Source: an uncultured Bacteroidota bacterium (GTDB lineage: Bacteria; Bacteroidota; Bacteroidia; AKYH767-A; OLB10). From it: a stretch of DNA of 64,000 bases. The stretch lies in assembly GCA_903847585.1 (NCBI GenBank), contig CAINEC010000067.1, positions 1 to 64,000 on the forward strand, written 5' to 3'. A program made the position numbers and the translations under genes. The notes beneath the pieces were generated by a model. That model saw only the letters and a program-made list of their open reading frames with translations, did no database searches and was not told the DNA's origin. Each line of letters begins with the position of its first letter. The first letter of the stretch is position 1. Below are positions 1 through 64,000 of the stretch, piece after piece.

Positions 1-410
1 GAAAAAAATATTTTCGCATGAGAAGCATGCAAGTTTACTTGCAAATGCTGATCAGGTGAAAATGATAAGTGCGAAGCACTGCAAGTGAATTAAGCTTCTC
101 CACCTTAACGAGAAGTGCAAAGCAAATCTCGCCGTCTCCGCCAAATAAGCATAAGCAAGTTTTCTATTTTTTTGACAGGTATCGCCAAATTTATTTGAGC
201 GATTATATGGAGAAAAAAAATAAATGTGCAAAGCGCATTTTATGCTTATTTGAAGCATCCCCCATCACGAGATGTGCCAAGCAAATCTCGCTGTCTCCGC
301 TAATTCACTTGCATTTTTGAAAAAATATTTTCGCTTGAGAAGCATGCGAGTTTACTTGTAAATGCTGAACGGGTGAAAATGATTAGTGCGAAGGACTGCA
401 ATTAATTTGA
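1..410. repeat. Hairpin-rich duplicated repeat cluster, non-coding
   Basis: Two copies of an approximately 90 bp unit lie at 1-90 and 319-408 in the same orientation, at roughly 85-90% identity by eye. A second unit, CGAGA-12 nt-TCTCG followed by C(C/T)GTCTCCGC, occurs at about 108-141 and 267-300. Inside the 90 bp unit, AGCAT-GCAAGT-TT-ACTTGC-AA-ATGCT can fold into a hairpin. Copy two changes the stem to GCGAGT/ACTTGT, which still pairs through G-U wobbles. Inverted 12-13 bp pairs (80-91 with 301-312; 142-154 with 239-251) frame the middle. Short open frames here have no coding character. The stretch to 420 holds no gene. The cluster may continue to the left of the window. Confidence 0.75.
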
Positions 411-420
411 AAATTGGCTT

Positions 421-449
421 TTGTTCAATAAAGGTATTTTATACTTTTG
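421..449 (+). promoter_or_regulatory. Bacteroidota-type promoter for the PAP2-like gene
   Basis: TACTTTTG at 442-449 matches the -7 consensus TAnnTTTG. TTG at 421-423 is a candidate -33 element, 18 nt upstream. The start codon follows 22 nt after the -7 element. This is the clearest two-part promoter in the window. Confidence 0.7.
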
Positions 450-471
450 ATTCACTTAGTAATCCATCTGA

Positions 472-1419
472 ATGAAATCAATTTTACTTTCACTGCTTAT
501 ATTATTTTCTACTGTTTTTTGCTTTGCATCTGAACCTACAGATTCTACAAAGCAGCATGTTCCATATAAAGAATGGGAAACCCAATACCATTTGAAAAAC
601 GGAATGACATTAACGTATAATCAACCAAAATTATTTGACTTTGCAACTAAAGTTCCTAAAGACCTTTGGGGCTTTTGTAAGTATTCATTCAATAAAAAAA
701 GTTTGCCAGGGCTTTTCACAATTGCTTTAACATCTGCTATTTTAATTAATAATGATCAGGCTATCACCAATGAGACACAACGATTTTGTGATCGTATAAA
801 TCTATCGAGAAGCAGCTCATACAATAATGTTTTTGCACCGAAGCTTCAAGGACAAAGTGTAAATATTATCAGTATACCGCAAAATCTAAACACTGTATTT
901 TATACTCTTGGACAAGGTTATCCTGCATTATTACTTGGAGGCGGTATTTTTTATTATGGAATTCGTCACCATGATATAAGAGCCGTTAGCACTGCTTCCC
1001 AATTGACAGAATCATTTATTGCCATGGGCATTGCTACGCAAGTAGTAAAGCGAATAACAGGAAGACAAACTCCAATACGTTCAACGCAACCTGGAGGTAA
1101 ATGGACGCCCTTCCCGCCTTTTATGGATTATCAAAAAAACACTCCCTCTTATGATGCATTTCCATCTGGGCATTTAGCAACAGTAATTTGTGCAGTAACT
1201 GTTTTATCAGAAAACTATCCTGAGAAAAAATGGATTAAACCTGTTGGATATGCAATTGGTGGATTAGTAGCATTTTCTATGCTCAACAACGGAGTGCATT
1301 GGGCAGGAGATTATCCGCTCGCATTTGGGATAGGCTATGGATTTGGGAAAGTGGTGGCTGCATCTTCAAGAAAAATAGAAGGAAGAAAAATGAGAAAATC
1401 ATTTATCTTCTCTCACTAA
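472..1419 (+). CDS. PAP2-superfamily membrane protein with altered motifs
   Basis: A 315-residue protein with a signal peptide (residues 1-19), hydrophobic segments around 80-95, 140-165, 180-192 and 255-290, and the PAP2 phosphatase core. The family removes phosphate from lipid phosphates such as phosphatidate or undecaprenyl diphosphate on the periplasmic face. PSGH lies at 231-234 and HWAGD at 276-280, so both catalytic histidines are present. However, the motif-1 arginine (K-x6-R-P) is threonine at 200, and the motif-3 arginine (SR-x5-H) is methionine at 270. The fold assignment is secure, but activity is uncertain. The gene is monocistronic with its own promoter, and its stop overlaps the convergent regulator gene by 4 nt. 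ATG 472 fits both the signal peptide and the promoter. Confidence 0.85.
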   Translation: MKSILLSLLILFSTVFCFASEPTDSTKQHVPYKEWETQYHLKNGMTLTYNQPKLFDFATKVPKDLWGFCKYSFNKKSLPGLFTIALTSAILINNDQAITNETQRFCDRINLSRSSSYNNVFAPKLQGQSVNIISIPQNLNTVFYTLGQGYPALLLGGGIFYYGIRHHDIRAVSTASQLTESFIAMGIATQVVKRITGRQTPIRSTQPGGKWTPFPPFMDYQKNTPSYDAFPSGHLATVICAVTVLSENYPEKKWIKPVGYAIGGLVAFSMLNNGVHWAGDYPLAFGIGYGFGKVVAASSRKIEGRKMRKSFIFSH

Positions 1420-2138
1420 TTTACATTCACTTTATTAGCTAAGATTTTATCAAATCTAACCATCAACTCAGGATCATTTTTAATTCCTTTTTCTATCGCC
1501 CATAAAACTAATTCGAGTGAGGTCTGACAGCCAATGATTTTATAAATCTCTGAACGATGAACGCTCGTTGTTCTATCCGATAAATATAAAATTTCAGCAA
1601 TGCTTTTATTTTTAAATCCGTTAGCCATTAAAAAAACAATCTCAATATAATTTTTGTGGTAAAGTAGTTTTTGATAAACATCATCTCCTTTCAGCGACTT
1701 AAACATTTTAATGCGTGCATGTACAAGCTCATTGTTTTGTCGTGAATAATATCGTTCACCATTAAGTACTTTATTAATTGCTCTTGCGAGCTCCATCTGA
1801 TTAACGGATTTATCAAGATAACCATCAACACCTAAATTGTAAACTTTTAAAATATGGTCTTCATCTTTGTGATGCGTTAATACGATTATTTTAATATCAG
1901 GATAATGTTGTTTGATTCCTTTGATTAATTCGATTCCATTCTGTGGAGATAAATCAATCTCTGTAATTACAATATCAATATTAACTTTTGAAAGCTTCTC
2001 GCACGACTCTACAAAATCTGAAGCATAATGTACTACTACACTTTCCCAAATATCCTTGATTGCAGATGCCACTCCACGTCGATAAAATGGATGATCATCG
2101 ACCAGCAAAATTGAAAATGTAGAAATCTCAATAGGCAT
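1416..2138 (-). CDS. NarL/FixJ-type response regulator, Glu at the phospho-site
   Basis: A 240-residue protein with an N-terminal receiver domain (about 8-128) and a C-terminal LuxR-type helix-turn-helix (about 165-225). The acidic pair D14-D15, the T-loop region (VLTHH) and the conserved lysine (LDKSV) are present. At the phosphoacceptor position, nine residues before the final Gly of the loop ending in QNG, there is E60 instead of Asp. D62 lies two residues further on and does not align with the acceptor site. Glutamate can mimic phospho-aspartate, so this regulator may be constitutively active or phosphorylation-independent; that is inference. No partner kinase is adjacent. It probably regulates transcription, with unknown targets. 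Confidence 0.85.
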   Translation of the reverse strand: MPIEISTFSILLVDDHPFYRRGVASAIKDIWESVVVHYASDFVESCEKLSKVNIDIVITEIDLSPQNGIELIKGIKQHYPDIKIIVLTHHKDEDHILKVYNLGVDGYLDKSVNQMELARAINKVLNGERYYSRQNNELVHARIKMFKSLKGDDVYQKLLYHKNYIEIVFLMANGFKNKSIAEILYLSDRTTSVHRSEIYKIIGCQTSLELVLWAIEKGIKNDPELMVRFDKILANKVNVN

Positions 2139-2290
2139 TTAGGCAATTTACAATTTATTATTTGAATATAAATACATTTTATAAATTATATCCGACCAAC
2201 TATAAAAATTTTTAACAATGACCAATTAGTTTATTTAAGAGGTAAAATAAATTGTTTAACTGTACATTCATTGTTAATAATGAAGCTTTT

Positions 2291-2329
2291 ATCAAAAACA
2301 AGAGAGGCTCGGATAATCCGAGCCTCTCT
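2291..2329 (-). terminator. Intrinsic terminator after gcvH
   Basis: A perfect 13 bp stem (AGAGAGGCTCGGA with its complement) and a TAA loop lie at 2301-2329. On the minus strand the stem is followed by TGTTTTTG. This ends the sprA-gcvH transcript. Confidence 0.85.
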
Positions 2330-2346
2330 TAAAAAGTACTTTATAA

Positions 2347-2727
2347 TTACGCGCCGATTAAAGCACCGTAAGCAGCAGCATCTAACAAATCATTTAGTTG
2401 AGAAGCATCAGCAATTTTCACTTTTACCATCCAACCATCGCCATAAGGATCAGAATTTACTAATTCAGGATTGCCTTCTAATGCATCATTCAGTTCTAAA
2501 ACTTCACCTGTCAAAGGCATGAACAAATCAGAAACAGTTTTAACTGCTTCTACAGTTCCGAAGACAGCCTCTTGATCTACAGACTCACCTACTGTTTCAA
2601 TTTCTACATAAACGATGTCGCCCAATTCGCTTTGAGCAAAATCTGTAATTCCGATAGTAGCGATATCGCCATCAACGCGAACCCACTCATGATCTTTTGT
2701 GTACTTTAATTCTGAAGGAATATTCAT
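2347..2727 (-). CDS. gcvH: Glycine cleavage system H protein
   Basis: This 126-residue protein is the lipoyl carrier that shuttles the aminomethyl group between the P, T and L proteins of the cytoplasmic glycine cleavage complex. The lipoylation site is K63 in VEAVKTVSD, set in the usual H-protein beta-hairpin. The N-terminal KYTKDHEWV and the C-terminal GDGWMVKVK are family signatures. Length is normal. The gene starts 29 nt after the sprA stop on the same strand and ends at a strong terminator, so it is probably the last gene of that transcript. Its lipoyl group would come from LipB (47547-48305, same window) acting with LipA, which is not present here. Confidence 0.97.
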
Positions 2728-2756
2728 AATGGTTTAATTTTTTACAAATTTAATTT

Positions 2757-5700
2757 TTATTGTGATAATGAGAAACGAATTTCGATTCCTGTATTAATAT
2801 TTGATGTTGGATAAGATGTTGAGATAACTGGAGTATTAATGGTTTGCTCGTAGAAGAATCGCATATTTAATTTATCACTAACAGCATAATCGGCAGCAGC
2901 TTTAATAGAATATACATTTAATCCAGCTGTTGGCTGATTAACACCTTCTAACAATCGACGGATAATCGTTGAATTTCTTCTTGCGCTAAAATCAGCAGTT
3001 AAATTAAGTCCATTACCAGAAACTTTCTTCGATAAATTAAAAGGCAATTTGAATTTAGGCAAGCGGTATCCGAAACCTAAAGTGATTTCATTTCCTTTTA
3101 CTTCTGTAACCTGCACACCTGCATACGTCAATGACACGTTTCTGTCGCGCTTAAATTCAGCTCTTGTTTGAATATTATTTTTCCAGGTAACATCAACGCC
3201 AATTAGTGGAGCAAATTGTTCTACTAAAGAAACCTGACCGAATTCACGAGATGGAATAAAGTTGCCACTAATATCTTTTGCAGTTTGATATTTACCATCA
3301 ACATAATTTAAGTTTCTATTATAACTATTAACATTGAATGTCGAACGATAACTATGCGTTAAACTAACATTGTTAAACACCTTTTTGAATAAAGGCAATT
3401 TACCTAATCCATCATATGTTACACGCCAGTTAGGCAATGGAATTTTAGAAAATGGACTTAGTTTAACATCGTTTGGAGATTTGCCTGTGTAAGCTGAAAT
3501 AAAGGCCAACGTTAATACTTCTTGTTGTGTTCCACTATATCCGTCGTTGTAAATAATTCCGAATGTATCCGGTGCTGCAAAGCCAATTGAATTAGGATTT
3601 AACCCTGCTAATCGCTCAGAAATTATTTTACGATTTTTTGAAAACTCTTCAAAGACCGCATTTGAGTAAGTAGTTGGATCATCCTTTACAAATGCAGTAT
3701 TAATTGAAATAGTTGAAATACTAAAGTTTCCTGTTTCCGTCACACTTTGCGAATCAAATCGAGAACCATTCCAACGGAAAAACTCAGAATTATTGCGAGT
3801 ATACTGACGAGTAGCATTCAACTCAATTTTAAATCCATCAAATGGTTCTATCGAACTTCTTCCTGTAAAATTCTCATTGTAATTACGAGCAAACGAATTA
3901 TTCAAACTAGTATCAGTTGTAATCCAATTTCCATTTACCGCCTGCGGACGAATATCTTGTTGCGAACCGAATGCAAATCCGAATCCAGGTGAATTACGAT
4001 CTAAATCCTGACCTAACAATTGCGCATAATTAGAATATCCCGGTAATACAGTACCGTTAGTCTCGCTATAAGTAAACCCAACAGAACGAACACCCATAAT
4101 CATTTTACCTATAAAACGAACACCATCAGGAATAGCCTTAGGCTGTTTTACTTTAGGAGCTTTCATTCCAGGTATTGTATCCTTTGGATTTTTAGGTGGC
4201 TCGTTTTTAACACCCGGCTTCTTAGGAGGTTTAGGTGAATTAATTTTCTTTAAGAATGGAACTTTATTGTAAAGTGTAGTCAATACAAAATTTCCATTCA
4301 CCTGTTTGGTATTTGAATTTTGAATGGTATTTCCTGTTCGGGTATCAACACCAAATGCACCGGTTGTTGCATTCTGAACAAATTGCCCAGACTGCCAGCT
4401 ATAATTAAATCCGTATTTAACATTTACAGAAACCCAATCAGTAAGAGGGAATTTATTCAAAGGAACCTGATAAGAAACATTACCTGCTTGTGTGTATTGT
4501 TTATTTCTACCCAAGAAGAAATTCTTTCCGAAAATATTACTCTTGATGGAGTCTTTATCTTCTTGCGAGTCGATACGTCCTTCAGGCTCATCAATTACAC
4601 CATAATTGTTTGCATTAAAATCAAGTTTAATTGACTTCGTGATATCATACTTGAAATCGTACACACGACGCATGTCGAAATTTTTATTGAAGAAAGTATC
4701 ACGTACAATATCTGCATAGCCAGTATTATTACGATATAACTTTTCGCCGTATACACGCTGAACATCCATACGGAAATTCATACTCGTTGGAACAAGATTT
4801 ATATTTAAATCTTTTATGAGCTTTAAATATTTCGAATTTAAAAAAGTTACTTTCGAGAATGGAGTAATATACTTAGGTGTTGTATTATAATTATATCCAA
4901 TCGCACCTTTATGCGTTTTGATAATATCATACTCTATGTTGATATCGCGATGAAATACTTCATCATAGCCATAGGTGAAATTGAAGTTTTCAATATCATA
5001 CACTTTAGCTTTTGCACTACCACTTCTATTCTTCTTTACGTTGGTAAAGTTGATTCCTTTCGTTCGCGTATAATCTTGTGAACGCTTTTTAAATTCTTTT
5101 TTCTCAGCAGCAGTTTGGTTGTTCTCTAAAGCATCTGCAAAAGGAACGTCTTGATCTAATGGATCAAACTGCGGATTATTTACAACAGTACCATAGTTGA
5201 CATACATCGGAATATCGAGGTTTGCTTTCTCAGGTAAGAATTTACCAAGATACAATGTAGATGTAGCGTTGAAAGATGTCTCCGCACTTCTACGACGCTC
5301 ACTTACCTTCTGCTCCAATGTTCCAAATCCTACCGACTTATGAGTTCCTGTTAAAGCTACATTACCAATATCAGCAAGCTTTGCGGTTACACGCCCTGTA
5401 GCAGCCCATCCCCCTTTGCGATCAAAATCCGTTAAACGTAATTCATTCACCCATATCTCTGCACATTTCGACGTACCATCGTCGCCGTTAGGATTTGAAG
5501 GATCACGTTTTGGATTACGAACACCAATCATAATGGTACGAACACTACTTAACGAAGGATTACCTTTAATTGATAATATGTTTTTTCCACCTTCATCTTT
5601 TTCAGAATAAAGACTTGTAATATTGATTGCTCCTCCTGAGTTATCAATTACTGTATTACGAGACAACTTTAAATTAATAAACTTGTCTAATTCGAGATCA

Positions 5701-8700
5701 ATATTATTTGCGATCGGCCAAATAGCATATTGATCAGTTGCTCCCCATGCTGTTTTCTTTAACGGCACTTCGTATTCGTAATAATTTTCTGTAAAATCAT
5801 TACCCATTCTCACAAATACCGTCAAGTCATCATCCTGCAAATCATCTGCTGCACCAAACGATTCCGCGTGGATAAACATTTTTATTCGCTTATAAGCACG
5901 TAAATCAAGACCTAAGTTTTTAAATGCAGCGCGAGCGTCCCCATCTTCCAAATCACAAACTCTTAATGAAAGCGACTGCTCATTCAATCGTTGAAGAGTT
6001 GTTGAACCTATATTAGTTTCACGCTGAATATCCGGAGGTAAAACATATGGAATTGGTGTTCTAGCGCCATTCTCTTCAATACTTACTGAAGAAATGTCAA
6101 ACGATCCTAAATTCGGATCCCCTGGAATCACTTCACCTGCAGTGTGCATATCGTATGCGTATTTACGCCATTCTCCACGTAGAAATTCAAGCTTAGCAAA
6201 GCGAAGTGTCATCGGCTCATTGAAGCCCGTCATAAATGTTCTTATGAAACTGATTGTATTGAAGTCTTCAATATCGCCATACTTTGTTACATTGGGATTA
6301 GCTCCTTGAACATCACGAATAGGAATCTTAAATTGATACCAAGTAATATCCGCATTAGTTGAATTAGGTAAAGAAACATTACGAGTAATCTTATCTACAA
6401 TAAAATTCTTTCCTACTTCCATTTCACCAGGACGAAGAGAAACACGATATTCATAAAACTGCTCTGAACCTTCCTGATTAAAATCTTTATTTACGTCCTC
6501 CACATCTGGAATTGTAGTAGCAGAGGTAGAATAAGATTCTGTTGTTTGATTATCTGTAGGCGAGTTTCCGTCGGGATGACTATACTCTTTATATCGATCG
6601 AGGATACTTTTTTGTGCATTGTCATAATCCGTTCCACGATAGTAATGATAGTTATCTGACGAAGGATCTGATGATGCCTGCTGATATGCAGTTGGCGAAA
6701 CATTCGTACTTAACGCACTTAGATAATCTTGGAAAATAATCGACTCTTGACCATTACGTACACCATCTAAACCAACGTCTTGATATTGTCGCGAATCAGG
6801 ATTATTATCGAACGCATAAATAATCGGTGGTTGTGTTTTAGGTGTGAAACCCCATACAGTTTTATTCGCAGTGGATGTATCACCTGTTGAAGATAAACCG
6901 TTTTCGTACTCGAGTTTACCATCTTTCAAAATATCCTCGCTTACATTTCCAAGATTAAAATATAAATCACCACCCGTTGTATTTTGGCTGTTGGAATTAA
7001 AAGGATCCATCATCCAGAACTGAATAAATTCAATATTAGCTGCGTTAAAGTCGGTAGACTCGATACGACGCATAATTCCTCCCCAACGTGTAGCAGGATC
7101 TAATAATTTACCATCGGCATCTACTCCAGAAGAATAAGATGACGGTAATACGTCGTAGTTATAAGGTCCTCTTTCATCAGGATAGAAGGACATATTCATC
7201 ACCGGAAGAATTACGGTTTGGCCTTGAGGCGCCTCTTTGTTAGGGAAAATCTCTTTTTCTGGAATCTGACGAACAAGGTGATTAGAGATATCGTTATTGT
7301 TGATGTGAGCTGGCGTTACACCACTTTGATTTCTGTAGAATAATGGATCGATGATATACCAAGAAAACTTACCTCTATTAAATCCATAAGCTGTAGTAAC
7401 GGAATCAAGCCTTGCTTCTGCAAAACGACTTTGCGGCGTTGAAGATAACGTCCATGCACCTACGTTCGTCTTTAAATCGATAGTTGTTTGACTACCTTCA
7501 AAATCATCAATGTAAGCTGTACCATTCTTGCCAATTGCTTTACTATTACCTGGAATCAAATCAGCGAATTCACCACTAACCGTAATTTGCGAAGGTGTTT
7601 TTGTAGAAATACCTGGTAATTTATCAATCACCTTCGTTAACCATCTCGACTCACGCTTCCATGTTCCATCAACTCCCCAGATTGTATTTGCAATTGGCTC
7701 ATCACCAAAATTTACTTTCTGTGTAATTGGTCGCTCATTTAAACGCATGATAGTACCACCAACTACTAAATCTTTATTCACGACATAATCGAAACGAGAT
7801 CCAAATAACGTCTTCGACTGAATACTGAAGAGTGAATTACTCTCAAGAGAAATATTAATTGCCTGACCAGAATTTAAAATACTCTGATTAATGATTTTCA
7901 CACGACCTAAGTTATAGTCGACTGTATAGTCAATATTTTCTGTTAATGGTATTCCTCCAGCAGTAACCTTTACTGATCCTTCTGGAATATTTAATTGGTT
8001 CAAAGGAATATCAGAACCAAACTTACTCGAGTAACTTCCTTTTAAGCTGTATTTATTTTTCTCCGGAAATTGTAATGCAACAACCTTAGTGGAATCATAC
8101 AACACATCGTAGGCATATACGTCGGCGTTAGTCTGACTCACAAACTGACTTCTCAAATAGGAACCAAATGGTTCACGTACCGGGAAAATAATTCGTCCGC
8201 TATTACTGTTTATTGTTACCCCTTCAATAAAATCGTATTCGCCATCAGGACGAGGGTCATTATTGACATTTAACTTATCAAGATTAAACAAACGATTTAA
8301 CGCTTTCGCATACACGTTAGGTTCAGATGGCGTGACTGGAATATAATTTAAACGGTTACCAATTGTATCCACATAAAACAATACGTTCAGTTTAAAATCT
8401 TTTTTATCGATTTGAAATCCACCTAACGCATAAACGTTCTTCATCATCAAATCCCACAAAGGAAGCTTCGTATTTGTGATACGCGCTTTTAATAATTTCA
8501 ACATTAAAACTTTTGGAGGCTCAACTCCTGATGTAGTCAATTCTCCAACACGATACACTTGACCACCTACTGTATACTCATAAGCAACAGCCAATACTTC
8601 ATTTGTATTCAATGCCTGGTTAACAGAGATGTATCCTAAACGCGCATTGTATGTATACTCATTGGTATTTAACTTACGTGCATTCTGTACAACTTCATAA

Positions 8701-9992
8701 TCTCGTGATGCCGACAAATACGGGATAGAAGCCATCGTATTCTGCACCGAATTGATATCACGAATAGAAGGATAATTATTTAAAACATCTTGATATAACG
8801 TATTTGAGAGCGTATCTGAAGGATACGTGTTCCCTGAGCCTGGTATAGCAGGATTATAAGGAGCACTTTCAGCTAAATCAGAAAAACCAACTATCGTTCG
8901 CGTATTATCCGTTGAGTTATTTTTATTGGTCACCCAAACTTCTAAGCGAGTAATATTTACTGTTGAATTGATGAATGGCAGATCTTTTAAAGCATTATCA
9001 TAATTATCCTTAAAGTAATTTGCTAAGAAATAATGTTTGTTGGCTTCGTATTGATCAGCAGAAATATCAAAGTTTGTAGTTGTTGCTCCACCTTTTACTT
9101 CAATATTAGAAGACTTACCTTTTTGCTGAGTTAGGATAGACGTTACCGTTAGTTTACCAAATTTCAGCTGCGTTTTTAATCCGAATAAACTCTGGCTTCC
9201 CTGAATCAACTGCGTATTCAAAGGAAGGCTAACATTACCAGCTTCTAACTTCTGAATGATTTCATCTTCATAGCCGGTATACTCTAATTTGATTTGATTT
9301 TCAAAATCGAAACTTGCTTCTGTATTATAGTTGGTCGTAATTTTTAATTTCTCTCCGATATTACCAATTACATTCATTTGAATACGCTCTTTGAAATCGA
9401 AAGTGGTATTTCTTCTTTGACGTTCTGGTAAAGTTGGGTTATCGTAACGACTGATGTTAAGTCCGAAGCTTAAAGCAGCAGAACCTTGCGGGCGAATATC
9501 AATTGTATTTCCACCAAAGATTCTGTTGAAGGCTTCACCACCTACGTAAAGTCGCGGAGCAAAACCTTTTCGTTGGGTTAAGCTTTCTTCGTTTGATTTT
9601 TTCTTCCAATAATCCTGCGTACTCTTTTTGAACTGCGACTCTTTGAATTCTTCAAAAGTCATGTAACTCGGTCTTCTAAAATCAATATCTCCAATTTTCT
9701 CGAAAATATCGTATTCACGATTATCCGGATTATACTCTACTGTGGTTTTGATGTTAGAGGGATAACTTAGATATAGCGGACTTAAACTAGGCTGAGAACT
9801 GTAAGGGTCGGCATATCGATCACTAAATGGGTAACGGAGCATCACTGGAGTACCACCTGTAGTTGGGGTATCTCCTGGTAAAATGAAATAACTCTCATGA
9901 ATTTCAGCTAGTGCTGGACTATCCGATAAAAGCAGGGCAAAAACAACTAACAACCCCAGCAAAACAGAAATATAAAACCGGATATTTTTCAA
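2757..9992 (-). CDS. sprA: SprA, T9SS outer-membrane translocon / gliding protein
   Basis: A 2411-residue protein with an N-terminal hydrophobic signal (residues 5-29) and many beta-strand repeats throughout. SprA (Sov in Porphyromonas) forms the giant 36-strand outer-membrane channel that exports proteins bearing T9SS C-terminal signals. Family-typical segments are visible near the N terminus (YMTFEEF at about 110, and a PRLYVGGEAFNRIFGG stretch at about 150), and the C terminus ends in an aromatic beta-barrel strand. A proline/lysine-rich loop (KPPKKPGVKNEPPKNPKD) sits near residue 1920. The reading frame opens with TTG at 9990-9992: an in-frame TGA lies at 10005-10007, there is no ATG between, and the next in-frame ATG would delete the signal sequence. 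It would secrete the T9SS cargo encoded elsewhere in this window. Confidence 0.95.
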   Translation of the reverse strand: MKNIRFYISVLLGLLVVFALLLSDSPALAEIHESYFILPGDTPTTGGTPVMLRYPFSDRYADPYSSQPSLSPLYLSYPSNIKTTVEYNPDNREYDIFEKIGDIDFRRPSYMTFEEFKESQFKKSTQDYWKKKSNEESLTQRKGFAPRLYVGGEAFNRIFGGNTIDIRPQGSAALSFGLNISRYDNPTLPERQRRNTTFDFKERIQMNVIGNIGEKLKITTNYNTEASFDFENQIKLEYTGYEDEIIQKLEAGNVSLPLNTQLIQGSQSLFGLKTQLKFGKLTVTSILTQQKGKSSNIEVKGGATTTNFDISADQYEANKHYFLANYFKDNYDNALKDLPFINSTVNITRLEVWVTNKNNSTDNTRTIVGFSDLAESAPYNPAIPGSGNTYPSDTLSNTLYQDVLNNYPSIRDINSVQNTMASIPYLSASRDYEVVQNARKLNTNEYTYNARLGYISVNQALNTNEVLAVAYEYTVGGQVYRVGELTTSGVEPPKVLMLKLLKARITNTKLPLWDLMMKNVYALGGFQIDKKDFKLNVLFYVDTIGNRLNYIPVTPSEPNVYAKALNRLFNLDKLNVNNDPRPDGEYDFIEGVTINSNSGRIIFPVREPFGSYLRSQFVSQTNADVYAYDVLYDSTKVVALQFPEKNKYSLKGSYSSKFGSDIPLNQLNIPEGSVKVTAGGIPLTENIDYTVDYNLGRVKIINQSILNSGQAINISLESNSLFSIQSKTLFGSRFDYVVNKDLVVGGTIMRLNERPITQKVNFGDEPIANTIWGVDGTWKRESRWLTKVIDKLPGISTKTPSQITVSGEFADLIPGNSKAIGKNGTAYIDDFEGSQTTIDLKTNVGAWTLSSTPQSRFAEARLDSVTTAYGFNRGKFSWYIIDPLFYRNQSGVTPAHINNNDISNHLVRQIPEKEIFPNKEAPQGQTVILPVMNMSFYPDERGPYNYDVLPSSYSSGVDADGKLLDPATRWGGIMRRIESTDFNAANIEFIQFWMMDPFNSNSQNTTGGDLYFNLGNVSEDILKDGKLEYENGLSSTGDTSTANKTVWGFTPKTQPPIIYAFDNNPDSRQYQDVGLDGVRNGQESIIFQDYLSALSTNVSPTAYQQASSDPSSDNYHYYRGTDYDNAQKSILDRYKEYSHPDGNSPTDNQTTESYSTSATTIPDVEDVNKDFNQEGSEQFYEYRVSLRPGEMEVGKNFIVDKITRNVSLPNSTNADITWYQFKIPIRDVQGANPNVTKYGDIEDFNTISFIRTFMTGFNEPMTLRFAKLEFLRGEWRKYAYDMHTAGEVIPGDPNLGSFDISSVSIEENGARTPIPYVLPPDIQRETNIGSTTLQRLNEQSLSLRVCDLEDGDARAAFKNLGLDLRAYKRIKMFIHAESFGAADDLQDDDLTVFVRMGNDFTENYYEYEVPLKKTAWGATDQYAIWPIANNIDLELDKFINLKLSRNTVIDNSGGAINITSLYSEKDEGGKNILSIKGNPSLSSVRTIMIGVRNPKRDPSNPNGDDGTSKCAEIWVNELRLTDFDRKGGWAATGRVTAKLADIGNVALTGTHKSVGFGTLEQKVSERRRSAETSFNATSTLYLGKFLPEKANLDIPMYVNYGTVVNNPQFDPLDQDVPFADALENNQTAAEKKEFKKRSQDYTRTKGINFTNVKKNRSGSAKAKVYDIENFNFTYGYDEVFHRDINIEYDIIKTHKGAIGYNYNTTPKYITPFSKVTFLNSKYLKLIKDLNINLVPTSMNFRMDVQRVYGEKLYRNNTGYADIVRDTFFNKNFDMRRVYDFKYDITKSIKLDFNANNYGVIDEPEGRIDSQEDKDSIKSNIFGKNFFLGRNKQYTQAGNVSYQVPLNKFPLTDWVSVNVKYGFNYSWQSGQFVQNATTGAFGVDTRTGNTIQNSNTKQVNGNFVLTTLYNKVPFLKKINSPKPPKKPGVKNEPPKNPKDTIPGMKAPKVKQPKAIPDGVRFIGKMIMGVRSVGFTYSETNGTVLPGYSNYAQLLGQDLDRNSPGFGFAFGSQQDIRPQAVNGNWITTDTSLNNSFARNYNENFTGRSSIEPFDGFKIELNATRQYTRNNSEFFRWNGSRFDSQSVTETGNFSISTISINTAFVKDDPTTYSNAVFEEFSKNRKIISERLAGLNPNSIGFAAPDTFGIIYNDGYSGTQQEVLTLAFISAYTGKSPNDVKLSPFSKIPLPNWRVTYDGLGKLPLFKKVFNNVSLTHSYRSTFNVNSYNRNLNYVDGKYQTAKDISGNFIPSREFGQVSLVEQFAPLIGVDVTWKNNIQTRAEFKRDRNVSLTYAGVQVTEVKGNEITLGFGYRLPKFKLPFNLSKKVSGNGLNLTADFSARRNSTIIRRLLEGVNQPTAGLNVYSIKAAADYAVSDKLNMRFFYEQTINTPVISTSYPTSNINTGIEIRFSLSQ

Positions 9993-10106
9993 AACTATTA
10001 ATTCTCAGATATTAGTTGTCCTTTAGGGCTCTAAGTTAATAAATTACTGAAAATACAGAGACGGGAATACGAATTTCCACTCTGAATCAGTGTTTTTTTG
10101 TGCTGA

Positions 10107-10694
10107 TTATAAATAATTGAGGGATGCTTTTATTAAATCCTCCACTTTTGCATCACTTCCCAATTGTTTTTGCGCAGATAAAAGTGCTTTTTCAGCACTG
10201 GCTCTCGCAAATCCAAGCGCCATAAGAGCAATCAACGCATCTTCTCTGCTTGTATTGTGTAATGATGATAAAATTGTACCGGAATTAGGACTTAATTTAT
10301 TAACCTTATCCTGTAAATCGATGATGATACGCTGAGCAGATTTTGCCCCTATTCCTTTTACCTTTTGCAGGGTAGCGGCATCCCCTTTTGAAATGACAGA
10401 TCGTAATTGATCTGGAGCCAGACTCGACTGAATAATTCTGGCTGTAGATGCACCTACACCACTGACATTCAGTAATTCACGAAACATCAAACGTTCCTCT
10501 TCATCCGCAAATCCAAATAATAGTTGGGCATCCTCACGAACCACCTGATGTGCAAAAAGCTTGAATTGTTTTACATCTTTGATAGCGGTATAGGTATAAA
10601 GTGATATTTGAAGAAGATATCCCACACCATTACAATCCATCGTAACTTGCGTTGGGGTCAGATTTTCAATCTTACCATTAAAGTAATCGTACAT
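10107..10694 (-). CDS. ruvA: Holliday junction branch migration subunit RuvA
   Basis: A 195-residue protein that binds four-way DNA junctions as a tetramer and loads the RuvB motor. The N-terminal OB-fold begins MYDYFNGKIE. Two helix-hairpin-helix motifs are visible (LNVSGVGASTA and LQKVKGIGAKSA, near 75-120). The C-terminal domain that contacts RuvB ends at LIKASLNYL. An upstream in-frame start at 10766 would add 24 non-conserved residues encoded across the maeB terminator, so ATG 10694 is preferred. A TAnnTTTG element lies only 5 nt before this ATG, implying a very short leader. Confidence 0.95.
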   Translation of the reverse strand: MYDYFNGKIENLTPTQVTMDCNGVGYLLQISLYTYTAIKDVKQFKLFAHQVVREDAQLLFGFADEEERLMFRELLNVSGVGASTARIIQSSLAPDQLRSVISKGDAATLQKVKGIGAKSAQRIIIDLQDKVNKLSPNSGTILSSLHNTSREDALIALMALGFARASAEKALLSAQKQLGSDAKVEDLIKASLNYL

Positions 10695-10699
10695 AAATG

Positions 10700-10707
10700 C
10701 AAAAATA
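10700..10707 (-). promoter_or_regulatory. -7 promoter element for ruvA
   Basis: The minus strand reads TATTTTTG, matching TAnnTTTG. It ends 5 nt before the ruvA ATG, so the message would be leaderless or nearly so. No convincing -33 TTG is seen. Confidence 0.4.
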
Positions 10708-10730
10708 TGATTTTTTCGAGAGTAAAAATG

Positions 10731-10761
10731 AAAAAAGGGAGTCGATTGCCCGACCCCCTTT
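10731..10761 (-). terminator. Intrinsic terminator after maeB
   Basis: An 11 bp stem (AAAGGGAGTCG at 10734-10744 with CGACCCCCTTT at 10751-10761, one G-U pair) is followed on the minus strand by a T run. It separates maeB from ruvA and argues against a ruvA start inside it. Confidence 0.8.
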
Positions 10762-10782
10762 ATCAAAATAAATTATAGGTTA

Positions 10783-13083
10783 TTATTCTTTTACAAACGA
10801 CTTTTCTGAATTGACAGGAGCCTGAGGAATTCTTGTTTGTGCATCAACAACGGCAATGGTAATCATATTGACAATTTCACGAACGGAAGAGCCTAATTGC
10901 AGAATATGAACCGGCTTTTTCATTCCTAATAAAATTGGTCCGATAGCCTCTGCATCACCAACCGTCTGTAATAATTTGTAAGCAATATTACCAGCATCAA
11001 GATTTGGGAATATGAGTGTATTAACACCTGTTTCTGCCAAATCGCTGAACGGGAAATTATCCTTTAACAATTGCTGATTAAAAGCGAAGTTGGCTTGCAA
11101 TTCTCCATCAACAACTAACTCTGGATGCTTTGCATGTAAAATCTCCACAGCCTTACGCATTTTAATTGCGCTTTCGGTATTTGAAGATCCAAAATTCGAG
11201 TACGACATCAGTCCAACACGTGGTGCAATATTAAATCGTCGTACAGCCGCAGCAGTTAGTAAAGTTATCTCTACTATTTCTTCTACTGTAGGATTAATAT
11301 TAATGGTGGTGTCAGCAAAAAATACAGGGCCATCTTTTGTAATCATGATGTACATTCCAGCCATTTTTGATACTTCCGTCTGGGTGCCTATCACACGTAA
11401 AGCAGGCTTAATGGTCTCCGTATAATTACGTGTTAATCCACTAATAAGTGCATCTGCCATTCCTGTTTCAACCATCATAGCACCGAAATAATTACGCTCT
11501 TGCATAATTTTTTTCGACTCATACAAGGTAAATCCGCGACGTTTTCTCTTCTGGTAAAACAACTCAGCAAATTTTGCCAATGTTTCTGGTTCCTCGCGAG
11601 GATTGATAACAGTTACGCCATCTAAACGTAAATTATGTTCTTGTATAAGAGCTGCGATTTTCTCTTTATTACCCAACAAAATTGGATGTGCAACGCCATC
11701 TTCTTTAACAATCTGCGCAGCCTTCAAAATCTTGTAAGTATCTGCTTCCGCAAACACAACTCGTTGTGGATTTTGTTTTGCCTTATTGGTAATTACACGA
11801 ATCAGTTTATTATCAAGACCAAGACGTTTTTTCAATTCACTCTCGTAGGCTGTCCAATTAGTAATTGGTTTTTGCGCAACCCCAGATTGAATTGCTGCCT
11901 TAGCCACAGCAGGCGAAATAGTATGAATTAATCGCGGATCAAGCGGCTTTGGAATAATATAATCGCTACCGAAAGTAATATTACGTTGGTTATAAGCAAG
12001 ATTTACAATTTCTGGAACAGGCTCCTTTGCAAGTTGAGCAATAGCATGCACTGCTGCCAACTTCATTTCTTCATTAATTTGCGTAGCGCGAACATCTAAT
12101 GCGCCTCTAAAAATAAATGGAAACCCAATTACATTATTCACTTGATTAGGATAATCTGAACGACCTGTTGCCATAATTACGTCAGGGCGTGCAGCAATCG
12201 CATCTTCGTATTTAATCTCAGGATCAGGATTAGCCATTGCAAATACGATAGGCGTATCCGCCATTGAGCGCAAATGTTCTCCCTTTAGAATGTTTCCTTT
12301 TGACAATCCGATAAATACATCAGCATTATACAAAGCATCTTCAAGTGTATGAATATCGCGCTTTGTCGCAAACTTGCTTTTGTTGCCATCCAAATTATCT
12401 CTGTCGGCACGAATAACACCGGTACTATCCAGCATGACAATATTTTCCACATTTGCTCCAAGTGAAACGAATAATGAAGTACAAGATATTGCGGATGCAC
12501 CAGCACCATTAACTACGATACGAACATCACCAATTTTTTTATTTGCAATTTCTAATGCATTGATTAGGGCTGCACCTGAAATGATTGCAGTTCCATGTTG
12601 ATCATCATGCATCACTGGAATTTTCAACTCTGCCTTAAGACGTTTTTCTATTTCAAAGCACTCTGGTGCTTTAATATCTTCCAGGTTAATTCCTCCGAAA
12701 GTTGGAGCAATTGCCTTTACGGTTTTCACAAAATCATCAACATTAGTCTGATCAATTTCAATATCAAACACATCAATATCAGCAAAGATTTTAAAAAGCA
12801 ATCCTTTGCCTTCCATTACAGGTTTTGAAGCTTCTGCTCCAATATTTCCTAATCCAAGAACAGCGGTACCATTTGAAATCACTGCCACTAAGTTTCCCTT
12901 TGCAGTATACTTATAAACGTCCTCTGGATTCTTTTCAATTTCCAAACATGGAGCCGCAACTCCTGGTGAATATGCTAATGCTAAATCGCGCTGAGTACTT
13001 GTAGGTTTACTTGGTACTACTTCAATCTTTCCTGGTCTACCCGACTCATGATAATCAAGAGCCTCTTGTTTTAAATCTGGCAT
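10783..13083 (-). CDS. maeB: NADP-dependent malic enzyme, MaeB type
   Basis: A 766-residue cytoplasmic enzyme that oxidatively decarboxylates malate to pyruvate, making NADPH. Residues 1 to about 430 form the malic enzyme domain, with [11 protein letters not shown] near 33, the [10 protein letters not shown] catalytic region near 160 and a Rossmann NAD(P) segment VVNGAGASA. Residues from about 445 to 750 form a phosphotransacetylase-like domain that in MaeB enzymes is thought to be regulatory, sensing acetyl-CoA. Length matches the MaeB family (about 760). It starts at ATG 13083 and ends at an intrinsic terminator. It lies upstream of ruvA and sprA; as I recall, maeB-ruvA-sprA-gcvH order is common in Flavobacteriia. 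Confidence 0.95.
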
Positions 13084-13186
13084 ATCTTTCCTCTAAATTA
13101 TTTGAATTACGAAGATACAAAATACGAATATAGGTTGTATGTCTATATCAATCGAAAAACATGTAACAACTTGATTTTTGAATGCA

Positions 13187-13217
13187 TAAAAAAAGGCCAG
13201 ATAAATATCTGACCTTT
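13187..13217 (-). terminator. Intrinsic terminator after the 13238 cargo gene
   Basis: AAAGGCCAGATA pairs with TATCTGACCTTT with one mismatch. On the minus strand the stem is followed by a run of seven T. Confidence 0.75.
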
Positions 13218-13237
13218 CTGTTTATTGAAATTATTGA

Positions 13238-13948
13238 TTATCGATGAGAAACCACTAGTTTATAACTGTTCTTAACTTTGTTTTCGGATACGTAAGAGGC
13301 AATATATAATCCTGATTTTAATTCAGCAGTTGTAACTATTAAGCTTCCATTTTTTCCTGTCACATCAACGGTTTTAACCAATGACCCCAACATATTATAA
13401 ATATATAATTTATCATTGTTAGTTGCAACTGGAAGATTATAATTAAACACAGTAAACTGGTCAGCAGGGTTTTTTAAAGGCTTTGACAATCCATATGATT
13501 CAACTGCATCATTTAACCCTTGTGCACAAAATGCGAAATCCAATGTAAATCCTGTAGAATCTGCAGGGTTATTTTGATCATAGAATCGATAATGAATAGA
13601 AGCTGTTCCACAATTACCATTTGGGTACACTTTAGCATCGAACGTAGACTCACGGCCACCAGCTGCAATTGGTGTAGTATAACTTGTAACAGCCGTTCCC
13701 GGAGGATTACAGTATTGACCAAAGCAAAATAACTCATACATACCTGCTGGAAGATTATTAATGTCACGTTCTACAATAATGTCTACCGAAGTTGCATTAT
13801 TATTATCCAAACGGGCTGTAGATTCTAGCACATTGGTGTTACCTGGATCGGAAACAACTAAGTTGTAACCTGATAGAACTAGGTTTTGTCCAAATGAAAC
13901 TAAAGAGAATCCTAGGACAAATAAAAATGATAGTAAATATTTTTTCAT
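13238..13948 (-). CDS. Secreted protein with T9SS type A sorting domain
   Basis: A 236-residue exported protein. The signal peptide is MKKYLLSFLFVLGFSLVSFG. A beta-rich domain of about 140 residues follows, containing a CFGQYC cysteine pair. The last 75 residues form a T9SS type A sorting domain (YNMLGSLVKTVDV, then SGLYIASYV and a basic end). The middle domain is not one I can name; its layout resembles small secreted Bacteroidota beta-sandwiches. An ATG at 13964-13966 would add six residues ahead of the signal peptide; the ATG at 13946-13948 directly precedes its lysines and is preferred. It is divergent from the Omp28-TlpA genes and is followed by its own terminator. Confidence 0.8.
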   Translation of the reverse strand: MKKYLLSFLFVLGFSLVSFGQNLVLSGYNLVVSDPGNTNVLESTARLDNNNATSVDIIVERDINNLPAGMYELFCFGQYCNPPGTAVTSYTTPIAAGGRESTFDAKVYPNGNCGTASIHYRFYDQNNPADSTGFTLDFAFCAQGLNDAVESYGLSKPLKNPADQFTVFNYNLPVATNNDKLYIYNMLGSLVKTVDVTGKNGSLIVTTAELKSGLYIASYVSENKVKNSYKLVVSHR

Positions 13949-14103
13949 ATTATTCAATTTTTGCATAATGTTTTGGGAGTGTAAATTTAGTTAAAAACCC
14001 ATTAAAAAAGAAATATTTTAATACTCAAATCATAATAAAAGTGTTTTTTCATAATTTAGGCATCTTAAATAAATTAAACCAAACCCTTTAAAACTTAAAT
14101 GAT

Positions 14104-15966
14104 ATGCAAAAAATTTACTCATTAATTGCTTGCTTGTTGATTTCAGGATCAGTATTCAGTCAATCACAGCGACTAGTATTATTCGAAGAATTCACAAGTG
14201 AAAATTGTCCACCTTGTGCTGCTGTCAATGGCCCGCTCAACGATTTACTAAACAACAATGGCTCAGAGGTAGTATCCATTAAATACCAGAATAATATTCC
14301 TTCAGCAGGTCCAATGTATGGTCACAATACTGCTGATGTAAATTCAAGAATGACTTATTACGGCAACAATTATTCTCCTAACGGAATTCTAGATGGCAAC
14401 GTATATAATGATCAACCTGCTACGTTAACACAGGCTATTTTAACAAATCGTGCTGCAGTTACGTCGCCGTTTACAATAAGTATTAGTCATGCAATCAATG
14501 GAACGTCTGTTGACGTAACTGCTGTAGTAAAAATGACAGGAAGTATTTCTCCTTCAGGGTTAGTTGCGCAATTTGCAATCATTGAAAGAAATGTTTATTT
14601 CACTGCAGCTCCAGGGTCAAACGGAGAGAAACATTTCGAAGGTGTCATGAAAAAAATGTTACCTAATTCATCAGGTACAGCATTACCTTCCACTATGGTA
14701 CAAGGAGATTCTGTAGTTTACAATTTCTCTTGGACAATGGCAAATGTTTATAACCAAGTTCAATTAGCTGTTGTTGGCTTCGTTCAAGATAACGCTACAA
14801 AAGAAGTGCATCAAGCTGGATATAGCCGCACATTAATTCAAAATGATGCTGGTGTTACTGCAACTCAAATTAATTATTTGAATTGTGATACAGTGGTAAC
14901 TCCTTCAGTAAATGTATTTAACTATGGTATTTCTGATTTAACTTCAGTGGATATTCTTTATAAAGTGGATGCTGGTACAAACCAAACTTACAATTGGACA
15001 GGGAATATTCCTTCAGGTGGTTCAGGTTTAATTACTTTACCGGCAATCACATTAACAGCTGGTTCACATACTATTACAACTGCTACAGCGAATCCAAATG
15101 GAAGTGCTGACCAAGATGCATTTAATGACTCCAAAGTGACTCCATTATTAATTGCAGCTTCTCCGATTGCAACTCCGATAATTCAAGGATTTACTGCAGG
15201 TGCTTTCCCTCCAGTTGGTTGGGCTAGGTATAATGCAGATGCAGGCTTCACCTGGACGCGTGTAGCAGCTGGTGCAACAGGAACTAATGGTTCAGCTAAA
15301 ATCGATTTTTATAATAGTTCTGAAGGTCAAATTGACGAGTTATTCTTGCCTCCATTCTCACTTGTTGGGGCAAACAACGCATATTTAACATTTTATGTAG
15401 CAAAAGTTAGATACAGTGCTGCTTACAACGATGAATTAGATTTTAATGCAACAACAGATTGTGGTACAACATGGAATATGCTTTGGGGTAAATCAGATAA
15501 TACAGGTTTAACAACAAATTTAACAGCCAATACGAATGCTTGGACACCTGTTTCAGGATCTACTACAGACTGGAGACAAGAAACAGTTGATCTTTCTTCT
15601 TTATTAGGCCAAACAAACATCATTGCTAAATTCACTGCAATCAGTGGTTATGGTAACAATGGTTATATCGACGATATCAACATTACTCAAAATGTTGGAG
15701 TTGGTGAGAATTCAGTAACTGAAACAATCAGCGTATTCCCTATCCCTTCTGCTGGTAATGTAAGTTTAACATTAGATAAGTTAAATGCATCTACATTCAC
15801 AATTGTTATTACTGATATGGCTGGTAAAACAATTTCAAGACAAGAGAATGTTGCTAATACAGGAACATTAACGGTAGATCTTTCTTCATTCGAAAATGGA
15901 TCTTACTTAGTTAACATCGAAACACCAGGACAAAAAATCATTAAAAAAGTAATTTTAGAGAAATAA
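14104..15966 (+). CDS. T9SS-secreted Omp28-like thioredoxin-fold protein
   Basis: A 620-residue protein with a signal peptide (1-20). An Omp28-related thioredoxin-like domain (about 22-250) carries C35-P-P-C38 in EEFTSENCPPCAAVNG. A beta-sandwich follows (about 255-355), then a choice-of-anchor or adhesin-type jelly roll (about 365-535, GYIDDINI near its end), and finally a type A T9SS sorting domain (about 545-620, VFPIPSAGNVSL through KKVILEK). The CxxC and domain order suggest an extracellular protein with thiol or disulfide chemistry; its partner is unknown. It is the first of four plus-strand genes encoding exported proteins, three of which have CxxC sites. A UUCG-loop terminator follows. 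Confidence 0.85.
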   Translation: MQKIYSLIACLLISGSVFSQSQRLVLFEEFTSENCPPCAAVNGPLNDLLNNNGSEVVSIKYQNNIPSAGPMYGHNTADVNSRMTYYGNNYSPNGILDGNVYNDQPATLTQAILTNRAAVTSPFTISISHAINGTSVDVTAVVKMTGSISPSGLVAQFAIIERNVYFTAAPGSNGEKHFEGVMKKMLPNSSGTALPSTMVQGDSVVYNFSWTMANVYNQVQLAVVGFVQDNATKEVHQAGYSRTLIQNDAGVTATQINYLNCDTVVTPSVNVFNYGISDLTSVDILYKVDAGTNQTYNWTGNIPSGGSGLITLPAITLTAGSHTITTATANPNGSADQDAFNDSKVTPLLIAASPIATPIIQGFTAGAFPPVGWARYNADAGFTWTRVAAGATGTNGSAKIDFYNSSEGQIDELFLPPFSLVGANNAYLTFYVAKVRYSAAYNDELDFNATTDCGTTWNMLWGKSDNTGLTTNLTANTNAWTPVSGSTTDWRQETVDLSSLLGQTNIIAKFTAISGYGNNGYIDDINITQNVGVGENSVTETISVFPIPSAGNVSLTLDKLNASTFTIVITDMAGKTISRQENVANTGTLTVDLSSFENGSYLVNIETPGQKIIKKVILEK

Positions 15967-15976
15967 TCTCGTTATA

Positions 15977-16000
15977 AAAGGGACTCTTCGGAGTCCCTTT
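15977..16000 (+). terminator. Intrinsic terminator with TTCG tetraloop
   Basis: AAAGGGACTC-TTCG-GAGTCCCTTT is a perfect 10 bp stem. The following sequence ATTTAAT is only weakly T-rich, so termination may be partial. Confidence 0.7.
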
Positions 16001-16014
16001 ATTTAATACTACCT

Positions 16015-16521
16015 ATGAAAAAGCTATTTATCTTAGTAACAGTATCATTAATTAGTCATTTGTGCATTGCTCAATCAACAGCAACTAAAACAGATGTTGG
16101 GCATGCAAGCGTTAAGACATTAGAAGGGAAAGAATTCAATACAGCATCAATCAGTAATGATGGTAAGCCTTTTATCATTGACTTTTGGGCAACATGGTGT
16201 AAGCCTTGTGTTGCTGAACTTGATGCAATCAACGAAGAGTATTCACAGTGGAAAGAAGAAACCGGGGTAAAGGTTTTTGCAGTTTCTATTGATGATAGTC
16301 GCTCGATGAGCCGCGTAGCACCTTATGTTGCTGGTAAAGGTTGGGACTATACAATTCTATTAGATCCTAATGGAGATTTTAAAAGAGCTATGAATGTTAA
16401 TTCGGTACCACATACATTTTTATTCGATGGTAACGGAAAGCTTGTTGCACAGCATAATAATTATTCTGCAGGTGATGAAGACAATCTGTTTGAAGAAATA
16501 AAAAAGCTTTCAGGGAAATAA
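16015..16521 (+). CDS. TlpA-like periplasmic thioredoxin-family protein
   Basis: A 168-residue protein with a signal peptide (1-19) and one thioredoxin/AhpC-type domain. The active site is W61-C62-K-P-C65 in FWATWCKPCVAELDAI. A cis-proline loop candidate is VNSVPHTFLF. TlpA/ResA proteins reduce disulfides in the periplasm, for example on cytochromes or other exported proteins; the substrate here is not known. It lies between a T9SS-secreted Omp28 protein and a DUF6029 barrel, which suggests these act on the same extracytoplasmic thiol pathway. The ATG lies 15 nt after the preceding terminator stem, so any dedicated promoter must overlap that hairpin. Confidence 0.92.
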   Translation: MKKLFILVTVSLISHLCIAQSTATKTDVGHASVKTLEGKEFNTASISNDGKPFIIDFWATWCKPCVAELDAINEEYSQWKEETGVKVFAVSIDDSRSMSRVAPYVAGKGWDYTILLDPNGDFKRAMNVNSVPHTFLFDGNGKLVAQHNNYSAGDEDNLFEEIKKLSGK

Positions 16522-16542
16522 TTACTTAGAATTAAATAAATT

Positions 16543-16582
16543 CGGGAACTTAACAAAAGTTAGGTTCCCGTTTTTATTTTTG
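16543..16582 (+). terminator. Intrinsic terminator after the TlpA gene
   Basis: CGGGAACTTAAC pairs with GTTAGGTTCCCG (12 bp, one wobble) around an AAAA loop, followed by TTTTTATTTTT. Confidence 0.85.
16575..16582 (+). promoter_or_regulatory. -7 promoter element for the DUF6029 gene
   Basis: TATTTTTG matches TAnnTTTG and ends 17 nt before the ATG. It is embedded in the T run of the preceding terminator, so termination and re-initiation share the same bases. Confidence 0.45.
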
Positions 16583-16599
16583 CACCTTAATTAATCAAA

Positions 16600-18237
16600 A
16601 TGAATAAACTATTACGAATTACAGTTGCGTGTATGTGTTTAGTGTTTGCAGCACAACTTGTAAACGCTCAGCAGTCGAGCATAATGTCGAATATCACAGG
16701 GAACTTTGAAGTCAACTCACAATATTATAAACCCGATAGCGCCATACTTGCACCTGATGTCCCAGAGAAATTATTAAGTAACGGGTTCTTTAATCTTAAT
16801 TATGAATCAGGCAATTTTAAAGCAGGACTACGTTACGAAAGTTACTTGAATGCCTTACAAGGCTTTGACCCAAATTATCGAGGCAGTGGAATCACTTACC
16901 GATTTGCGCAATTTTCAAAAGACGAAATAACCATTACAGCAGGTAATTTTTATGATCAGTTTGGTAATGGATTAATCTTTAGAAGTTATGAAGAACGTGC
17001 ATTAGGGGTGGACAATGCAATGGATGGATTACATATTAAGTACAATCCTTACAAAGGAATTATACTAAAAGGATTTGTAGCTGAACAACGAAATTTCTTT
17101 GCTAAAGGTCCTGGAATTGTGAGAGGATTTGACGGGGATGTACAATTGAATGATGCATTTGATTCATGGACTGATAAAAAACTTCGGTTAGGCGTAGGTG
17201 GTAGTTTTGTGAGTAAATATCAAAAGGATAATAGTCCTACCAGAATTCTCCCTGAAAATGTAGGAGCTTATGCATTTAGAACTAATGTAGGATATGGTAA
17301 TTGGTTAGTGAATGCTGAATATGCCAGCAAGATTAATGATCCATCAATTGTCAATAATTTCATTTACAAAAATGGAGAAGCCTTATTGTTAAATATTAAC
17401 TATGCTAAGAAAGGATTCGGTGCGCAGGTATCTGGAAAGCGAGTTGACAATATGAATTATCGTTCAGACAGAGGTGCAACAGGAAACAGTTTGTTCATCA
17501 ATTACCTTCCAGCAATCAATAAGCAATTAACCTATCGCTTAAGTACATTATACCCTTTCGCTACGCAGCCGAATGGGGAGATGGGTGCAGCGGGCGAAAT
17601 ATATATTAACTGTAAACCTGAAAGTGCACTTGGTGGTAAATACGGAACCAAGTTAAGTTTATCGGCTTCCGCTGTTAATGATATAAAGCGTACAGCTTTA
17701 AGCAATGATACATTAGGGTATGCATCTGATTTTTTTGCAATAGGCGACAACCGTTATTATCAAGATGTAAATTTTGAACTAACTAAGAAGTTATCGAAGA
17801 ATGATAAAATAATTTTAACTTATATCTATCAGATTTACGACAAGAATGTAATTGAAGGAAAAATTGGAGAAAAACAAGTCACATCACATATTGGTGTAGT
17901 AGAATACCTTCATAAATTCGATTCAAAACATAGCATTCGTACCGAATTACAACACTTACAAACTGCCGAGGACAAAAAAAACTGGGCTATGCTTTTAGTA
18001 GAATATAGTGTTTCGCCAAAGTGGATTATTACTGTATTTGATGAATGGAATTATGGTAATTATAAAAAAGACCAGCGCTTTCATTACTATAATGCTAGTA
18101 TGGTTTATACAAAAGGACCAACACGAATTGGACTAGGTTATGCTCGTCAGCGTGCAGGATTATTATGCGTTGGAGGTGTATGTAGATTTGTACCTGCAAG
18201 CAACGGATTTAATGTAACAGTAACAAGTAGATTTTAA
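16600..18237 (+). CDS. DUF6029-family outer-membrane beta-barrel
   Basis: A 545-residue protein with a signal peptide (1-23). Long alternating hydrophobic and polar strands run to a C terminus ending in F (residues FNVTVTSRF), as in outer-membrane barrels. The family is recognised from segments such as GNFYDQFGNGLIFRSYEERALGVDNAMDG (near 120-150); I recall these as DUF6029, a Bacteroidota family without known function. Two cysteines near the end (CVGGVC, around 525-530) are the only close pair and could form a disulfide. It is followed 4 nt later by an Omp28 lipoprotein gene, so these two are co-transcribed. A transport or docking role for the neighbouring thioredoxin-fold proteins is inference. 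Confidence 0.75.
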   Translation: MNKLLRITVACMCLVFAAQLVNAQQSSIMSNITGNFEVNSQYYKPDSAILAPDVPEKLLSNGFFNLNYESGNFKAGLRYESYLNALQGFDPNYRGSGITYRFAQFSKDEITITAGNFYDQFGNGLIFRSYEERALGVDNAMDGLHIKYNPYKGIILKGFVAEQRNFFAKGPGIVRGFDGDVQLNDAFDSWTDKKLRLGVGGSFVSKYQKDNSPTRILPENVGAYAFRTNVGYGNWLVNAEYASKINDPSIVNNFIYKNGEALLLNINYAKKGFGAQVSGKRVDNMNYRSDRGATGNSLFINYLPAINKQLTYRLSTLYPFATQPNGEMGAAGEIYINCKPESALGGKYGTKLSLSASAVNDIKRTALSNDTLGYASDFFAIGDNRYYQDVNFELTKKLSKNDKIILTYIYQIYDKNVIEGKIGEKQVTSHIGVVEYLHKFDSKHSIRTELQHLQTAEDKKNWAMLLVEYSVSPKWIITVFDEWNYGNYKKDQRFHYYNASMVYTKGPTRIGLGYARQRAGLLCVGGVCRFVPASNGFNVTVTSRF

Positions 18238-18241
18238 TATT

Positions 18242-19102
18242 ATGATAAAACATTTGAAATTATTTACGCTTTGTACCCTACTCATTTTAGGATTCTTTTT
18301 CTTCGGATGCGATAAGATTGAAGGACCATATGGAGTAAGCAACGGTACTACGCCAACAGATACAACCACTGACACTATTCTAAGAAAAGTTTTATTGGAA
18401 GATTTTACAGGTCACACTTGTCAGGCTTGTCCTGCTTCGCATGCAGAAGCAAAACGATTACATGATATTTACGGTGAACAATTAGTTGTATTAAGTGTAC
18501 ATGCAGGGTTTTTCGCATGGCCACAAAATGCTCCATATCAAAATAATTTTCAAACCACAGAAGGAACAGCTATCGCGACCGACTTTAATGTGATTAATTT
18601 AAACTTCCCGAAAGGAATGGTGAATCGCTTATACAAACCAGCTACCACATCACAATATATTTTTGATTGGCCAGACTGGGAAACAAATATAGATACCATT
18701 TTAGATAAGCCAGCTGACGCAGGAATTGATATTGCTAATTCATTTAATGCAACGGATAGCATGATGACTGCTACGATTGATATTAAAATGTTGAATGATT
18801 ATGCAAACCCTATCAACTTAGCTGTTTACTTCGCAGAAGACAGTATCGTTTCTCCTCAAAAGAATGGAAGTGTTGATGTGTTAAATTATATTCATCGTCA
18901 TGTTTTAAGAGGATCATTCTCTGGTACATTTGGAGAGACATTAGTAAACAGTGCAACAGCTGGTCAGGAAATAAACAGAACATATTCCACTAAATTAAAG
19001 CCTACTAATGCGAATGTAAACCAGGTATATATATATGCTATCCTTTTTGATAATATTACACGTGAGGTAATTCAGGTAGAAGAAAAGAAACTGATTCCTT
19101 AA
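18242..19102 (+). CDS. Omp28-like lipoprotein with CxxC
   Basis: A 286-residue lipoprotein. The lipobox ends at C23 (GFFFFGC). A thioredoxin-like Omp28 domain follows, with C60-Q-A-C63 in LEDFTGHTCQACPASH. The C-terminal half is a beta-sandwich of about 110 residues. Omp28 was first described as a surface protein of Porphyromonas; its chemistry is not settled. Here the gene starts 4 nt after the DUF6029 barrel gene, and the two are likely an envelope pair. It is shorter than the first Omp28 protein in the window because it has no adhesin domain or T9SS signal; it is anchored by lipid instead. A terminator follows. Confidence 0.85.
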   Translation: MIKHLKLFTLCTLLILGFFFFGCDKIEGPYGVSNGTTPTDTTTDTILRKVLLEDFTGHTCQACPASHAEAKRLHDIYGEQLVVLSVHAGFFAWPQNAPYQNNFQTTEGTAIATDFNVINLNFPKGMVNRLYKPATTSQYIFDWPDWETNIDTILDKPADAGIDIANSFNATDSMMTATIDIKMLNDYANPINLAVYFAEDSIVSPQKNGSVDVLNYIHRHVLRGSFSGTFGETLVNSATAGQEINRTYSTKLKPTNANVNQVYIYAILFDNITREVIQVEEKKLIP

Positions 19103-19126
19103 TTGTAATTAACAAATTAAAATGAC

Positions 19127-19155
19127 AAGCCTCTTCATCCGAAGGGGCTTTTTTT
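19127..19155 (+). terminator. Intrinsic terminator after the Omp28 lipoprotein
   Basis: AAGCCTCTTC pairs with GAAGGGGCTT (one wobble) around a four-base loop, followed by a T run. Confidence 0.85.
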
Positions 19156-19182
19156 ATGAATTAACAATAGGCTGTTAATTGC

Positions 19183-19196
19183 TAAACGTTTGTAAA
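19183..19196. promoter_or_regulatory. Copy of the TTTACAAACGTTTA motif
   Basis: TAAACGTTTGTAAA is the exact reverse complement of 14 bases found twice at 45819-45996. It lies 23 nt upstream of the -7 element of the next gene, so an operator role is possible. Function is unknown. Confidence 0.4.
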
Positions 19197-19219
19197 CGGA
19201 TAATGGGATTTTGAGAAAA

Positions 19220-19227
19220 TAGCTTTG
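19220..19227 (+). promoter_or_regulatory. -7 promoter element for the 19273 gene
   Basis: TAGCTTTG matches TAnnTTTG. It lies 45 nt before the ATG at 19273 and would place the track of upstream in-frame codons in the leader. Confidence 0.45.
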
Positions 19228-19272
19228 CCTCATCAGTTCATCAATTTAAATATCCTTTCAAAAAACAAAAAC

Positions 19273-19728
19273 ATGAAAAAACAAATCTTAACACTGATCA
19301 TGATGCTAACAATCATGAACTCGCTTCCAACAAACGCCGAAGCAGCAAATCAAACAACAACTTGTGTTCGTCCTCCGAAAATTCACATTGTAATTGTAAT
19401 GGGCAAACCAAAATACGATTGTGAAGTCTATCCAGGAATTTGCGTATTTCTTTATGGCACCATCGATAGAACAAATCCTTTATCAGCAGGAACCTATGTC
19501 TCTTACGAAAACAATTCACTGCAAATAGAAATTCAGAAAAATGAAATAAGCGATTTGTTAAATAAAAAACTTCAAGAGAATTCAATATTTGATTTAGAAA
19601 ACGAATATGAAATTCCAGATGATATTAGTAGAGACTTAGGAAGCGATTCGAATATTATGTTGATTCCAGGTAGTTATGAAATACAGGATAATGGCGACAG
19701 TTATATGATGAATATACGCTGCCGATAA
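19273..19728 (+). CDS. Small exported protein of unknown function
   Basis: A 151-residue protein I do not recognise. It has a signal peptide (MKKQILTLIMMLTIMNSLPTN, cleavage probably after an AEA motif near 25) and no lipobox. Three cysteines are seen in the N-terminal half (one before VRPPK, one in YDCEVYPGICVFLYG) and one near the end (RCR). The C-terminal half is acidic. An in-frame ATG at 19225 would add 16 residues ahead of the signal peptide, so ATG 19273 is preferred. The next gene also encodes an exported small protein. It may be lineage-specific. Confidence 0.65.
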   Translation: MKKQILTLIMMLTIMNSLPTNAEAANQTTTCVRPPKIHIVIVMGKPKYDCEVYPGICVFLYGTIDRTNPLSAGTYVSYENNSLQIEIQKNEISDLLNKKLQENSIFDLENEYEIPDDISRDLGSDSNIMLIPGSYEIQDNGDSYMMNIRCR

Positions 19729-19736
19729 AATAATTT

Positions 19737-19800
19737 CAGGCCCGTAAGCCTGTACTTTGTTGTTGTTCCCCCCGGGGGCTGAGCCCGTAAGCTCTCCCCC
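19737..19800 (+). other. GC-rich hairpin segment with CCCCCCGGGGG
   Basis: A short GC-rich island in an AT-rich intergenic gap. CAGGC-CCGTAA-GCCTG (19737-19752) forms a hairpin. The 11-mer CCCCCCGGGGG lies at 19768-19778. GGGGG-CTG-AGC, CCGTAA, GCT-CT-CCCCC (about 19774-19800) forms a second hairpin. GCCCGTAAGC occurs twice, once in each hairpin loop region. No T run follows, so this is not a standard terminator. Confidence 0.5.
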
Positions 19801-19819
19801 TCCTTTATATAATATACAT

Positions 19820-20422
19820 ATGAAAAACTTAATAATCATTTCAGTATTGCTCTTATTTACAAGCTGCACTAAAATAATTATGCATGCCAACGGATTTAAA
19901 ACACCGCGTTATGAATCAAAAGAAAGAATAAAATCATTTGCTAAAGCGAATGAAATAGAGGAAAGTAAAATTGTCTTTTTGAAAGATAGCATTGAACTTA
20001 AGAAAACACTTCGATTATTTTCTAATTCTCCAGGAATTATCATAGCAGATACAAATTGGCATCGATTAAATTTTCAAAACAAAAAAGAAAACTGCGCTGC
20101 ACCAGTGGAGAACCTATTAATGTATTTATGCGACATTCATTCAAATACTATTTATTACAATGATTCTAATTTAACAAGAATTAAATCGTTGAGCTATTTC
20201 AATAGATCAAGCGTTAACGAAATGAATGCTTCGTATTATATATTCTTTTTATGGAATGTTTCGATGGGCAAAAACATCAAAAAGATTAAAGCATGGGAAA
20301 ATATTTTAAAAGAACATGCTAAATGCAATCATCAAATATTTTGGATTAATTGCGATTACATGGCCGATTGGTATCAAGTAAAACCTGGCAAAAAAATCAG
20401 GTATCAACTAAAAAGAAAATAG
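19820..20422 (+). CDS. Small lipoprotein of unknown function
   Basis: A 200-residue predicted lipoprotein: hydrophobic signal followed by the lipobox LLFTSC, with the cysteine at 16. I do not recognise the mature domain. It has two further cysteine-containing segments (KKENCAAP and LMYLCDIH) and near its end CNHQIFWINCDYMADW, a pattern that faintly recalls thioredoxin-fold lipoproteins but lacks a CxxC. The reading frame is open further upstream to 19757, but that extension runs through the GC-rich hairpins and precedes the signal, so ATG 19820 is chosen. Codon use is very AT-rich compared with neighbours. Confidence 0.65.
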   Translation: MKNLIIISVLLLFTSCTKIIMHANGFKTPRYESKERIKSFAKANEIEESKIVFLKDSIELKKTLRLFSNSPGIIIADTNWHRLNFQNKKENCAAPVENLLMYLCDIHSNTIYYNDSNLTRIKSLSYFNRSSVNEMNASYYIFFLWNVSMGKNIKKIKAWENILKEHAKCNHQIFWINCDYMADWYQVKPGKKIRYQLKRK

Positions 20423-20491
20423 TTTTATCATTAATTGCTTTTAACTGAACTATTTTAATGCATAGTTGTTTCGTAAATTAAGTGTTTAGCT

Positions 20492-20499
20492 TACCTTTG
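20492..20499 (+). promoter_or_regulatory. -7 promoter element for the acyl-CoA dehydrogenase gene
   Basis: TACCTTTG matches TAnnTTTG and lies 39 nt before the ATG. A TTG at 20466-20468 is a weak -33 candidate because its spacing (23 nt) is long. Confidence 0.45.
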
Positions 20500-20538
20500 C
20501 GCCTCACAGCCAAAAGCTGAACAAAACACATTACAACT

Positions 20539-21717
20539 ATGGCAAAAGATCGTTATCAAGCGCACGACTATTATTTAATGGATGAATTGCTTACGGATGA
20601 GCATAAATTAATCCGTGATGCAGCCCGCGAATGGGTTAAAAGAGATGTATCTCCAATCATTGAAGATTACGCTCAAAAAGCAGAATTCCCGACACAAATT
20701 ATCAAAGGACTTTCTGAAATAGGAGCTTTTGGTCCTTACATCCCTACCGAATATGGTGGCGGTGGCCTTGATCAAATCTCTTATGGTTTGATTATGCAGG
20801 AGATTGAAAGAGGAGATTCTGGCGTTCGTTCTACGGCATCGGTACAGAGCTCATTAGTAATGTATCCAATCTATACATTTGGTTCTGAGGAACAAAGAAA
20901 AAAATATCTACCTAAATTAGCATCAGGAGAATGGATGGGATGTTTCGGATTAACGGAGCCTGACCATGGGTCAAATCCTGCGGGAATGGTTACCAATTTT
21001 AAAGATGCAGGTGATCATGTCATTTTGAATGGTGCTAAAATGTGGATTTCAAATGCACCGTTCGCAGATATTGCAGTTGTTTGGGCGAAAGACGACAATG
21101 GTGATATTAGAGGGATAGTTGTGGAGCGAGGAATGGAAGGATTTAGTACACCTGAAACGCATGGAAAGTGGTCGTTACGTGCAAGTGCGACTGGGGAATT
21201 AGTTTTTGATAATGTGAAAGTTCCAAAGGAAAATATACTACCCAATGTTAAAGGTCTCAAAGGACCTTTAAGTTGCTTGAACTCTGCGCGTTATGGTATT
21301 GCATGGGGTGCGATTGGTGCAGCATTAGATTGTTATGATACAGCATTAAGATATTCTCAAGAGCGTAAACAATTTGGTCGTCCGATTGGAGGATTTCAAT
21401 TGCAACAAAAGAAATTAGCTGAAATGATTACTGAAATTACGAAAGCTCAATTATTAACTTGGAGATTAGGAGTATTGAAGAATGAGAACCGTGCTACACC
21501 AGCTCAGATTTCAATGGCGAAACGTAACAATGTTAACATGGCTATTCAGATTGCAAGAGAGGCTCGTCAGATGTTAGGTGGAATGGGTATCACAGGAGAA
21601 TATCCAATTATGCGTCATATGATGAACCTTGAAAGTGTTATTACTTACGAAGGAACACATGATGTTCACTTATTAATTACAGGAATGGATGTAACAGGAT
21701 TTAATGCCTTTACATAA
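20539..21717 (+). CDS. Glutaryl-CoA dehydrogenase-like acyl-CoA dehydrogenase
   Basis: A 392-residue FAD enzyme of the acyl-CoA dehydrogenase superfamily. It resembles glutaryl-CoA dehydrogenase, which converts glutaryl-CoA to crotonyl-CoA plus CO2 in lysine and tryptophan breakdown. The catalytic base is E371 in TYEGTHD. GCDH-type signatures are visible: SLRASATGEL, the LNSARYGIAWG segment and LGGMGITGEYPIMRH. The arginine in ARYGIAWG is the one that binds the substrate carboxylate in GCDH. Length is normal. The gene stands alone between small unknown genes and tRNA-Cys and has its own promoter element. Other short-chain acyl-CoA dehydrogenases are possible, but the signatures favour GCDH. 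Confidence 0.88.
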   Translation: MAKDRYQAHDYYLMDELLTDEHKLIRDAAREWVKRDVSPIIEDYAQKAEFPTQIIKGLSEIGAFGPYIPTEYGGGGLDQISYGLIMQEIERGDSGVRSTASVQSSLVMYPIYTFGSEEQRKKYLPKLASGEWMGCFGLTEPDHGSNPAGMVTNFKDAGDHVILNGAKMWISNAPFADIAVVWAKDDNGDIRGIVVERGMEGFSTPETHGKWSLRASATGELVFDNVKVPKENILPNVKGLKGPLSCLNSARYGIAWGAIGAALDCYDTALRYSQERKQFGRPIGGFQLQQKKLAEMITEITKAQLLTWRLGVLKNENRATPAQISMAKRNNVNMAIQIAREARQMLGGMGITGEYPIMRHMMNLESVITYEGTHDVHLLITGMDVTGFNAFT

Positions 21718-21830
21718 AATTTCACTCTGAATTACACGATATTAATTTGAAATTTACGAATGGCTGTAACCATTTATGAATAGTTCAGTTTAAGTCGTCA
21801 GTTATTTAGTCGGGGTATTTATTTTTTTCA

Positions 21831-21838
21831 TATGTTTG
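21831..21838 (+). promoter_or_regulatory. -7 promoter element for tRNA-Cys
   Basis: TATGTTTG matches TAnnTTTG and ends 14 nt before the first base of tRNA-Cys, giving a short 5' leader. No clear -33 TTG. Confidence 0.5.
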
Positions 21839-21852
21839 CCCCACAATAAAAA

Positions 21853-21923
21853 GGTCGTGTGGCCGAGCGGTTAGGCAGAGGTCTGCAAAACCTTGTACAG
21901 CGGTTCAAATCCGCTCGCGACCT
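21853..21923 (+). tRNA. tRNA-Cys (anticodon GCA)
   Basis: A full cloverleaf is visible. The acceptor stem is GGTCGTG/CGCGACC with one G-U pair. The anticodon arm is GAGGT-CTGCAAA-ACCTT with GCA at the centre. The T arm is AGCGG-TTCAAAT-CCGCT. The discriminator base is T, as usual for tRNA-Cys. CCA is not encoded. Length is 71 nt. Confidence 0.96.
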
Positions 21924-21926
21924 CAG

Positions 21927-21963
21927 AAATCCCTGGTTGAAATCAACCGGGGATTTTTATTTT
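21927..21963 (+). terminator. Intrinsic terminator after tRNA-Cys
   Basis: AAATCCCTGGTTGA pairs with TCAACCGGGGATTT (one T-G wobble) around AA, followed by a T-rich run. The remaining 200 bases up to the next gene hold no other recognisable element. Confidence 0.85.
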
Positions 21964-22177
21964 GAAATAGTTGAAAACGACCAATAAGTATCAAGTGGCA
22001 TTTTGAGTTGCTTAACAGGGATAATTTTAATCCGAATGGGTATTTTTTAATGAATGAAATCCCCTATTATTTTTCATCAAAAAAAACTGATATTTTACAA
22101 GGTAAATCGACTGATTTTTATTTACTTTGATGTCCCTTAAACACCCCTTACAAAATTACAACCTTACTAACTAGTTT

Positions 22178-25100
22178 ATGAAAAAACTACTACTTGCAGT
22201 TATCTGCTGCATAGGTGCATTTTTGATGACCACTCAAACTGCATCGGCAACCCACTTAATGGGAGGTAATATGACCTATGAATATTTAGGACTTAATTCA
22301 GGTACTGGATTATACGATTACCGAGTTATTTTAAAAATTTATCGATTATGTGATCCAGGTAGTTCGGCATTACCAATCAGCACATCATTGGGAGCATACC
22401 AAGATAATCCAGGTAATCCAAACTTGAAACAAAGAGTTGCACTTGCAACACTTAACTTGATTTCACAGCAAGCAATCGTTCCTCCTAACGCTGGGGCTAG
22501 CTGTTCTTTTGCCCCAAACGTTTGTGTTGAAGAAGGTGTATATCAAACGACCATTTCTGTTCCTGCAAACTCGACAGGTTATTATTTTATGGCTGATCGT
22601 TGTTGCAGAAATAACAACATTGACAATTTAAATAATCCGGGAGCAACTGGTCAAGCTTATTATGCCTATGCTCCAAATCCAACAATTGATAATAATTCCC
22701 CAACATTTGCAGTGCCTCCGGTTCCATTTATTTGTGCAAATGATACAGTAAGTATTTTAAATCAGGCTATCGATGTAGATGGTGATTCGTTAAGTTATGC
22801 CTTTGTTACACCTTATGCGGGTATATCAAGTTCTGGATCTCCAAGTCCGACGGCACCAACTAACTACACATGGCCAATCCCCACAGTAACTTACGCAACT
22901 AATTTTAGTAACACTACTCCATTTGGTTTAAATAGTTATGCAGCGATAGATGCTACAACTGGCTTAGGTGTATATGTTTCTCCTAACCAAGGTTATTATG
23001 TAGTAGCAGTTGAAATAAGCGAATATAGAAATGGTGTTTTGATTGGCGTTTCTCGATTAGATATTCAAATCATCGTTATTACTTGCCCTACAAACCCAGC
23101 ACCTGCTATTTCTTCATCGCAAACAACCTACACAATACAAGAAGGACAAACTTTATGTTTTAATGTTGGCTATACAGACCCAAATGGGGATAGTTTGTTT
23201 TTAACTCACACAGGAGATATATTTAATTCAACACTTGTAAATCCAACAGCAACCTTAGCAAATGCCTCAGGTGATTCTGTGGTTAGTTCTCAATTCTGCT
23301 GGACCACTTCGTGTAATCAAGGTAGAACAACTCCTTATCAGTTTTCTACATCCGCAACAGATAATGGCTGTCCTGCGAAAGTGACAAATACTGTTTATAC
23401 AATCAACGTAATAAATACGCAGGCTCCAACAGTTATGAATGGTCCTGACACATTGTGTTTAAACGCAGCTACAGGAATTGCGTACTCCGTTGCATCAACA
23501 TCGGGATATACTTACCAATGGTTGGTAACAAATGGGACGCAAGTTTCAGGGACAAATACTGCAAGTGCTACAGTTAATTTTACATCATCTGGTTTAGCAA
23601 CTGTAAGTATAATAGCATTAAATCCATTTGGTTGTCCTTCTGATACATTAACAAAAACTGTATTTATCAAACCACAGCCATCAGCGATTGCGGGAAGTGA
23701 TGTTTCATTTTGTTCCGGCGGTTCTGCTACTTTAGGGACATCAACAACAAGTGGATATTCTTATTCATGGTCGCCTGCAACGAACTTAAGTAGTGGGACT
23801 ATTTCAAATCCTGTTGTTACAATTGGAAATACAGGCTCTACTCCTACATCTACAACTTATATTTTAACTACGACATTAAATGGTTGTACAAATAAAGATA
23901 CCGTTGTTGTTACTTCAAATCCTTTCCCTGTAGCAAACGCTGGAAACAATGTTTCTATTTGTAGTGGATCTAGTGCTCCATTAGGAACATTAGCAACTAC
24001 AGGATATACTTATTCTTGGACACCAAGTTCTGGACTTAGCAACGGATCAGTTTCAAATCCTGTTTTCTCATTAACAAATACTGGAAACACGCCTGATACA
24101 TTACAATATGTTGTACTTGTATCTAATGGATTTTCTTGTAGTGCAACAGATACAGTTCAGGTAATTGTTAGACCAGTGCCAACAGCAGTTGCTGGTATTG
24201 ATACTATCTTCTGTTCGGGAGGAAGTGGAACAATTGGATCAGGAACTACAAGTGGATACGCTTACAGTTGGTCACCTTCTACAGGATTAACATCACCAAC
24301 AGGAAGTAGCTCAACAGTATCATTAACAAACTCAACTACGGCTAATGATACCGTTAGTTATATCTTAACTACTACTTGGTTTGGATGTACAGCAAAAGAC
24401 ACTGTAAAAGTAATCGTGAAGCCTGTACCTACTGCTAACGCTGGAAGCAACTTGTATTTATGCTCAGGCGTAAATGGACAGTTAGGAACAATTTCAACAA
24501 GTGGTTATAATTATACTTGGACACCTGCAACGGGATTAAGTAATCCGAATGTATCTAATCCAACAGTTTCATTAACGAATAATGGAATTACAACAGATAC
24601 AATCTTTTATTTCTTAAATACTGATTTAGCAGGTTGTCAGAATAACGATACAGTTCGTGTTGTTGTTGCTCCAGTGCCTACTGCTAATGCAGGACTTGAT
24701 CAAACTTATTGCTCAGGACAAACAGTTACTATCGGTAGCGCTTCAACAAGTGGATATTCTTATTCATGGTCGCCAGCAACAGGTTTATCGTCTCCAACAG
24801 GAAGTACATCAACAGTAACTCTTACAAATACAACTACGGCTAATGATACCGTTAGTTATATCTTAACTACTACTTGGTTTGGATGTATCGACAAGGACAC
24901 TGTTAAAGTAATTGTTAAGCCAGTCCCAACTGCTAATGCAGGTAGCAATTTATACTTATGTTCTGGTGTTAGTGGTCAGTTAGGAACAATTTCTACGAGT
25001 GGTTATTCTTATACTTGGACACCTACTACAGGATTAAGTAATCCATCAATCTCTAATCCAATTGTTTCATTGAACAACAATGGAACTACAACAGATACTA

Positions 25101-28100
25101 TTTTCTATTACTTAAATACTGATTTAGCAGGCTGCCAGAACTACGATACTGTTCGTGTTGTTGTTGGCCCATTACCTACTGCTAATGCAGGATTAAATCA
25201 AACAATTTGTTCTGGACAAAGTGTTACAATCGGAACGGCTGCTACACCAGGATATACTTATTCATGGTCACCTGCAACAGGATTAAATAGTACTACTCTT
25301 TCGGATCCAACTTCATCAGCTACTAATTCAGGAAACTCGCCAATTACAATTACCTATTCTGTAATTGCTACCTGGTTTGGATGTAAAGACACTGCAACAG
25401 TTGATGTAACGATTAAGCCAGTTCCTGTTTCTGTTGCTGGAAATAATCAATTATTATGTTCAGGAAGCACTGTACAACTTGGAGGAACAACTACTAACGG
25501 CTACACCTATGTGTGGACACCTGGAACTAATTTAAATGATAGTTTAATTTCGAATCCTACATTAACTGACACAACAACTGGATTAACTCCTGATACATTG
25601 ATTTATTCTGTAACAACTGAATTAAACGGCTGTATCTCTTCAGATACTGTTCAAGTTGTTCTTAGTCCAGTGCCTACAGCTCAAGCAGGAAATGATATTA
25701 CATTCTGTTCGGGACAATCAGGAACTATCGGAGACCTTGCAATATCAAACTATAATTATTCATGGTCACCTGCAACAGGATTAGGAAGTACAAATCAATC
25801 TTCTACTTCAGTAACACTAACTAATAGTACAACAGCGGTTGTAACAAGCAACTACATCTTAACTACTAACTTATTTGGCTGTATTGATAATGATACAGTA
25901 GCAGTAAATGTTAAACCATTGCCTATTTCTGAAGCGGGTGCAGCTGTTTCATCTTGCGATGGCGACACTGTTATTATCGGAGCTAGCGCTACTAACGGTT
26001 ACACCTATGTGTGGACACCTGGAACAGGATTATCTTCCGATACTTCAGCAACTACACAAGTCTACATCAGCAATACAAGTGCAACAGCATCGACAGTTTA
26101 CTATACAGTAACAACGACGCTTAACGGTTGTACGACATCAGATAGCGTAGCGGTAACATCAAATCCGCTTCCAATAGTTACTGCACAGGCTGCTCCGGCT
26201 GCTATTTGTTTCGGACAATCAACGAGCATCACAGCATCGGGTGCAACATCATACAACTGGGTTGAATTAGCTAACCCTGGTGTTTCAGTTGGAACTGGAT
26301 CAACATTATCTGTTACTCCACAATCTACAACTACTTACATTGTTGAAGGAACAAGTTCTGCAAACTGTATTAACTATGATACCATTACGATTACAGTAAA
26401 TCCATTACCAATTGTACAAATCTTATCATCATCAACAGATTTATGTAATGGCGATACATTGACATTAACAGCGAGTGGTGCAACAACTTATAACTGGATC
26501 GATTTAGCTTCTGGTAATTCATTAGGTAGCTCATCAACAATTGACGTGTTCCCTTCAGCAAATGCAAGCTATGCTTTAGTTGGTACAGATGGTAATTCAT
26601 GTGTTAATTCTGATACTATTAATGTTACTGTTAATCCTGCGCCAACTATTAATGCGATTACAGGAACCTTATCTGTTTGTCCTGGTGCAAATGGAGTTCA
26701 ATATTGGGTTGTAAATCCAAATACAACATCAACCTATAACTGGTTTGTTACAAATGGAACAATTGCAGCAGGTCAAGGAACAGACACTATTAGTATTGAT
26801 TGGCCAGGGACACAAAGTCCTGCCATCGTTTCTGTAATTGAGGTTACTGATTTAGGATGCCCTTCTGATTCCATTCAATTACCTGTTAACATCAATGTAG
26901 TGTTAGACCCAATTGCTCCAACTGGTGCAAATACATTATGTGCAGACCTTGCTCAGAACATTCCTTATTCAACAACCAATACACCAGGTTCAAATTATAC
27001 ATGGCACGCACAAGGTGGTTCAATTGTAAGCGGTGATGGAACAAGCAATGTAATTGTTGATTGGAATGTAACTGGTCCGCAGGTAGTAGCTTTATGGTAT
27101 GATGAAAGCAGTACTACAATTGATACTGTTTGTGCGGGAGTTTCAGATACATTATACGTTACTATTAATCCTGTTCCTGTTACGAGTGCAATCACTGGAA
27201 ACAATGCTATTTGCGTTGGTGATTCAGGAACATTTAACGTTGTGAACACAACAGGAAGTACTTATAGCTGGAGTATCACAGGAGGAACATTAAATGGCAC
27301 TTCTACATCTAACACGACTTCAGCAACTTTAACTACCGTACCAGGTGCAACTGTAACAGTTCAGGAAACTAATTCATATGGATGTATCGGAACTCCTGTA
27401 ACCTATAATGTGACAGTAAATGCGCTTCCTAACGCTGAAGCAGGTACGAACGATACTATTTGCAACGGAACAACAACAGTATTAAATGCTAGTGGAGGTA
27501 CATCTTATGCATGGACAACAAACAGCACATTAGATAACTTAACCATTGCGAATCCGATTGCGAATCCTAGTTCAACTACAACATATTATGTTTTAGTTAC
27601 TGATGGTAATGGTTGTAAAAATTCAGACAGTGTAACAGTAGTAGTTAATCAATTACCTAATGTTACAGCAAGTAGCAATGCGGCTATCTGCATTGGCGCT
27701 TCAACAACTATCACTGCCTCTGGTGCAACAAACTATAGCTGGTCGCCAGCAACAGGATTAGACAATAGCAATATTTCAAATCCTACAGCAAATCCTACAA
27801 GCACAACTACCTATGTTGTGATTGGAACTGATAACAACGGATGTTCTAATTCAGATAGTACAACAGTTACTGTTAATCCACTTCCAACAGCAGTTGTTTC
27901 TACTGGTGGTATTATCTGTAATGGTGGAAGCATTAGCTTAACAGCGAGTGGTGGAACAAGCTATAGCTGGTCACCATCAACAGGATTAAACAATGCAACT
28001 ATTGATAATCCTATTGCATCGCCTACTACAACTACTACCTATACAGTAACTGTTACAGATGCTAATGGCTGTACAGATGATGACCAAGTTACTGTTGATG

Positions 28101-28633
28101 TAAACGACCAACCAGTTGCATCGTTTGCGATAGACAGTGCAATAACTGTAATTGGATGTGAAGGCGTAGAAATTACCTTAATCAACAATAGTACATTCGC
28201 ATTAAACTACGAATGGAACTTTGGCGATGGAACAACTTCTGTCGATGCTAATCCTAATCACATTTTTGCATTTGGATCATCAAATGGAATTACATTAATT
28301 GCATATAACAATCAATGTTCAGATACATTAGTAACTCCATTTAGTCCTGGTCAGTTAGCTGATTACTTCAGTAACATTCCAAATATCTTCACTCCTAATA
28401 ATGATGGAATCAACGATTGCTTCAATCTTGGAGCAAATACGAAGTTTGAAGATTGTAGTTCTTGGGAGATTTATAATCGCTGGGGAACAAAAGTCTTTAC
28501 AAGCAGTACAGCTCAAACATGCTGGAACGGTAAAAAAGACAATACGGGAGAAGATCAACCAGCTGGTACTTACTTCTACATCTTAAAAGCGGGCAATGCC
28601 GATTACAAAGGAACGGTAATGCTGAATCGCTAA
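22178..28633 (+). CDS. Giant repetitive surface protein, T9SS type B signal
   Basis: A 2151-residue protein. It has a signal peptide (1-24), then an N-terminal domain starting HLMGGNMTYEY that is common in Bacteroidota surface proteins (to about 305). After an immunoglobulin-like region come ten copies of an approximately 83-residue repeat (about 502-1327), each with an AG-x4-5-C-[SD]-G start, a [WY]-[ST]-[PW]-x-[TS]-G core and a GC-x-x-x-D end. Shorter repeats of about 75 residues follow, two near 1330-1490 and three near 1750-1985. Then come a PKD-like domain with FGDGT and a gliding-type C-terminal domain (IFTPNNDGIND, WEIYNRWG, PAGTYFYIL). The type B signal implies SprA-dependent export, likely as an adhesin; the ligand is unknown. 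Monocistronic. Confidence 0.92.
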   Translation: MKKLLLAVICCIGAFLMTTQTASATHLMGGNMTYEYLGLNSGTGLYDYRVILKIYRLCDPGSSALPISTSLGAYQDNPGNPNLKQRVALATLNLISQQAIVPPNAGASCSFAPNVCVEEGVYQTTISVPANSTGYYFMADRCCRNNNIDNLNNPGATGQAYYAYAPNPTIDNNSPTFAVPPVPFICANDTVSILNQAIDVDGDSLSYAFVTPYAGISSSGSPSPTAPTNYTWPIPTVTYATNFSNTTPFGLNSYAAIDATTGLGVYVSPNQGYYVVAVEISEYRNGVLIGVSRLDIQIIVITCPTNPAPAISSSQTTYTIQEGQTLCFNVGYTDPNGDSLFLTHTGDIFNSTLVNPTATLANASGDSVVSSQFCWTTSCNQGRTTPYQFSTSATDNGCPAKVTNTVYTINVINTQAPTVMNGPDTLCLNAATGIAYSVASTSGYTYQWLVTNGTQVSGTNTASATVNFTSSGLATVSIIALNPFGCPSDTLTKTVFIKPQPSAIAGSDVSFCSGGSATLGTSTTSGYSYSWSPATNLSSGTISNPVVTIGNTGSTPTSTTYILTTTLNGCTNKDTVVVTSNPFPVANAGNNVSICSGSSAPLGTLATTGYTYSWTPSSGLSNGSVSNPVFSLTNTGNTPDTLQYVVLVSNGFSCSATDTVQVIVRPVPTAVAGIDTIFCSGGSGTIGSGTTSGYAYSWSPSTGLTSPTGSSSTVSLTNSTTANDTVSYILTTTWFGCTAKDTVKVIVKPVPTANAGSNLYLCSGVNGQLGTISTSGYNYTWTPATGLSNPNVSNPTVSLTNNGITTDTIFYFLNTDLAGCQNNDTVRVVVAPVPTANAGLDQTYCSGQTVTIGSASTSGYSYSWSPATGLSSPTGSTSTVTLTNTTTANDTVSYILTTTWFGCIDKDTVKVIVKPVPTANAGSNLYLCSGVSGQLGTISTSGYSYTWTPTTGLSNPSISNPIVSLNNNGTTTDTIFYYLNTDLAGCQNYDTVRVVVGPLPTANAGLNQTICSGQSVTIGTAATPGYTYSWSPATGLNSTTLSDPTSSATNSGNSPITITYSVIATWFGCKDTATVDVTIKPVPVSVAGNNQLLCSGSTVQLGGTTTNGYTYVWTPGTNLNDSLISNPTLTDTTTGLTPDTLIYSVTTELNGCISSDTVQVVLSPVPTAQAGNDITFCSGQSGTIGDLAISNYNYSWSPATGLGSTNQSSTSVTLTNSTTAVVTSNYILTTNLFGCIDNDTVAVNVKPLPISEAGAAVSSCDGDTVIIGASATNGYTYVWTPGTGLSSDTSATTQVYISNTSATASTVYYTVTTTLNGCTTSDSVAVTSNPLPIVTAQAAPAAICFGQSTSITASGATSYNWVELANPGVSVGTGSTLSVTPQSTTTYIVEGTSSANCINYDTITITVNPLPIVQILSSSTDLCNGDTLTLTASGATTYNWIDLASGNSLGSSSTIDVFPSANASYALVGTDGNSCVNSDTINVTVNPAPTINAITGTLSVCPGANGVQYWVVNPNTTSTYNWFVTNGTIAAGQGTDTISIDWPGTQSPAIVSVIEVTDLGCPSDSIQLPVNINVVLDPIAPTGANTLCADLAQNIPYSTTNTPGSNYTWHAQGGSIVSGDGTSNVIVDWNVTGPQVVALWYDESSTTIDTVCAGVSDTLYVTINPVPVTSAITGNNAICVGDSGTFNVVNTTGSTYSWSITGGTLNGTSTSNTTSATLTTVPGATVTVQETNSYGCIGTPVTYNVTVNALPNAEAGTNDTICNGTTTVLNASGGTSYAWTTNSTLDNLTIANPIANPSSTTTYYVLVTDGNGCKNSDSVTVVVNQLPNVTASSNAAICIGASTTITASGATNYSWSPATGLDNSNISNPTANPTSTTTYVVIGTDNNGCSNSDSTTVTVNPLPTAVVSTGGIICNGGSISLTASGGTSYSWSPSTGLNNATIDNPIASPTTTTTYTVTVTDANGCTDDDQVTVDVNDQPVASFAIDSAITVIGCEGVEITLINNSTFALNYEWNFGDGTTSVDANPNHIFAFGSSNGITLIAYNNQCSDTLVTPFSPGQLADYFSNIPNIFTPNNDGINDCFNLGANTKFEDCSSWEIYNRWGTKVFTSSTAQTCWNGKKDNTGEDQPAGTYFYILKAGNADYKGTVMLNR
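23681..26160 (+). repeat. Ten tandem coding repeats of about 248 bp
   Basis: Ten in-frame copies encoding roughly 83 residues each, within the giant surface protein. Copies 3-4 and 5-6 form a duplicated pair with a 498 bp period. Between them the 57 bases at 24333-24389 and 24831-24887 are identical, although flanking bases differ at many synonymous sites. Confidence 0.85.
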
Positions 28634-28650
28634 TGATTCATAACTAATTG

Positions 28651-28682
28651 AAACGGAGCTCAAAAAGCTCCGTTTTTTTTTA
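28651..28682 (+). terminator. Intrinsic terminator after the giant surface protein
   Basis: AAACGGAGCT pairs with AGCTCCGTTT around CAAAA, followed by a long T run. Confidence 0.9.
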
Positions 28683-28754
28683 ACCTTTTTTATTTGATTT
28701 CGTAGAACGTCCGAATTGAAAGCAAAGAATCAAGCTTTCAAATGGATAAATACT

Positions 28755-31700
28755 ATGATTAAATTTAAAACTAGAACCTTCAGAAGGATAGACAAGAAAA
28801 TTGAAAGTTCTTTTTTCATCGTATTGGCTGTAGCTGTCGTTAGTGTCTTTATCAGTTATTTCGTTATTAAAACAAATCAGGATAAAACAGCCGATTTAAT
28901 CAATAAAACAAATCCAACGTTACTACAAATTAATAAACTTCAGCTTTTAGTACATAACTCAGCCTTTTATACTACTAATGCAGTTTATAATTATGAGCAA
29001 CGCTTTTATTTAGACAGCTTACAACAATTAAAGAATAACGATTACACTAAAATCAAATCGAAGATACTTGCATTAAACAAAGTTGATAATCCCGACTACA
29101 TAGCGTTAAACAATTGTATAGTTCAGTACGAGCGAGTTTTAAAAGCCGAAAACAATCTACTCTATTCACTTTATGCTGCCATCGACAATGGCGATTCATC
29201 ATATTTCACTTATTCTAAACTAGAGTTACAACAAAACATTCTTCCTCTATCCAACCAAATCAGTTATCAATTAAAAAAGATATCTAACAGGCAAGCCAGT
29301 TTATTAATTAGCATTCAAGATGAAATGTTGTATAGCTATAACTGGATTTTAATAGTAGTTGTTGGACTTTCCATTATGTTATTAATCTTAATGTTAAATG
29401 CCGCATTTATCATTAAGAAACAAATTGTCCGTCCAGTATTGAAAGTACAAAACTCATTAATACAGCTTGGCAGAGGGGAACTTCCAGAAATCAATATTGA
29501 AACACCAGATAATGCTATTGGTGTAATGATAAAAGAATTAAAAAAATCAATTGGAAGTTTAAGAAAGAAAGCGGCGTTTGTTGAAGAAGTGGGGAAAGGA
29601 AATTTCTATCAAGAGTTCGAACCACTAAGTGATAAAGATGTGCAGGGAAAAGCATTAATTGAAATGCGTAATCGACTTGCACTTTCACATGAATCAGAAA
29701 AATTACGCAGATGGCAACATGATGGTTTAGTACAACTAAACGAGATCATGCGTACTAGCAATAAAGATTTCACAGACTTACTTGAAAAAATAATTGAGAC
29801 AATTGTAAATCATATCAAGGTGGATCAGGCTGCAATATTTCTATTGCACAATGAAGACATGAACGATTTACATATTCAGCTGGGTGCATACTATAATTTA
29901 AACACTAAAATTTTAAATAGTAAACGCTACGAATTAAAATCAAGTTTAATTGGAAGAGTACTCGAGACAAAAACAACAATTGTTACAAACAATACTTTTG
30001 ACCCCTACTTTACTATTGAATATCCCGATGGGACAGAATCGACTAATTGTAACATAGTAGTTATTCCATTAATTACAAGTGGAACAGTTGTAGGTGCAAT
30101 ACAAGTTGCGAAATTAGAATCATTCATTAATGAAGAGATTGAGTTGCTGGAGAAAATGGCAGAACCTATTGCTGCCAGTTTGTATAATGTAAGGGCTAAC
30201 TTAAAAACTAATCAGTTATTAATTGAATCGCGTAAGCAAGCTGAAGAGTTAGCTTATCAAGAACAAGAATTGAAAAAAATAAACAATGAATTAATACAAA
30301 AGTCGGAATTACTTGAAGCCAGCGAAGAGGAATTAAAATACCAACAAGAAGAGTTAAAGAAAGTCAATTTAATATTAGAAGAAAAGGCGAAACTCCTTGA
30401 AGAAAAAAACAATGCTATTGAAGAAGCGCGTAAGCATATCACAGCGAAAGCACAACAATTAGAGCAAAGCAATAAATACAAATCGGCTTTCCTTGCAAAT
30501 ATGAGTCATGAGTTAAGAACTCCGTTAAACAGTATCTTGATTCTTGCAAAGCTTTTATCAGAAGATAAAACAAATCATTTAAATGAAAAACAACGAGAGC
30601 ACGCGCAGGTAATTCATAAATCGGGTAGTGATTTATTGATGTTGATTAATGATATTCTTGATTTGTCGAAGATAGAGGCGGGTAAACTTGATTTACAATT
30701 TGAGCAACTTCCTGTTGATGAAATAATGGATGATATCAATTCATTATTTATTGAATTAGCCAATGAGAATAAAATCAATTTCAAAATTGAAACAACAATT
30801 AATTCGAAAGAGTTGATTACAACCGATCGTATACGTACTGAACAAATTCTCAAAAATCTACTATCGAATGCATTCAAATTTACACCTGCAAATGGAGAAG
30901 TAAAATTAAAATTCGACTTTGATACTAATAAACAAAATTTAATAATTCAAGTAAGTGATAGTGGCATTGGTATTCCCTTGGAAAAACAATCACTCATCTT
31001 TGATGCATTCCAGCAGGCTGATGGATCTACGAGTAGAAAATTTGGTGGTACAGGTTTAGGACTTGCAATTTGTAAGGAACTGACGATCATGATGGGTGGT
31101 AAAATTGAACTAACCAGCGAATCAGGAAAAGGTAGTTGTTTCAAAATAATATTACCACAAACGAATGTAGATGTGATTGAAAAGAAAAATAATGAATTAA
31201 TCATACATCGTGAAGAATTAGAAGCAGAGCTAGTAGTTGAAAGTAAAAAGAATTTAGTCCTGATTGTAGAAGATGATATCGTTTTTGCAAGTGTATTAGC
31301 AGAATATTGCAGAAGATATGAACTAGAATTTATTATTGCTGAAGATGGGGAGAAAGCTGTTGAACTTACTAAAGCCTATAAGCCAACAAGTATCATATTA
31401 GATCTTATTTTACCAATCATTAATGGTTGGGAATATATTGATATCATCAAAAGTGATGAAGCCTTACGAACGATTCCAATTCATGTGATCTCGGCTGCAG
31501 AACAAAGTATGCAAACAGAAAATTTGAATGTAGAATCGTATTATCCAAAACCAGTTGGTAAAAAAGAACTAGATACGTTGTTCGAAATAATTAAGTATTC
31601 AGATTATAAACATACTAACATTGCATTTATTGGAAATCCGAATGAAATTGACAATGCCATTATAAAAGGATTTACAGATTCAAATCATCAAATAAAAATT

Positions 31701-32357
31701 ACTTTTCTTGAGGATGCAAGTCAATCAATAAAAGATAATGCAATTGATTTTGTAGTTGTAAGTAGTCAATATGTAATAAATCGAGCTTTTTTATCGAAAC
31801 AAATCTTTGAAAACAACGAACTAAGTCATAAACCATTAGTTTACTTCAATGATTCAGTTGATGAATGTATCAGAGAAATAAATACCGTTCTTAATAAAAA
31901 CGAATTGCCTTTATTGAATACTGTTCAAGAAAGTGATTTAGAAAATGTAGTAGTCAACGAAGATATCTTAAGATTTAAAAGTGTGTTAGTAGTTGACGAT
32001 GATGTAAGAAATATTTATTCATTGACAAGTATTCTAGAACATGAGCAAATGAATATTCACACTGCATTTTCAGGTGACGAAGCCATTGAAAAATTGAAAA
32101 ATAATACAATTGATATAGTCTTGATGGATATTATGATGCCAGGCAAAAATGGATTTGACACTATGAAAGAGATTAGAGCAGAGGGTCAATTTAATGAGTT
32201 GCCAATTATTGCGGTTACTGCAAAGGCAATGAAAGGCGACAAAGAGTTATGTATTGAAGCGGGTGCGAATGATTATTTAACGAAACCTATCAATACAGAA
32301 TTATTAATCAGAAAAATGAAACAACAATTAAACACAATAAAAAATGAAAACGCGTAA
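28755..32357 (+). CDS. Hybrid sensor histidine kinase with GAF and receivers
   Basis: A 1200-residue inner-membrane sensor. TM1 (about 20-38) and TM2 (about 196-220) enclose a helical periplasmic domain, followed by a HAMP-like linker, a GAF domain (about 345-480) and a coiled coil (about 485-575). HisKA has H585 in MSHELRTPLNS, and HATPase_c carries SDSGIGIP and GGTGLGLAI. A receiver with D883 (LDLILPIING) comes next, then a receiver-sized segment (about 955-1060) without recognisable active-site residues, and a final canonical receiver with D1125 (LMDIMMPGKNG). ATG 28755 is preferred; the frame is open to a TTG at 28716, which adds 13 residues. It overlaps the next gene by 14 nt. The stimulus is unknown. 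Confidence 0.92.
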   Translation: MIKFKTRTFRRIDKKIESSFFIVLAVAVVSVFISYFVIKTNQDKTADLINKTNPTLLQINKLQLLVHNSAFYTTNAVYNYEQRFYLDSLQQLKNNDYTKIKSKILALNKVDNPDYIALNNCIVQYERVLKAENNLLYSLYAAIDNGDSSYFTYSKLELQQNILPLSNQISYQLKKISNRQASLLISIQDEMLYSYNWILIVVVGLSIMLLILMLNAAFIIKKQIVRPVLKVQNSLIQLGRGELPEINIETPDNAIGVMIKELKKSIGSLRKKAAFVEEVGKGNFYQEFEPLSDKDVQGKALIEMRNRLALSHESEKLRRWQHDGLVQLNEIMRTSNKDFTDLLEKIIETIVNHIKVDQAAIFLLHNEDMNDLHIQLGAYYNLNTKILNSKRYELKSSLIGRVLETKTTIVTNNTFDPYFTIEYPDGTESTNCNIVVIPLITSGTVVGAIQVAKLESFINEEIELLEKMAEPIAASLYNVRANLKTNQLLIESRKQAEELAYQEQELKKINNELIQKSELLEASEEELKYQQEELKKVNLILEEKAKLLEEKNNAIEEARKHITAKAQQLEQSNKYKSAFLANMSHELRTPLNSILILAKLLSEDKTNHLNEKQREHAQVIHKSGSDLLMLINDILDLSKIEAGKLDLQFEQLPVDEIMDDINSLFIELANENKINFKIETTINSKELITTDRIRTEQILKNLLSNAFKFTPANGEVKLKFDFDTNKQNLIIQVSDSGIGIPLEKQSLIFDAFQQADGSTSRKFGGTGLGLAICKELTIMMGGKIELTSESGKGSCFKIILPQTNVDVIEKKNNELIIHREELEAELVVESKKNLVLIVEDDIVFASVLAEYCRRYELEFIIAEDGEKAVELTKAYKPTSIILDLILPIINGWEYIDIIKSDEALRTIPIHVISAAEQSMQTENLNVESYYPKPVGKKELDTLFEIIKYSDYKHTNIAFIGNPNEIDNAIIKGFTDSNHQIKITFLEDASQSIKDNAIDFVVVSSQYVINRAFLSKQIFENNELSHKPLVYFNDSVDECIREINTVLNKNELPLLNTVQESDLENVVVNEDILRFKSVLVVDDDVRNIYSLTSILEHEQMNIHTAFSGDEAIEKLKNNTIDIVLMDIMMPGKNGFDTMKEIRAEGQFNELPIIAVTAKAMKGDKELCIEAGANDYLTKPINTELLIRKMKQQLNTIKNENA

Positions 32358-32754
32358 AGAAAGTAAAATACTTATTGTACATCAGCGACCACAGTTTATG
32401 CTTGCATTAGAAGGTGCGTTAAAAAAACCACATAGAATATTTTTAAATGCTACTTCGGCTTTAGAAACATTATCTATGACAAGCATCGATGATGTAGATC
32501 TTATCATTTTAGATACTCAAATGGATGATGCTGACGTTATTTCATTGACAGGTATTTTAAAATTACAAGACAAGACGAAAAATATCCCTTACATTATTTT
32601 AAATGAAACTCCGTCGATAATTGAACATTACTTTAAGTCGTGGCCTGAAGGCAGCGTAGACTTTTTGGTTTATCCTATCGATGGTAGTAAAATCGAAAAC
32701 TCAGTAAGCAAGTTTGAACAATCAAATTTTACTTGGAAAGTAAAAGTAAAATAA
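32344..32754 (+). CDS. Stand-alone degenerate receiver-domain protein
   Basis: A 136-residue single-domain protein with the receiver fold pattern: ILIV strand near 8-12, LIILDTQMD near 50-60 and a final LVYPID. The phospho-Asp (in ILDTQ) is kept. The acidic pair that binds magnesium is replaced by H-Q (VHQRPQ), and the conserved lysine before the final PI is tyrosine. It therefore probably cannot be phosphorylated in the normal way. Its start lies inside the histidine kinase gene (14 nt overlap, translational coupling), which suggests a stoichiometric partner of that kinase, perhaps a decoy or scaffold. This is inference from position and sequence. A terminator follows. Confidence 0.8.
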   Translation: MKTRKESKILIVHQRPQFMLALEGALKKPHRIFLNATSALETLSMTSIDDVDLIILDTQMDDADVISLTGILKLQDKTKNIPYIILNETPSIIEHYFKSWPEGSVDFLVYPIDGSKIENSVSKFEQSNFTWKVKVK

Positions 32755-32756
32755 CT

Positions 32757-32795
32757 CAAAGCCCCAATGATAAATTTGGGGCTTTGTTGTTTTAT
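32757..32795 (+). terminator. Intrinsic terminator after the receiver gene
   Basis: CAAAGCCCCAA pairs perfectly with TTGGGGCTTTG (11 bp), followed by TTGTTTTA. It overlaps an upstream in-frame ATG of the next gene, arguing for that gene starting at 32821. Confidence 0.88.
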
Positions 32796-32820
32796 AGGCA
32801 TTGACTACTTTTATCGCGTA

Positions 32821-34290
32821 ATGAAATGGTTAAAGCCAGATAACGCAAAATGGATTCTTACAATATCAATTACGGTATTCGTATTAATTCACTTGGTATA
32901 CATCAATCTTCCTCCTTGCAGCATACACGTGTGGCGACAATGCAATACGCTTTCTGTTGCACAAAACTTCTACGATGAAAGTTATAATATCCTGGAGCCA
33001 CGAGTAGACAGAAGATTTGAAGGCGATGGAATTACTGGAACTGCTTTCCCTCTTTATGAATGGATATTAGCGGTAATTTATAAATTCACTGGGGTTCATT
33101 ATTGGGTGCATCGTTTGCTTTCGTTGTTGCTTACCATAACAGCAATTATTTTTTCATTTCGATTTCTGAATAATATTACAAGTAACAAGCTAGCTGCTGC
33201 CATTGCGAGTTGTTTGTTACTATGGACACCTGAATTATTTTATCATAGCATAAACGCTATACCTGATATTCTCGCACTTTGTGCAGGTTTTATTAGTTTG
33301 TATTTTTATTCAAAAAAAGAACGTAATGAATTATCAACTACTCTATCGTTTTTGTTTTTAACCGTTAGTGGTTTGATAAAAATTCAATATTTAATGATTG
33401 GAGTATTTCATTTAGTAGATTTTATAAAATCAAAAATTGTAATCAAGAAATTAATACTTCAAGATATTTTGATTTTTATTTGTGGACTTGTTTGCGTAAC
33501 AACAGTATTTGGTTGGTATAAGTACTCGTTAGATTTAATTGAAAAATCAAACTTACGAGACATAGGTATTGAATTAAGACCAGCAGCTAATATGTCCATC
33601 GCATTAGATACGCTCAAGAAAAATCTAATTAGTGATTTTCCTGAACTTGTATTTGGATTTGCAAATACTTTGGTGATTATAATTGGATGTTATGCAACTT
33701 CTATAAAAAAATCGAATAAATATCTATTTCACTTTTTAGGCATCTTCCTCATTTATGTTGCATATCATATCCTTGAACTGCGACAGATGGATGTCCATCA
33801 TTACTATATGATTCCCATTTACTTTGCAGTAATTGCTTTACTCTATAACGGAATTGAATTTCTTTATAGAAAAGGGAAGTTCTCCTTCATTCTTATTTTA
33901 TTGATTGCGCAACCTGCACTAGCATGTATCAGAATAATTCCTGCAAGATGGGGTAAGGCCGACTTAGGGATTTCTGCAACATTCAGTGATCAATCGAAAT
34001 TGGAAAAACTAAAATCATTCATTCCTGAAAATGCAAGAGTAGTTACAGGACCAGATGAGTCGGGCTGTATCTATTTTTATTTTTTACACAAAAAAGGATT
34101 TGGATATGAGAGACCAAATCAGTTAACAGAGTTGAAAGATGGTAAATTACTATTAGAAAATTATATTGATAGAGGAGCTGAGTATTTAATTACATCAGAT
34201 GCAGGAGATATAAAAAATAAAATGCTTGAGAGATATTTTGAGGAGGTTATTCAGTACAATGAATTCTACATTATCAAATTAAAAAAATGA
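32821..34290 (+). CDS. GT-C family membrane glycosyltransferase-like protein
   Basis: A 489-residue multi-pass membrane protein with about ten hydrophobic segments. It resembles the glycosyltransferase 39 / ArnT / PMT group, which transfers a sugar from a polyprenyl-phosphate donor outside the inner membrane. The first periplasmic loop carries HVWRQCNTLSVAQNF near 40 and a FEGDG segment near 65, in the position where GT-C enzymes have acidic catalytic residues. The acceptor is not predictable. An in-frame ATG at 32767 lies inside the preceding terminator, so ATG 32821 is chosen. A weak TACTTTTA sits just before it (32805-32812). The gene overlaps the next by 4 nt (ATGA), so the pair is co-translated. 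Confidence 0.75.
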   Translation: MKWLKPDNAKWILTISITVFVLIHLVYINLPPCSIHVWRQCNTLSVAQNFYDESYNILEPRVDRRFEGDGITGTAFPLYEWILAVIYKFTGVHYWVHRLLSLLLTITAIIFSFRFLNNITSNKLAAAIASCLLLWTPELFYHSINAIPDILALCAGFISLYFYSKKERNELSTTLSFLFLTVSGLIKIQYLMIGVFHLVDFIKSKIVIKKLILQDILIFICGLVCVTTVFGWYKYSLDLIEKSNLRDIGIELRPAANMSIALDTLKKNLISDFPELVFGFANTLVIIIGCYATSIKKSNKYLFHFLGIFLIYVAYHILELRQMDVHHYYMIPIYFAVIALLYNGIEFLYRKGKFSFILILLIAQPALACIRIIPARWGKADLGISATFSDQSKLEKLKSFIPENARVVTGPDESGCIYFYFLHKKGFGYERPNQLTELKDGKLLLENYIDRGAEYLITSDAGDIKNKMLERYFEEVIQYNEFYIIKLKK

Positions 34291-34637
34291 AAAACAGAAT
34301 TGCCAGTTTTAAATTTGCATTGAATGGAATTCGTTTAATGTTTAAAAGCGGACCTAATTTTATTATACAACTTATCATTGCATTTATAACTTTAAGTGCA
34401 GGAATATATTTTCAAATAAGGGCTACGGAATGGACAATTATTTTAATTTGCATTGGAGGTGTATTATCTGCAGAGATATTTAATACTGCCATCGAAAAAA
34501 TGGTTGATCATTTATCACCAGAAAAAAATAAATATGCAGGAGAAATAAAAGACTTGGCGGCAGGAGCTGTGCTATTATTTGCAATTATAACAGCTATAAT
34601 TGGAATAATTATTTTTTATCCCTACGTGATGCATTAA
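34287..34637 (+). CDS. Diacylglycerol/undecaprenol kinase, DgkA family
   Basis: A 116-residue protein with three transmembrane helices (about 22-42, 48-68, 91-113). The family phosphorylates lipid alcohols with ATP. The signature is AEIFNTAIEKMVDHLSP, with the E-x3-N-x3-E-x3-D active-site pattern. In Gram-positive relatives the substrate is undecaprenol; in Proteobacteria it is diacylglycerol. Sequence alone does not decide this here. Its start overlaps the GT-C gene by 4 nt, so both may act on polyprenyl lipid carriers: the kinase recycling undecaprenol to the phosphate the transferase needs. The stop overlaps the convergent marC-like gene by 4 nt. Confidence 0.9.
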   Translation: MKNRIASFKFALNGIRLMFKSGPNFIIQLIIAFITLSAGIYFQIRATEWTIILICIGGVLSAEIFNTAIEKMVDHLSPEKNKYAGEIKDLAAGAVLLFAIITAIIGIIIFYPYVMH

Positions 34638-35200
34638 AGTCCTGCGTTAGTTCTGAATAGCTTTACTGCAATTGCCATCAACACTACACCGAACACTTTT
34701 CTAATAATACTTATTCCTGCCTTACCTAGCGCCTTTTCTAATGGTGCAATCATCCGAAGTACAATGTAAACCACAATCATATTTAACGCTATTCCAATTA
34801 AAATAGTCGTAACATCATATTGCGCCCGCAAGGAAATCAACGTTGTCATTGTTCCTGTCCCTGCGATTAGTGGAAATGCAATGGGAACAATAGAAGCCGT
34901 TTCTGGAATATCATCACGATAAAGACGAATTCCTAAAATCATTTCAAGTGCTAAAAAGAAGATTACAAGGGATCCTGCAATTGCGAAGGAAGAAACATCA
35001 ATGCCTATCAGTTTAAGAATACTTTCTCCCAGAAAAAGAAACAAGACCATGATTACCAGCGATGCAAGTGTGGCTTTCTCCGAGTGAATTACTCCTACTC
35101 TATTTCTGGTTTCAATAATAACTGGCAAGGAACCAATTATATCAATAACAGCAAATAGAATCATTGTTACCGATATGATATCTTGAAATGATAGCGTCAT
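34634..35200 (-). CDS. MarC-family integral membrane protein
   Basis: A 188-residue protein with about six transmembrane helices, including the family-typical FAVIDIIGSLPVI near the start and PIAFPLIAGTGTMTTLI in the middle. MarC proteins were once thought to mediate multiple antibiotic resistance, but this was not upheld and the transported substrate is unknown. The frame extends to an ATG at 35260, but a -7 element sits at 35219-35226 inside that extension and the added 20 residues do not resemble the family. ATG 35200 is therefore preferred. Convergent with the DgkA gene and divergent from the next. Confidence 0.9.
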   Translation of the reverse strand: MTLSFQDIISVTMILFAVIDIIGSLPVIIETRNRVGVIHSEKATLASLVIMVLFLFLGESILKLIGIDVSSFAIAGSLVIFFLALEMILGIRLYRDDIPETASIVPIAFPLIAGTGTMTTLISLRAQYDVTTILIGIALNMIVVYIVLRMIAPLEKALGKAGISIIRKVFGVVLMAIAVKLFRTNAGL

Positions 35201-35218
35201 GACGATTTGATTTATTCC

Positions 35219-35226
35219 CAAATCTA
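35219..35226 (-). promoter_or_regulatory. -7 promoter element for the marC-like gene
   Basis: The minus strand reads TAGATTTG, a TAnnTTTG match, 18 nt before the ATG at 35200. Confidence 0.5.
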
Positions 35227-35317
35227 ATGAATTTGTGTAAAATATTAAGCCAATATTCAAATGACACGGACAGTTATTTTTAACATTTAATTATCAGAAA
35301 TCAATGAAAACAAATAG

Positions 35318-35325
35318 TAGATTTG
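35318..35325 (+). promoter_or_regulatory. -7 promoter element for the SulP-CA unit
   Basis: TAGATTTG ends 16 nt before the ATG at 35342. The same octamer on the other strand serves the divergent marC-like gene. Confidence 0.5.
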
Positions 35326-35341
35326 CGTGTTTATAAAACCA

Positions 35342-35644
35342 ATGAAACAATTTAAATATTTCGCACCCTTTCTTTTGATATTTGCTTTCACGCTGATGAT
35401 TGTAAATACGTGTGTATTTATTGGTTCAGATCAATCTGTTTTAGCTTTTTGCTATGAAATGGAAGATGACGTTGAAGCCAAAGGGAACAAACTCGAAATA
35501 AAAAAAGAGACTGAAAAATTGTGTAAGTCATTATTGAATACAATTTTGTACACTCGCAGTCAATCTGAAGATTTTCATACTACTCAGAATATAGGGTTTG
35601 CTGAAGGACATCCCTCACAACCGGATTTGCCTCCCGAAGCATAA
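35342..35644 (+). CDS. Small single-pass exported protein ahead of SulP
   Basis: A 100-residue protein I do not recognise. It has one N-terminal hydrophobic segment (about 8-30, MIVNTCVFIGS at its end) and then a charged segment with a KLEIKKETEKLCKS heptad-like stretch, ending in a Pro-rich tail. It may be an uncleaved membrane-anchored protein or a secreted peptide. A GTG at 35327 could extend the frame by five residues; the -7 element favours ATG 35342. It precedes the SulP transporter by 63 nt and has the only promoter seen before it, so it may belong to the bicarbonate uptake unit. Function unknown. Confidence 0.6.
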   Translation: MKQFKYFAPFLLIFAFTLMIVNTCVFIGSDQSVLAFCYEMEDDVEAKGNKLEIKKETEKLCKSLLNTILYTRSQSEDFHTTQNIGFAEGHPSQPDLPPEA

Positions 35645-35707
35645 ATAAGCTTTTAAAACTATATTACTCTCAATCTTATTGAGGGACTCACTTATTTATA
35701 AATACAT

Positions 35708-37279
35708 ATGAAAAATTTAAAAGAAAATTTAAAATCCGATTTTCAATCTGGCTTAGTGGTATTTCTTGTAGCGCTTCCACTTTGTTTAGGAATTGCACTA
35801 GCAAGTGGAGCCCCATTATTTGCTGGAATCATCTCAGGAATAATCGGTGGAATTGTTGTTGGATTCATCAGCAATTCACAATTAAGCGTAACTGGTCCTG
35901 CTGCTGGATTAACAGCCATTATTCTAAGTGCAATTACTTCATTAAATAGTTATGAGTCGTTTTTACTGGCCGTAATTATCGCAGGTGCACTGCAAATACT
36001 GCTTGGTGCTTTAAAGGCAGGTGCCATTGCTAATTATATCCCATCAAATGTAATTGAGGGTATGTTGACTGCCATTGGAATTATCATCATATTAAAGCAA
36101 ATTCCTCATGCTGTTGGGTACGACAAAGATAACGAGGGAGATTTTTTCTTTTTAGAATCAACTGGGCATAATACCTTATCTGCCATTTACGATGCTATTA
36201 ATTATTCACATCCTGGCTCATTCATTATTTGCATTGCCTCATTGCTGATTTTAATTGCATTCAACAAAATCGACTTTTTGAAAAAAATCAAACTTATTCC
36301 AGGTGCATTAGTCGCTGTTATTGCAGGAATATTGATTAATGAATTTTTCAAGCTTCAATCATCTCCATTTGCAGTAGCGGATGACCATCTCGTTAAACTT
36401 CCAATAGCCAAAAGCTTCAATGATTTTATTGGCTTCTTTTCCTTCCCTAATATTTCAGCTATCTCCACCTATGAGGTATGGGTTGTTGGATTAACGATTG
36501 CCATTGTGGCTAGTATCGAAACATTACTTTGTATTGAAGCAGCTGATAAGATTGATCCGGAAAAAAGAGTAACTAATCCTAATCGTGAATTGCTTGCGCA
36601 AGGTATAGGAAACTTACTTAGCGGAATGATTGGAGGATTACCAATGACTTCAGTTATTGTGAGAACATCTGCCAATACTAACGCTGGAGCAAAATCTAAA
36701 ATGTCGACTATCATACATGGCTTATTGATTTTAGTTTGTGTAATAAGTATTCCATTTATCATAAATAAAATACCGCTGGCCTCTTTAGCTGCCATCTTAT
36801 TAATGATTGGATTTAAGTTAGCAGGACCTACAATTTTTAAAAAAATATGGAGTCAAGGTCTAATTCAATTTGTTCCATTTATTGTAACCGTTATTGCTAT
36901 TGTATTTACGGACTTATTAAAAGGAGTTGGTATAGGCATGGTGGTTAGTATTTTTTATATTTTGAAATCAAATTTAAAAGTTGCTTATTTCTTTGATAAA
37001 AAGAAATATCATGATGGTGAACTAATCACCATTCAACTTGCCAACGAAGTAAGTTTTTTAAATAAGGCAGCAATTAAAGAAACGCTTCATCAATTGCCTA
37101 AAAATAGCTCAGTAAAAATTGATGCTTCAGAATCATTCTATATTGACTATGATATTGTCGAATTAATTCACGATTTTGAAAAAACAATTGCACCTCAAAA
37201 AAATATTAACGTTGAGGTTATCGGATTAAAAAGTAAGTATTCATTGAACAAAGTACCAAGTCACGTAATTATTAATTAA
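35708..37279 (+). CDS. SulP-family anion (probably bicarbonate) transporter
   Basis: A 523-residue inner-membrane protein of the SulP/SLC26 family, with the N-terminal signature SDFQSGLVVFLVALPLCLGIA, about 12-14 transmembrane spans and a short C-terminal STAS-like domain (about 435-520). SulP transporters move sulfate, chloride or bicarbonate. The next gene, 16 nt downstream, encodes a beta-carbonic anhydrase; this pairing strongly favours bicarbonate as substrate (inference from known bicA-type and SulP-CA pairs). The transporter would bring in bicarbonate for the carboxylases of anabolism, for example AccC, whose gene follows in the window. The spacing and small 5' leader suggest co-transcription. 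Confidence 0.92.
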   Translation: MKNLKENLKSDFQSGLVVFLVALPLCLGIALASGAPLFAGIISGIIGGIVVGFISNSQLSVTGPAAGLTAIILSAITSLNSYESFLLAVIIAGALQILLGALKAGAIANYIPSNVIEGMLTAIGIIIILKQIPHAVGYDKDNEGDFFFLESTGHNTLSAIYDAINYSHPGSFIICIASLLILIAFNKIDFLKKIKLIPGALVAVIAGILINEFFKLQSSPFAVADDHLVKLPIAKSFNDFIGFFSFPNISAISTYEVWVVGLTIAIVASIETLLCIEAADKIDPEKRVTNPNRELLAQGIGNLLSGMIGGLPMTSVIVRTSANTNAGAKSKMSTIIHGLLILVCVISIPFIINKIPLASLAAILLMIGFKLAGPTIFKKIWSQGLIQFVPFIVTVIAIVFTDLLKGVGIGMVVSIFYILKSNLKVAYFFDKKKYHDGELITIQLANEVSFLNKAAIKETLHQLPKNSSVKIDASESFYIDYDIVELIHDFEKTIAPQKNINVEVIGLKSKYSLNKVPSHVIIN

Positions 37280-37295
37280 CTTTTATTTAAATATC

Positions 37296-37928
37296 ATGAA
37301 AGCACATACATTTGAAACACAATCAACCATATCACATCAAAAGGCACTTACCTTTTTGAAAGAAGGAAACCAACGTTTTGTAAGTAATTTAAAAATCAAT
37401 CGTAATTTATTACAGCAAGTAAATGAAACCCGCGAAGGACAGTGGCCCTTTGCAGTTATTTTATCTTGTATTGATAGTCGTACTTCTGCCGAGTTAATAT
37501 TTGATCAGGGATTAGGTGATATCTTCTCAATTAGAATTGCAGGTAACATTTGCAATGATGATATCATCGGCAGTATTGAATTTGCATGCAAAGTAGCAGG
37601 CTCAAAATTGATTGTTGTTTTAGGGCATACACAATGTGGCGCAGTGAAGGGCGCTTGCGACCATGTTGAACTAGGGAATTTAACGACGTTACTGAATAAA
37701 ATTCAACCAGCTGTTGCCATTGAAGTTGAAAAAGGCAAGCATGCGAGTTGCAATTCAAAAAATAGTGAATTTGTATTTGATGTAACAAAAACAAATATTG
37801 AAGAGACCATTAAAAATATCATGAACAAGAGTGAAATTATTCGTGATATGGTTGAATCAGGACAGATTGGAATTGTGGGAGGCCTTCACCATTTAGAAAG
37901 TGGTATTGTAGAGTTTATAGAATCATAA
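37296..37928 (+). CDS. Beta-class carbonic anhydrase
   Basis: A 210-residue cytoplasmic zinc enzyme that interconverts CO2 and bicarbonate. Zinc ligands are C58, H111 and C114, with D60 and R62 as the catalytic pair (SCIDSR and GHTQCGAVKGA). Length is normal for the prokaryotic beta class. It lies 16 nt downstream of a SulP transporter, and together they form a likely bicarbonate accumulation or recycling unit. A strong terminator separates it from the convergent accC gene, which encodes a bicarbonate-using enzyme. No signal peptide is visible. Confidence 0.96.
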   Translation: MKAHTFETQSTISHQKALTFLKEGNQRFVSNLKINRNLLQQVNETREGQWPFAVILSCIDSRTSAELIFDQGLGDIFSIRIAGNICNDDIIGSIEFACKVAGSKLIVVLGHTQCGAVKGACDHVELGNLTTLLNKIQPAVAIEVEKGKHASCNSKNSEFVFDVTKTNIEETIKNIMNKSEIIRDMVESGQIGIVGGLHHLESGIVEFIES

Positions 37929-37940
37929 ACGACCGTAAAC

Positions 37941-37975
37941 AAAAAGTCCCGAGAATTACCTCGGGACTTTTTTTA
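37941..37975. terminator. Bidirectional intrinsic terminator
   Basis: AAAAAGTCCCGAG pairs perfectly with CTCGGGACTTTTT around AATTAC. T runs are present on both strands, serving the convergent carbonic anhydrase and accC genes. Confidence 0.92.
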
Positions 37976-39310
37976 TTTCAGTTTAAATGTTTCCATAAAC
38001 TTGGTGGTGTAATTTCCTTTTCTGAAATCTTCGTTCAACATAAGTTGCTGATGAAATGGAATAGTTGTTTTAACACCTTCAATAACGAATTCGCTTAACG
38101 CTCTTTCCATTGTTTGAATTGCTTCTTCACGTGTCTGAGCAATCGTAATCAATTTTGCAATCATCGAATCATAGTATGGAGGAATAGTATATCCTGCATA
38201 GATATGTGAATCAACACGCACTCCATGTCCACCTGGCTGATGTAATACAGTTATCTTACCTGGTGAAGGACGAAAATCATTATAAGGATCTTCAGCATTA
38301 ATACGGCACTCGATTGCATGCATTGTTGGATAATGATTATTTCCGCTGATAGGAACACCAGCTGCAATCTTGATTTGCTCTTTAATCAAATCGTAATTGA
38401 TTACCTCTTCTGTAACTGGATGCTCTACCTGAATACGTGTATTCATTTCCATGAAATAAAACTTACCATGCTTATCAACTAAGAATTCGATTGTGCCTAC
38501 ACCTTCGTAGTTACTTGCAAGGGTAGCTTTGATAGCCGCTTCACCCATTTCGTGACGAAGTTTTTCTGTCATGAATGGAGAAGGAGTTTCTTCCAATAAT
38601 TTTTGATGACGACGTTGAATAGAACAATCACGCTCACTTAAGTGACACGCTTTACCATATTGATCACCTGCAATCTGAATTTCGATATGACGTGGCTCTT
38701 CAATATACTTTTCCATGTACATACCATCGTTGCCGAAGGCTGCACCTGCTTCAGTACGTGCTGTATCAAACGCCTTTTCTAATTCGTCCTCTTTCCATAC
38801 GATACGCATCCCTTTTCCTCCACCACCGGCAGTTGCTTTAAGGATAACAGGATATCCAATTTCTTTTGCATCCTTTTTCGCTTCTTCGATATCTGAAATC
38901 AAACCTTCTGATCCAGGAATTGTTGGAACACCTGCGCGCTTCATTGTATCCTTTGCATTGGCTTTATCACCCATTGCATCAATTTGTTCAGGAGTAGCAC
39001 CAATAAATTTAATTCCGTGCTGCTGACAAATTGCAGAGAACTTTGAATTCTCTGATAAGAAACCATAACCTGGATGAATTGCATCTGCATTCGTAATTTC
39101 TGCTGCTGCAATAATTCGAGGAATATTTAAATAGGAATCACGACTTTGAGGAGGACCTATACATACTGCTTCATCTGCGAAGCGAACATGTAAACTTTCT
39201 TTATCTGCTGTAGAGTAAACTGCAACGGTACGAATGCCCATCTCTTTACAAGTACGGATAATACGCAATGCTATCTCGCCTCTATTGGCAATTAATATTT
39301 TCTTAAACAT
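37973..39310 (-). CDS. accC: Biotin carboxylase subunit of acetyl-CoA carboxylase
   Basis: A 445-residue ATP-grasp enzyme that carboxylates the biotin on AccB using bicarbonate, the first step of malonyl-CoA synthesis. It begins [21 protein letters not shown], has the glycine-rich ATP loop [10 protein letters not shown] near 165, and has the catalytic segment [16 protein letters not shown] near 285-300. Length is typical. It lies 31 nt after accB on the same strand and ends in a bidirectional terminator. Biotin carboxylases of other acyl-CoA carboxylases look similar, but linkage to accB and fabH supports AccC. Confidence 0.96.
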
Positions 39311-39341
39311 AAATGTCTATTTAATGATTAAACAAATTGTC

Positions 39342-39824
39342 TTAGCTAGGATCAACTAAGAACAAAGGCTGATCGTACTCAACAGGAGAAGAATTATCTA
39401 CTAATACTTTTACAATTCTACCTGAAATTTCAGATTCAATTTCATTAAATAATTTCATTGCTTCGATGATACATACTACCTGACCAGCTTTGATTTCATC
39501 ACCAACGTTTACAAAGTTTGGTTTATCTGGACTAGATGCACGATAGAAAGTTCCAATCATTGGACTTTTTACAGTGATGTATTTTGATTCATCTTTAGAT
39601 GCTGCTGGTGCTGCTGCAGGAGCTGGTGCTGCCGCAACTGGTGCTGGAGCTGGTGCCGCTTGCATAGGCATTTGCATCATTGGAGCAGCTGTTACCACTT
39701 GTTCAATCACTCTTGGAGCTGCATTTTTAATGGTGATTTTCACCGAATCAGTTTCTAAGCTAACTTCACTTACACCTGATTTTGAAACGAACTTTATAAG
39801 TTCTTCGATTTCCTTTTTGTTCAT
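39342..39824 (-). CDS. accB: Biotin carboxyl carrier protein
   Basis: A 160-residue protein carrying the biotin that moves CO2 from AccC to the carboxyltransferase. The N-terminal helical part (1-40) is followed by an Ala/Pro-rich linker (about 50-75) and the biotinyl domain, with the modified lysine K124 in IEAMKLFNE. A -7 element lies 23 nt before the ATG, so accBC can be transcribed separately from the upstream fabH cluster. Many Bacteroidota carry efp between fabH and accB; here there is only a 186 nt AT-rich gap. Confidence 0.96.
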   Translation of the reverse strand: MNKKEIEELIKFVSKSGVSEVSLETDSVKITIKNAAPRVIEQVVTAAPMMQMPMQAAPAPAPVAAAPAPAAAPAASKDESKYITVKSPMIGTFYRASSPDKPNFVNVGDEIKAGQVVCIIEAMKLFNEIESEISGRIVKVLVDNSSPVEYDQPLFLVDPS

Positions 39825-39847
39825 AGAAGGAGTTTTTTATGAGTGGT

Positions 39848-39855
39848 CAAAAATA
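39848..39855 (-). promoter_or_regulatory. -7 promoter element for accBC
   Basis: The minus strand reads TATTTTTG, a match to TAnnTTTG, 23 nt upstream of the accB ATG. No clear -33 element at the expected distance. Confidence 0.45.
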
Positions 39856-40010
39856 AGCTATTTTGCTATAAAAAGATTAGATTTTGATTAAAAATTGGCC
39901 AAAATCATTGAATTTTTCTTCAAAATTGAAGAAAATTACAAAATTCGACTTTAAAAAAATTGAACCTTAAAAGGATAATTGGGAAGAGCGTTTAGATTGG
40001 CAAATTAAAA

Positions 40011-41000
40011 TTAATATGCCCACTTCACCCAAATAGAACCCCAGGTAAATCCTCCACCAAAAGCAGCAATAATAATATTATCTCCTTTTTTGAATTTATT
40101 TTCCCATTCCCATAAACAAAGAGGAATTGTTCCATTAGTTGTGTTTCCGTAACGCTCAATATTTAGTGTTACTTTTTCATCGCTCACACCCATACGTCGA
40201 GCGGTAGCATCAATAATTCTTTTATTTGCCTGATGTGGAATTAACCATGCAACATCATCCGAAGTTAAATGATTACGCTCCATGATTTCAGCACTCACAT
40301 CAGCCATATTGGTCACGGCAAATTTAAAAACCGTTTGACCTTCCTGATAAACATAATGTTCTTTTGCAGCAACTGTCTCAGCTGAAGCTGGCTTTAAACT
40401 ACCACCTGCTTTTTGATGTAGGTGAGCGCGACCAGAACCATCTGTTCTTAAAATAGAATCTAAAATTCCGTAGCCTTCCGTATTAGGCTCTAACAGTACT
40501 GCACCTCCGCCATCTCCAAAAATCACACATGTTGCACGATCGGTGTAATCAATAATAGATGACATTTTATCTGCACCTACTACAATTACTTTTTTATACT
40601 GACCAGTCTCAATAAATTTTGAACCTGTTGCTAAAGCAAAAATAAATCCTGAGCAAGCTGCATTAATATCATAGCTAAAGGCATTCTTCGCACCTACTTT
40701 ATCTGAAATAATATTTGCTGTTGCAGGAAACTGCATGTCAGGTGTTGTGGTTGCGCAGATAATCAAATCGATTTCTTCTGCTGAAATACCACGCTTTTTT
40801 AAAAGACCTTCCACTGCTCTTGCACCGATATCAGAAGTAGCTTCTCCAGGTGTTTTTAAAATATGACGCTCTTTTATTCCCGTTCGCGAAGTAATCCATT
40901 CATCTGTTGTGTCGATCATCGTTTCTAACACTTTATTAGTTAGAAGATAATCAGGAACCCATGCGTTTACGGCAGTTATTGCAGCTGTTATTTTAGTCAT
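40011..41000 (-). CDS. fabH: 3-oxoacyl-ACP synthase III
   Basis: A 329-residue thiolase-fold enzyme that condenses acetyl-CoA (or another starter) with malonyl-ACP to begin fatty-acid synthesis. The catalytic triad is visible as C116 (NAACSGF), H256 (IPHQANKR) and N286 (GNTTNGT). The usual residues after the last Asn are Ser-Ala; here they are Thr-Asn-Gly, a common variant outside Proteobacteria. The family-typical length is 320-335. The gene starts 3 nt after the plsX stop, so plsX and fabH are co-transcribed and probably co-translated. Bacteroidota FabH enzymes often prefer branched starters; the sequence here does not settle this. Confidence 0.96.
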   Translation of the reverse strand: MTKITAAITAVNAWVPDYLLTNKVLETMIDTTDEWITSRTGIKERHILKTPGEATSDIGARAVEGLLKKRGISAEEIDLIICATTTPDMQFPATANIISDKVGAKNAFSYDINAACSGFIFALATGSKFIETGQYKKVIVVGADKMSSIIDYTDRATCVIFGDGGGAVLLEPNTEGYGILDSILRTDGSGRAHLHQKAGGSLKPASAETVAAKEHYVYQEGQTVFKFAVTNMADVSAEIMERNHLTSDDVAWLIPHQANKRIIDATARRMGVSDEKVTLNIERYGNTTNGTIPLCLWEWENKFKKGDNIIIAAFGGGFTWGSIWVKWAY

Positions 41001-41003
41001 ATT

Positions 41004-41957
41004 TTAATGAGCAATACTTTCTTGCATCGCCTGTGCAATTTTTTCTGTCAAGCGAGCAGCTGTTACTTTTTCAGTAATGTGAATCATGTTTTTTACTGCA
41101 CGGGCATTAGAAATTCCGTGAGCAATAATTACGGGAGCATTCAAACCTAACACCGGCGTACCTCCGTAATTTTCATAATTGAAACGTTCGAAATACGAAT
41201 CAGTAATTGAACGCTTCTGAATTAAATTATAGAATGACTCAGCAAGCTTTAGAATCACATTACCTGTGAATCCATCGCATACAATCACATCTGCTTTGTC
41301 GTTAAACAAATCACGACCTTCAACATTACCAACAAAGTGAATGTCTTTTGTCGTTTTAAGCAATTGATGTGTTGCTTGTGTGAGCACACTTCCTTTTTCT
41401 TCTTCTTCTCCGATGTTCATCAATCCAACTTTCGGACTTTTAAATCCGTGAACGTGCTCAAGGTATAAACTACCAAGAACACCAAATTGCTGAAGCATTT
41501 CAGGTTTGCAGTCTGCATTCAAACCAACATCTAAGAAAACGCCCCAAGGACCATCTTCTTTAGGCAGAACAGAACATACTGCAGGACGTAAAACACCAGG
41601 AATAGTTTTAACACTAAACATTGCACCAACCATCATTGCACCGCTGTTACCAGCTCCACAGAATGCATCTATTTCACCACGCTTCAGATATTCGAATCCG
41701 CGGGAAATACTTGAATCTTGCTTTTGTGTAATGGCTTTGGTCGGATGTTCGTCCATTCCGATCACCTCTGTTGTTGGAACAATAGAGACTTTCGAAATAT
41801 CAGCTCCTGCTTCATTAAATTGTTGAGTGATAGCAGCGATATCGCCGAACAAAACCAACTCAACACCTGCCCCTAAGTGAGGTAGTGCTTCGATGACTCC
41901 TTTCGTAATCTCAAGTGGGGCATAATCCCCACCCATGATATCAACACCAATCTTCAT
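41004..41957 (-). CDS. plsX: Phosphate acyltransferase PlsX
   Basis: A 317-residue enzyme that makes acyl-phosphate from acyl-ACP for phospholipid synthesis by PlsY. It starts with the hallmark MKIGVDIMGGDYAP and has the family segments DEHPTKAITQKQDSSI near 74 and ADVIVCDGFTGNVILK near 222. Length matches PlsX. An ATG three codons upstream (41966) is possible; ATG 41957 gives the family-typical beginning. It lies 56 nt after rpmF and directly before fabH, the conserved bacterial arrangement linking ribosome and lipid synthesis. Confidence 0.95.
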   Translation of the reverse strand: MKIGVDIMGGDYAPLEITKGVIEALPHLGAGVELVLFGDIAAITQQFNEAGADISKVSIVPTTEVIGMDEHPTKAITQKQDSSISRGFEYLKRGEIDAFCGAGNSGAMMVGAMFSVKTIPGVLRPAVCSVLPKEDGPWGVFLDVGLNADCKPEMLQQFGVLGSLYLEHVHGFKSPKVGLMNIGEEEEKGSVLTQATHQLLKTTKDIHFVGNVEGRDLFNDKADVIVCDGFTGNVILKLAESFYNLIQKRSITDSYFERFNYENYGGTPVLGLNAPVIIAHGISNARAVKNMIHITEKVTAARLTEKIAQAMQESIAH

Positions 41958-42013
41958 GTTGAACAATTTTCCTTTGAAGAAATTTAAATTTTATTTTAAA
42001 GCTACTGTTGTAA

Positions 42014-42199
42014 TTAAGCTCCGCGCTCCATTACTACTTTACCTTTATACATCAATTTACCTTCGTACCAGTAAGCACGGTGATAAAGATGTGCTTCACC
42101 TGTAGTTGCATCAACTGCAATTGTAGGTGCAGTCGCCTTATAGTGCGTTCTGCGTTTGTCTCTTCTTGATTTCGAGTGTTTATGCTTAGGATTTGGCAT
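42014..42199 (-). CDS. rpmF: Ribosomal protein L32
   Basis: A 61-residue large-subunit protein. The N terminus [19 protein letters not shown] is the L32 signature, and a family-typical HRAYWYEGK segment follows. It lacks the zinc-binding cysteines that some L32 proteins carry, so it is the Cys-minus form. It sits 20 nt after the DUF177 gene and 56 nt before plsX, the usual yceD-rpmF-plsX order. Confidence 0.95.
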
Positions 42200-42219
42200 A
42201 GTACTTAATTATTTATTAG

Positions 42220-42756
42220 TTAATTCAATTTTATTTTTTTCAGTGCGCTCCAACGTTCGTCCTTTACTTCTTCATCTTTACTTTCTTCTGTATCATTTTC
42301 TGATATAGAATCCAGTGCTTCATTCACACATCCAGGTTCATCATTGATGTCGGGGTGCGAAGGACTATATGGAACTTCCAGCGTGACAAAGTCATAAATA
42401 TGATTATTTAAAACCAACTCACTTGCTGAATTTGCAATATGTATTGTATCGATGTCATCATCTTCGGCATTCGGACTTTCAACCATTCGAATTAAAAGAT
42501 GCTGATGTGCATTCACAGGCATGGTGAAATTCTCGAGACATCGGCCACATTCTACCTCTACCTCTCCATTTATTTCAATGTCCAGCTCCATGGTTGTTGA
42601 TTTGTGTAATACTACATCAACTTCCACATTCGCTTTGTGAATAAGACTATTCGGATACTGCTCAAAGAACTCATCCCCTATATGAAAGTTAAATTCATGA
42701 ATTCCAGCGGGTAAGCTGATGAACTTAACAATTAAATCTTTATTGTGCGTAGCCAC
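42220..42756 (-). CDS. DUF177/YceD-family protein
   Basis: A 178-residue protein of the YceD/DUF177 family. In other bacteria the protein is linked to 23S rRNA maturation and ribosome assembly. CGRCLENF, near residue 70, is the conserved cysteine pair, and PGCVNEALDS near 140 carries a third. The C terminus ends in a conserved RWSALKKIKLN. The gene begins with GTG at 42754-42756, because an in-frame stop lies just upstream and the next ATG would delete much of the first domain. It leads the rpmF-plsX-fabH transcript. Confidence 0.9.
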   Translation of the reverse strand: MATHNKDLIVKFISLPAGIHEFNFHIGDEFFEQYPNSLIHKANVEVDVVLHKSTTMELDIEINGEVEVECGRCLENFTMPVNAHQHLLIRMVESPNAEDDDIDTIHIANSASELVLNNHIYDFVTLEVPYSPSHPDINDEPGCVNEALDSISENDTEESKDEEVKDERWSALKKIKLN

Positions 42757-43077
42757 TTTTCAACATTTAATTTACACGAGGGTGTAAGGGGTGCAAAAGT
42801 AATAAATGTCAGTTAGCTACGAAAGAAAATCGGGAAGAAATGATAGTATTTTATTGGAGGTCATCGCATGGGCACTCACGAGATTAGCCTTATACACTTG
42901 TTTTTCAGCAGATTAAAACCGCTGATAAGCGTTCTTTTATATCGAACATATTCCCTATCAATTTCATCATTATACAATCTAAATTTCAACTAATCAACTA
43001 CATAAGATCTTTGATTTGCTTAATTGCCGATTAAAATTGAAGTTTGTACTCAATCCAATCTAAAATCCTATCAACCA
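42757..43077. other. Divergent intergenic region, 321 bases
   Basis: This gap separates the minus-strand yceD cluster from the plus-strand retropepsin gene. It holds the -7 element for yceD (42794-42801). The remainder contains no recognised gene, RNA or strong hairpin. A weak TCTTTG occurs near 43010 but is not a full -7 match. Confidence 0.6.
42794..42801 (-). promoter_or_regulatory. -7 promoter element for yceD-rpmF-plsX-fabH
   Basis: The minus strand reads TACTTTTG, a match to TAnnTTTG, 37 nt before the GTG start of the DUF177 gene. Confidence 0.5.
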
Positions 43078-44124
43078 ATGAAGCGTTCCATCTTAGCCGT
43101 AATGATCACATTTCTATTCTTGAATTCGAACGCTCAAAATGTATTGACAAAAGATGGGGTGGTTTTAGGCAAACGAAGTGATTTTATTAAATCATGTGCG
43201 AAGGGAGCAGATAAGAAGTTGATGAATTTCAACGGGATAGAAATTGAAACTGAAAAGTATTGTTCTTGTGTGTGCGACAAATTAATTCCGGAGATTAACA
43301 GTTGGGAGATGCAAGAGGCGGCCAAAGAAAATAAAATGACCGACTTATTCATGAAAGATGAAAATTTTAAAATCTTGATGGGATGTTTAGATGGCAACTA
43401 TAAAATTTCGGACAACTATACTTTTGAAAAAGGAAATAATTCTGATTTGACAATTCAATCTGGAATAAAGAACTGTGTATTAGAATTAATGAGTGATCCA
43501 GAAGCGAAAGAAATTTGGACCGAAGAAATGGCTAATCAATACTGTAGTTGTGCTATTGAAAAATTGTTTAAGTCAGGATACACCTACAAAGACTTAAAAG
43601 AAATCGAAAATGAAAATAGTCCTATTTACAATGAAATTGCTCTACCATGTGTAACAGAAGTTTTTAATAGTGGCATCAAAAAGAGCACATCGGAAAGTAA
43701 GAACGCCTATGTTCCTGCGGATATAATTGGTGGCGGAAAATCATCGAGCGTTCAACTAACAGACTATTTAGGCAAAGGTTTTAAAATAAAAATTTCTATC
43801 GACGGTGTATCACGTTATTATTTGTTTGATACAGGAGCTACTGATTTAACCATTGATAGCGACACTGAAAGAGAGTTGCTTTTAAATGGAACGATTAAGA
43901 GAGCCGACTACATTGGTGAGAAAGAATATGAACTAGCCGATGGTAAAACTGTTACAGGACAAATTGTAAAAGTGAATAAAATCACCATTGGTAATTATAC
44001 CGTAAACAATGTAACCATTGCGGTTTTAAAGAACGGCTCTTTACTTTGTGGTAAAAGCTTTTTAGATAAGTTTAAGAAATGGGAGTTGAATAAAGACAAA
44101 ATGGAATTAGTCCTTTACAAGTAA
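43078..44124 (+). CDS. Secreted retropepsin-like protein, two Cys domains
   Basis: A 348-residue protein with a signal peptide (about 1-19). Two similar helical Cys domains follow: C40, C62-S-C64 with C66, C103; and C133, C156-S-C158, C191. The spacing C-x21/22-C-S-C-x32/38-C is repeated. The C-terminal third is a retropepsin-like aspartic protease fold: active site D251-T-G-A254 (FDTGATDLTI) and a hydrophobic flap-end SLLCGKSFLDKF near 325. Such clan AA proteins act as dimers. The combination is unusual in my experience; the Cys domains may bind metal or form disulfides in the periplasm. An upstream ATG (43024) adds 18 residues before the signal and is rejected. Substrate unknown. Confidence 0.8.
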   Translation: MKRSILAVMITFLFLNSNAQNVLTKDGVVLGKRSDFIKSCAKGADKKLMNFNGIEIETEKYCSCVCDKLIPEINSWEMQEAAKENKMTDLFMKDENFKILMGCLDGNYKISDNYTFEKGNNSDLTIQSGIKNCVLELMSDPEAKEIWTEEMANQYCSCAIEKLFKSGYTYKDLKEIENENSPIYNEIALPCVTEVFNSGIKKSTSESKNAYVPADIIGGGKSSSVQLTDYLGKGFKIKISIDGVSRYYLFDTGATDLTIDSDTERELLLNGTIKRADYIGEKEYELADGKTVTGQIVKVNKITIGNYTVNNVTIAVLKNGSLLCGKSFLDKFKKWELNKDKMELVLYK

Positions 44125-44127
44125 ATT

Positions 44128-44688
44128 TTATTCTGCTGTATTTCCTTGATTTTTATTTTTCTGTTTTATTCGCTCGACTATTTCAGCGATAATAAAAACA
44201 GGATCCTCATCAGACTGAAATAGTTTTTCAAATGCCTCAAAACTAAACATACATTCATCGTAATGTGTCCCTAACATTTCATGCATCAATGATGGAGAAT
44301 GTATGCACATTGGTGTATCTATTTTTAAAATTAGACAGATTATTTTTGAATCAGGATCAACGAACACATTACTGAAGCGCAATTTGTTGTTAATGTGAGA
44401 AGCCATCACCATCGCATCCCTCATTCTTTCCTCTGGAATTCCATCCATTATGACCCCACGATAAAAATAAGAACCACCATCAATATAATAATCCATATAA
44501 AATGAATGGGACTCAGTGATTCCAAAAGAAATTTTAATGTAATGCGTTTTTTTATTTTCTAAATACTTAAAATCTTTTGCAATTAAATAATCAACAATAT
44601 TATCATGAATATAATCTGGCCATTTTAATGGATTATTAAATAAACGATAGCGTTTAATATCCGCTTTAATTTTTTTAAAGAATTTCAT
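44128..44688 (-). CDS. Uncharacterised cytoplasmic protein
   Basis: A 186-residue protein without a signal peptide or transmembrane segment. I do not recognise it with certainty. The alternating beta strands and helices with SHINNKLRFSNVFVDPDSKI in the centre faintly recall YbjN-like or secretion-chaperone-like folds, but this is only a hint. The C-terminal 25 residues are rich in Lys, Asn and Gln. It is convergent with the retropepsin gene (3 nt between stops) and has its own -7 element. It may be a lineage-specific gene. Confidence 0.6.
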   Translation of the reverse strand: MKFFKKIKADIKRYRLFNNPLKWPDYIHDNIVDYLIAKDFKYLENKKTHYIKISFGITESHSFYMDYYIDGGSYFYRGVIMDGIPEERMRDAMVMASHINNKLRFSNVFVDPDSKIICLILKIDTPMCIHSPSLMHEMLGTHYDECMFSFEAFEKLFQSDEDPVFIIAEIVERIKQKNKNQGNTAE

Positions 44689-44706
44689 ATAATATTTAAT
44701 TTAAAA

Positions 44707-44714
44707 CAAAAATA
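44707..44714 (-). promoter_or_regulatory. -7 promoter element for the 44128-44688 gene
   Basis: The minus strand reads TATTTTTG, a match to TAnnTTTG, 18 nt before the ATG at 44688. Confidence 0.45.
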
Positions 44715-44768
44715 ATTATGTCGAATGTGATGATATAAAAACAGCAAGCTTGCTAAACAAATTTAATT

Positions 44769-44954
44769 TTAATTTTTCTTAAAAGCAATTTGATAAATAA
44801 AAAATAAAATAAATGTTGGGGCAGTAAAAGGTGCGGCGAGCCAGATTTTAAGATCAAGTTTCTCAGGCTTTTTCCCAAATGAATGAATGGCAACACCCAT
44901 CACTAAGGTGATAAATAAATAACAAGCTATTAAATAGCATTTTAATACGATCAT
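44769..44954 (-). CDS. Small two-helix membrane protein
   Basis: A 61-residue protein with two hydrophobic segments (about 5-24 and 37-57) joined by a polar loop (SFGKKPEKLDLK) and ending in KKN. I do not recognise it. The reading frame, the AT-poor hydrophobic pattern and a clean intergenic gap on both sides support a real gene, but no family or context supports a role. Confidence 0.5.
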   Translation of the reverse strand: MIVLKCYLIACYLFITLVMGVAIHSFGKKPEKLDLKIWLAAPFTAPTFILFFIYQIAFKKN

Positions 44955-45047
44955 ATATAATTAGATTTTAGTTGGGAAGGGTTAATACTCCAACCCTAAA
45001 AAGGTAACCCGACTATTTTGAAAAAAAATTATGACCCGATTTTAATA

Positions 45048-45764
45048 TCAATTCCCCAACTTCACTTCGTACTCATCTAATAACTCTTGCCCTTTAAAGC
45101 GAAGTAAAATCTGCATTACTGTAATAACATCCTTCCTACAATAGGTAACAATGCGATCTAAATTGTTTTCGTTCCAATAAACGTTTCCAACCTGACTACC
45201 ATCAATGTCATCTTTCGGACTAGGAATACCTAATACATTAGCCAAGAGATTTAATGGCGTGTAGTTTTTATAATCGCCAAACTTCCATAATTCCATGGTA
45301 TCTAAATGCGGCACTTCCCAAGGCTTCTTCATGCTATTGTCTAATTGTTGTGGAAGTTCAATTCCGTTGATAATCATCCGTCGACTTAAATAAGGAAAAT
45401 CAAACTCTTTTCCGTTATGTCCGCATAACAACATATTCGGTTTTAACTTGCGAAGTAACTGCGCAAAATCTTCCAACAATTCTTTTTCATCATGTCCGTA
45501 AAACGATTTCATACGAAACTCTCTTCCATCACTCGTATGATTTAAAAATCCAGTGGAAATACAAATGATCTTGCCAAACTCCGCATAGATTCCTGCACGA
45601 TCATAAATACTAATATGATCTTCTGTGTCTTCTTTCTTTAAGTTATCTGCTTTACGTTTCCAAAGTGGCCTGACATCCTCAGGAACCTCTTCATATGATT
45701 TATACTGCGGAACTGTTTCAATGTCCAGACAAAGAATGTTTTCGAGTGCAATGGTCTTAAGCAT
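45048..45764 (-). CDS. Predicted PolB-like 3'-5' exonuclease
   Basis: A 238-residue DEDDy-type exonuclease of the family related to the proofreading domain of family B DNA polymerases. The motifs in order are: CLDIETVP near 13-20 (Exo I, D and E), LLCGHNGKEFDFPYLSRR near 113-130 (Exo II) and YCRKDVITVMQ near 208-218 (Exo III with the DEDDy tyrosine). Length is normal for the family. It probably trims DNA or RNA ends; its cellular role is not known. A good two-part promoter and the ATTTACAAACGTTTAA motif lie upstream. Confidence 0.9.
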   Translation of the reverse strand: MLKTIALENILCLDIETVPQYKSYEEVPEDVRPLWKRKADNLKKEDTEDHISIYDRAGIYAEFGKIICISTGFLNHTSDGREFRMKSFYGHDEKELLEDFAQLLRKLKPNMLLCGHNGKEFDFPYLSRRMIINGIELPQQLDNSMKKPWEVPHLDTMELWKFGDYKNYTPLNLLANVLGIPSPKDDIDGSQVGNVYWNENNLDRIVTYCRKDVITVMQILLRFKGQELLDEYEVKLGN

Positions 45765-45777
45765 ATTATTTTTTGGT

Positions 45778-45809
45778 CAAAAATAGTAACACAAGATAAT
45801 TAATAACAA
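45778..45809 (-). promoter_or_regulatory. Promoter of the exonuclease gene
   Basis: Minus-strand TATTTTTG (45778-45785) is the -7 match. TTG at 45807-45809 is a -33 candidate with a 21 nt gap. The start codon follows 13 nt after the -7 element. Confidence 0.6.
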
Positions 45810-45818
45810 GCATTAAGT

Positions 45819-45996
45819 ATTTACAAACGTTTAATTTTTATTTCGAATAATTTTTGCTTTGATAGAACTTATTCAAGCAAAAAAAATATCCGATTAAATA
45901 ATTATTTGCAAACGGGATTGTGAAAAGTCCCCCCGGGGGTAAAAATACCGCAAGTTTAAATAGAAAACCAAGCGATAAACATTTACAAACGTTTAA
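45819..45996. repeat. Two copies of ATTTACAAACGTTTAA flanking a GC island
   Basis: The 16-mer ATTTACAAACGTTTAA occurs at 45819-45834 and again at 45981-45996. It contains the palindrome AAACGTTT. The first copy lies just upstream of the exonuclease -33 element. Between them, at 45929-45939, is CCCCCCGGGGG, the second copy in the window of this self-complementary 11-mer. A 14-base core occurs inverted at 19183-19196, near the first CCCCCCGGGGG. The intergenic gap (240 bases) has no gene. Confidence 0.65.
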
Positions 45997-46004
45997 CTTA
46001 AATA

Positions 46005-46403
46005 TTACCGAATGATAACACCCATTCTATTTATAAATGGAACGCGTGTAAAATTATCTTCACTAATCGACTCTGGAAGAAAAATAAATTTCTTATCGAA
46101 GATGTTTGTTCCAATGTAAAAACTAACCCAATACTCATTATTCAATCCAAATACTTCTTTTTGTATTGGCTCAATCAATCGAATATCCAACGGTTCAAAA
46201 GCACCTAAAAAATGGCGCAATACTGAAGTCTTAACTTCTTCACCTTTATACATCCCATAACCCTTACTAGCCACGATAACATTGTCGAGCCCCTCTTCTT
46301 TAAGATTAATCATATACACTTCCCATACGCTACTATCTTCCTCTCCTGGCACCACCGCGATTGCAATATCTTCTACCTCTTCTGTATTAATATCCTTTAG
46401 CAT
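46005..46403 (-). CDS. Conserved hypothetical protein of Bacteroidota
   Basis: A 132-residue protein with an alpha-beta pattern and no signal peptide. It matches a small conserved family I recall in Flavobacteriia, recognised by an NTEEVEDIAIAVVP start, a VIVASKGYG segment, KTSVLRHFL and FGLNNEYWVSFYIG. Some databases label it as a phenylalanyl-tRNA synthetase alpha subunit; the length and motifs do not support that and no aminoacyl-tRNA synthetase motif is present. It lies 7 nt after the serine hydrolase gene, so the two are likely co-transcribed. Function unknown. Confidence 0.75.
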   Translation of the reverse strand: MLKDINTEEVEDIAIAVVPGEEDSSVWEVYMINLKEEGLDNVIVASKGYGMYKGEEVKTSVLRHFLGAFEPLDIRLIEPIQKEVFGLNNEYWVSFYIGTNIFDKKFIFLPESISEDNFTRVPFINRMGVIIR

Positions 46404-46410
46404 CTCTTTT

Positions 46411-47550
46411 TTATTTTGTCCATTTTAAAACTTCTTCAACATAAACAGGCAAATCTGTTAATGTTCCATCTGCATTTTTTTCTCCTCGCTTACGACCTAA
46501 ACGCACAAACACAATATTTTCGTCTGGTATCACACAAATATACTGACCTAAAATTCCACGACAGTAAAAAACTTGCTTTCCTGAATAATTTCCTACCCAC
46601 CATTGATAGCCATATATCTCGTTAGGCTTTCCATTATTATCTAACGGATAAGGAGTAACGCTTTCTAATACATAATTAGTATCTACGATTTGTGTGCCCT
46701 TCCAATTACCTTTATGTAAATACAATGAACCTATACGAGCGAAATCTCTTGCATTAGAATAGAAACAGCAATAGGCCTTTTCGGTTCCCTCTTTTTTATC
46801 TAAACTCCACTGCGCATCATGAACAGCATTTAATGGTTGCCATAATTTTTTCGATGCATAATCTGCTACCTTCTCACCTGTAGCATTTTCAACTACCATT
46901 GCCAACAATTGCGAAACCCCGCTCTGATATTTAAACTTCTTACCTGGCTCATCGACCACATCCTGCTTTAAAATTAGCCCAGTCAAATCATCTCCGTAAT
47001 ACGCTTCTGTTGTAGGACCAAGTGGATTAATATATGACTCTTCCCAACTTAATGCTGCCGACATAGTAAGCAAATGACGTATAGTTAATTTACTTCTATT
47101 CCCATTTTTAAACTCAGGAATAAAATCACCTACCTTCTGATCAAGACTTTTAATCTTGCCATCTTTTAAAGCAATTCCCGTTAGCACACTTATAAAGCTT
47201 TTTGCCATCGAAAATGAATTCGTCAACGATGAATCATTGTATCCATCCCAATAATATTCATTTAAAACAGAATCGTTTTTCATCACTAGAAAAGCGATCG
47301 ATTCATATTGCTTTAAGGTTGTTTCTAATTTCTCAGATATTGGCTTTTTGTTATAATTAATTGAAGTTGGCCACTCAATTGGATTACTCGTTTTTACTGT
47401 TCGCGTTTCAAACAAATCTAAATCATCAATACCAACAAAATTGTAGGCAAGTGTTTTAAACAAATATGTTTTTCCGCTTACAAAAATGAATAGCGTAATC
47501 AATAATGCAATTAATGCAATTGCTTTAAGTATAAATTTTAAAATTTTCAT
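46411..47550 (-). CDS. Beta-lactamase-class-C-like serine hydrolase
   Basis: A 379-residue protein with an N-terminal hydrophobic anchor (about 5-25). It belongs to the large serine beta-lactamase-like family. The S-x-x-K motif is S114-M-A-K117; the second motif is represented by YQSG near 203, where class C enzymes have Y-x-N. A third motif GxxG-type stretch (YCRGILGQYI near 333) lies near the end. Family members include esterases and peptidases; beta-lactam resistance is not implied. It overlaps lipB by 4 nt and is translationally coupled to it. Confidence 0.88.
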   Translation of the reverse strand: MKILKFILKAIALIALLITLFIFVSGKTYLFKTLAYNFVGIDDLDLFETRTVKTSNPIEWPTSINYNKKPISEKLETTLKQYESIAFLVMKNDSVLNEYYWDGYNDSSLTNSFSMAKSFISVLTGIALKDGKIKSLDQKVGDFIPEFKNGNRSKLTIRHLLTMSAALSWEESYINPLGPTTEAYYGDDLTGLILKQDVVDEPGKKFKYQSGVSQLLAMVVENATGEKVADYASKKLWQPLNAVHDAQWSLDKKEGTEKAYCCFYSNARDFARIGSLYLHKGNWKGTQIVDTNYVLESVTPYPLDNNGKPNEIYGYQWWVGNYSGKQVFYCRGILGQYICVIPDENIVFVRLGRKRGEKNADGTLTDLPVYVEEVLKWTK

Positions 47551-48305
47551 GCGGTCTTGATGCTATCATTTTCCATCCAAGGTAATGTCTCGTTTGGAGG
47601 GGTTTGTATACTGAAATTAAATAATTCCTGCATATGCAACAATACTTTTGCTTTTACCTCTTCTAGATCAACTTCACGACCTAGTTCTTTCTGCAATGAT
47701 GTAACTCCTTTGTCAGTAATGCCACAAGGCACAATCATATTGAAGTAACTTAAATCAGCATTCACATTAAACGCAAAGCCGTGCATCGTTACCCAGCGAC
47801 TACATCGAACACCAAACGCACAAATCTTTCTTGCTTTAATTGGATCTTCTATATCTAGCCACACTCCTGTAAGACCAGGAATTCTTCCAGCTTTTAAACC
47901 ATAATCAGCACATGTAAGAATAATCGCTTCTTCTAAAAATCGTAAGTACTTATGAATATCATTAAAGAAAAAATCTAAATCGAAAATAGGATACCCGACT
48001 AATTGTCCAGGACCGTGATATGTAATATCTCCTCCACGATTAATCTTATAAAATGTAGCTTGCTTCGCTTTTAATATATTTTCATCAGCAAGTAAATGAT
48101 TTGCTGAACCGCTTTTGCCTAACGTAAAAACGTGAGGATGCTCACAAAACAAAAGGTAATGTCGTGAGGGAATTTGATCAGCTGCCACTTTATCTCTATT
48201 GAGCATTTTATCATCAACAATGCTTGTCAATAAACGCTCTTGTAAATCCCAGCACTCTTTGTAGTCGATGCTATCTAAATCGTGAAAATATACCTGCTGC
48301 TTCAT
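47547..48305 (-). CDS. lipB: Octanoyltransferase LipB
   Basis: A 252-residue enzyme that transfers octanoate from ACP to lipoyl domains, the first step of lipoate assembly. The signature RGGDITYHGPGQLVGYPI lies near 93-110, the catalytic-lysine region is KICAFGVR near 158 and the cysteine lies in VPCGITDKG. Length fits LipB. The lipoyl H protein GcvH is encoded at 2347-2727. The gene lies 30 nt after ispG and overlaps the next gene by 4 nt, forming an ispG-lipB-hydrolase run. Confidence 0.95.
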   Translation of the reverse strand: MKQQVYFHDLDSIDYKECWDLQERLLTSIVDDKMLNRDKVAADQIPSRHYLLFCEHPHVFTLGKSGSANHLLADENILKAKQATFYKINRGGDITYHGPGQLVGYPIFDLDFFFNDIHKYLRFLEEAIILTCADYGLKAGRIPGLTGVWLDIEDPIKARKICAFGVRCSRWVTMHGFAFNVNADLSYFNMIVPCGITDKGVTSLQKELGREVDLEEVKAKVLLHMQELFNFSIQTPPNETLPWMENDSIKTA

Positions 48306-48335
48306 AGCACCTAATCTTTACTATCTATCTTTATA

Positions 48336-50327
48336 TTATTCTAAAACCGGCTCTACCCAATCGCCATGTTGCTTAATAAGATTTATTAAGGCATCTACAG
48401 CTTCTTCAGCCTGAATACTTTTTGTAACGACTTCTTTACCCTTATAAAGAGTAATCTTGCCTACACCCGAACCCACATAACCATAATCTGCATCGGCCAT
48501 CTCTCCTGGTCCGTTTACAATACAACCCATGATGCCAATTTTAATGCCTTTCAAATGACTTGTACGCGAACGTATTTTAGCTGTTGTTTCTTGTAAATCG
48601 AAAAGCGTTCTACCGCAGCTAGGACAACTGATATACTCTGTTTTTGATATCCTTGTTCGTGCTGCTTGTAGAATACCAAAAGCTAAACTATTTATCATTT
48701 GCGGTGAGGCAAAGCCGTTAGCACGTAGAAATAATCCATCACCCATTCCATCTAATAACAATCCACCTGTATCAGTAGAAGCATACAATTGATAATCTTC
48801 GTTATTGTTAATAGCATAATCGCGTTCAATAATTACAGGTAACTTCATATCCTTTTCAAAAAGCTCAATAATTGCTCTTCGGATAGAAGGCATTGCATGA
48901 GTATTAGTTGAAAATAGCACTATTATAGCATTCTTTGGAAGTTTATCAAAGAGCACCTCATTTAATTTATTAGCATCACAACGAATAAAGTTCATTTGCG
49001 CATGAAACCTTGTTTCATCATTTATCGCCGAGCCATCAATGATAGGATATTTTCTATCGTGATTGGTAAGACTCATCCATTGCTCATAATTGTAAATAAC
49101 TCCCAAGGTGCCAGGGATTTCAAAATCAATTGTGTTTTTTCCAGCAAAAATATAATCACATGCCAAATCAGAAATATTCCATTTATCTAAATTTACCTGA
49201 TAATTATAACCTACACCGAATAAAGAAGCAGGAGTGATTGTATCATGCTTTGAATAATCAGCAATTACCACAGGCACATTACTACCACCTATATTCTGAA
49301 AACTAGTTGTTGGTCGTTTAGTGTATTCAAAAGGAGAATACGGCAAACCAATAACTTTAGGTAATTCATCACCGTTAGCTGCAACTAGCATCGGCTTATT
49401 CTTTAATGGCGAAATTTCTACGTGACCTTCGCGACTTAAATAGCGATTTGCTAATGCTTTCGCAACAGGTATTTCAAATTCAGGATCTTCTGTTAACGAA
49501 ACACGAATAGTATCTCCGATACCATCTTCCAGCAATGTTCCAATTCCTTCTGCCGACTTAATTCTTCCATCTTCTCCTTCACCTGCTTCTGTTACTCCTA
49601 AATGAAGGGGATAATTCATGCCTTCTGCATTCATGCGGGCAATCAACAAACGATAGGCTTGAACCATCACCTGTGGGTTACTCGATTTCATACTAAGCAC
49701 GATATTGAAATAGTTTTCCGACTCACAGATGCGCAAAAATTCTAAAGCTGATTCGACCATTCCATGAGCAGTATCACCATAGCGACTCATAATGCGATCA
49801 CTCAAAGAACCATGGTTAGTACCGATGCGCATTGCTGTTCCGTATTCTTTACAAATCTTCACTAACGGAATAAATCGTTCACGAATACGATCGAGTTCTG
49901 CATTATATGCTATATCGGTATATTCTATTTCTTCAAACTTCTTTTTATCAGCAAAATTACCTGGATTAATACGAACCTTCTCAACTATCCTTGCTGCTAC
50001 TTCGGCTGCGTTAGGCGTAAAATGAATATCCGCTACTAACGGTGTTGTATATCCTCTTTTACGAAGTTCTGCTTTTATGTTCTCCAGATTCTTTGCCTCA
50101 TTAATACTTGGAGCCGTTATACGCACAAGTTCGCAACCAGCTTCAATCATTCTTATTGACTGCTCTACTGTTGCAATGGTGTCCATTGTATCTGTAGTAG
50201 TCATACTTTGAACGCGTATTGGGTGATTATTTCCAAGCAATAAATCGCCAATTTTAACTTCCCGCGTTAAAAGTCGCTGGTAATTAGTTAAGCTATGACT
50301 GTATAATCCTTCTAAAGTATTTTTCAT
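48336..50327 (-). CDS. ispG: 4-hydroxy-3-methylbut-2-enyl diphosphate synthase
   Basis: A 663-residue iron-sulfur enzyme of the non-mevalonate isoprenoid route; it converts MEcPP to HMBPP. The protein is the long form found in plants, Chlamydia and Bacteroidota: a TIM-barrel part (about 20-300), an inserted domain (about 310-540) and the cluster domain. The [4Fe-4S] ligands are C-P-S-C in EYISCPSCGRTL and a further C in IMGCIVNGPGEMADADYG near the C terminus. The short E. coli form lacks the insertion. A -7 element sits 5 nt before the ATG. Confidence 0.96.
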   Translation of the reverse strand: MKNTLEGLYSHSLTNYQRLLTREVKIGDLLLGNNHPIRVQSMTTTDTMDTIATVEQSIRMIEAGCELVRITAPSINEAKNLENIKAELRKRGYTTPLVADIHFTPNAAEVAARIVEKVRINPGNFADKKKFEEIEYTDIAYNAELDRIRERFIPLVKICKEYGTAMRIGTNHGSLSDRIMSRYGDTAHGMVESALEFLRICESENYFNIVLSMKSSNPQVMVQAYRLLIARMNAEGMNYPLHLGVTEAGEGEDGRIKSAEGIGTLLEDGIGDTIRVSLTEDPEFEIPVAKALANRYLSREGHVEISPLKNKPMLVAANGDELPKVIGLPYSPFEYTKRPTTSFQNIGGSNVPVVIADYSKHDTITPASLFGVGYNYQVNLDKWNISDLACDYIFAGKNTIDFEIPGTLGVIYNYEQWMSLTNHDRKYPIIDGSAINDETRFHAQMNFIRCDANKLNEVLFDKLPKNAIIVLFSTNTHAMPSIRRAIIELFEKDMKLPVIIERDYAINNNEDYQLYASTDTGGLLLDGMGDGLFLRANGFASPQMINSLAFGILQAARTRISKTEYISCPSCGRTLFDLQETTAKIRSRTSHLKGIKIGIMGCIVNGPGEMADADYGYVGSGVGKITLYKGKEVVTKSIQAEEAVDALINLIKQHGDWVEPVLE

Positions 50328-50332
50328 TGATA

Positions 50333-50340
50333 CAAAGATA
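50333..50340 (-). promoter_or_regulatory. -7 promoter element for ispG-lipB
   Basis: The minus strand reads TATCTTTG, a TAnnTTTG match 5 nt before the ispG ATG. A TTG at 50363-50365 (minus) is a possible -33 with a 22 nt gap. A near-leaderless message is implied. Confidence 0.45.
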
Positions 50341-50396
50341 GTAGAGTAAAGATTAAATTTAACAAATTACCTTCAATTATGGTTCAGGTAATAAGT

Positions 50397-50422
50397 AAAA
50401 AAGCCCACCGAAGTGGACTTTC
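50397..50422 (-). terminator. Intrinsic terminator after the SRPBCC gene
   Basis: AAAGCCCAC-CGAA-GTGGACTTT forms a stem with one C-A mismatch. The minus strand continues in TTTTTAC. Confidence 0.65.
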
Positions 50423-50428
50423 CTATAA

Positions 50429-50851
50429 TTATGATTGTTTGAATTCTTTTTGTGTAACGAAGTAATCGTTGAGCGGATCTAATACAAAATCAATCCAGCC
50501 ATTACCGCTTCTATCGGCAATATCTTGCGTTGGGAAATCCGTATGAATAAGGACTACATCTGTTCCAGCTGAATGGGTCTTTAATTTAATATTGACTTGC
50601 GAAGGCTTAGTACTTTTACTCCATTCAACAGGCTTCCAACTAAAGCCTAGTTCTTGACCAGGCATAAATGCTGTAACTTCCCCTTCTACATCACCATCAA
50701 ACCATTCGAAATGTCCCCCAACTTGATTTTCAACAACGCTGATACCACCACCCCAAGCAGCAATAATTCCTGAATCTGTTAATGCTTCAAAAACTTCTTT
50801 TGGAGAAGCATAAACAATATAAGTGGTCTTAAATGTAAAACTATCGGCCAT
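50429..50851 (-). CDS. SRPBCC / AHSA1-like START-fold protein
   Basis: A 140-residue single-domain cytoplasmic protein of the SRPBCC superfamily (Activator of Hsp90 ATPase C-terminal group). It shows ASPKEVFEALTDSGIIAAWGG near the start, VGGHFEWFDGDVEGEV and a C-terminal helix NGWIDFVLDPL. These proteins have a hydrophobic pocket but usually unknown ligands. An adjacent GTG at 50854 would add one residue; ATG 50851 is chosen. It lies 12 nt downstream of the M43 protease gene on the same strand, so it may be read from that transcript, and it ends at an intrinsic terminator. Confidence 0.8.
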   Translation of the reverse strand: MADSFTFKTTYIVYASPKEVFEALTDSGIIAAWGGGISVVENQVGGHFEWFDGDVEGEVTAFMPGQELGFSWKPVEWSKSTKPSQVNIKLKTHSAGTDVVLIHTDFPTQDIADRSGNGWIDFVLDPLNDYFVTQKEFKQS

Positions 50852-50863
50852 CACTATACGAAT

Positions 50864-52951
50864 TTATTTTATAAATAAAATTTGATTTGTGTATTGTTGA
50901 TTATCGAAGTAACATCTTAAAAGATAAATACCATTCAGGTCGTTATTATTTACAGCTAACTGATGTTCTCCAGCTGTTAAGTTTTGATTAACGATATTCT
51001 TAATTAATCGTCCTGTTACATCATATAAATCAATTTTCACATTTTGATTTTTTGGTAAATCAAATTTGATATTAGCAACATCAGATGCAGGATTAGGGAA
51101 TACACTAAATGAATATGCACTTTCTAAATCATCATTGATTCCTGTATAATTTCCAGAGATATTGATATCGTCGATGTAAATATTATTTCCTAAATAATTC
51201 ACGTACTCAAAGCGAGCTCTAACACTTGGCTTATTGGTAAATGTACTTGATGAAAGACTGATTACTTCTGTTCTCCATTGTGTTGTGTTAGGAACAAACG
51301 GACTTGTCTGTGCATTAGCAGTTGCAAGGGTTGATCCTCTCTTTAAGTAACGTTGTGACCATGTATCACCGCAGTTAGTACTAAAATATACATGCAACTC
51401 AGAAGTGTCTGACATACTTCGAGAAGCAAAGGCCACTTTAAAACTAAACTGTACTTGATTGTAGTTAGTGAAATTGTAAATAGGAGTTAATAACTCATCA
51501 ACGCTTCCAGATGAATTACCTGTCATATTATCTACACGAGCAGATTTGACTCCTGTGCCTGCAGCTAATGATGTAATCGCCCAAGTATTATTATTGTTCT
51601 GGTTAATGATTTCCCAATCACTACCTGCAAAAGTTAATGATTCAAATCCTTCTGAAAATGGTATAAGCGCTGTTCCTGGATTTGGTAATACATTCACGTG
51701 AGCAATGCGCACAAGAGAATCTGTGCCTAAACTATTTGTAACAACTAGTTTCACATCGTAAACACCCGGTGTATTATAAAATATCGCAGGCGCAGCTGAT
51801 GTATCTGTTGATGGCGTTCCACCAGGGAAATACCAAACACGACTAGTTACATCGCCATTCCATGACTTATCATTAAACGTAATAGTATTTCCAACGCAGA
51901 TATAATTTTTTTCAATAGCAAAATCTGCCTTTGGTGCACATGGTGTAAGTACGTGTCCGCTTTCTGTTCCTGTTGCTAATAAATTAGCAACTGTACTTAA
52001 ATTATCTCTTCCACCAGGAGAAGATTGAAGCGCTACATGCATCGCATCTTTTTGTCCTTCTGTGAACATTAAATGACAGCTGGCATAATCCATATAATTT
52101 TGAACGTTGTCAATTTGACCACAAGTATTTTGTGCTGTATTACATGAAAAATTTGCAACTCCTATCGTATTTGGTGTATCACCTATACCATCATCGGTAC
52201 CGCAGTTGCTCGCTAAACCTGGATTATTTGTTGAACCCCATGTATGTGGTAAATTCAACCAATGCCCTACTTCATGTGATAATGATCGTTCGGTGTAGTT
52301 AGAGTTATTAGAAGTTCCAAAACTTCCAGTATAATCATGACGCATTACGATACCATCAATACTAGAACTAATACCTGGATAATAAGCGTACCCAGCTGCA
52401 CCACTTGCAATATTTTTAACGACCCAAATATTTAAATACTTTTCGCAAGGCCAGTCGACTAATGATTTCACATTATCATTTGCAGCATTCGTGAACTCTG
52501 TATACGTTCTTGTAATACCATCGGTACAATTACCATCAGGATCAATGTTTGCTAATTCAAATCCTATTTCGGCATTTGCAAAAATGGATTGAAAAAAAGG
52601 AATTACATCTCCAGTATCAGCATTTAATTTTTGAAATGCTAAATTCAAACTATTCACCGCATCTAAAATTTGCGCCTTACTAATATTTTCTGGTCCGTAA
52701 GTATGCATAACATGAAAAACAACTGGTATTTTGTATTGTACGAATCCCGTTGGCGAAACTACTTTTGTACCTGGAAGTTTTCGCGCGCCCGAAAGTGAAA
52801 TACCTGCTCTTCGCAAAGCAGCATCAGGATCAGCCTTCACAGCTTCTTTCCACATTTCATCTGTATCGCATGTTCGATAAGCTGGGCTTTGTGCCTTTGA
52901 AACAACCGCCGAAAACAGCAATGCGAATAATGGTAGTAATACTTTTCTCAT
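50864..52951 (-). CDS. Secreted M43-type metalloprotease, T9SS type A
   Basis: A 695-residue protein: signal peptide (1-20), propeptide-like segment, and an M43 (pappalysin-type) metalloprotease domain with H226-E-x-x-H230-x5-H236 (SHEVGHWLNLPHTWG). A Met-turn candidate is NYMDYASC near 287. A PKD domain (about 345-430) and a jelly-roll (about 435-610, IYIDDINISG near 605) follow. The last 75 residues are a type A T9SS sorting domain (VFPNPASDVANIKF, DLYDVTGRLIKNI). The length and domain order are close to those of the paralog at 53022. It probably degrades proteins outside the cell. A terminator separates the two protease genes. Confidence 0.93.
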   Translation of the reverse strand: MRKVLLPLFALLFSAVVSKAQSPAYRTCDTDEMWKEAVKADPDAALRRAGISLSGARKLPGTKVVSPTGFVQYKIPVVFHVMHTYGPENISKAQILDAVNSLNLAFQKLNADTGDVIPFFQSIFANAEIGFELANIDPDGNCTDGITRTYTEFTNAANDNVKSLVDWPCEKYLNIWVVKNIASGAAGYAYYPGISSSIDGIVMRHDYTGSFGTSNNSNYTERSLSHEVGHWLNLPHTWGSTNNPGLASNCGTDDGIGDTPNTIGVANFSCNTAQNTCGQIDNVQNYMDYASCHLMFTEGQKDAMHVALQSSPGGRDNLSTVANLLATGTESGHVLTPCAPKADFAIEKNYICVGNTITFNDKSWNGDVTSRVWYFPGGTPSTDTSAAPAIFYNTPGVYDVKLVVTNSLGTDSLVRIAHVNVLPNPGTALIPFSEGFESLTFAGSDWEIINQNNNNTWAITSLAAGTGVKSARVDNMTGNSSGSVDELLTPIYNFTNYNQVQFSFKVAFASRSMSDTSELHVYFSTNCGDTWSQRYLKRGSTLATANAQTSPFVPNTTQWRTEVISLSSSTFTNKPSVRARFEYVNYLGNNIYIDDINISGNYTGINDDLESAYSFSVFPNPASDVANIKFDLPKNQNVKIDLYDVTGRLIKNIVNQNLTAGEHQLAVNNNDLNGIYLLRCYFDNQQYTNQILFIK

Positions 52952-52968
52952 AGTTTTATGTATCTAAA

Positions 52969-53003
52969 TAAATCCCCCGTAGTAAATAACCACGAGGGAT
53001 TCT
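52969..53003 (-). terminator. Intrinsic terminator between the M43 genes
   Basis: AATCCCCCGT pairs with ACGAGGGATT with one mismatch, extended by a few pairs across AGT and ACC. The minus strand then reads TATTTAG, a weak T run. Confidence 0.6.
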
Positions 53004-53021
53004 AAACGTTTATCGATTTAA

Positions 53022-55136
53022 TTATTTAATTATTGCTTTTTTAGTAATTGAATTATTTCCGAATGTAAGACGAACAAGATAAACACCACTTGCCAATTCG
53101 TTATTCATCGTATATTGATGATCTCCTTCCGGTAAAAAGTCGCTGAATGTAGAAACTACTCGTCCTTCAATATCCATCACATCAATTTGAACATCACCCG
53201 CAGCTGCCATTGTGAAATCAACGTAAGTAAGTCCTTTAGATGGATTAGGATAAATATTCATATCGGCTGAAGCCGCGTTAATTTCATTCACGCCCGATAC
53301 AGTTCCATTTAAGTTTATGTTATCGATGTAAATATTATTTGACGACTCATGAGTAAATTCAAAACGGAAACGAACATTCGCTTTATTGTTGATTGTATTT
53401 CCGAAGCTCACAGTTTCAGTTCTCCACTGAGACGAATTCGGAATGAAATTACCAGCTAAAAACGCTGTTGTAGTTTGTAATGGAATTCCCTGACGCGTAT
53501 AACGAACGGTCCACGTTTGACCACAGTTAAATGAATAAGCCACCGAAAGTTTATCAGTTGTTGTATCACGTAATGCACATGCTAAATCAAACGTCATACT
53601 TGCATTGGTTACGCCCGTTAAATTAAATGCTGGTGTAACAAATTCATCCGGACCTTTATCATTCGCTTGATAGCCTGTACTTACGTTCAAGAAATTGTAG
53701 ATGTAAAGTGATTTTGTTCCTTGCGAAGCAGCTACGGAAGTTGTTGTCCATGTATTACCACCGTTAGCATTGTATGCGTAATAATCATTAAACGGCCATG
53801 TGCCATTTTCAAATCCTTCGTTATAAGGAATCAGGTTAGAAACGCTTGAAGGATTTACTACTACTTTTCCTGGAATCGTTTTAGAGTTACTTCCTGTTGC
53901 ATTGTTTACTGTTAAAGTAACATCGTATACTCCAGGAGTAGTATACATCACCATTGGATTAGCAGCTGTATCAGTAGCTGGAGTACCACCGTTGAATGTC
54001 CATGTGCGTGAAGTCACATCTCCACCCCATGAAGCATCATTAAACTGAACACTTCCACCTTGACAAATCAAAATTGGCTTAGGGATAAAATCAGCAACTG
54101 GAGCACATAACGGTGCCGGAGTACCGCTTGTTCCAGTAGCAGCGAGATTTAATGAAGACCATAAATTATTTCTACTACTCACGGATGAGTTAAGTGTTGC
54201 CTGCATCCTTGCTGCTTGTCCTGCTGAAAACATATTCTGACAAGGTCCATTTGTATAATCCATGTAGTTCGTAAACATATCGCCGTTAGGAGCATTACCG
54301 CTACAATTTGAAAGACTTGGCCAAGTAGGACAGTTTGATAAGTTAGCCGCATAATGAGGCGGAGTATCATTTACATAATCGGTCCCACAAGTAGCATCAC
54401 CCCATATATGGCGAAGATTTAACCAGTGACCAACTTCATGCGTTGCTGTACGTCCCGCATTTTGTGAGTTAGCGGCAGCACCAATTGTTCCCATGTAATC
54501 ATATTTAATAACCACGCCATCTGTCGAGTCTGCACCACCAGGGAACTGAGCAAAACCGATAACCATTCCTGGTGAACCATTCACATTGGCAATACTATTT
54601 ACAACCCACATATTTAAATACTTTTCGCGTGGCCAGCAACGTAATGATTTAACATTGTTACGTGCATTGTATGTCAATGGAGAATAAATTCTTGTTACAC
54701 CGTCCGTACAATTTCCGTCGGGGTCAATTTGCGCTAAACGAAATTCTACTCCTGCATTGCCTGCTACTGGAACGAACGCAGCTGGTGTATTCACTGTATC
54801 TGGATTTAATCGTTGGAAATCTTCGTTAAGAACACGAATCTGATCTTCAATTTGCGCTTTGCTGATGTTCTCAGCTCCACCATAATGAACCACGTGGACA
54901 ACTACTGGAATAACTTTTACCACGCTTGACGCACGTGAAGCTGCTCCGCTGTTAATGTATTCCTCTGTAAAATGTTCCAACGCTTCTCTATTTTGAAGCA
55001 CTTGAGGATCTTTGGCAGCTGCCTCCTGAAACATAATTTCTGCATGGCACTTATCGTGAGACAATTGCCCTTGAGCAGACGCATTTTTAAATAAACCTGA
55101 AGTTAAAAGAGCTGCAATTAACAAGAACTTTTTCAT
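53022..55136 (-). CDS. Second secreted M43 metalloprotease, T9SS type A
   Basis: A 704-residue paralog of the previous gene: signal peptide (1-21), protease domain with H233-E-x-x-H237-x5-H243 (THEVGHWLNLRHIWG), PKD domain (about 360-445), jelly roll (about 450-625, NIYIDNINLNG) and a type A sorting domain (NIYPNPSKGLTYVDF, DVMDIEGRVVSTF). Overall layout is almost identical, but the sequences differ along the whole length, so the duplication is old. Four extra cysteines in the metal-binding loop region (CPTWPSLSNC, and CGTD) may form disulfides. The gene ends at a terminator-like hairpin. Confidence 0.93.
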   Translation of the reverse strand: MKKFLLIAALLTSGLFKNASAQGQLSHDKCHAEIMFQEAAAKDPQVLQNREALEHFTEEYINSGAASRASSVVKVIPVVVHVVHYGGAENISKAQIEDQIRVLNEDFQRLNPDTVNTPAAFVPVAGNAGVEFRLAQIDPDGNCTDGVTRIYSPLTYNARNNVKSLRCWPREKYLNMWVVNSIANVNGSPGMVIGFAQFPGGADSTDGVVIKYDYMGTIGAAANSQNAGRTATHEVGHWLNLRHIWGDATCGTDYVNDTPPHYAANLSNCPTWPSLSNCSGNAPNGDMFTNYMDYTNGPCQNMFSAGQAARMQATLNSSVSSRNNLWSSLNLAATGTSGTPAPLCAPVADFIPKPILICQGGSVQFNDASWGGDVTSRTWTFNGGTPATDTAANPMVMYTTPGVYDVTLTVNNATGSNSKTIPGKVVVNPSSVSNLIPYNEGFENGTWPFNDYYAYNANGGNTWTTTSVAASQGTKSLYIYNFLNVSTGYQANDKGPDEFVTPAFNLTGVTNASMTFDLACALRDTTTDKLSVAYSFNCGQTWTVRYTRQGIPLQTTTAFLAGNFIPNSSQWRTETVSFGNTINNKANVRFRFEFTHESSNNIYIDNINLNGTVSGVNEINAASADMNIYPNPSKGLTYVDFTMAAAGDVQIDVMDIEGRVVSTFSDFLPEGDHQYTMNNELASGVYLVRLTFGNNSITKKAIIK

Positions 55137-55203
55137 AGTAAAGGGAATCTAATGTTTTGAGGAGGCTAATTTACGAATTTTAGCGACTCCCCGCCTATAA
55201 TGT

Positions 55204-55236
55204 AAAAGCCCCGTAGTGCATACTACAGGGCTTTTT
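55204..55236. terminator. Intrinsic hairpin between the M43 and DUF349 genes
   Basis: AAAAGCCCCGTAGT pairs with ACTACAGGGCTTTT with one mismatch around GCAT. A T run lies on each strand. For transcription on the minus strand it terminates the DUF349 gene. Confidence 0.75.
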
Positions 55237-55257
55237 ACAATCCAATTATAATTGTTT

Positions 55258-57249
55258 TTAAATATTTCGCAATTCGTTCATTTTCGCTTTCAGTGTAGCA
55301 ATTTCTTCTTTCGCTTTTTGAATTTTTTGCTCATACTCCTCTCTTAATGCGCTGGCATTTTTAGAGTTAGCAAAGAATCCAAGATTGTTCTCCAATAATT
55401 GCACTTCCGAACTCAATTTTTCCATTTTCGATTTTAGATTTCTTGAATCATCATTACCGCCTTTTTGATCATTATTTCTAGGTGCTCGGTCTTGACGCTC
55501 AGGACGATCCTGGCGAGGGCGGAAAGCTTGCTTATACTCAGGTTTCGACTTTAATGCATTAAAGTGAACCTGAATTGCATTTCTGAAACGAGTTTGGATC
55601 GCTTCTTTTTCTTTGATTGGCACTAATCCAATTTCAGTAAAAGACCGTTGGAAAACTTTTAATTGCTCGATAGCTTCATTCGCATCTTCAGGGATTTTAT
55701 ATTGCTCAACTTCAGTAATCAAATCCATCTTCTTCTTCATGTTTTCGCCCTGTTGTTCATCTTGCGCAGCAAAATGAGCTGTTTTACGAGCGAAATACTC
55801 ATCACTTACAGCTTTAAAGCGCTGCCATACTTTCTCATTCTTATCACCTGCAGGTCCGATTTTTTTCCATTCCTGTTGAAGACGAATCAACTCTTGTGTT
55901 GTTGCCTTCCAATCAGTACTGTCTTTTAGCGCTTCAGCTAAAACACATAACTCGGTTTTTTGCTGAAGGTTATTAGCGAATTCCTGCTTTTTATTTTTGT
56001 AATAGTTGTCTTTGTTTTTAAAGAACTGATCACAAGTAGTTTTAAAATTATTCCAGATAGTTTCGTTGCTTTCTTTCGGTGTAGGTCCGATCTTTCTCCA
56101 CTCTGTTTGCAACTCTAATAATCGCTGTAAAGCTTCTTGCCATTGCGTGTGCTTATCATAGTTTTCATTTACTATTGATGCAGCTCTTTCAAGCAAGGCT
56201 GTTTTAGCAACTAAATTACCTTCAAATTGCTTTTGTTGTGCTTCAGTATACTGACGTTTATTTTCAAAAATCTTATCAATTGCTTCTTTAAAACGAACCC
56301 AGATTTCAGTTCGCTTTTCGCGAGGCACGCCACCAATCTCTCTCCACTTATTTTGTAAAGCCTGCGACTCCTGAATTGCTTTGTTTAAGGATGGTTCCAA
56401 CATCAACTCTTCGGCGCGCTCACACAATTGAATTTTCATTTCAAGATTTTTCTTCATTTCTAAATCTTGTAATTCGCGATTCAATCGGATAAACTCAAAG
56501 AAACGATCACTGTATAACTTATACGTCATCCATAAGTCGTTTGCATTTTGAGGTGGCACTGGACCAATTCCTCTCCACTTTGCCTGAAGCTCATGAAATT
56601 CATTGAAAGCTTTCGACATATCTTCCTCTTTCTGCAAGATGTTTTTCATCTGAGAAAGAATTTCATGCTTTAATTTAAGATTTGCCTGGCGAATTTTTTC
56701 TTGTCCCAAAACAAATTCCGAACGACGCTTTTGATAATGCTTATAGGCATCAAAGAATTTAATCTCAATTTGATCTTGATAATCGAATTCTTCTTTCACT
56801 CCACCCTCTTCTAAAAATTTAGCGAGGGCTACACTTTTTTCTTGCTGTACAATGCCTTGAAAAACATCACGTGCAGCATTCACTCTATTTTTAACAGCAT
56901 TCACTTTATCGTGCTTGCTGTAGTTTTCCATTTTTTCAAGAAGCTCTTGTTTTGAAAGCTGTGAAAAATCTTCATCAGGCTCTACTTCTGCTTCAACTTC
57001 TTCAATTTCCTCTACTGGTAATTGATTAAGGTGCTCCTCTTCTTCGTGAACTTCTGATGGTGCTTCCACTACAATTGGCTCTTCTGCAATCCCTGTATTT
57101 TCTACAGCGGCTTCAACTTGTTGTACTGTCTCTTCTACAGTATTTTCTTCGTTTGATGGAGCTTCATTTACATTCTCCATTTCATTACCTTGGTTAAGGT
57201 TTTCTGAAGCATCATCTTGATGCTCCATGTTCGCAGGATTCTGATCCAT
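55258..57249 (-). CDS. DUF349-repeat protein
   Basis: A 663-residue highly charged protein. The first 110 residues are acidic and low-complexity (EEENTVEETVQQVEAAVEN-like). From about 160 to 560 there are five DUF349 units, each with a W-x-x-I/L-G-x-[VI]-[PR] segment (QAKWRGIGPVPPQ, QNKWREIGGVPRE, QTEWRKIGPTPKE, QQEWKKIGPAGDK, a weaker last one). The C-terminal 60 residues form a coiled coil. DUF349 proteins occur in many Bacteroidota and Actinobacteria; the function is unclear, with envelope and cell-division links proposed. The gene has a good two-part promoter and a terminator; it is monocistronic. Confidence 0.9.
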   Translation of the reverse strand: MDQNPANMEHQDDASENLNQGNEMENVNEAPSNEENTVEETVQQVEAAVENTGIAEEPIVVEAPSEVHEEEEHLNQLPVEEIEEVEAEVEPDEDFSQLSKQELLEKMENYSKHDKVNAVKNRVNAARDVFQGIVQQEKSVALAKFLEEGGVKEEFDYQDQIEIKFFDAYKHYQKRRSEFVLGQEKIRQANLKLKHEILSQMKNILQKEEDMSKAFNEFHELQAKWRGIGPVPPQNANDLWMTYKLYSDRFFEFIRLNRELQDLEMKKNLEMKIQLCERAEELMLEPSLNKAIQESQALQNKWREIGGVPREKRTEIWVRFKEAIDKIFENKRQYTEAQQKQFEGNLVAKTALLERAASIVNENYDKHTQWQEALQRLLELQTEWRKIGPTPKESNETIWNNFKTTCDQFFKNKDNYYKNKKQEFANNLQQKTELCVLAEALKDSTDWKATTQELIRLQQEWKKIGPAGDKNEKVWQRFKAVSDEYFARKTAHFAAQDEQQGENMKKKMDLITEVEQYKIPEDANEAIEQLKVFQRSFTEIGLVPIKEKEAIQTRFRNAIQVHFNALKSKPEYKQAFRPRQDRPERQDRAPRNNDQKGGNDDSRNLKSKMEKLSSEVQLLENNLGFFANSKNASALREEYEQKIQKAKEEIATLKAKMNELRNI

Positions 57250-57347
57250 TTTAAAAATTTGTTTAGTACAACCGGTTGCCCAGCTCTAAAGGTTAATTAC
57301 TTTTAATTATTTAAGTACACTTTTAATGCAATAACTTTAATGTGGGG

Positions 57348-57379
57348 CAAATATAGCCTTCGCTCTTGTTAATTTGCAA
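57348..57379 (-). promoter_or_regulatory. Promoter of the DUF349 gene
   Basis: Minus-strand TATATTTG (57348-57355) is the -7 match, with TTG at 57377-57379 upstream (21 nt gap). It lies about 98 nt before the ATG, giving a longer leader than most genes here. Confidence 0.5.
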
Positions 57380-57425
57380 GGCCTAATACGTGAGTGTTTT
57401 AAAAAGGTTGGTGAATGAACGATTT

Positions 57426-58016
57426 TTAGACCTCATCGTTATGTAACCACTGCGGAAAAGGTGGTGGATTGTAGTGATTTAGCAAGTGTATTAACTTTTT
57501 ATAATCGACTTCTGTTTGTAACATATGCTGATGCACGGGGGCTACAAATCCTTGTTCGCTCATTGAATGTATAAAAGCTAGAAGTCCATCAAAGAATCCT
57601 TCTGTATTTAAGATCCCAACAGGCTTTTGATGTAATCCCAATTGCGCCCACGTGAGGATTTCAAACAATTCATCCATCGTACCGAATCCTCCCGGCAAAG
57701 CTACAATCGCGTCACACATTTCACTCATCATCAGTTTTCTTTCATGCATAGAATTAACCTTGTGTACTTCCGTTAAGCCTTCATGAATAATTTCCTTACG
57801 GGATAAGAACCTTGGGATAATACCTATTACATGTCCGCCTTTTGATAGTGCACCGTCTGCTACTGCCCCCATAACGCCAATCATAGCGCCACCGTAAATA
57901 ACTTTTATCTCTTGCTCAGCCAGATATTGACCAAATAAAAAAGCTTGTTCTTTATAAGCAGGATTTGTCCCTTCTTTCGATCCACAAAAAACTAAAACAC
58001 TATCTATTTTTCTCAT
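57426..58016 (-). CDS. LOG-family nucleoside-monophosphate phosphoribohydrolase
   Basis: A 196-residue Rossmann-fold protein (TIGR00730 group), recognised by VFCGSKEGTNP near the start, YGGAMIGVMGAVADGAL near 40-56 and PGGFGTMDELFEILTWAQLG near 107-126. The PGGxGTxxE motif carries catalytic residues. Homologues release the base from cytokinin-type or AMP-like nucleotides; the name lysine decarboxylase used in old annotation is wrong. It lies 3 nt after the 58020-60692 secreted protein gene on the same strand, so the two are co-transcribed, although a functional link is not evident. Confidence 0.92.
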   Translation of the reverse strand: MRKIDSVLVFCGSKEGTNPAYKEQAFLFGQYLAEQEIKVIYGGAMIGVMGAVADGALSKGGHVIGIIPRFLSRKEIIHEGLTEVHKVNSMHERKLMMSEMCDAIVALPGGFGTMDELFEILTWAQLGLHQKPVGILNTEGFFDGLLAFIHSMSEQGFVAPVHQHMLQTEVDYKKLIHLLNHYNPPPFPQWLHNDEV

Positions 58017-58019
58017 TTA

Positions 58020-60692
58020 CTATTTTATAATCACTGTTGCTGATCCTAAATAAACCGCACCGTTTAGTTTGATATAATAGAGACCTTTATTTAAATTTAA
58101 TTGTATTGAATTTATTCTTGAACCACTAATAGATTCTTCATGAACTGATTTTCCTAAAGCATCAATTACGGTCATTTGAATTTTCTCGTTAGCTACATCA
58201 CTTAAATCGATAGAGAAATTTCCATCATTAATTGTAGGATATACTTTTATCTTACCAATGCTATTTTGATTTTGATTTAATCCTGTTAACGTTGATAGAT
58301 CGGTTTCCCATATTCCACGACCGAAAGTAGAAACATAAATTTTATTTAATGAAAGATTGAATTCAATATCCGTTGTAATAACATTAGGCAATCCTTGACT
58401 ATACAAAATCCAATTGGTAGATGCTGAATCCAATTTATAAATACCAATATCTGTTGCTGCTAATAGCATTGATGTCCCAGGAACATTCTTGATACAATTC
58501 ACAGGAATGTTTGGCAGATTATAGGTGATATTTTGCCATGTTGCTCCGCTATTATTACTCATGTAAATTTTTTGTCCATTAATAAAGCCTGCCATCGTTA
58601 CATAAATTGTATTTGCATTTTGACGGTTTACTTCAACAGATGTATAGTAAAGTGAATCTGGCAATCCTGTAGTTCTATTAATCCATGAGTTACCACCATT
58701 GGTAGAAACATATAAAGTGCCGGGCTCGTTATACTCATAACGGACACGCCTAGCCGCAACTAATATATTCGGATTGCTTTCGCCAACAGCTAATGCTGAT
58801 AGCTCTACTGCATTTCCTGATGTTGTTGAAAAATTAGAAATTGCCTGCCATGTATTTCCATTATCAATCGACTTAACCACGTTCTCAAATCCTACATAAA
58901 AAGTTCCTGGCTGCGTATAATCTGCAATGATAGGGGTGGTCCATTCTCCTGCCTCATTATTAATGTTTGGATAAAAACCTTGGCTCGACATTCCATTATC
59001 AGTTGAATAATAAAAACCACCATACTGACTAGATCCTAAAACAACATTATCATCTAAAGGATCTAAATAATTATCCATCCCATCGCCACCGAAAACGCAT
59101 GACCATGAGTTGCCATCAAAATAAAATGTTGAATTATCTTGAGCACCTGCAGCTAATCTTCCCGTAGCATTTTTAGAACTTGATAATCGATAAAAAGATG
59201 TAACCCCCATTCCATTACCGATATTTGTCCATTGTGTTGGCCATGGTGTTCCATTATTCGCATCGTTCCATGTTTGACTAATCACATTACTTGTTCGTGA
59301 TAATCCACCATCGTTACAAACAAAAATATTTCCAGTTAAAGGTTGTTGCTTTATAAAGTGTACATCTGCATGAACGGTAGGCCCGTAACTGGTTGTCCAA
59401 TGACTAACAGGATTAAATGTTTGTCCTCCATCAAAACTTGCCCAGATATTAATTCCACCAATATAAATTTCATCTTTATTCGTTTGGTTAACGCATAGCG
59501 CTAAATCATAAGTTCCTTGTCCGCCAGATCCGTTGCCCTCGCCCCAGTCTAACAAATTCAATCCAACATTCATATTGTTCCATGTCTGACCACCGTTTGT
59601 TGATTTATACAAGCCTTCCATACCACCACTCACATCTACGGTCACAGCATAAATACAATTCGGGTCGCTTGGTGCGATACATAACTTTGTTCGCTGTATA
59701 ACACCTGTTGGAGGAAACCCAGTATTGAGCATTGTCCATGTCTGACCAAAATCCAACGATTTATAAATAGCGGCATTGCCTTCATTTGCATTACGCACCC
59801 ATCCGCTTGCAGCATATAAAATATTTGGCGAAACTGGATCTTGGATCATATCCCACATGAGTGAGTCTAATGTCTTATTCCATGTTTGACCTGCATCGTT
59901 GCTCGTATAAACACCATTGACACCACAAGCTACCAAACTATTAGTATTCGTTGGATCAATAACAATTTCACGAATTAAAGATGCATCACCTTGCTGTAAA
60001 TTAAAACTTAATCCGGTTGGTGTCCATGAAAGTCCGCCATCAATCGTTTTATAAACCCCCAATCCGTAGTGCGTATTTCGTTTTCTTCCACTTAAAAATA
60101 ATCCAATACCAACATATTCAAAATCGCAAAGCGAAATATACATTTCATCAGGATTCAGCGGATTTATTTCAATATCACTTACGCGAGTTATTGGAAGATT
60201 ATCTGTTAACGGCATCCATGTTTGTCCATTGTCGGATGTTTTCCAAACACCACCTTGTGCAACACCTGCAAAATAAGTGTTGGCATCAGAAGGATGAAAC
60301 GCAATACAGTTAATACGACCAATTCCGTTTTCCAGGTAACCAGTGAGATTATTGGGTATACTAAATGGCCCAACAGGAATCCAATTACCAGCACTTACTT
60401 TATTATAATTGGTTTGCGATTTTAAATCAGCGGCATTAATCATTGCATTTAGATATTCATCTGCAGAAATATTATCACCACGACCATCGGTATGCAAATA
60501 CAAATCAGAAGCAAAACGTCGATATGTTTTCCAACCTTTAATTATTGAAATATCTGACTGCTTCTTCCATTCATTGAAATCTAATTCCGACTTTGAAAAG
60601 GTTGTAGGTGTAACACCTTCCTTTCTGAAAGGTTGTGCTTTAATCACCAATGCACAAGTGATTAATGTTATTGTAATAAATACTTTTTTCAT
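58020..60692 (-). CDS. Secreted BNR/sortilin-type beta-propeller, T9SS type A
   Basis: An 890-residue secreted protein with a signal peptide (about 1-19). At least ten BNR-like blade motifs (S-x-D/N-x-G-x-T/S-W/F) are spread over about residues 150-800, for example WKTSDNGQTW, YKTIDGGLSW, YKSTNGGQTW, WASFDGGQTF and YVSTNGGNSW. This matches the VPS10/sortilin-like propeller proteins common among T9SS cargo. A type A sorting domain (VYPTINDGNFSI, VIDALGKSVHE) ends the protein. Its ligand is unknown; sialidase activity is not implied. It follows the DUF1569 gene by 12 nt on the same strand. Confidence 0.9.
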   Translation of the reverse strand: MKKVFITITLITCALVIKAQPFRKEGVTPTTFSKSELDFNEWKKQSDISIIKGWKTYRRFASDLYLHTDGRGDNISADEYLNAMINAADLKSQTNYNKVSAGNWIPVGPFSIPNNLTGYLENGIGRINCIAFHPSDANTYFAGVAQGGVWKTSDNGQTWMPLTDNLPITRVSDIEINPLNPDEMYISLCDFEYVGIGLFLSGRKRNTHYGLGVYKTIDGGLSWTPTGLSFNLQQGDASLIREIVIDPTNTNSLVACGVNGVYTSNDAGQTWNKTLDSLMWDMIQDPVSPNILYAASGWVRNANEGNAAIYKSLDFGQTWTMLNTGFPPTGVIQRTKLCIAPSDPNCIYAVTVDVSGGMEGLYKSTNGGQTWNNMNVGLNLLDWGEGNGSGGQGTYDLALCVNQTNKDEIYIGGINIWASFDGGQTFNPVSHWTTSYGPTVHADVHFIKQQPLTGNIFVCNDGGLSRTSNVISQTWNDANNGTPWPTQWTNIGNGMGVTSFYRLSSSKNATGRLAAGAQDNSTFYFDGNSWSCVFGGDGMDNYLDPLDDNVVLGSSQYGGFYYSTDNGMSSQGFYPNINNEAGEWTTPIIADYTQPGTFYVGFENVVKSIDNGNTWQAISNFSTTSGNAVELSALAVGESNPNILVAARRVRYEYNEPGTLYVSTNGGNSWINRTTGLPDSLYYTSVEVNRQNANTIYVTMAGFINGQKIYMSNNSGATWQNITYNLPNIPVNCIKNVPGTSMLLAATDIGIYKLDSASTNWILYSQGLPNVITTDIEFNLSLNKIYVSTFGRGIWETDLSTLTGLNQNQNSIGKIKVYPTINDGNFSIDLSDVANEKIQMTVIDALGKSVHEESISGSRINSIQLNLNKGLYYIKLNGAVYLGSATVIIK

Positions 60693-60704
60693 TTCTAATT
60701 ATTC

Positions 60705-61157
60705 TTAAACTCCAAATTGACGTAAGTGATGATCTAGATGCTTGTACATTCCAATACCCCATTGTTGCGGCGTTAAATGTCCAAAAAAACCGTGAGGTTC
60801 AGTGGTACATTTAGAAGGTCCTCCTTCATAGAATTGTAAAATCTTTTTTATCAATTCTTGTTTTTCAAAATCGAAATCAAATTCTCCCTGCATTTTAAAA
60901 ATCTCTGCTGTGGCTAAATTTTTTGAGAATGGTTTCTCATTATAAAAACTTGACTTAAACAATGGTCCTAATATGTAACCAATAAAAATTCGTTTAACAG
61001 ACTTTTCACCCTGCGCAACTTCTAAACCTGTTTTACAATGTGCCAGCATTTGCGCCACATTCATTTTTCCCCATAATTGCTCTGCAACCGGAGTTAATGT
61101 ATTAATTCGATTAAGAATTTCATCACAGAATGGTTTGTCATATATTGATTTTACCAT
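60705..61157 (-). CDS. DUF1569 (DinB-like) protein
   Basis: A 150-residue protein with a four-helix-bundle pattern and conserved histidines: MLAHCKTGLEVAQG near 44, an HGFFGHLTPQQWG segment near 122-134 and KHLDHHLRQFG at the end. These match the DUF1569 group of the DinB superfamily, in which histidines coordinate a metal. Enzymatic role unknown. A -7 element with a TTG lies just upstream, so the DUF1569-propeller-LOG run may be one transcript. Confidence 0.85.
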   Translation of the reverse strand: MVKSIYDKPFCDEILNRINTLTPVAEQLWGKMNVAQMLAHCKTGLEVAQGEKSVKRIFIGYILGPLFKSSFYNEKPFSKNLATAEIFKMQGEFDFDFEKQELIKKILQFYEGGPSKCTTEPHGFFGHLTPQQWGIGMYKHLDHHLRQFGV

Positions 61158-61174
61158 CGTACTAATTTATAAAA

Positions 61175-61182
61175 CAAAGTTA
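61175..61182 (-). promoter_or_regulatory. -7 promoter element for the DUF1569 run
   Basis: The minus strand reads TAACTTTG, a TAnnTTTG match 17 nt before the ATG at 61157. TTG at 61198-61200 is a possible -33, though the 15 nt gap is short. Confidence 0.5.
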
Positions 61183-61215
61183 AGCTTAATTTCATGGCAA
61201 TCGACTAATATGATA

Positions 61216-61845
61216 TCAATCCTGAAAACCTTTTCCTGATAAAATCTTAGTCGCATATTTTTGAATACGGCTTACTCGTGTGGCTGATTGCTTAGCTCCA
61301 GAAAAATAAAGCAGGTAGCCTCTTTGGCGTCCTGGTGTAAGTTTATAAAAAGCAGCTTCTAGTTTCGGATTTAACTTAAATTCTTCAATTAACTCTGCAA
61401 TAATTGGCTCTTCTTTTCTGTGAAGTGCGTTTATTTTTTTTCCTGACTCTTCAATCTCTACGGCTTCCTTAATGTATTGAAGAATTATTCTCTCAATTTT
61501 AATGATTTGCTTACTATCGGTAAATCTAAATTGACGTGTAGCATTTGAATTCTCTCCTGGACTAATTAATAATTTTTTTTCATCTTTAAGTAAAGCTCCT
61601 TTAAAAAACCCGAGTGTGCAATAATCTTTTAAGGCGGCCACCATTAAAATATTTTTACCATTATGCGTGTAGCATGGCATACTCCATTTGAGCTCCTCGG
61701 TCAATCCAGCTTTTAAAACAATGGCTCGAAGGAATTGCAATTCATCTGTCCAGCGATGTACTTTGCATTGTAAAGTTTGAAAATACTTACACCGTCCACA
61801 ACCCTCTGTAAGATACTGATCAATCGAAATAATTTTTGAAGCCAT
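61216..61845 (-). CDS. DUF1801/YdeI-like protein
   Basis: A 209-residue cytoplasmic protein. The N-terminal part has the DUF1801 pattern (LKWSMPCYTHNGKNILMVAAL near 58-78) followed by GFFKGALL. The C-terminal part has the YdeI/OmpD-associated pattern (FYKLTPGRQRGYLLYFSGAKQSATRVSRIQKY). The early CGRCKYFQTLQC holds three cysteines that could bind metal. Homologues are linked by annotation to bacteriocin protection, but this is not established. The frame opens at 61866; a -7 element at 61864-61871 and family alignment support ATG 61845. Confidence 0.85.
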   Translation of the reverse strand: MASKIISIDQYLTEGCGRCKYFQTLQCKVHRWTDELQFLRAIVLKAGLTEELKWSMPCYTHNGKNILMVAALKDYCTLGFFKGALLKDEKKLLISPGENSNATRQFRFTDSKQIIKIERIILQYIKEAVEIEESGKKINALHRKEEPIIAELIEEFKLNPKLEAAFYKLTPGRQRGYLLYFSGAKQSATRVSRIQKYATKILSGKGFQD

Positions 61846-61863
61846 TGAGTTTAAAATCAAGGG

Positions 61864-61871
61864 CAAATTTA
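61864..61871 (-). promoter_or_regulatory. -7 promoter element for the YdeI-like gene
   Basis: The minus strand reads TAAATTTG, a TAnnTTTG match, 18 nt before ATG 61845. It overlaps the in-frame ATG at 61866, arguing against that start. Confidence 0.5.
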
Positions 61872-61942
61872 AAAATAATATAGTGCTTCAGGTATTACAA
61901 TAAAAACCATGTTTGTGTTATAAAGGATTATTATATCATAAA

Positions 61943-63547
61943 TTAATCTTCGACAACAATAATACGTTGCTGAGAATATTTTGGAGATTCTATTTTAATC
62001 AAATAACTACTTGATTTTACATTATCATTTAAGCTAACATCAATTATGTTTTCGCCAATTTCTAAATTCTTAAGGACTTTTGTTTTGATTAATCTTCCGT
62101 CTAGATGATAAATACTTAGTTGTAAAACTTCGACTTCCTTTAATTCGAATTTAATTTTAAAATCACCGGTATTAGGATTTGGATAGATGTCCATTAAAAA
62201 ACCATCTGCCTGTGTGTTTTCATTAATCCCTGTTTGTGCCCCTTTAATGAGACTAACTTTATAAATTTGACTACTCGCTATACTTTGAATTCCAGTATTA
62301 GTAAAAAAAATATTTGAGGCAGTGCTATTAATGCCACCATAAATATAACCTACTAAAGTTGTGTCTGCAGTTAAACTATCAAATTTGATTACATCATTTT
62401 CAAAATGAGATATCGTATTAATAGGAATAAATTCAGAACTAGCGCCAAAATAACCAGGCATTTCGTTAGGCATTTTTAATTCTGTCATTATACCTATAGA
62501 GTCGCGATTGATCATTGCAATTGTCTTCACAAATGGAACATTATTATCTTGTACCATAATTCCAAGACTATCATAAAATTGAGCTATTCCTCCAAAAAAA
62601 ACTGTGTTCATTAGTTTTGATGATTCTGAATAAACAGGAAGAACTGCACAATGATAATGATTGTAGTGCTGCTGAAAATTATTGTTTACGTAATAATTTA
62701 AACTATCAACTAAAACAGAATTTAAATAAGGCAAATCAATATTTGGCTGAAACACTCCAGAAAAAATGGATATTGCTTCCGCTCCAGTGGATAAAATTTG
62801 TTGCACTGCATTATAATCACGTCTATGTAAATTAATTGAATCATTTATTTCAGGATAATGTATCACTGATAAATTAATTCCATCATCCGCCAAATCGAAT
62901 TTTCTTATCGCATTGGTATATTGCTGTGTATAAGTTGCATGTCCCATTGGATTATAATCGCCATCGAATTTATTCCCTCCAATTAAATAGTAAGTTTGAT
63001 TAATTTTTTTTAAATGACCTCCAGTCACTGCAAATTTAGCATCAGAAATTTGACGTATATAGGGCGAAATGGGTGTATTATTTATAACAGCACTAATTAC
63101 TTGAGGAACATCAATAGCAGTAAATTGATCGAAGGTTTTACGACTTGCAGTAGCAACATTATATCCATAACCTCCAACTAAATAAAGGTATTCACCCTCT
63201 TGATGAAACTCCATGTTAGTTGAAGAAAGCTGCTCTTTAATTGAGACAGGGAGAGTGTCAATTAAAGCAGACCATTGATTTTGATTCAAAGGGTCGATTA
63301 CAATTAACCGATTATTGTTACCAGCAATATCAAAAGAAGCGAAAGGTTGTCGTCGATGCAATCCATCCAACCGTCCTCCAACAATCAACCATTTACCATC
63401 ATGTTGACCGAAGGCAAAAGATTGTAATCCACCAACATTCGGAATTGATAAAGGTTCAATCGATATTTGAAAAGGTAAAGATTGAGATAAACTACTAGTA
63501 ATTGACAACAAGCCAATACAAGCTACATTTAAAATAAATTTTAGCAT
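61943..63547 (-). CDS. Secreted kelch-like protein, T9SS type A
   Basis: A 534-residue secreted protein with a signal peptide (about 1-21). Kelch-like beta-propeller segments are seen: GKWLIVGGRLDGLH near 51-64, GEYLYLVGGYGY near 117, TYYLIGGNKFDGDYNP near 185 and VFFGGIAQFYDS near 318. About 80 residues at the C terminus form a type A sorting domain (DIYPNPNTGDFKIKF, IYHLDGRLIKTKVL). The role is unknown; propellers usually bind ligands or proteins. No clear promoter is visible upstream. Confidence 0.85.
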   Translation of the reverse strand: MLKFILNVACIGLLSITSSLSQSLPFQISIEPLSIPNVGGLQSFAFGQHDGKWLIVGGRLDGLHRRQPFASFDIAGNNNRLIVIDPLNQNQWSALIDTLPVSIKEQLSSTNMEFHQEGEYLYLVGGYGYNVATASRKTFDQFTAIDVPQVISAVINNTPISPYIRQISDAKFAVTGGHLKKINQTYYLIGGNKFDGDYNPMGHATYTQQYTNAIRKFDLADDGINLSVIHYPEINDSINLHRRDYNAVQQILSTGAEAISIFSGVFQPNIDLPYLNSVLVDSLNYYVNNNFQQHYNHYHCAVLPVYSESSKLMNTVFFGGIAQFYDSLGIMVQDNNVPFVKTIAMINRDSIGIMTELKMPNEMPGYFGASSEFIPINTISHFENDVIKFDSLTADTTLVGYIYGGINSTASNIFFTNTGIQSIASSQIYKVSLIKGAQTGINENTQADGFLMDIYPNPNTGDFKIKFELKEVEVLQLSIYHLDGRLIKTKVLKNLEIGENIIDVSLNDNVKSSSYLIKIESPKYSQQRIIVVED

Positions 63548-63638
63548 ATTCTAATTAATTTGTGGAGCTAAAATTATATGTAAACATGCATAATTAATGT
63601 GACCAATATCACAATAGTTAATTAATTTTTAAAGCTAT

Positions 63639-64000
63639 TTACATAGGATATGTTTCGATAATCCCTTTCAACTTTTCTATCGTCAAAGTTTTCTCAATAA
63701 ATCCGGTAACTATAGGATATGATAATGATTTCTCCTTATCACGTTCAGCTAAAGATGAACTTAAAACATAGATTCGAAGATCTTTAAACTTTTCAATTGG
63801 AAATTTCATCAATTCATCTAAATATTCAAAACCATCCATTTCAGGCATACGAATATCTAAGAATAAAAAATTAGGCATTGGATGTTTATCTTCTAGTGCT
63901 TCCTTTAAAAACTCCAAACCCTCCATACTTGAATTAAACAAGTCTATTTGCGCTGAATCATCAACCGTCTTAATAACTTCTGTATGTAAGAAATTAAAAA
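63639..64000 (-). CDS. CheY-like response regulator, 5' end cut by window
   Basis: The reading frame is open to the window edge, so this is the C-terminal 120 residues of a single-domain receiver. The phosphoacceptor lies in FLFLDIRMPEMDG. A T-loop SSS and the conserved lysine region (FIEKTLT) follow. The first strand with the acidic pair is expected past base 64000. No output domain is present after the receiver, so it probably signals through protein contacts. An internal TTG at 63939-63941 would give only 100 residues and is not a true start. Confidence 0.85.
   Translation of the reverse strand, partial: FNFLHTEVIKTVDDSAQIDLFNSSMEGLEFLKEALEDKHPMPNFLFLDIRMPEMDGFEYLDELMKFPIEKFKDLRIYVLSSSLAERDKEKSLSYPIVTGFIEKTLTIEKLKGIIETYPM

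Follow-up and report, generated by a model that had tools for sequence, protein, structure and literature searches.

Does the gene at 43078-44124 of the window encode a genuine and conserved joining of two cysteine domains to a retropepsin-like protease, and what would the cysteine domains do for such an enzyme? The window is the whole stretch of 64,000 nucleotides that was analysed, from an uncultured bacterium of the Bacteroidota.

Layout of the gene and its retropepsin-like half

The reading frame on the plus strand was translated into 348 amino acid residues with the sole stop at its end. The gene stands alone, flanked on both sides by genes of the opposite strand (Table 1). Its N-terminus, MKRSILAVMITFLFLNSNAQ, has by eye the look of a signal peptide and contains no lipobox, in line with the sequence-only reading, which had taken the protein as secreted. 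Cysteines are found at positions 40, 62, 64, 66, 103, 133, 156, 158, 191 and 324. The spacings noted earlier, C-x21-C-S-C-x38-C for repeat 1 and C-x22-C-S-C-x32-C for repeat 2, were found unchanged in the translation, and two more cysteines were added. One is C66, which extends the CSC of repeat 1 to CSCVC; the other is C324, within the LLCG of the protease half.

Table 1. Coordinates of the gene's parts and of its two neighbours
Feature	Position in the window	Strand	Basis
yceD, upstream	42220-42756	opposite to the 43078-44124 gene	
Apparent signal peptide, SPase I type	43078..43137	+	translation read by eye
Cys domain 1, C40-x21-C62-S-C64-x38-C103, fifth Cys C66	43195..43386	+	profile of protease-free copies and alignment
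Cys domain 2, C133-x22-C156-S-C158-x32-C191	43465..43689	+	profile, alignment and helical model
Linker from Cys domain 2 to the protease, poorly conserved	43690..43752	+	alignment; low confidence in the full-length model
Retropepsin-like aspartic protease domain, D251-T-G-A, psi-loop-like L322-L-C-G325	43753..44121	+	Pfam, NCBIfam and alignment
Downstream gene, without Pfam match	ends at 44128	opposite to the 43078-44124 gene	

The claim of a retropepsin-like domain with DTGA was borne out by Pfam. PF13650 (E 1e-9, 39.4 bits, cut-off 24.3) and PF13975 (E 7.8e-9, 36.4 bits, cut-off 28.2) were both matched above their cut-offs and were the only Pfam matches of the window protein at E up to 1. 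As judged by these two families, the protease half belongs to the bacterial retropepsin-like domains. TIGR02281 was not reached, with 52 bits for the window protein and 48 bits for the homologue G483 against a cut-off of 57.95. The D[TS]GA motif, the hydrophobic-hydrophobic-Gly pattern and the length of about 105-120 residues are shared with the bacterial domains of TIGR02281, PF13650 and PF13975, whereas the window protein differs from them by its two additional N-terminal Cys domains and by its score below the TIGR02281 cut-off.

Retropepsins are common in the class, where 79 of 149 genomes had a PF13975 match at E 1e-5 or better; the window's genome had one such match. A PF13975 match was also found in the control genome of Caulobacter vibrioides. 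PerP of Caulobacter has a role in PodJ processing. It is named as a retroviral-type protease of bacteria in one paper (PMC4140852). Among the 42 retropepsin-bearing frames, which include two duplicates, nine carry two retropepsin domains per chain (L101, L103, L107, L110, L111, L117, L119, L125 and L127) and recall single-chain pepsin-like enzymes. D[TS]G is present in both copies in six of these tandem frames and in one copy only in three.

Is this half a protease at all? In the alignment of the nine full-length members described below, D251, G253, A254, L323 and G325 are invariant and the catalytic Asp is kept as D-[TS]-G-A in every one. This, together with the two Pfam scores above cut-off, argues against the retropepsin-like half being a binding fold of an envelope protein with no protease, a reading which we consider very unlikely indeed. 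It would fit the TIGR02281 score below the cut-off and the lack of D[TS]G in one domain of three tandem relatives, and also in the matched stretch of the single-domain relative L109; to our knowledge, no member has a known protease activity, which likewise counts in its favour.

Recurrence of the arrangement in the phylum

The full-length order was found in nine genomes, namely the window's genome, G483 (L071, a Chitinophagales MAG), G640, G806, G927, G946, G992, G937 and G921. Since G806 and G927 nearly duplicate each other, there are closer to eight independent cases. A further copy of the arrangement, in G459, is interrupted by the contig end. The other eight full-length members are 29-48% identical to the window protein, and the pairwise identity in the alignment is 22-94% with a median of 32%. 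Among the nine, 25 columns are invariant; eight of these are cysteines and three lie in the D[TS]GA motif.

Of the 12 N-terminal regions aligned, 11 have all eight domain cysteines. These 11 are the nine full-length members, G459 and G741, which has no protease; the exception is a Hymenobacter relative, which was set apart. In all 11 the gap between the third and fourth Cys of repeat 2 is x32, whereas the other gaps vary, with x20-23 in repeat 2 and x18-21 and x38-43 in repeat 1. The Cys spacing is thus largely kept in the homologues, a check that had been set beforehand.

The arrangement is sparsely distributed. In the order of G806 the whole arrangement was found in six of 100 genomes and a protease-only match in five, and in the order of G640 it was found in one of 42 genomes, with one additional protease-only match. 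In the window's own order, four of 42 genomes had any match and the Cys domains were present in the window's genome only. Four of 395 genomes sampled from the phylum had a match; apart from that in the window's own genome, these matches covered the protease alone. This rarity, one in 42 genomes of its own order and the window's alone in 395 of the phylum, counts against the explanation that we prefer. The same applies to the gene neighbourhood: among five relatives inspected by eye, no shared neighbourhood pointing to a partner was seen. Operon logic was set aside, as the neighbours of these five differ.

Genome contigs searched with the window protein alone gave no relative among 50 pattern matches, and with alignment A4 two loci were obtained from 131. 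Plasmids gave three records, of which only that of Hymenobacter extends past the protease half and its linker. A phage origin was rejected; viral contigs gave no confirmed relative among 5 and 160 pattern matches. A literature search, with most subscription papers outside its scope, returned no paper that we recognised as describing the arrangement. What was observed directly is the order of the domains, the fact that this order returns in several lineages of the phylum, and the invariance of the cysteines and of the catalytic Asp. Since the same combination occurs in distantly related bacteria of the phylum, the Cys domain is real and conserved, and the arrangement of two Cys domains with a retropepsin was confirmed as real, conserved and rare.

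The Hymenobacter relative (L097:2422-3930, WP_243520725.1) is encoded on a plasmid and annotated as energy transducer TonB. It consists of worn Cys domains, a DSGA retropepsin and then a TonB C-terminal domain, and no other record of the plasmid collection covers 80% of it. It was counted as Cys-linked by judgement, on the basis of its CxC and the order of its parts and not of its profile score. The whole-protein alignment retains four of its eight domain cysteines and treats Cys 4 of repeat 1 as one of those lost. Judged by the stretch that the profile matched, C75 and C112 would correspond to Cys 3 and 4 of repeat 1, in which case Cys 1 and 2 would have been lost together. In repeat 2 only Cys 1 is lost, which leaves one cysteine unpaired and counts against a disulfide staple.

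The Cys-linked proteases fall into one common grouping. A first tree, of 49 retropepsin domains, placed the five that are Cys-linked on one side of a branch with 99/98. Ten long-branched or second-copy rows were then removed and 11 new rows added, and in the resulting tree of 50 domains ten Cys-linked domains, Hymenobacter included, were on one side of a branch with 100/98. These ten were together in 100% of 200 bootstrap trees and grouped apart from 40 other retropepsin domains sampled in the same phylum. Some of the rows had been collected by means of the Cys profile and of the profile made from the window family itself; because this sample is not blind, one origin of the Cys-linked retropepsins is allowed rather than proven by the tree.

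Within the 50-domain tree, the window gene grouped with G992 and G946, which are from another order, at 99/95. Five of six congeners of the window genome had no match and the sixth had a protease-only match. Transfer from another order, repeated loss or incomplete genomes may lie behind the scattered presence of the gene. Three of the six congeners are at most 85% complete, and the GC content of the gene, 33.9% against 35.6% for the window, is ordinary.

The cysteine domain inside and outside the protease family

The sequence-only reading could put no name to the duplicated Cys domain, and it stays nameless, since both repeats are below the cut-off of all Pfam and NCBIfam models. The only Pfam match of repeat 2 is at E 0.094, far under the cut-off. 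Among the 17 members of alignment A3, one had a Pfam match at E 0.0014 and one an NCBIfam match at E 0.004, and no Pfam or NCBIfam family was common to the members.

The profile search proposed for the Cys domain recovered both repeats, with no Pfam or NCBIfam name attached. The profile was built from 21 copies of the Cys domain, taken from proteins that showed no protease; as these were found via window-derived profiles they are not a blind set. The window repeats scored 17.1 and 33.5 bits with it, against a maximum of 9.8 bits among 2000 shuffles of residues 20-200, showing that the Cys repeats are more than chance. For repeats 1 and 2, respectively, this profile gave 18.6 and 33.3 bits in L071, 14.5 and 26.6 in L094 (G741), 10.4 and 25.3 in L064 (G459), 15.4 and 18.3 in L084 and 11.4 and 19.2 in L092. 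The Hymenobacter repeats scored 4.7 and 2.4 bits, below the best shuffle. Within the window's genome no second copy of the protein was found at E up to 10 and no further copy of the Cys domain, the best other hit being a 20-column match at E 0.18.

The domain had also been described as helical. This was upheld for domain 2, the model of which had a pLDDT of 85.6 and a pTM of 0.73 from a three-row alignment, but not for domain 1, which was poorly modelled in the full-length model (two-row alignment, pLDDT 45.7, too poor for use). Domain 2 is predicted to form helices at 2-10, 12-15, 20-36, 41-48 and 53-68, with the cysteines at 4, 27, 29 and 62. The CxC of residues 156 and 158 (27 and 29 in the model) lies inside helix 20-36, and the outer cysteines 4 and 62 lie in the first and the last helix. 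Since the CxC and the outer cysteines are in different helices, the two CxC cysteines could be joined to separate helices. A search of the PDB by sequence with the Cys profile gave a best E of 0.45. With the domain 2 model, none of 56 Foldseek matches was at E 0.001 or better (best E 3.1), and the best of 119 chains in VIA-align had a Z of 5.6 with an rmsd of 2.1 over 55 aligned residues, which is low for a helical model. In these sequence and fold searches, no PDB entry appears to match the Cys domain convincingly.

The Cys domain was also found outside the protease. It occurs as a solo domain, for example in L009, L061, L062, L065, L077 and L078, as a double domain in L057, L058, L063, L085 and G741, and together with TPR in L081, where one TPR model scored slightly above its cut-off. 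In L072:5857-8658, from a Chitinophagales MAG, it begins a TonB-receptor-like barrel protein of 934 residues, with plug and barrel Pfam scores slightly under their cut-offs. G058, from the same class as the window's genome, has two adjacent small secreted-looking genes with one Cys unit each.

Of the 385 genomes searched in the class, 16 were matched by profile A3 at E 0.001 or better, including the window's genome as well as G058 and G074, both of which had fed the profile. When one solo domain was searched against 149 genomes from the order of G058, it matched 12 of them at E 0.01, among them G058 itself. The initial searches with the domain, which covered 296 genomes of the phylum, gave mostly chance matches, with 32 genomes at E 1 for the N-terminal half and 15 genomes at E 0.1 for profile A2, and none at E < 0.001 besides the window's genome and G058.

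Proposed role of the cysteine pair

We propose that the protein is an exported, disulfide-stapled adaptor pair that steers a dimeric periplasmic retropepsin-type aspartic protease, and we hold this to be probable, if by a modest measure. The protein would be exported, most likely to the periplasm, as its apparent signal peptide indicates. Each small helical domain would be stapled by two disulfides, connecting the CxC of the central helix to the single cysteines of the first and last helices, as the model of domain 2 would allow. The protease half would form a homodimer with one DTG Asp contributed by each chain, and the Cys pair would act as an adaptor, positioning the protease at a substrate or partner within the cell envelope. 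Since the four cysteines are a fixed set in 11 of 11 sequences, Hymenobacter apart, and the domain occurs alone or on unrelated proteins, a folded adaptor would fit better than a protease-specific switch. Counting against this explanation are the odd number of cysteines in the mature chains of G483, G937 and G741, and VKOR, which was not found in the window's genome.

The nearest solved structure by sequence is APRc/ApRick of Rickettsia (PDB 5c9d), which was matched at E 0.0029 with profile A5 and at E 0.038 with the window protein alone. APRc is described as having a membrane-embedded arrangement with a soluble catalytic domain (PMC4140852), whereas the window protein carries the Cys domains and an apparent signal peptide. 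Mutation of the catalytic Asp is reported to impair the self-processing of APRc (PMC4140852). The Cys pair could likewise be a self-cleaved pro-domain, which keeps the protease inactive or helps its folding until the protease cuts the variable linker. The linker is indeed poorly conserved in the alignment and of low confidence in the full-length model, but no conserved cleavage site was seen in it by eye, G741 has the Cys pair and a similar N-terminal motif without a protease, and the Cys domain forms free-standing genes elsewhere. We consider a pro-domain doubtful.

The sequence-only reading had suggested a metal or redox switch, in which the redox state of the Cys domains or of C324, or metal loading, would set the protease on or off. 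This found no direct support and is, in our judgement, unlikely. No His is conserved in at least 9 of 11 sequences across the Cys region, and for this reason a metal site was dropped as the leading reading, although five acidic columns of the region are kept in at least 9 of 11 and are potential ligands; the Cys domains may hold an all-Cys metal site. Proteins without the protease share the Cys domain, and the fifth cysteine C66 is present in only five of 11 sequences, G741 without a protease among them. C324, beside the psi-loop Gly, is kept in seven of the nine full-length members and is thus not universal, and a cysteine at the column of window residue 294 is found in four. A redox role keeps some plausibility because all nine have at least one cysteine in the protease domain and because the twin cysteines of SprF and PorG are reported to exchange disulfides with GldK in the Flavobacterium periplasm (PMC12635249).

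SprF has its periplasmic Cys-Xaa-Cys in the C-terminal tail, and twin cysteines are a feature of SprF and PorG in gliding and type IX secretion (PMC12635249). The window protein resembles them in having probable periplasmic twin cysteines in a member of the Bacteroidota, but its CxC pairs at 62/64 and 156/158 are in the N-terminal half and within four-Cys helical domains. Elsewhere in the window, an SprA-type gene (PF14349) at 2757-9992 suggests that the window's genome has type IX secretion. Encoded at 22178-28633 is a protein of 2151 residues that has Ig-like and PKD-like domains together with a CHU_C signal for type IX secretion.

RloA/RimB of Pseudomonas would be a useful model for the window protein as an exported retropepsin. 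RloA has a signal peptide, a dimeric retropepsin-like fold and a DTG active site, and Pfam classes it among the zinc proteases, as stated in its description (PMC12239564). In contrast, the window protein had no match at E up to 1 to the Pfam family given for RloA there, only to PF13650 and PF13975.

By analogy with the twin cysteines of SprF and PorG, the Cys domain, C-x~21-CxC-x32-C, might serve generally in the periplasm of the Bacteroidota as a thiol-disulfide docking module, its CxC exchanging disulfides with a partner. We regard this as a long shot. If it were true, a covalent but reversible link would tie the protease to an envelope machine, where it would be brought to its substrate.

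Taken together, our results define a conserved group of retropepsins that carry a Cys domain nameless in Pfam and NCBIfam. The domain recurs in exported-looking proteins of the Bacteroidota, TonB-linked ones included, and a name and a structure for it would aid the annotation of hypothetical secreted proteins and lipoproteins. Once named, the Cys domain would give a testable handle on the role and the placement of bacterial periplasmic retropepsins.
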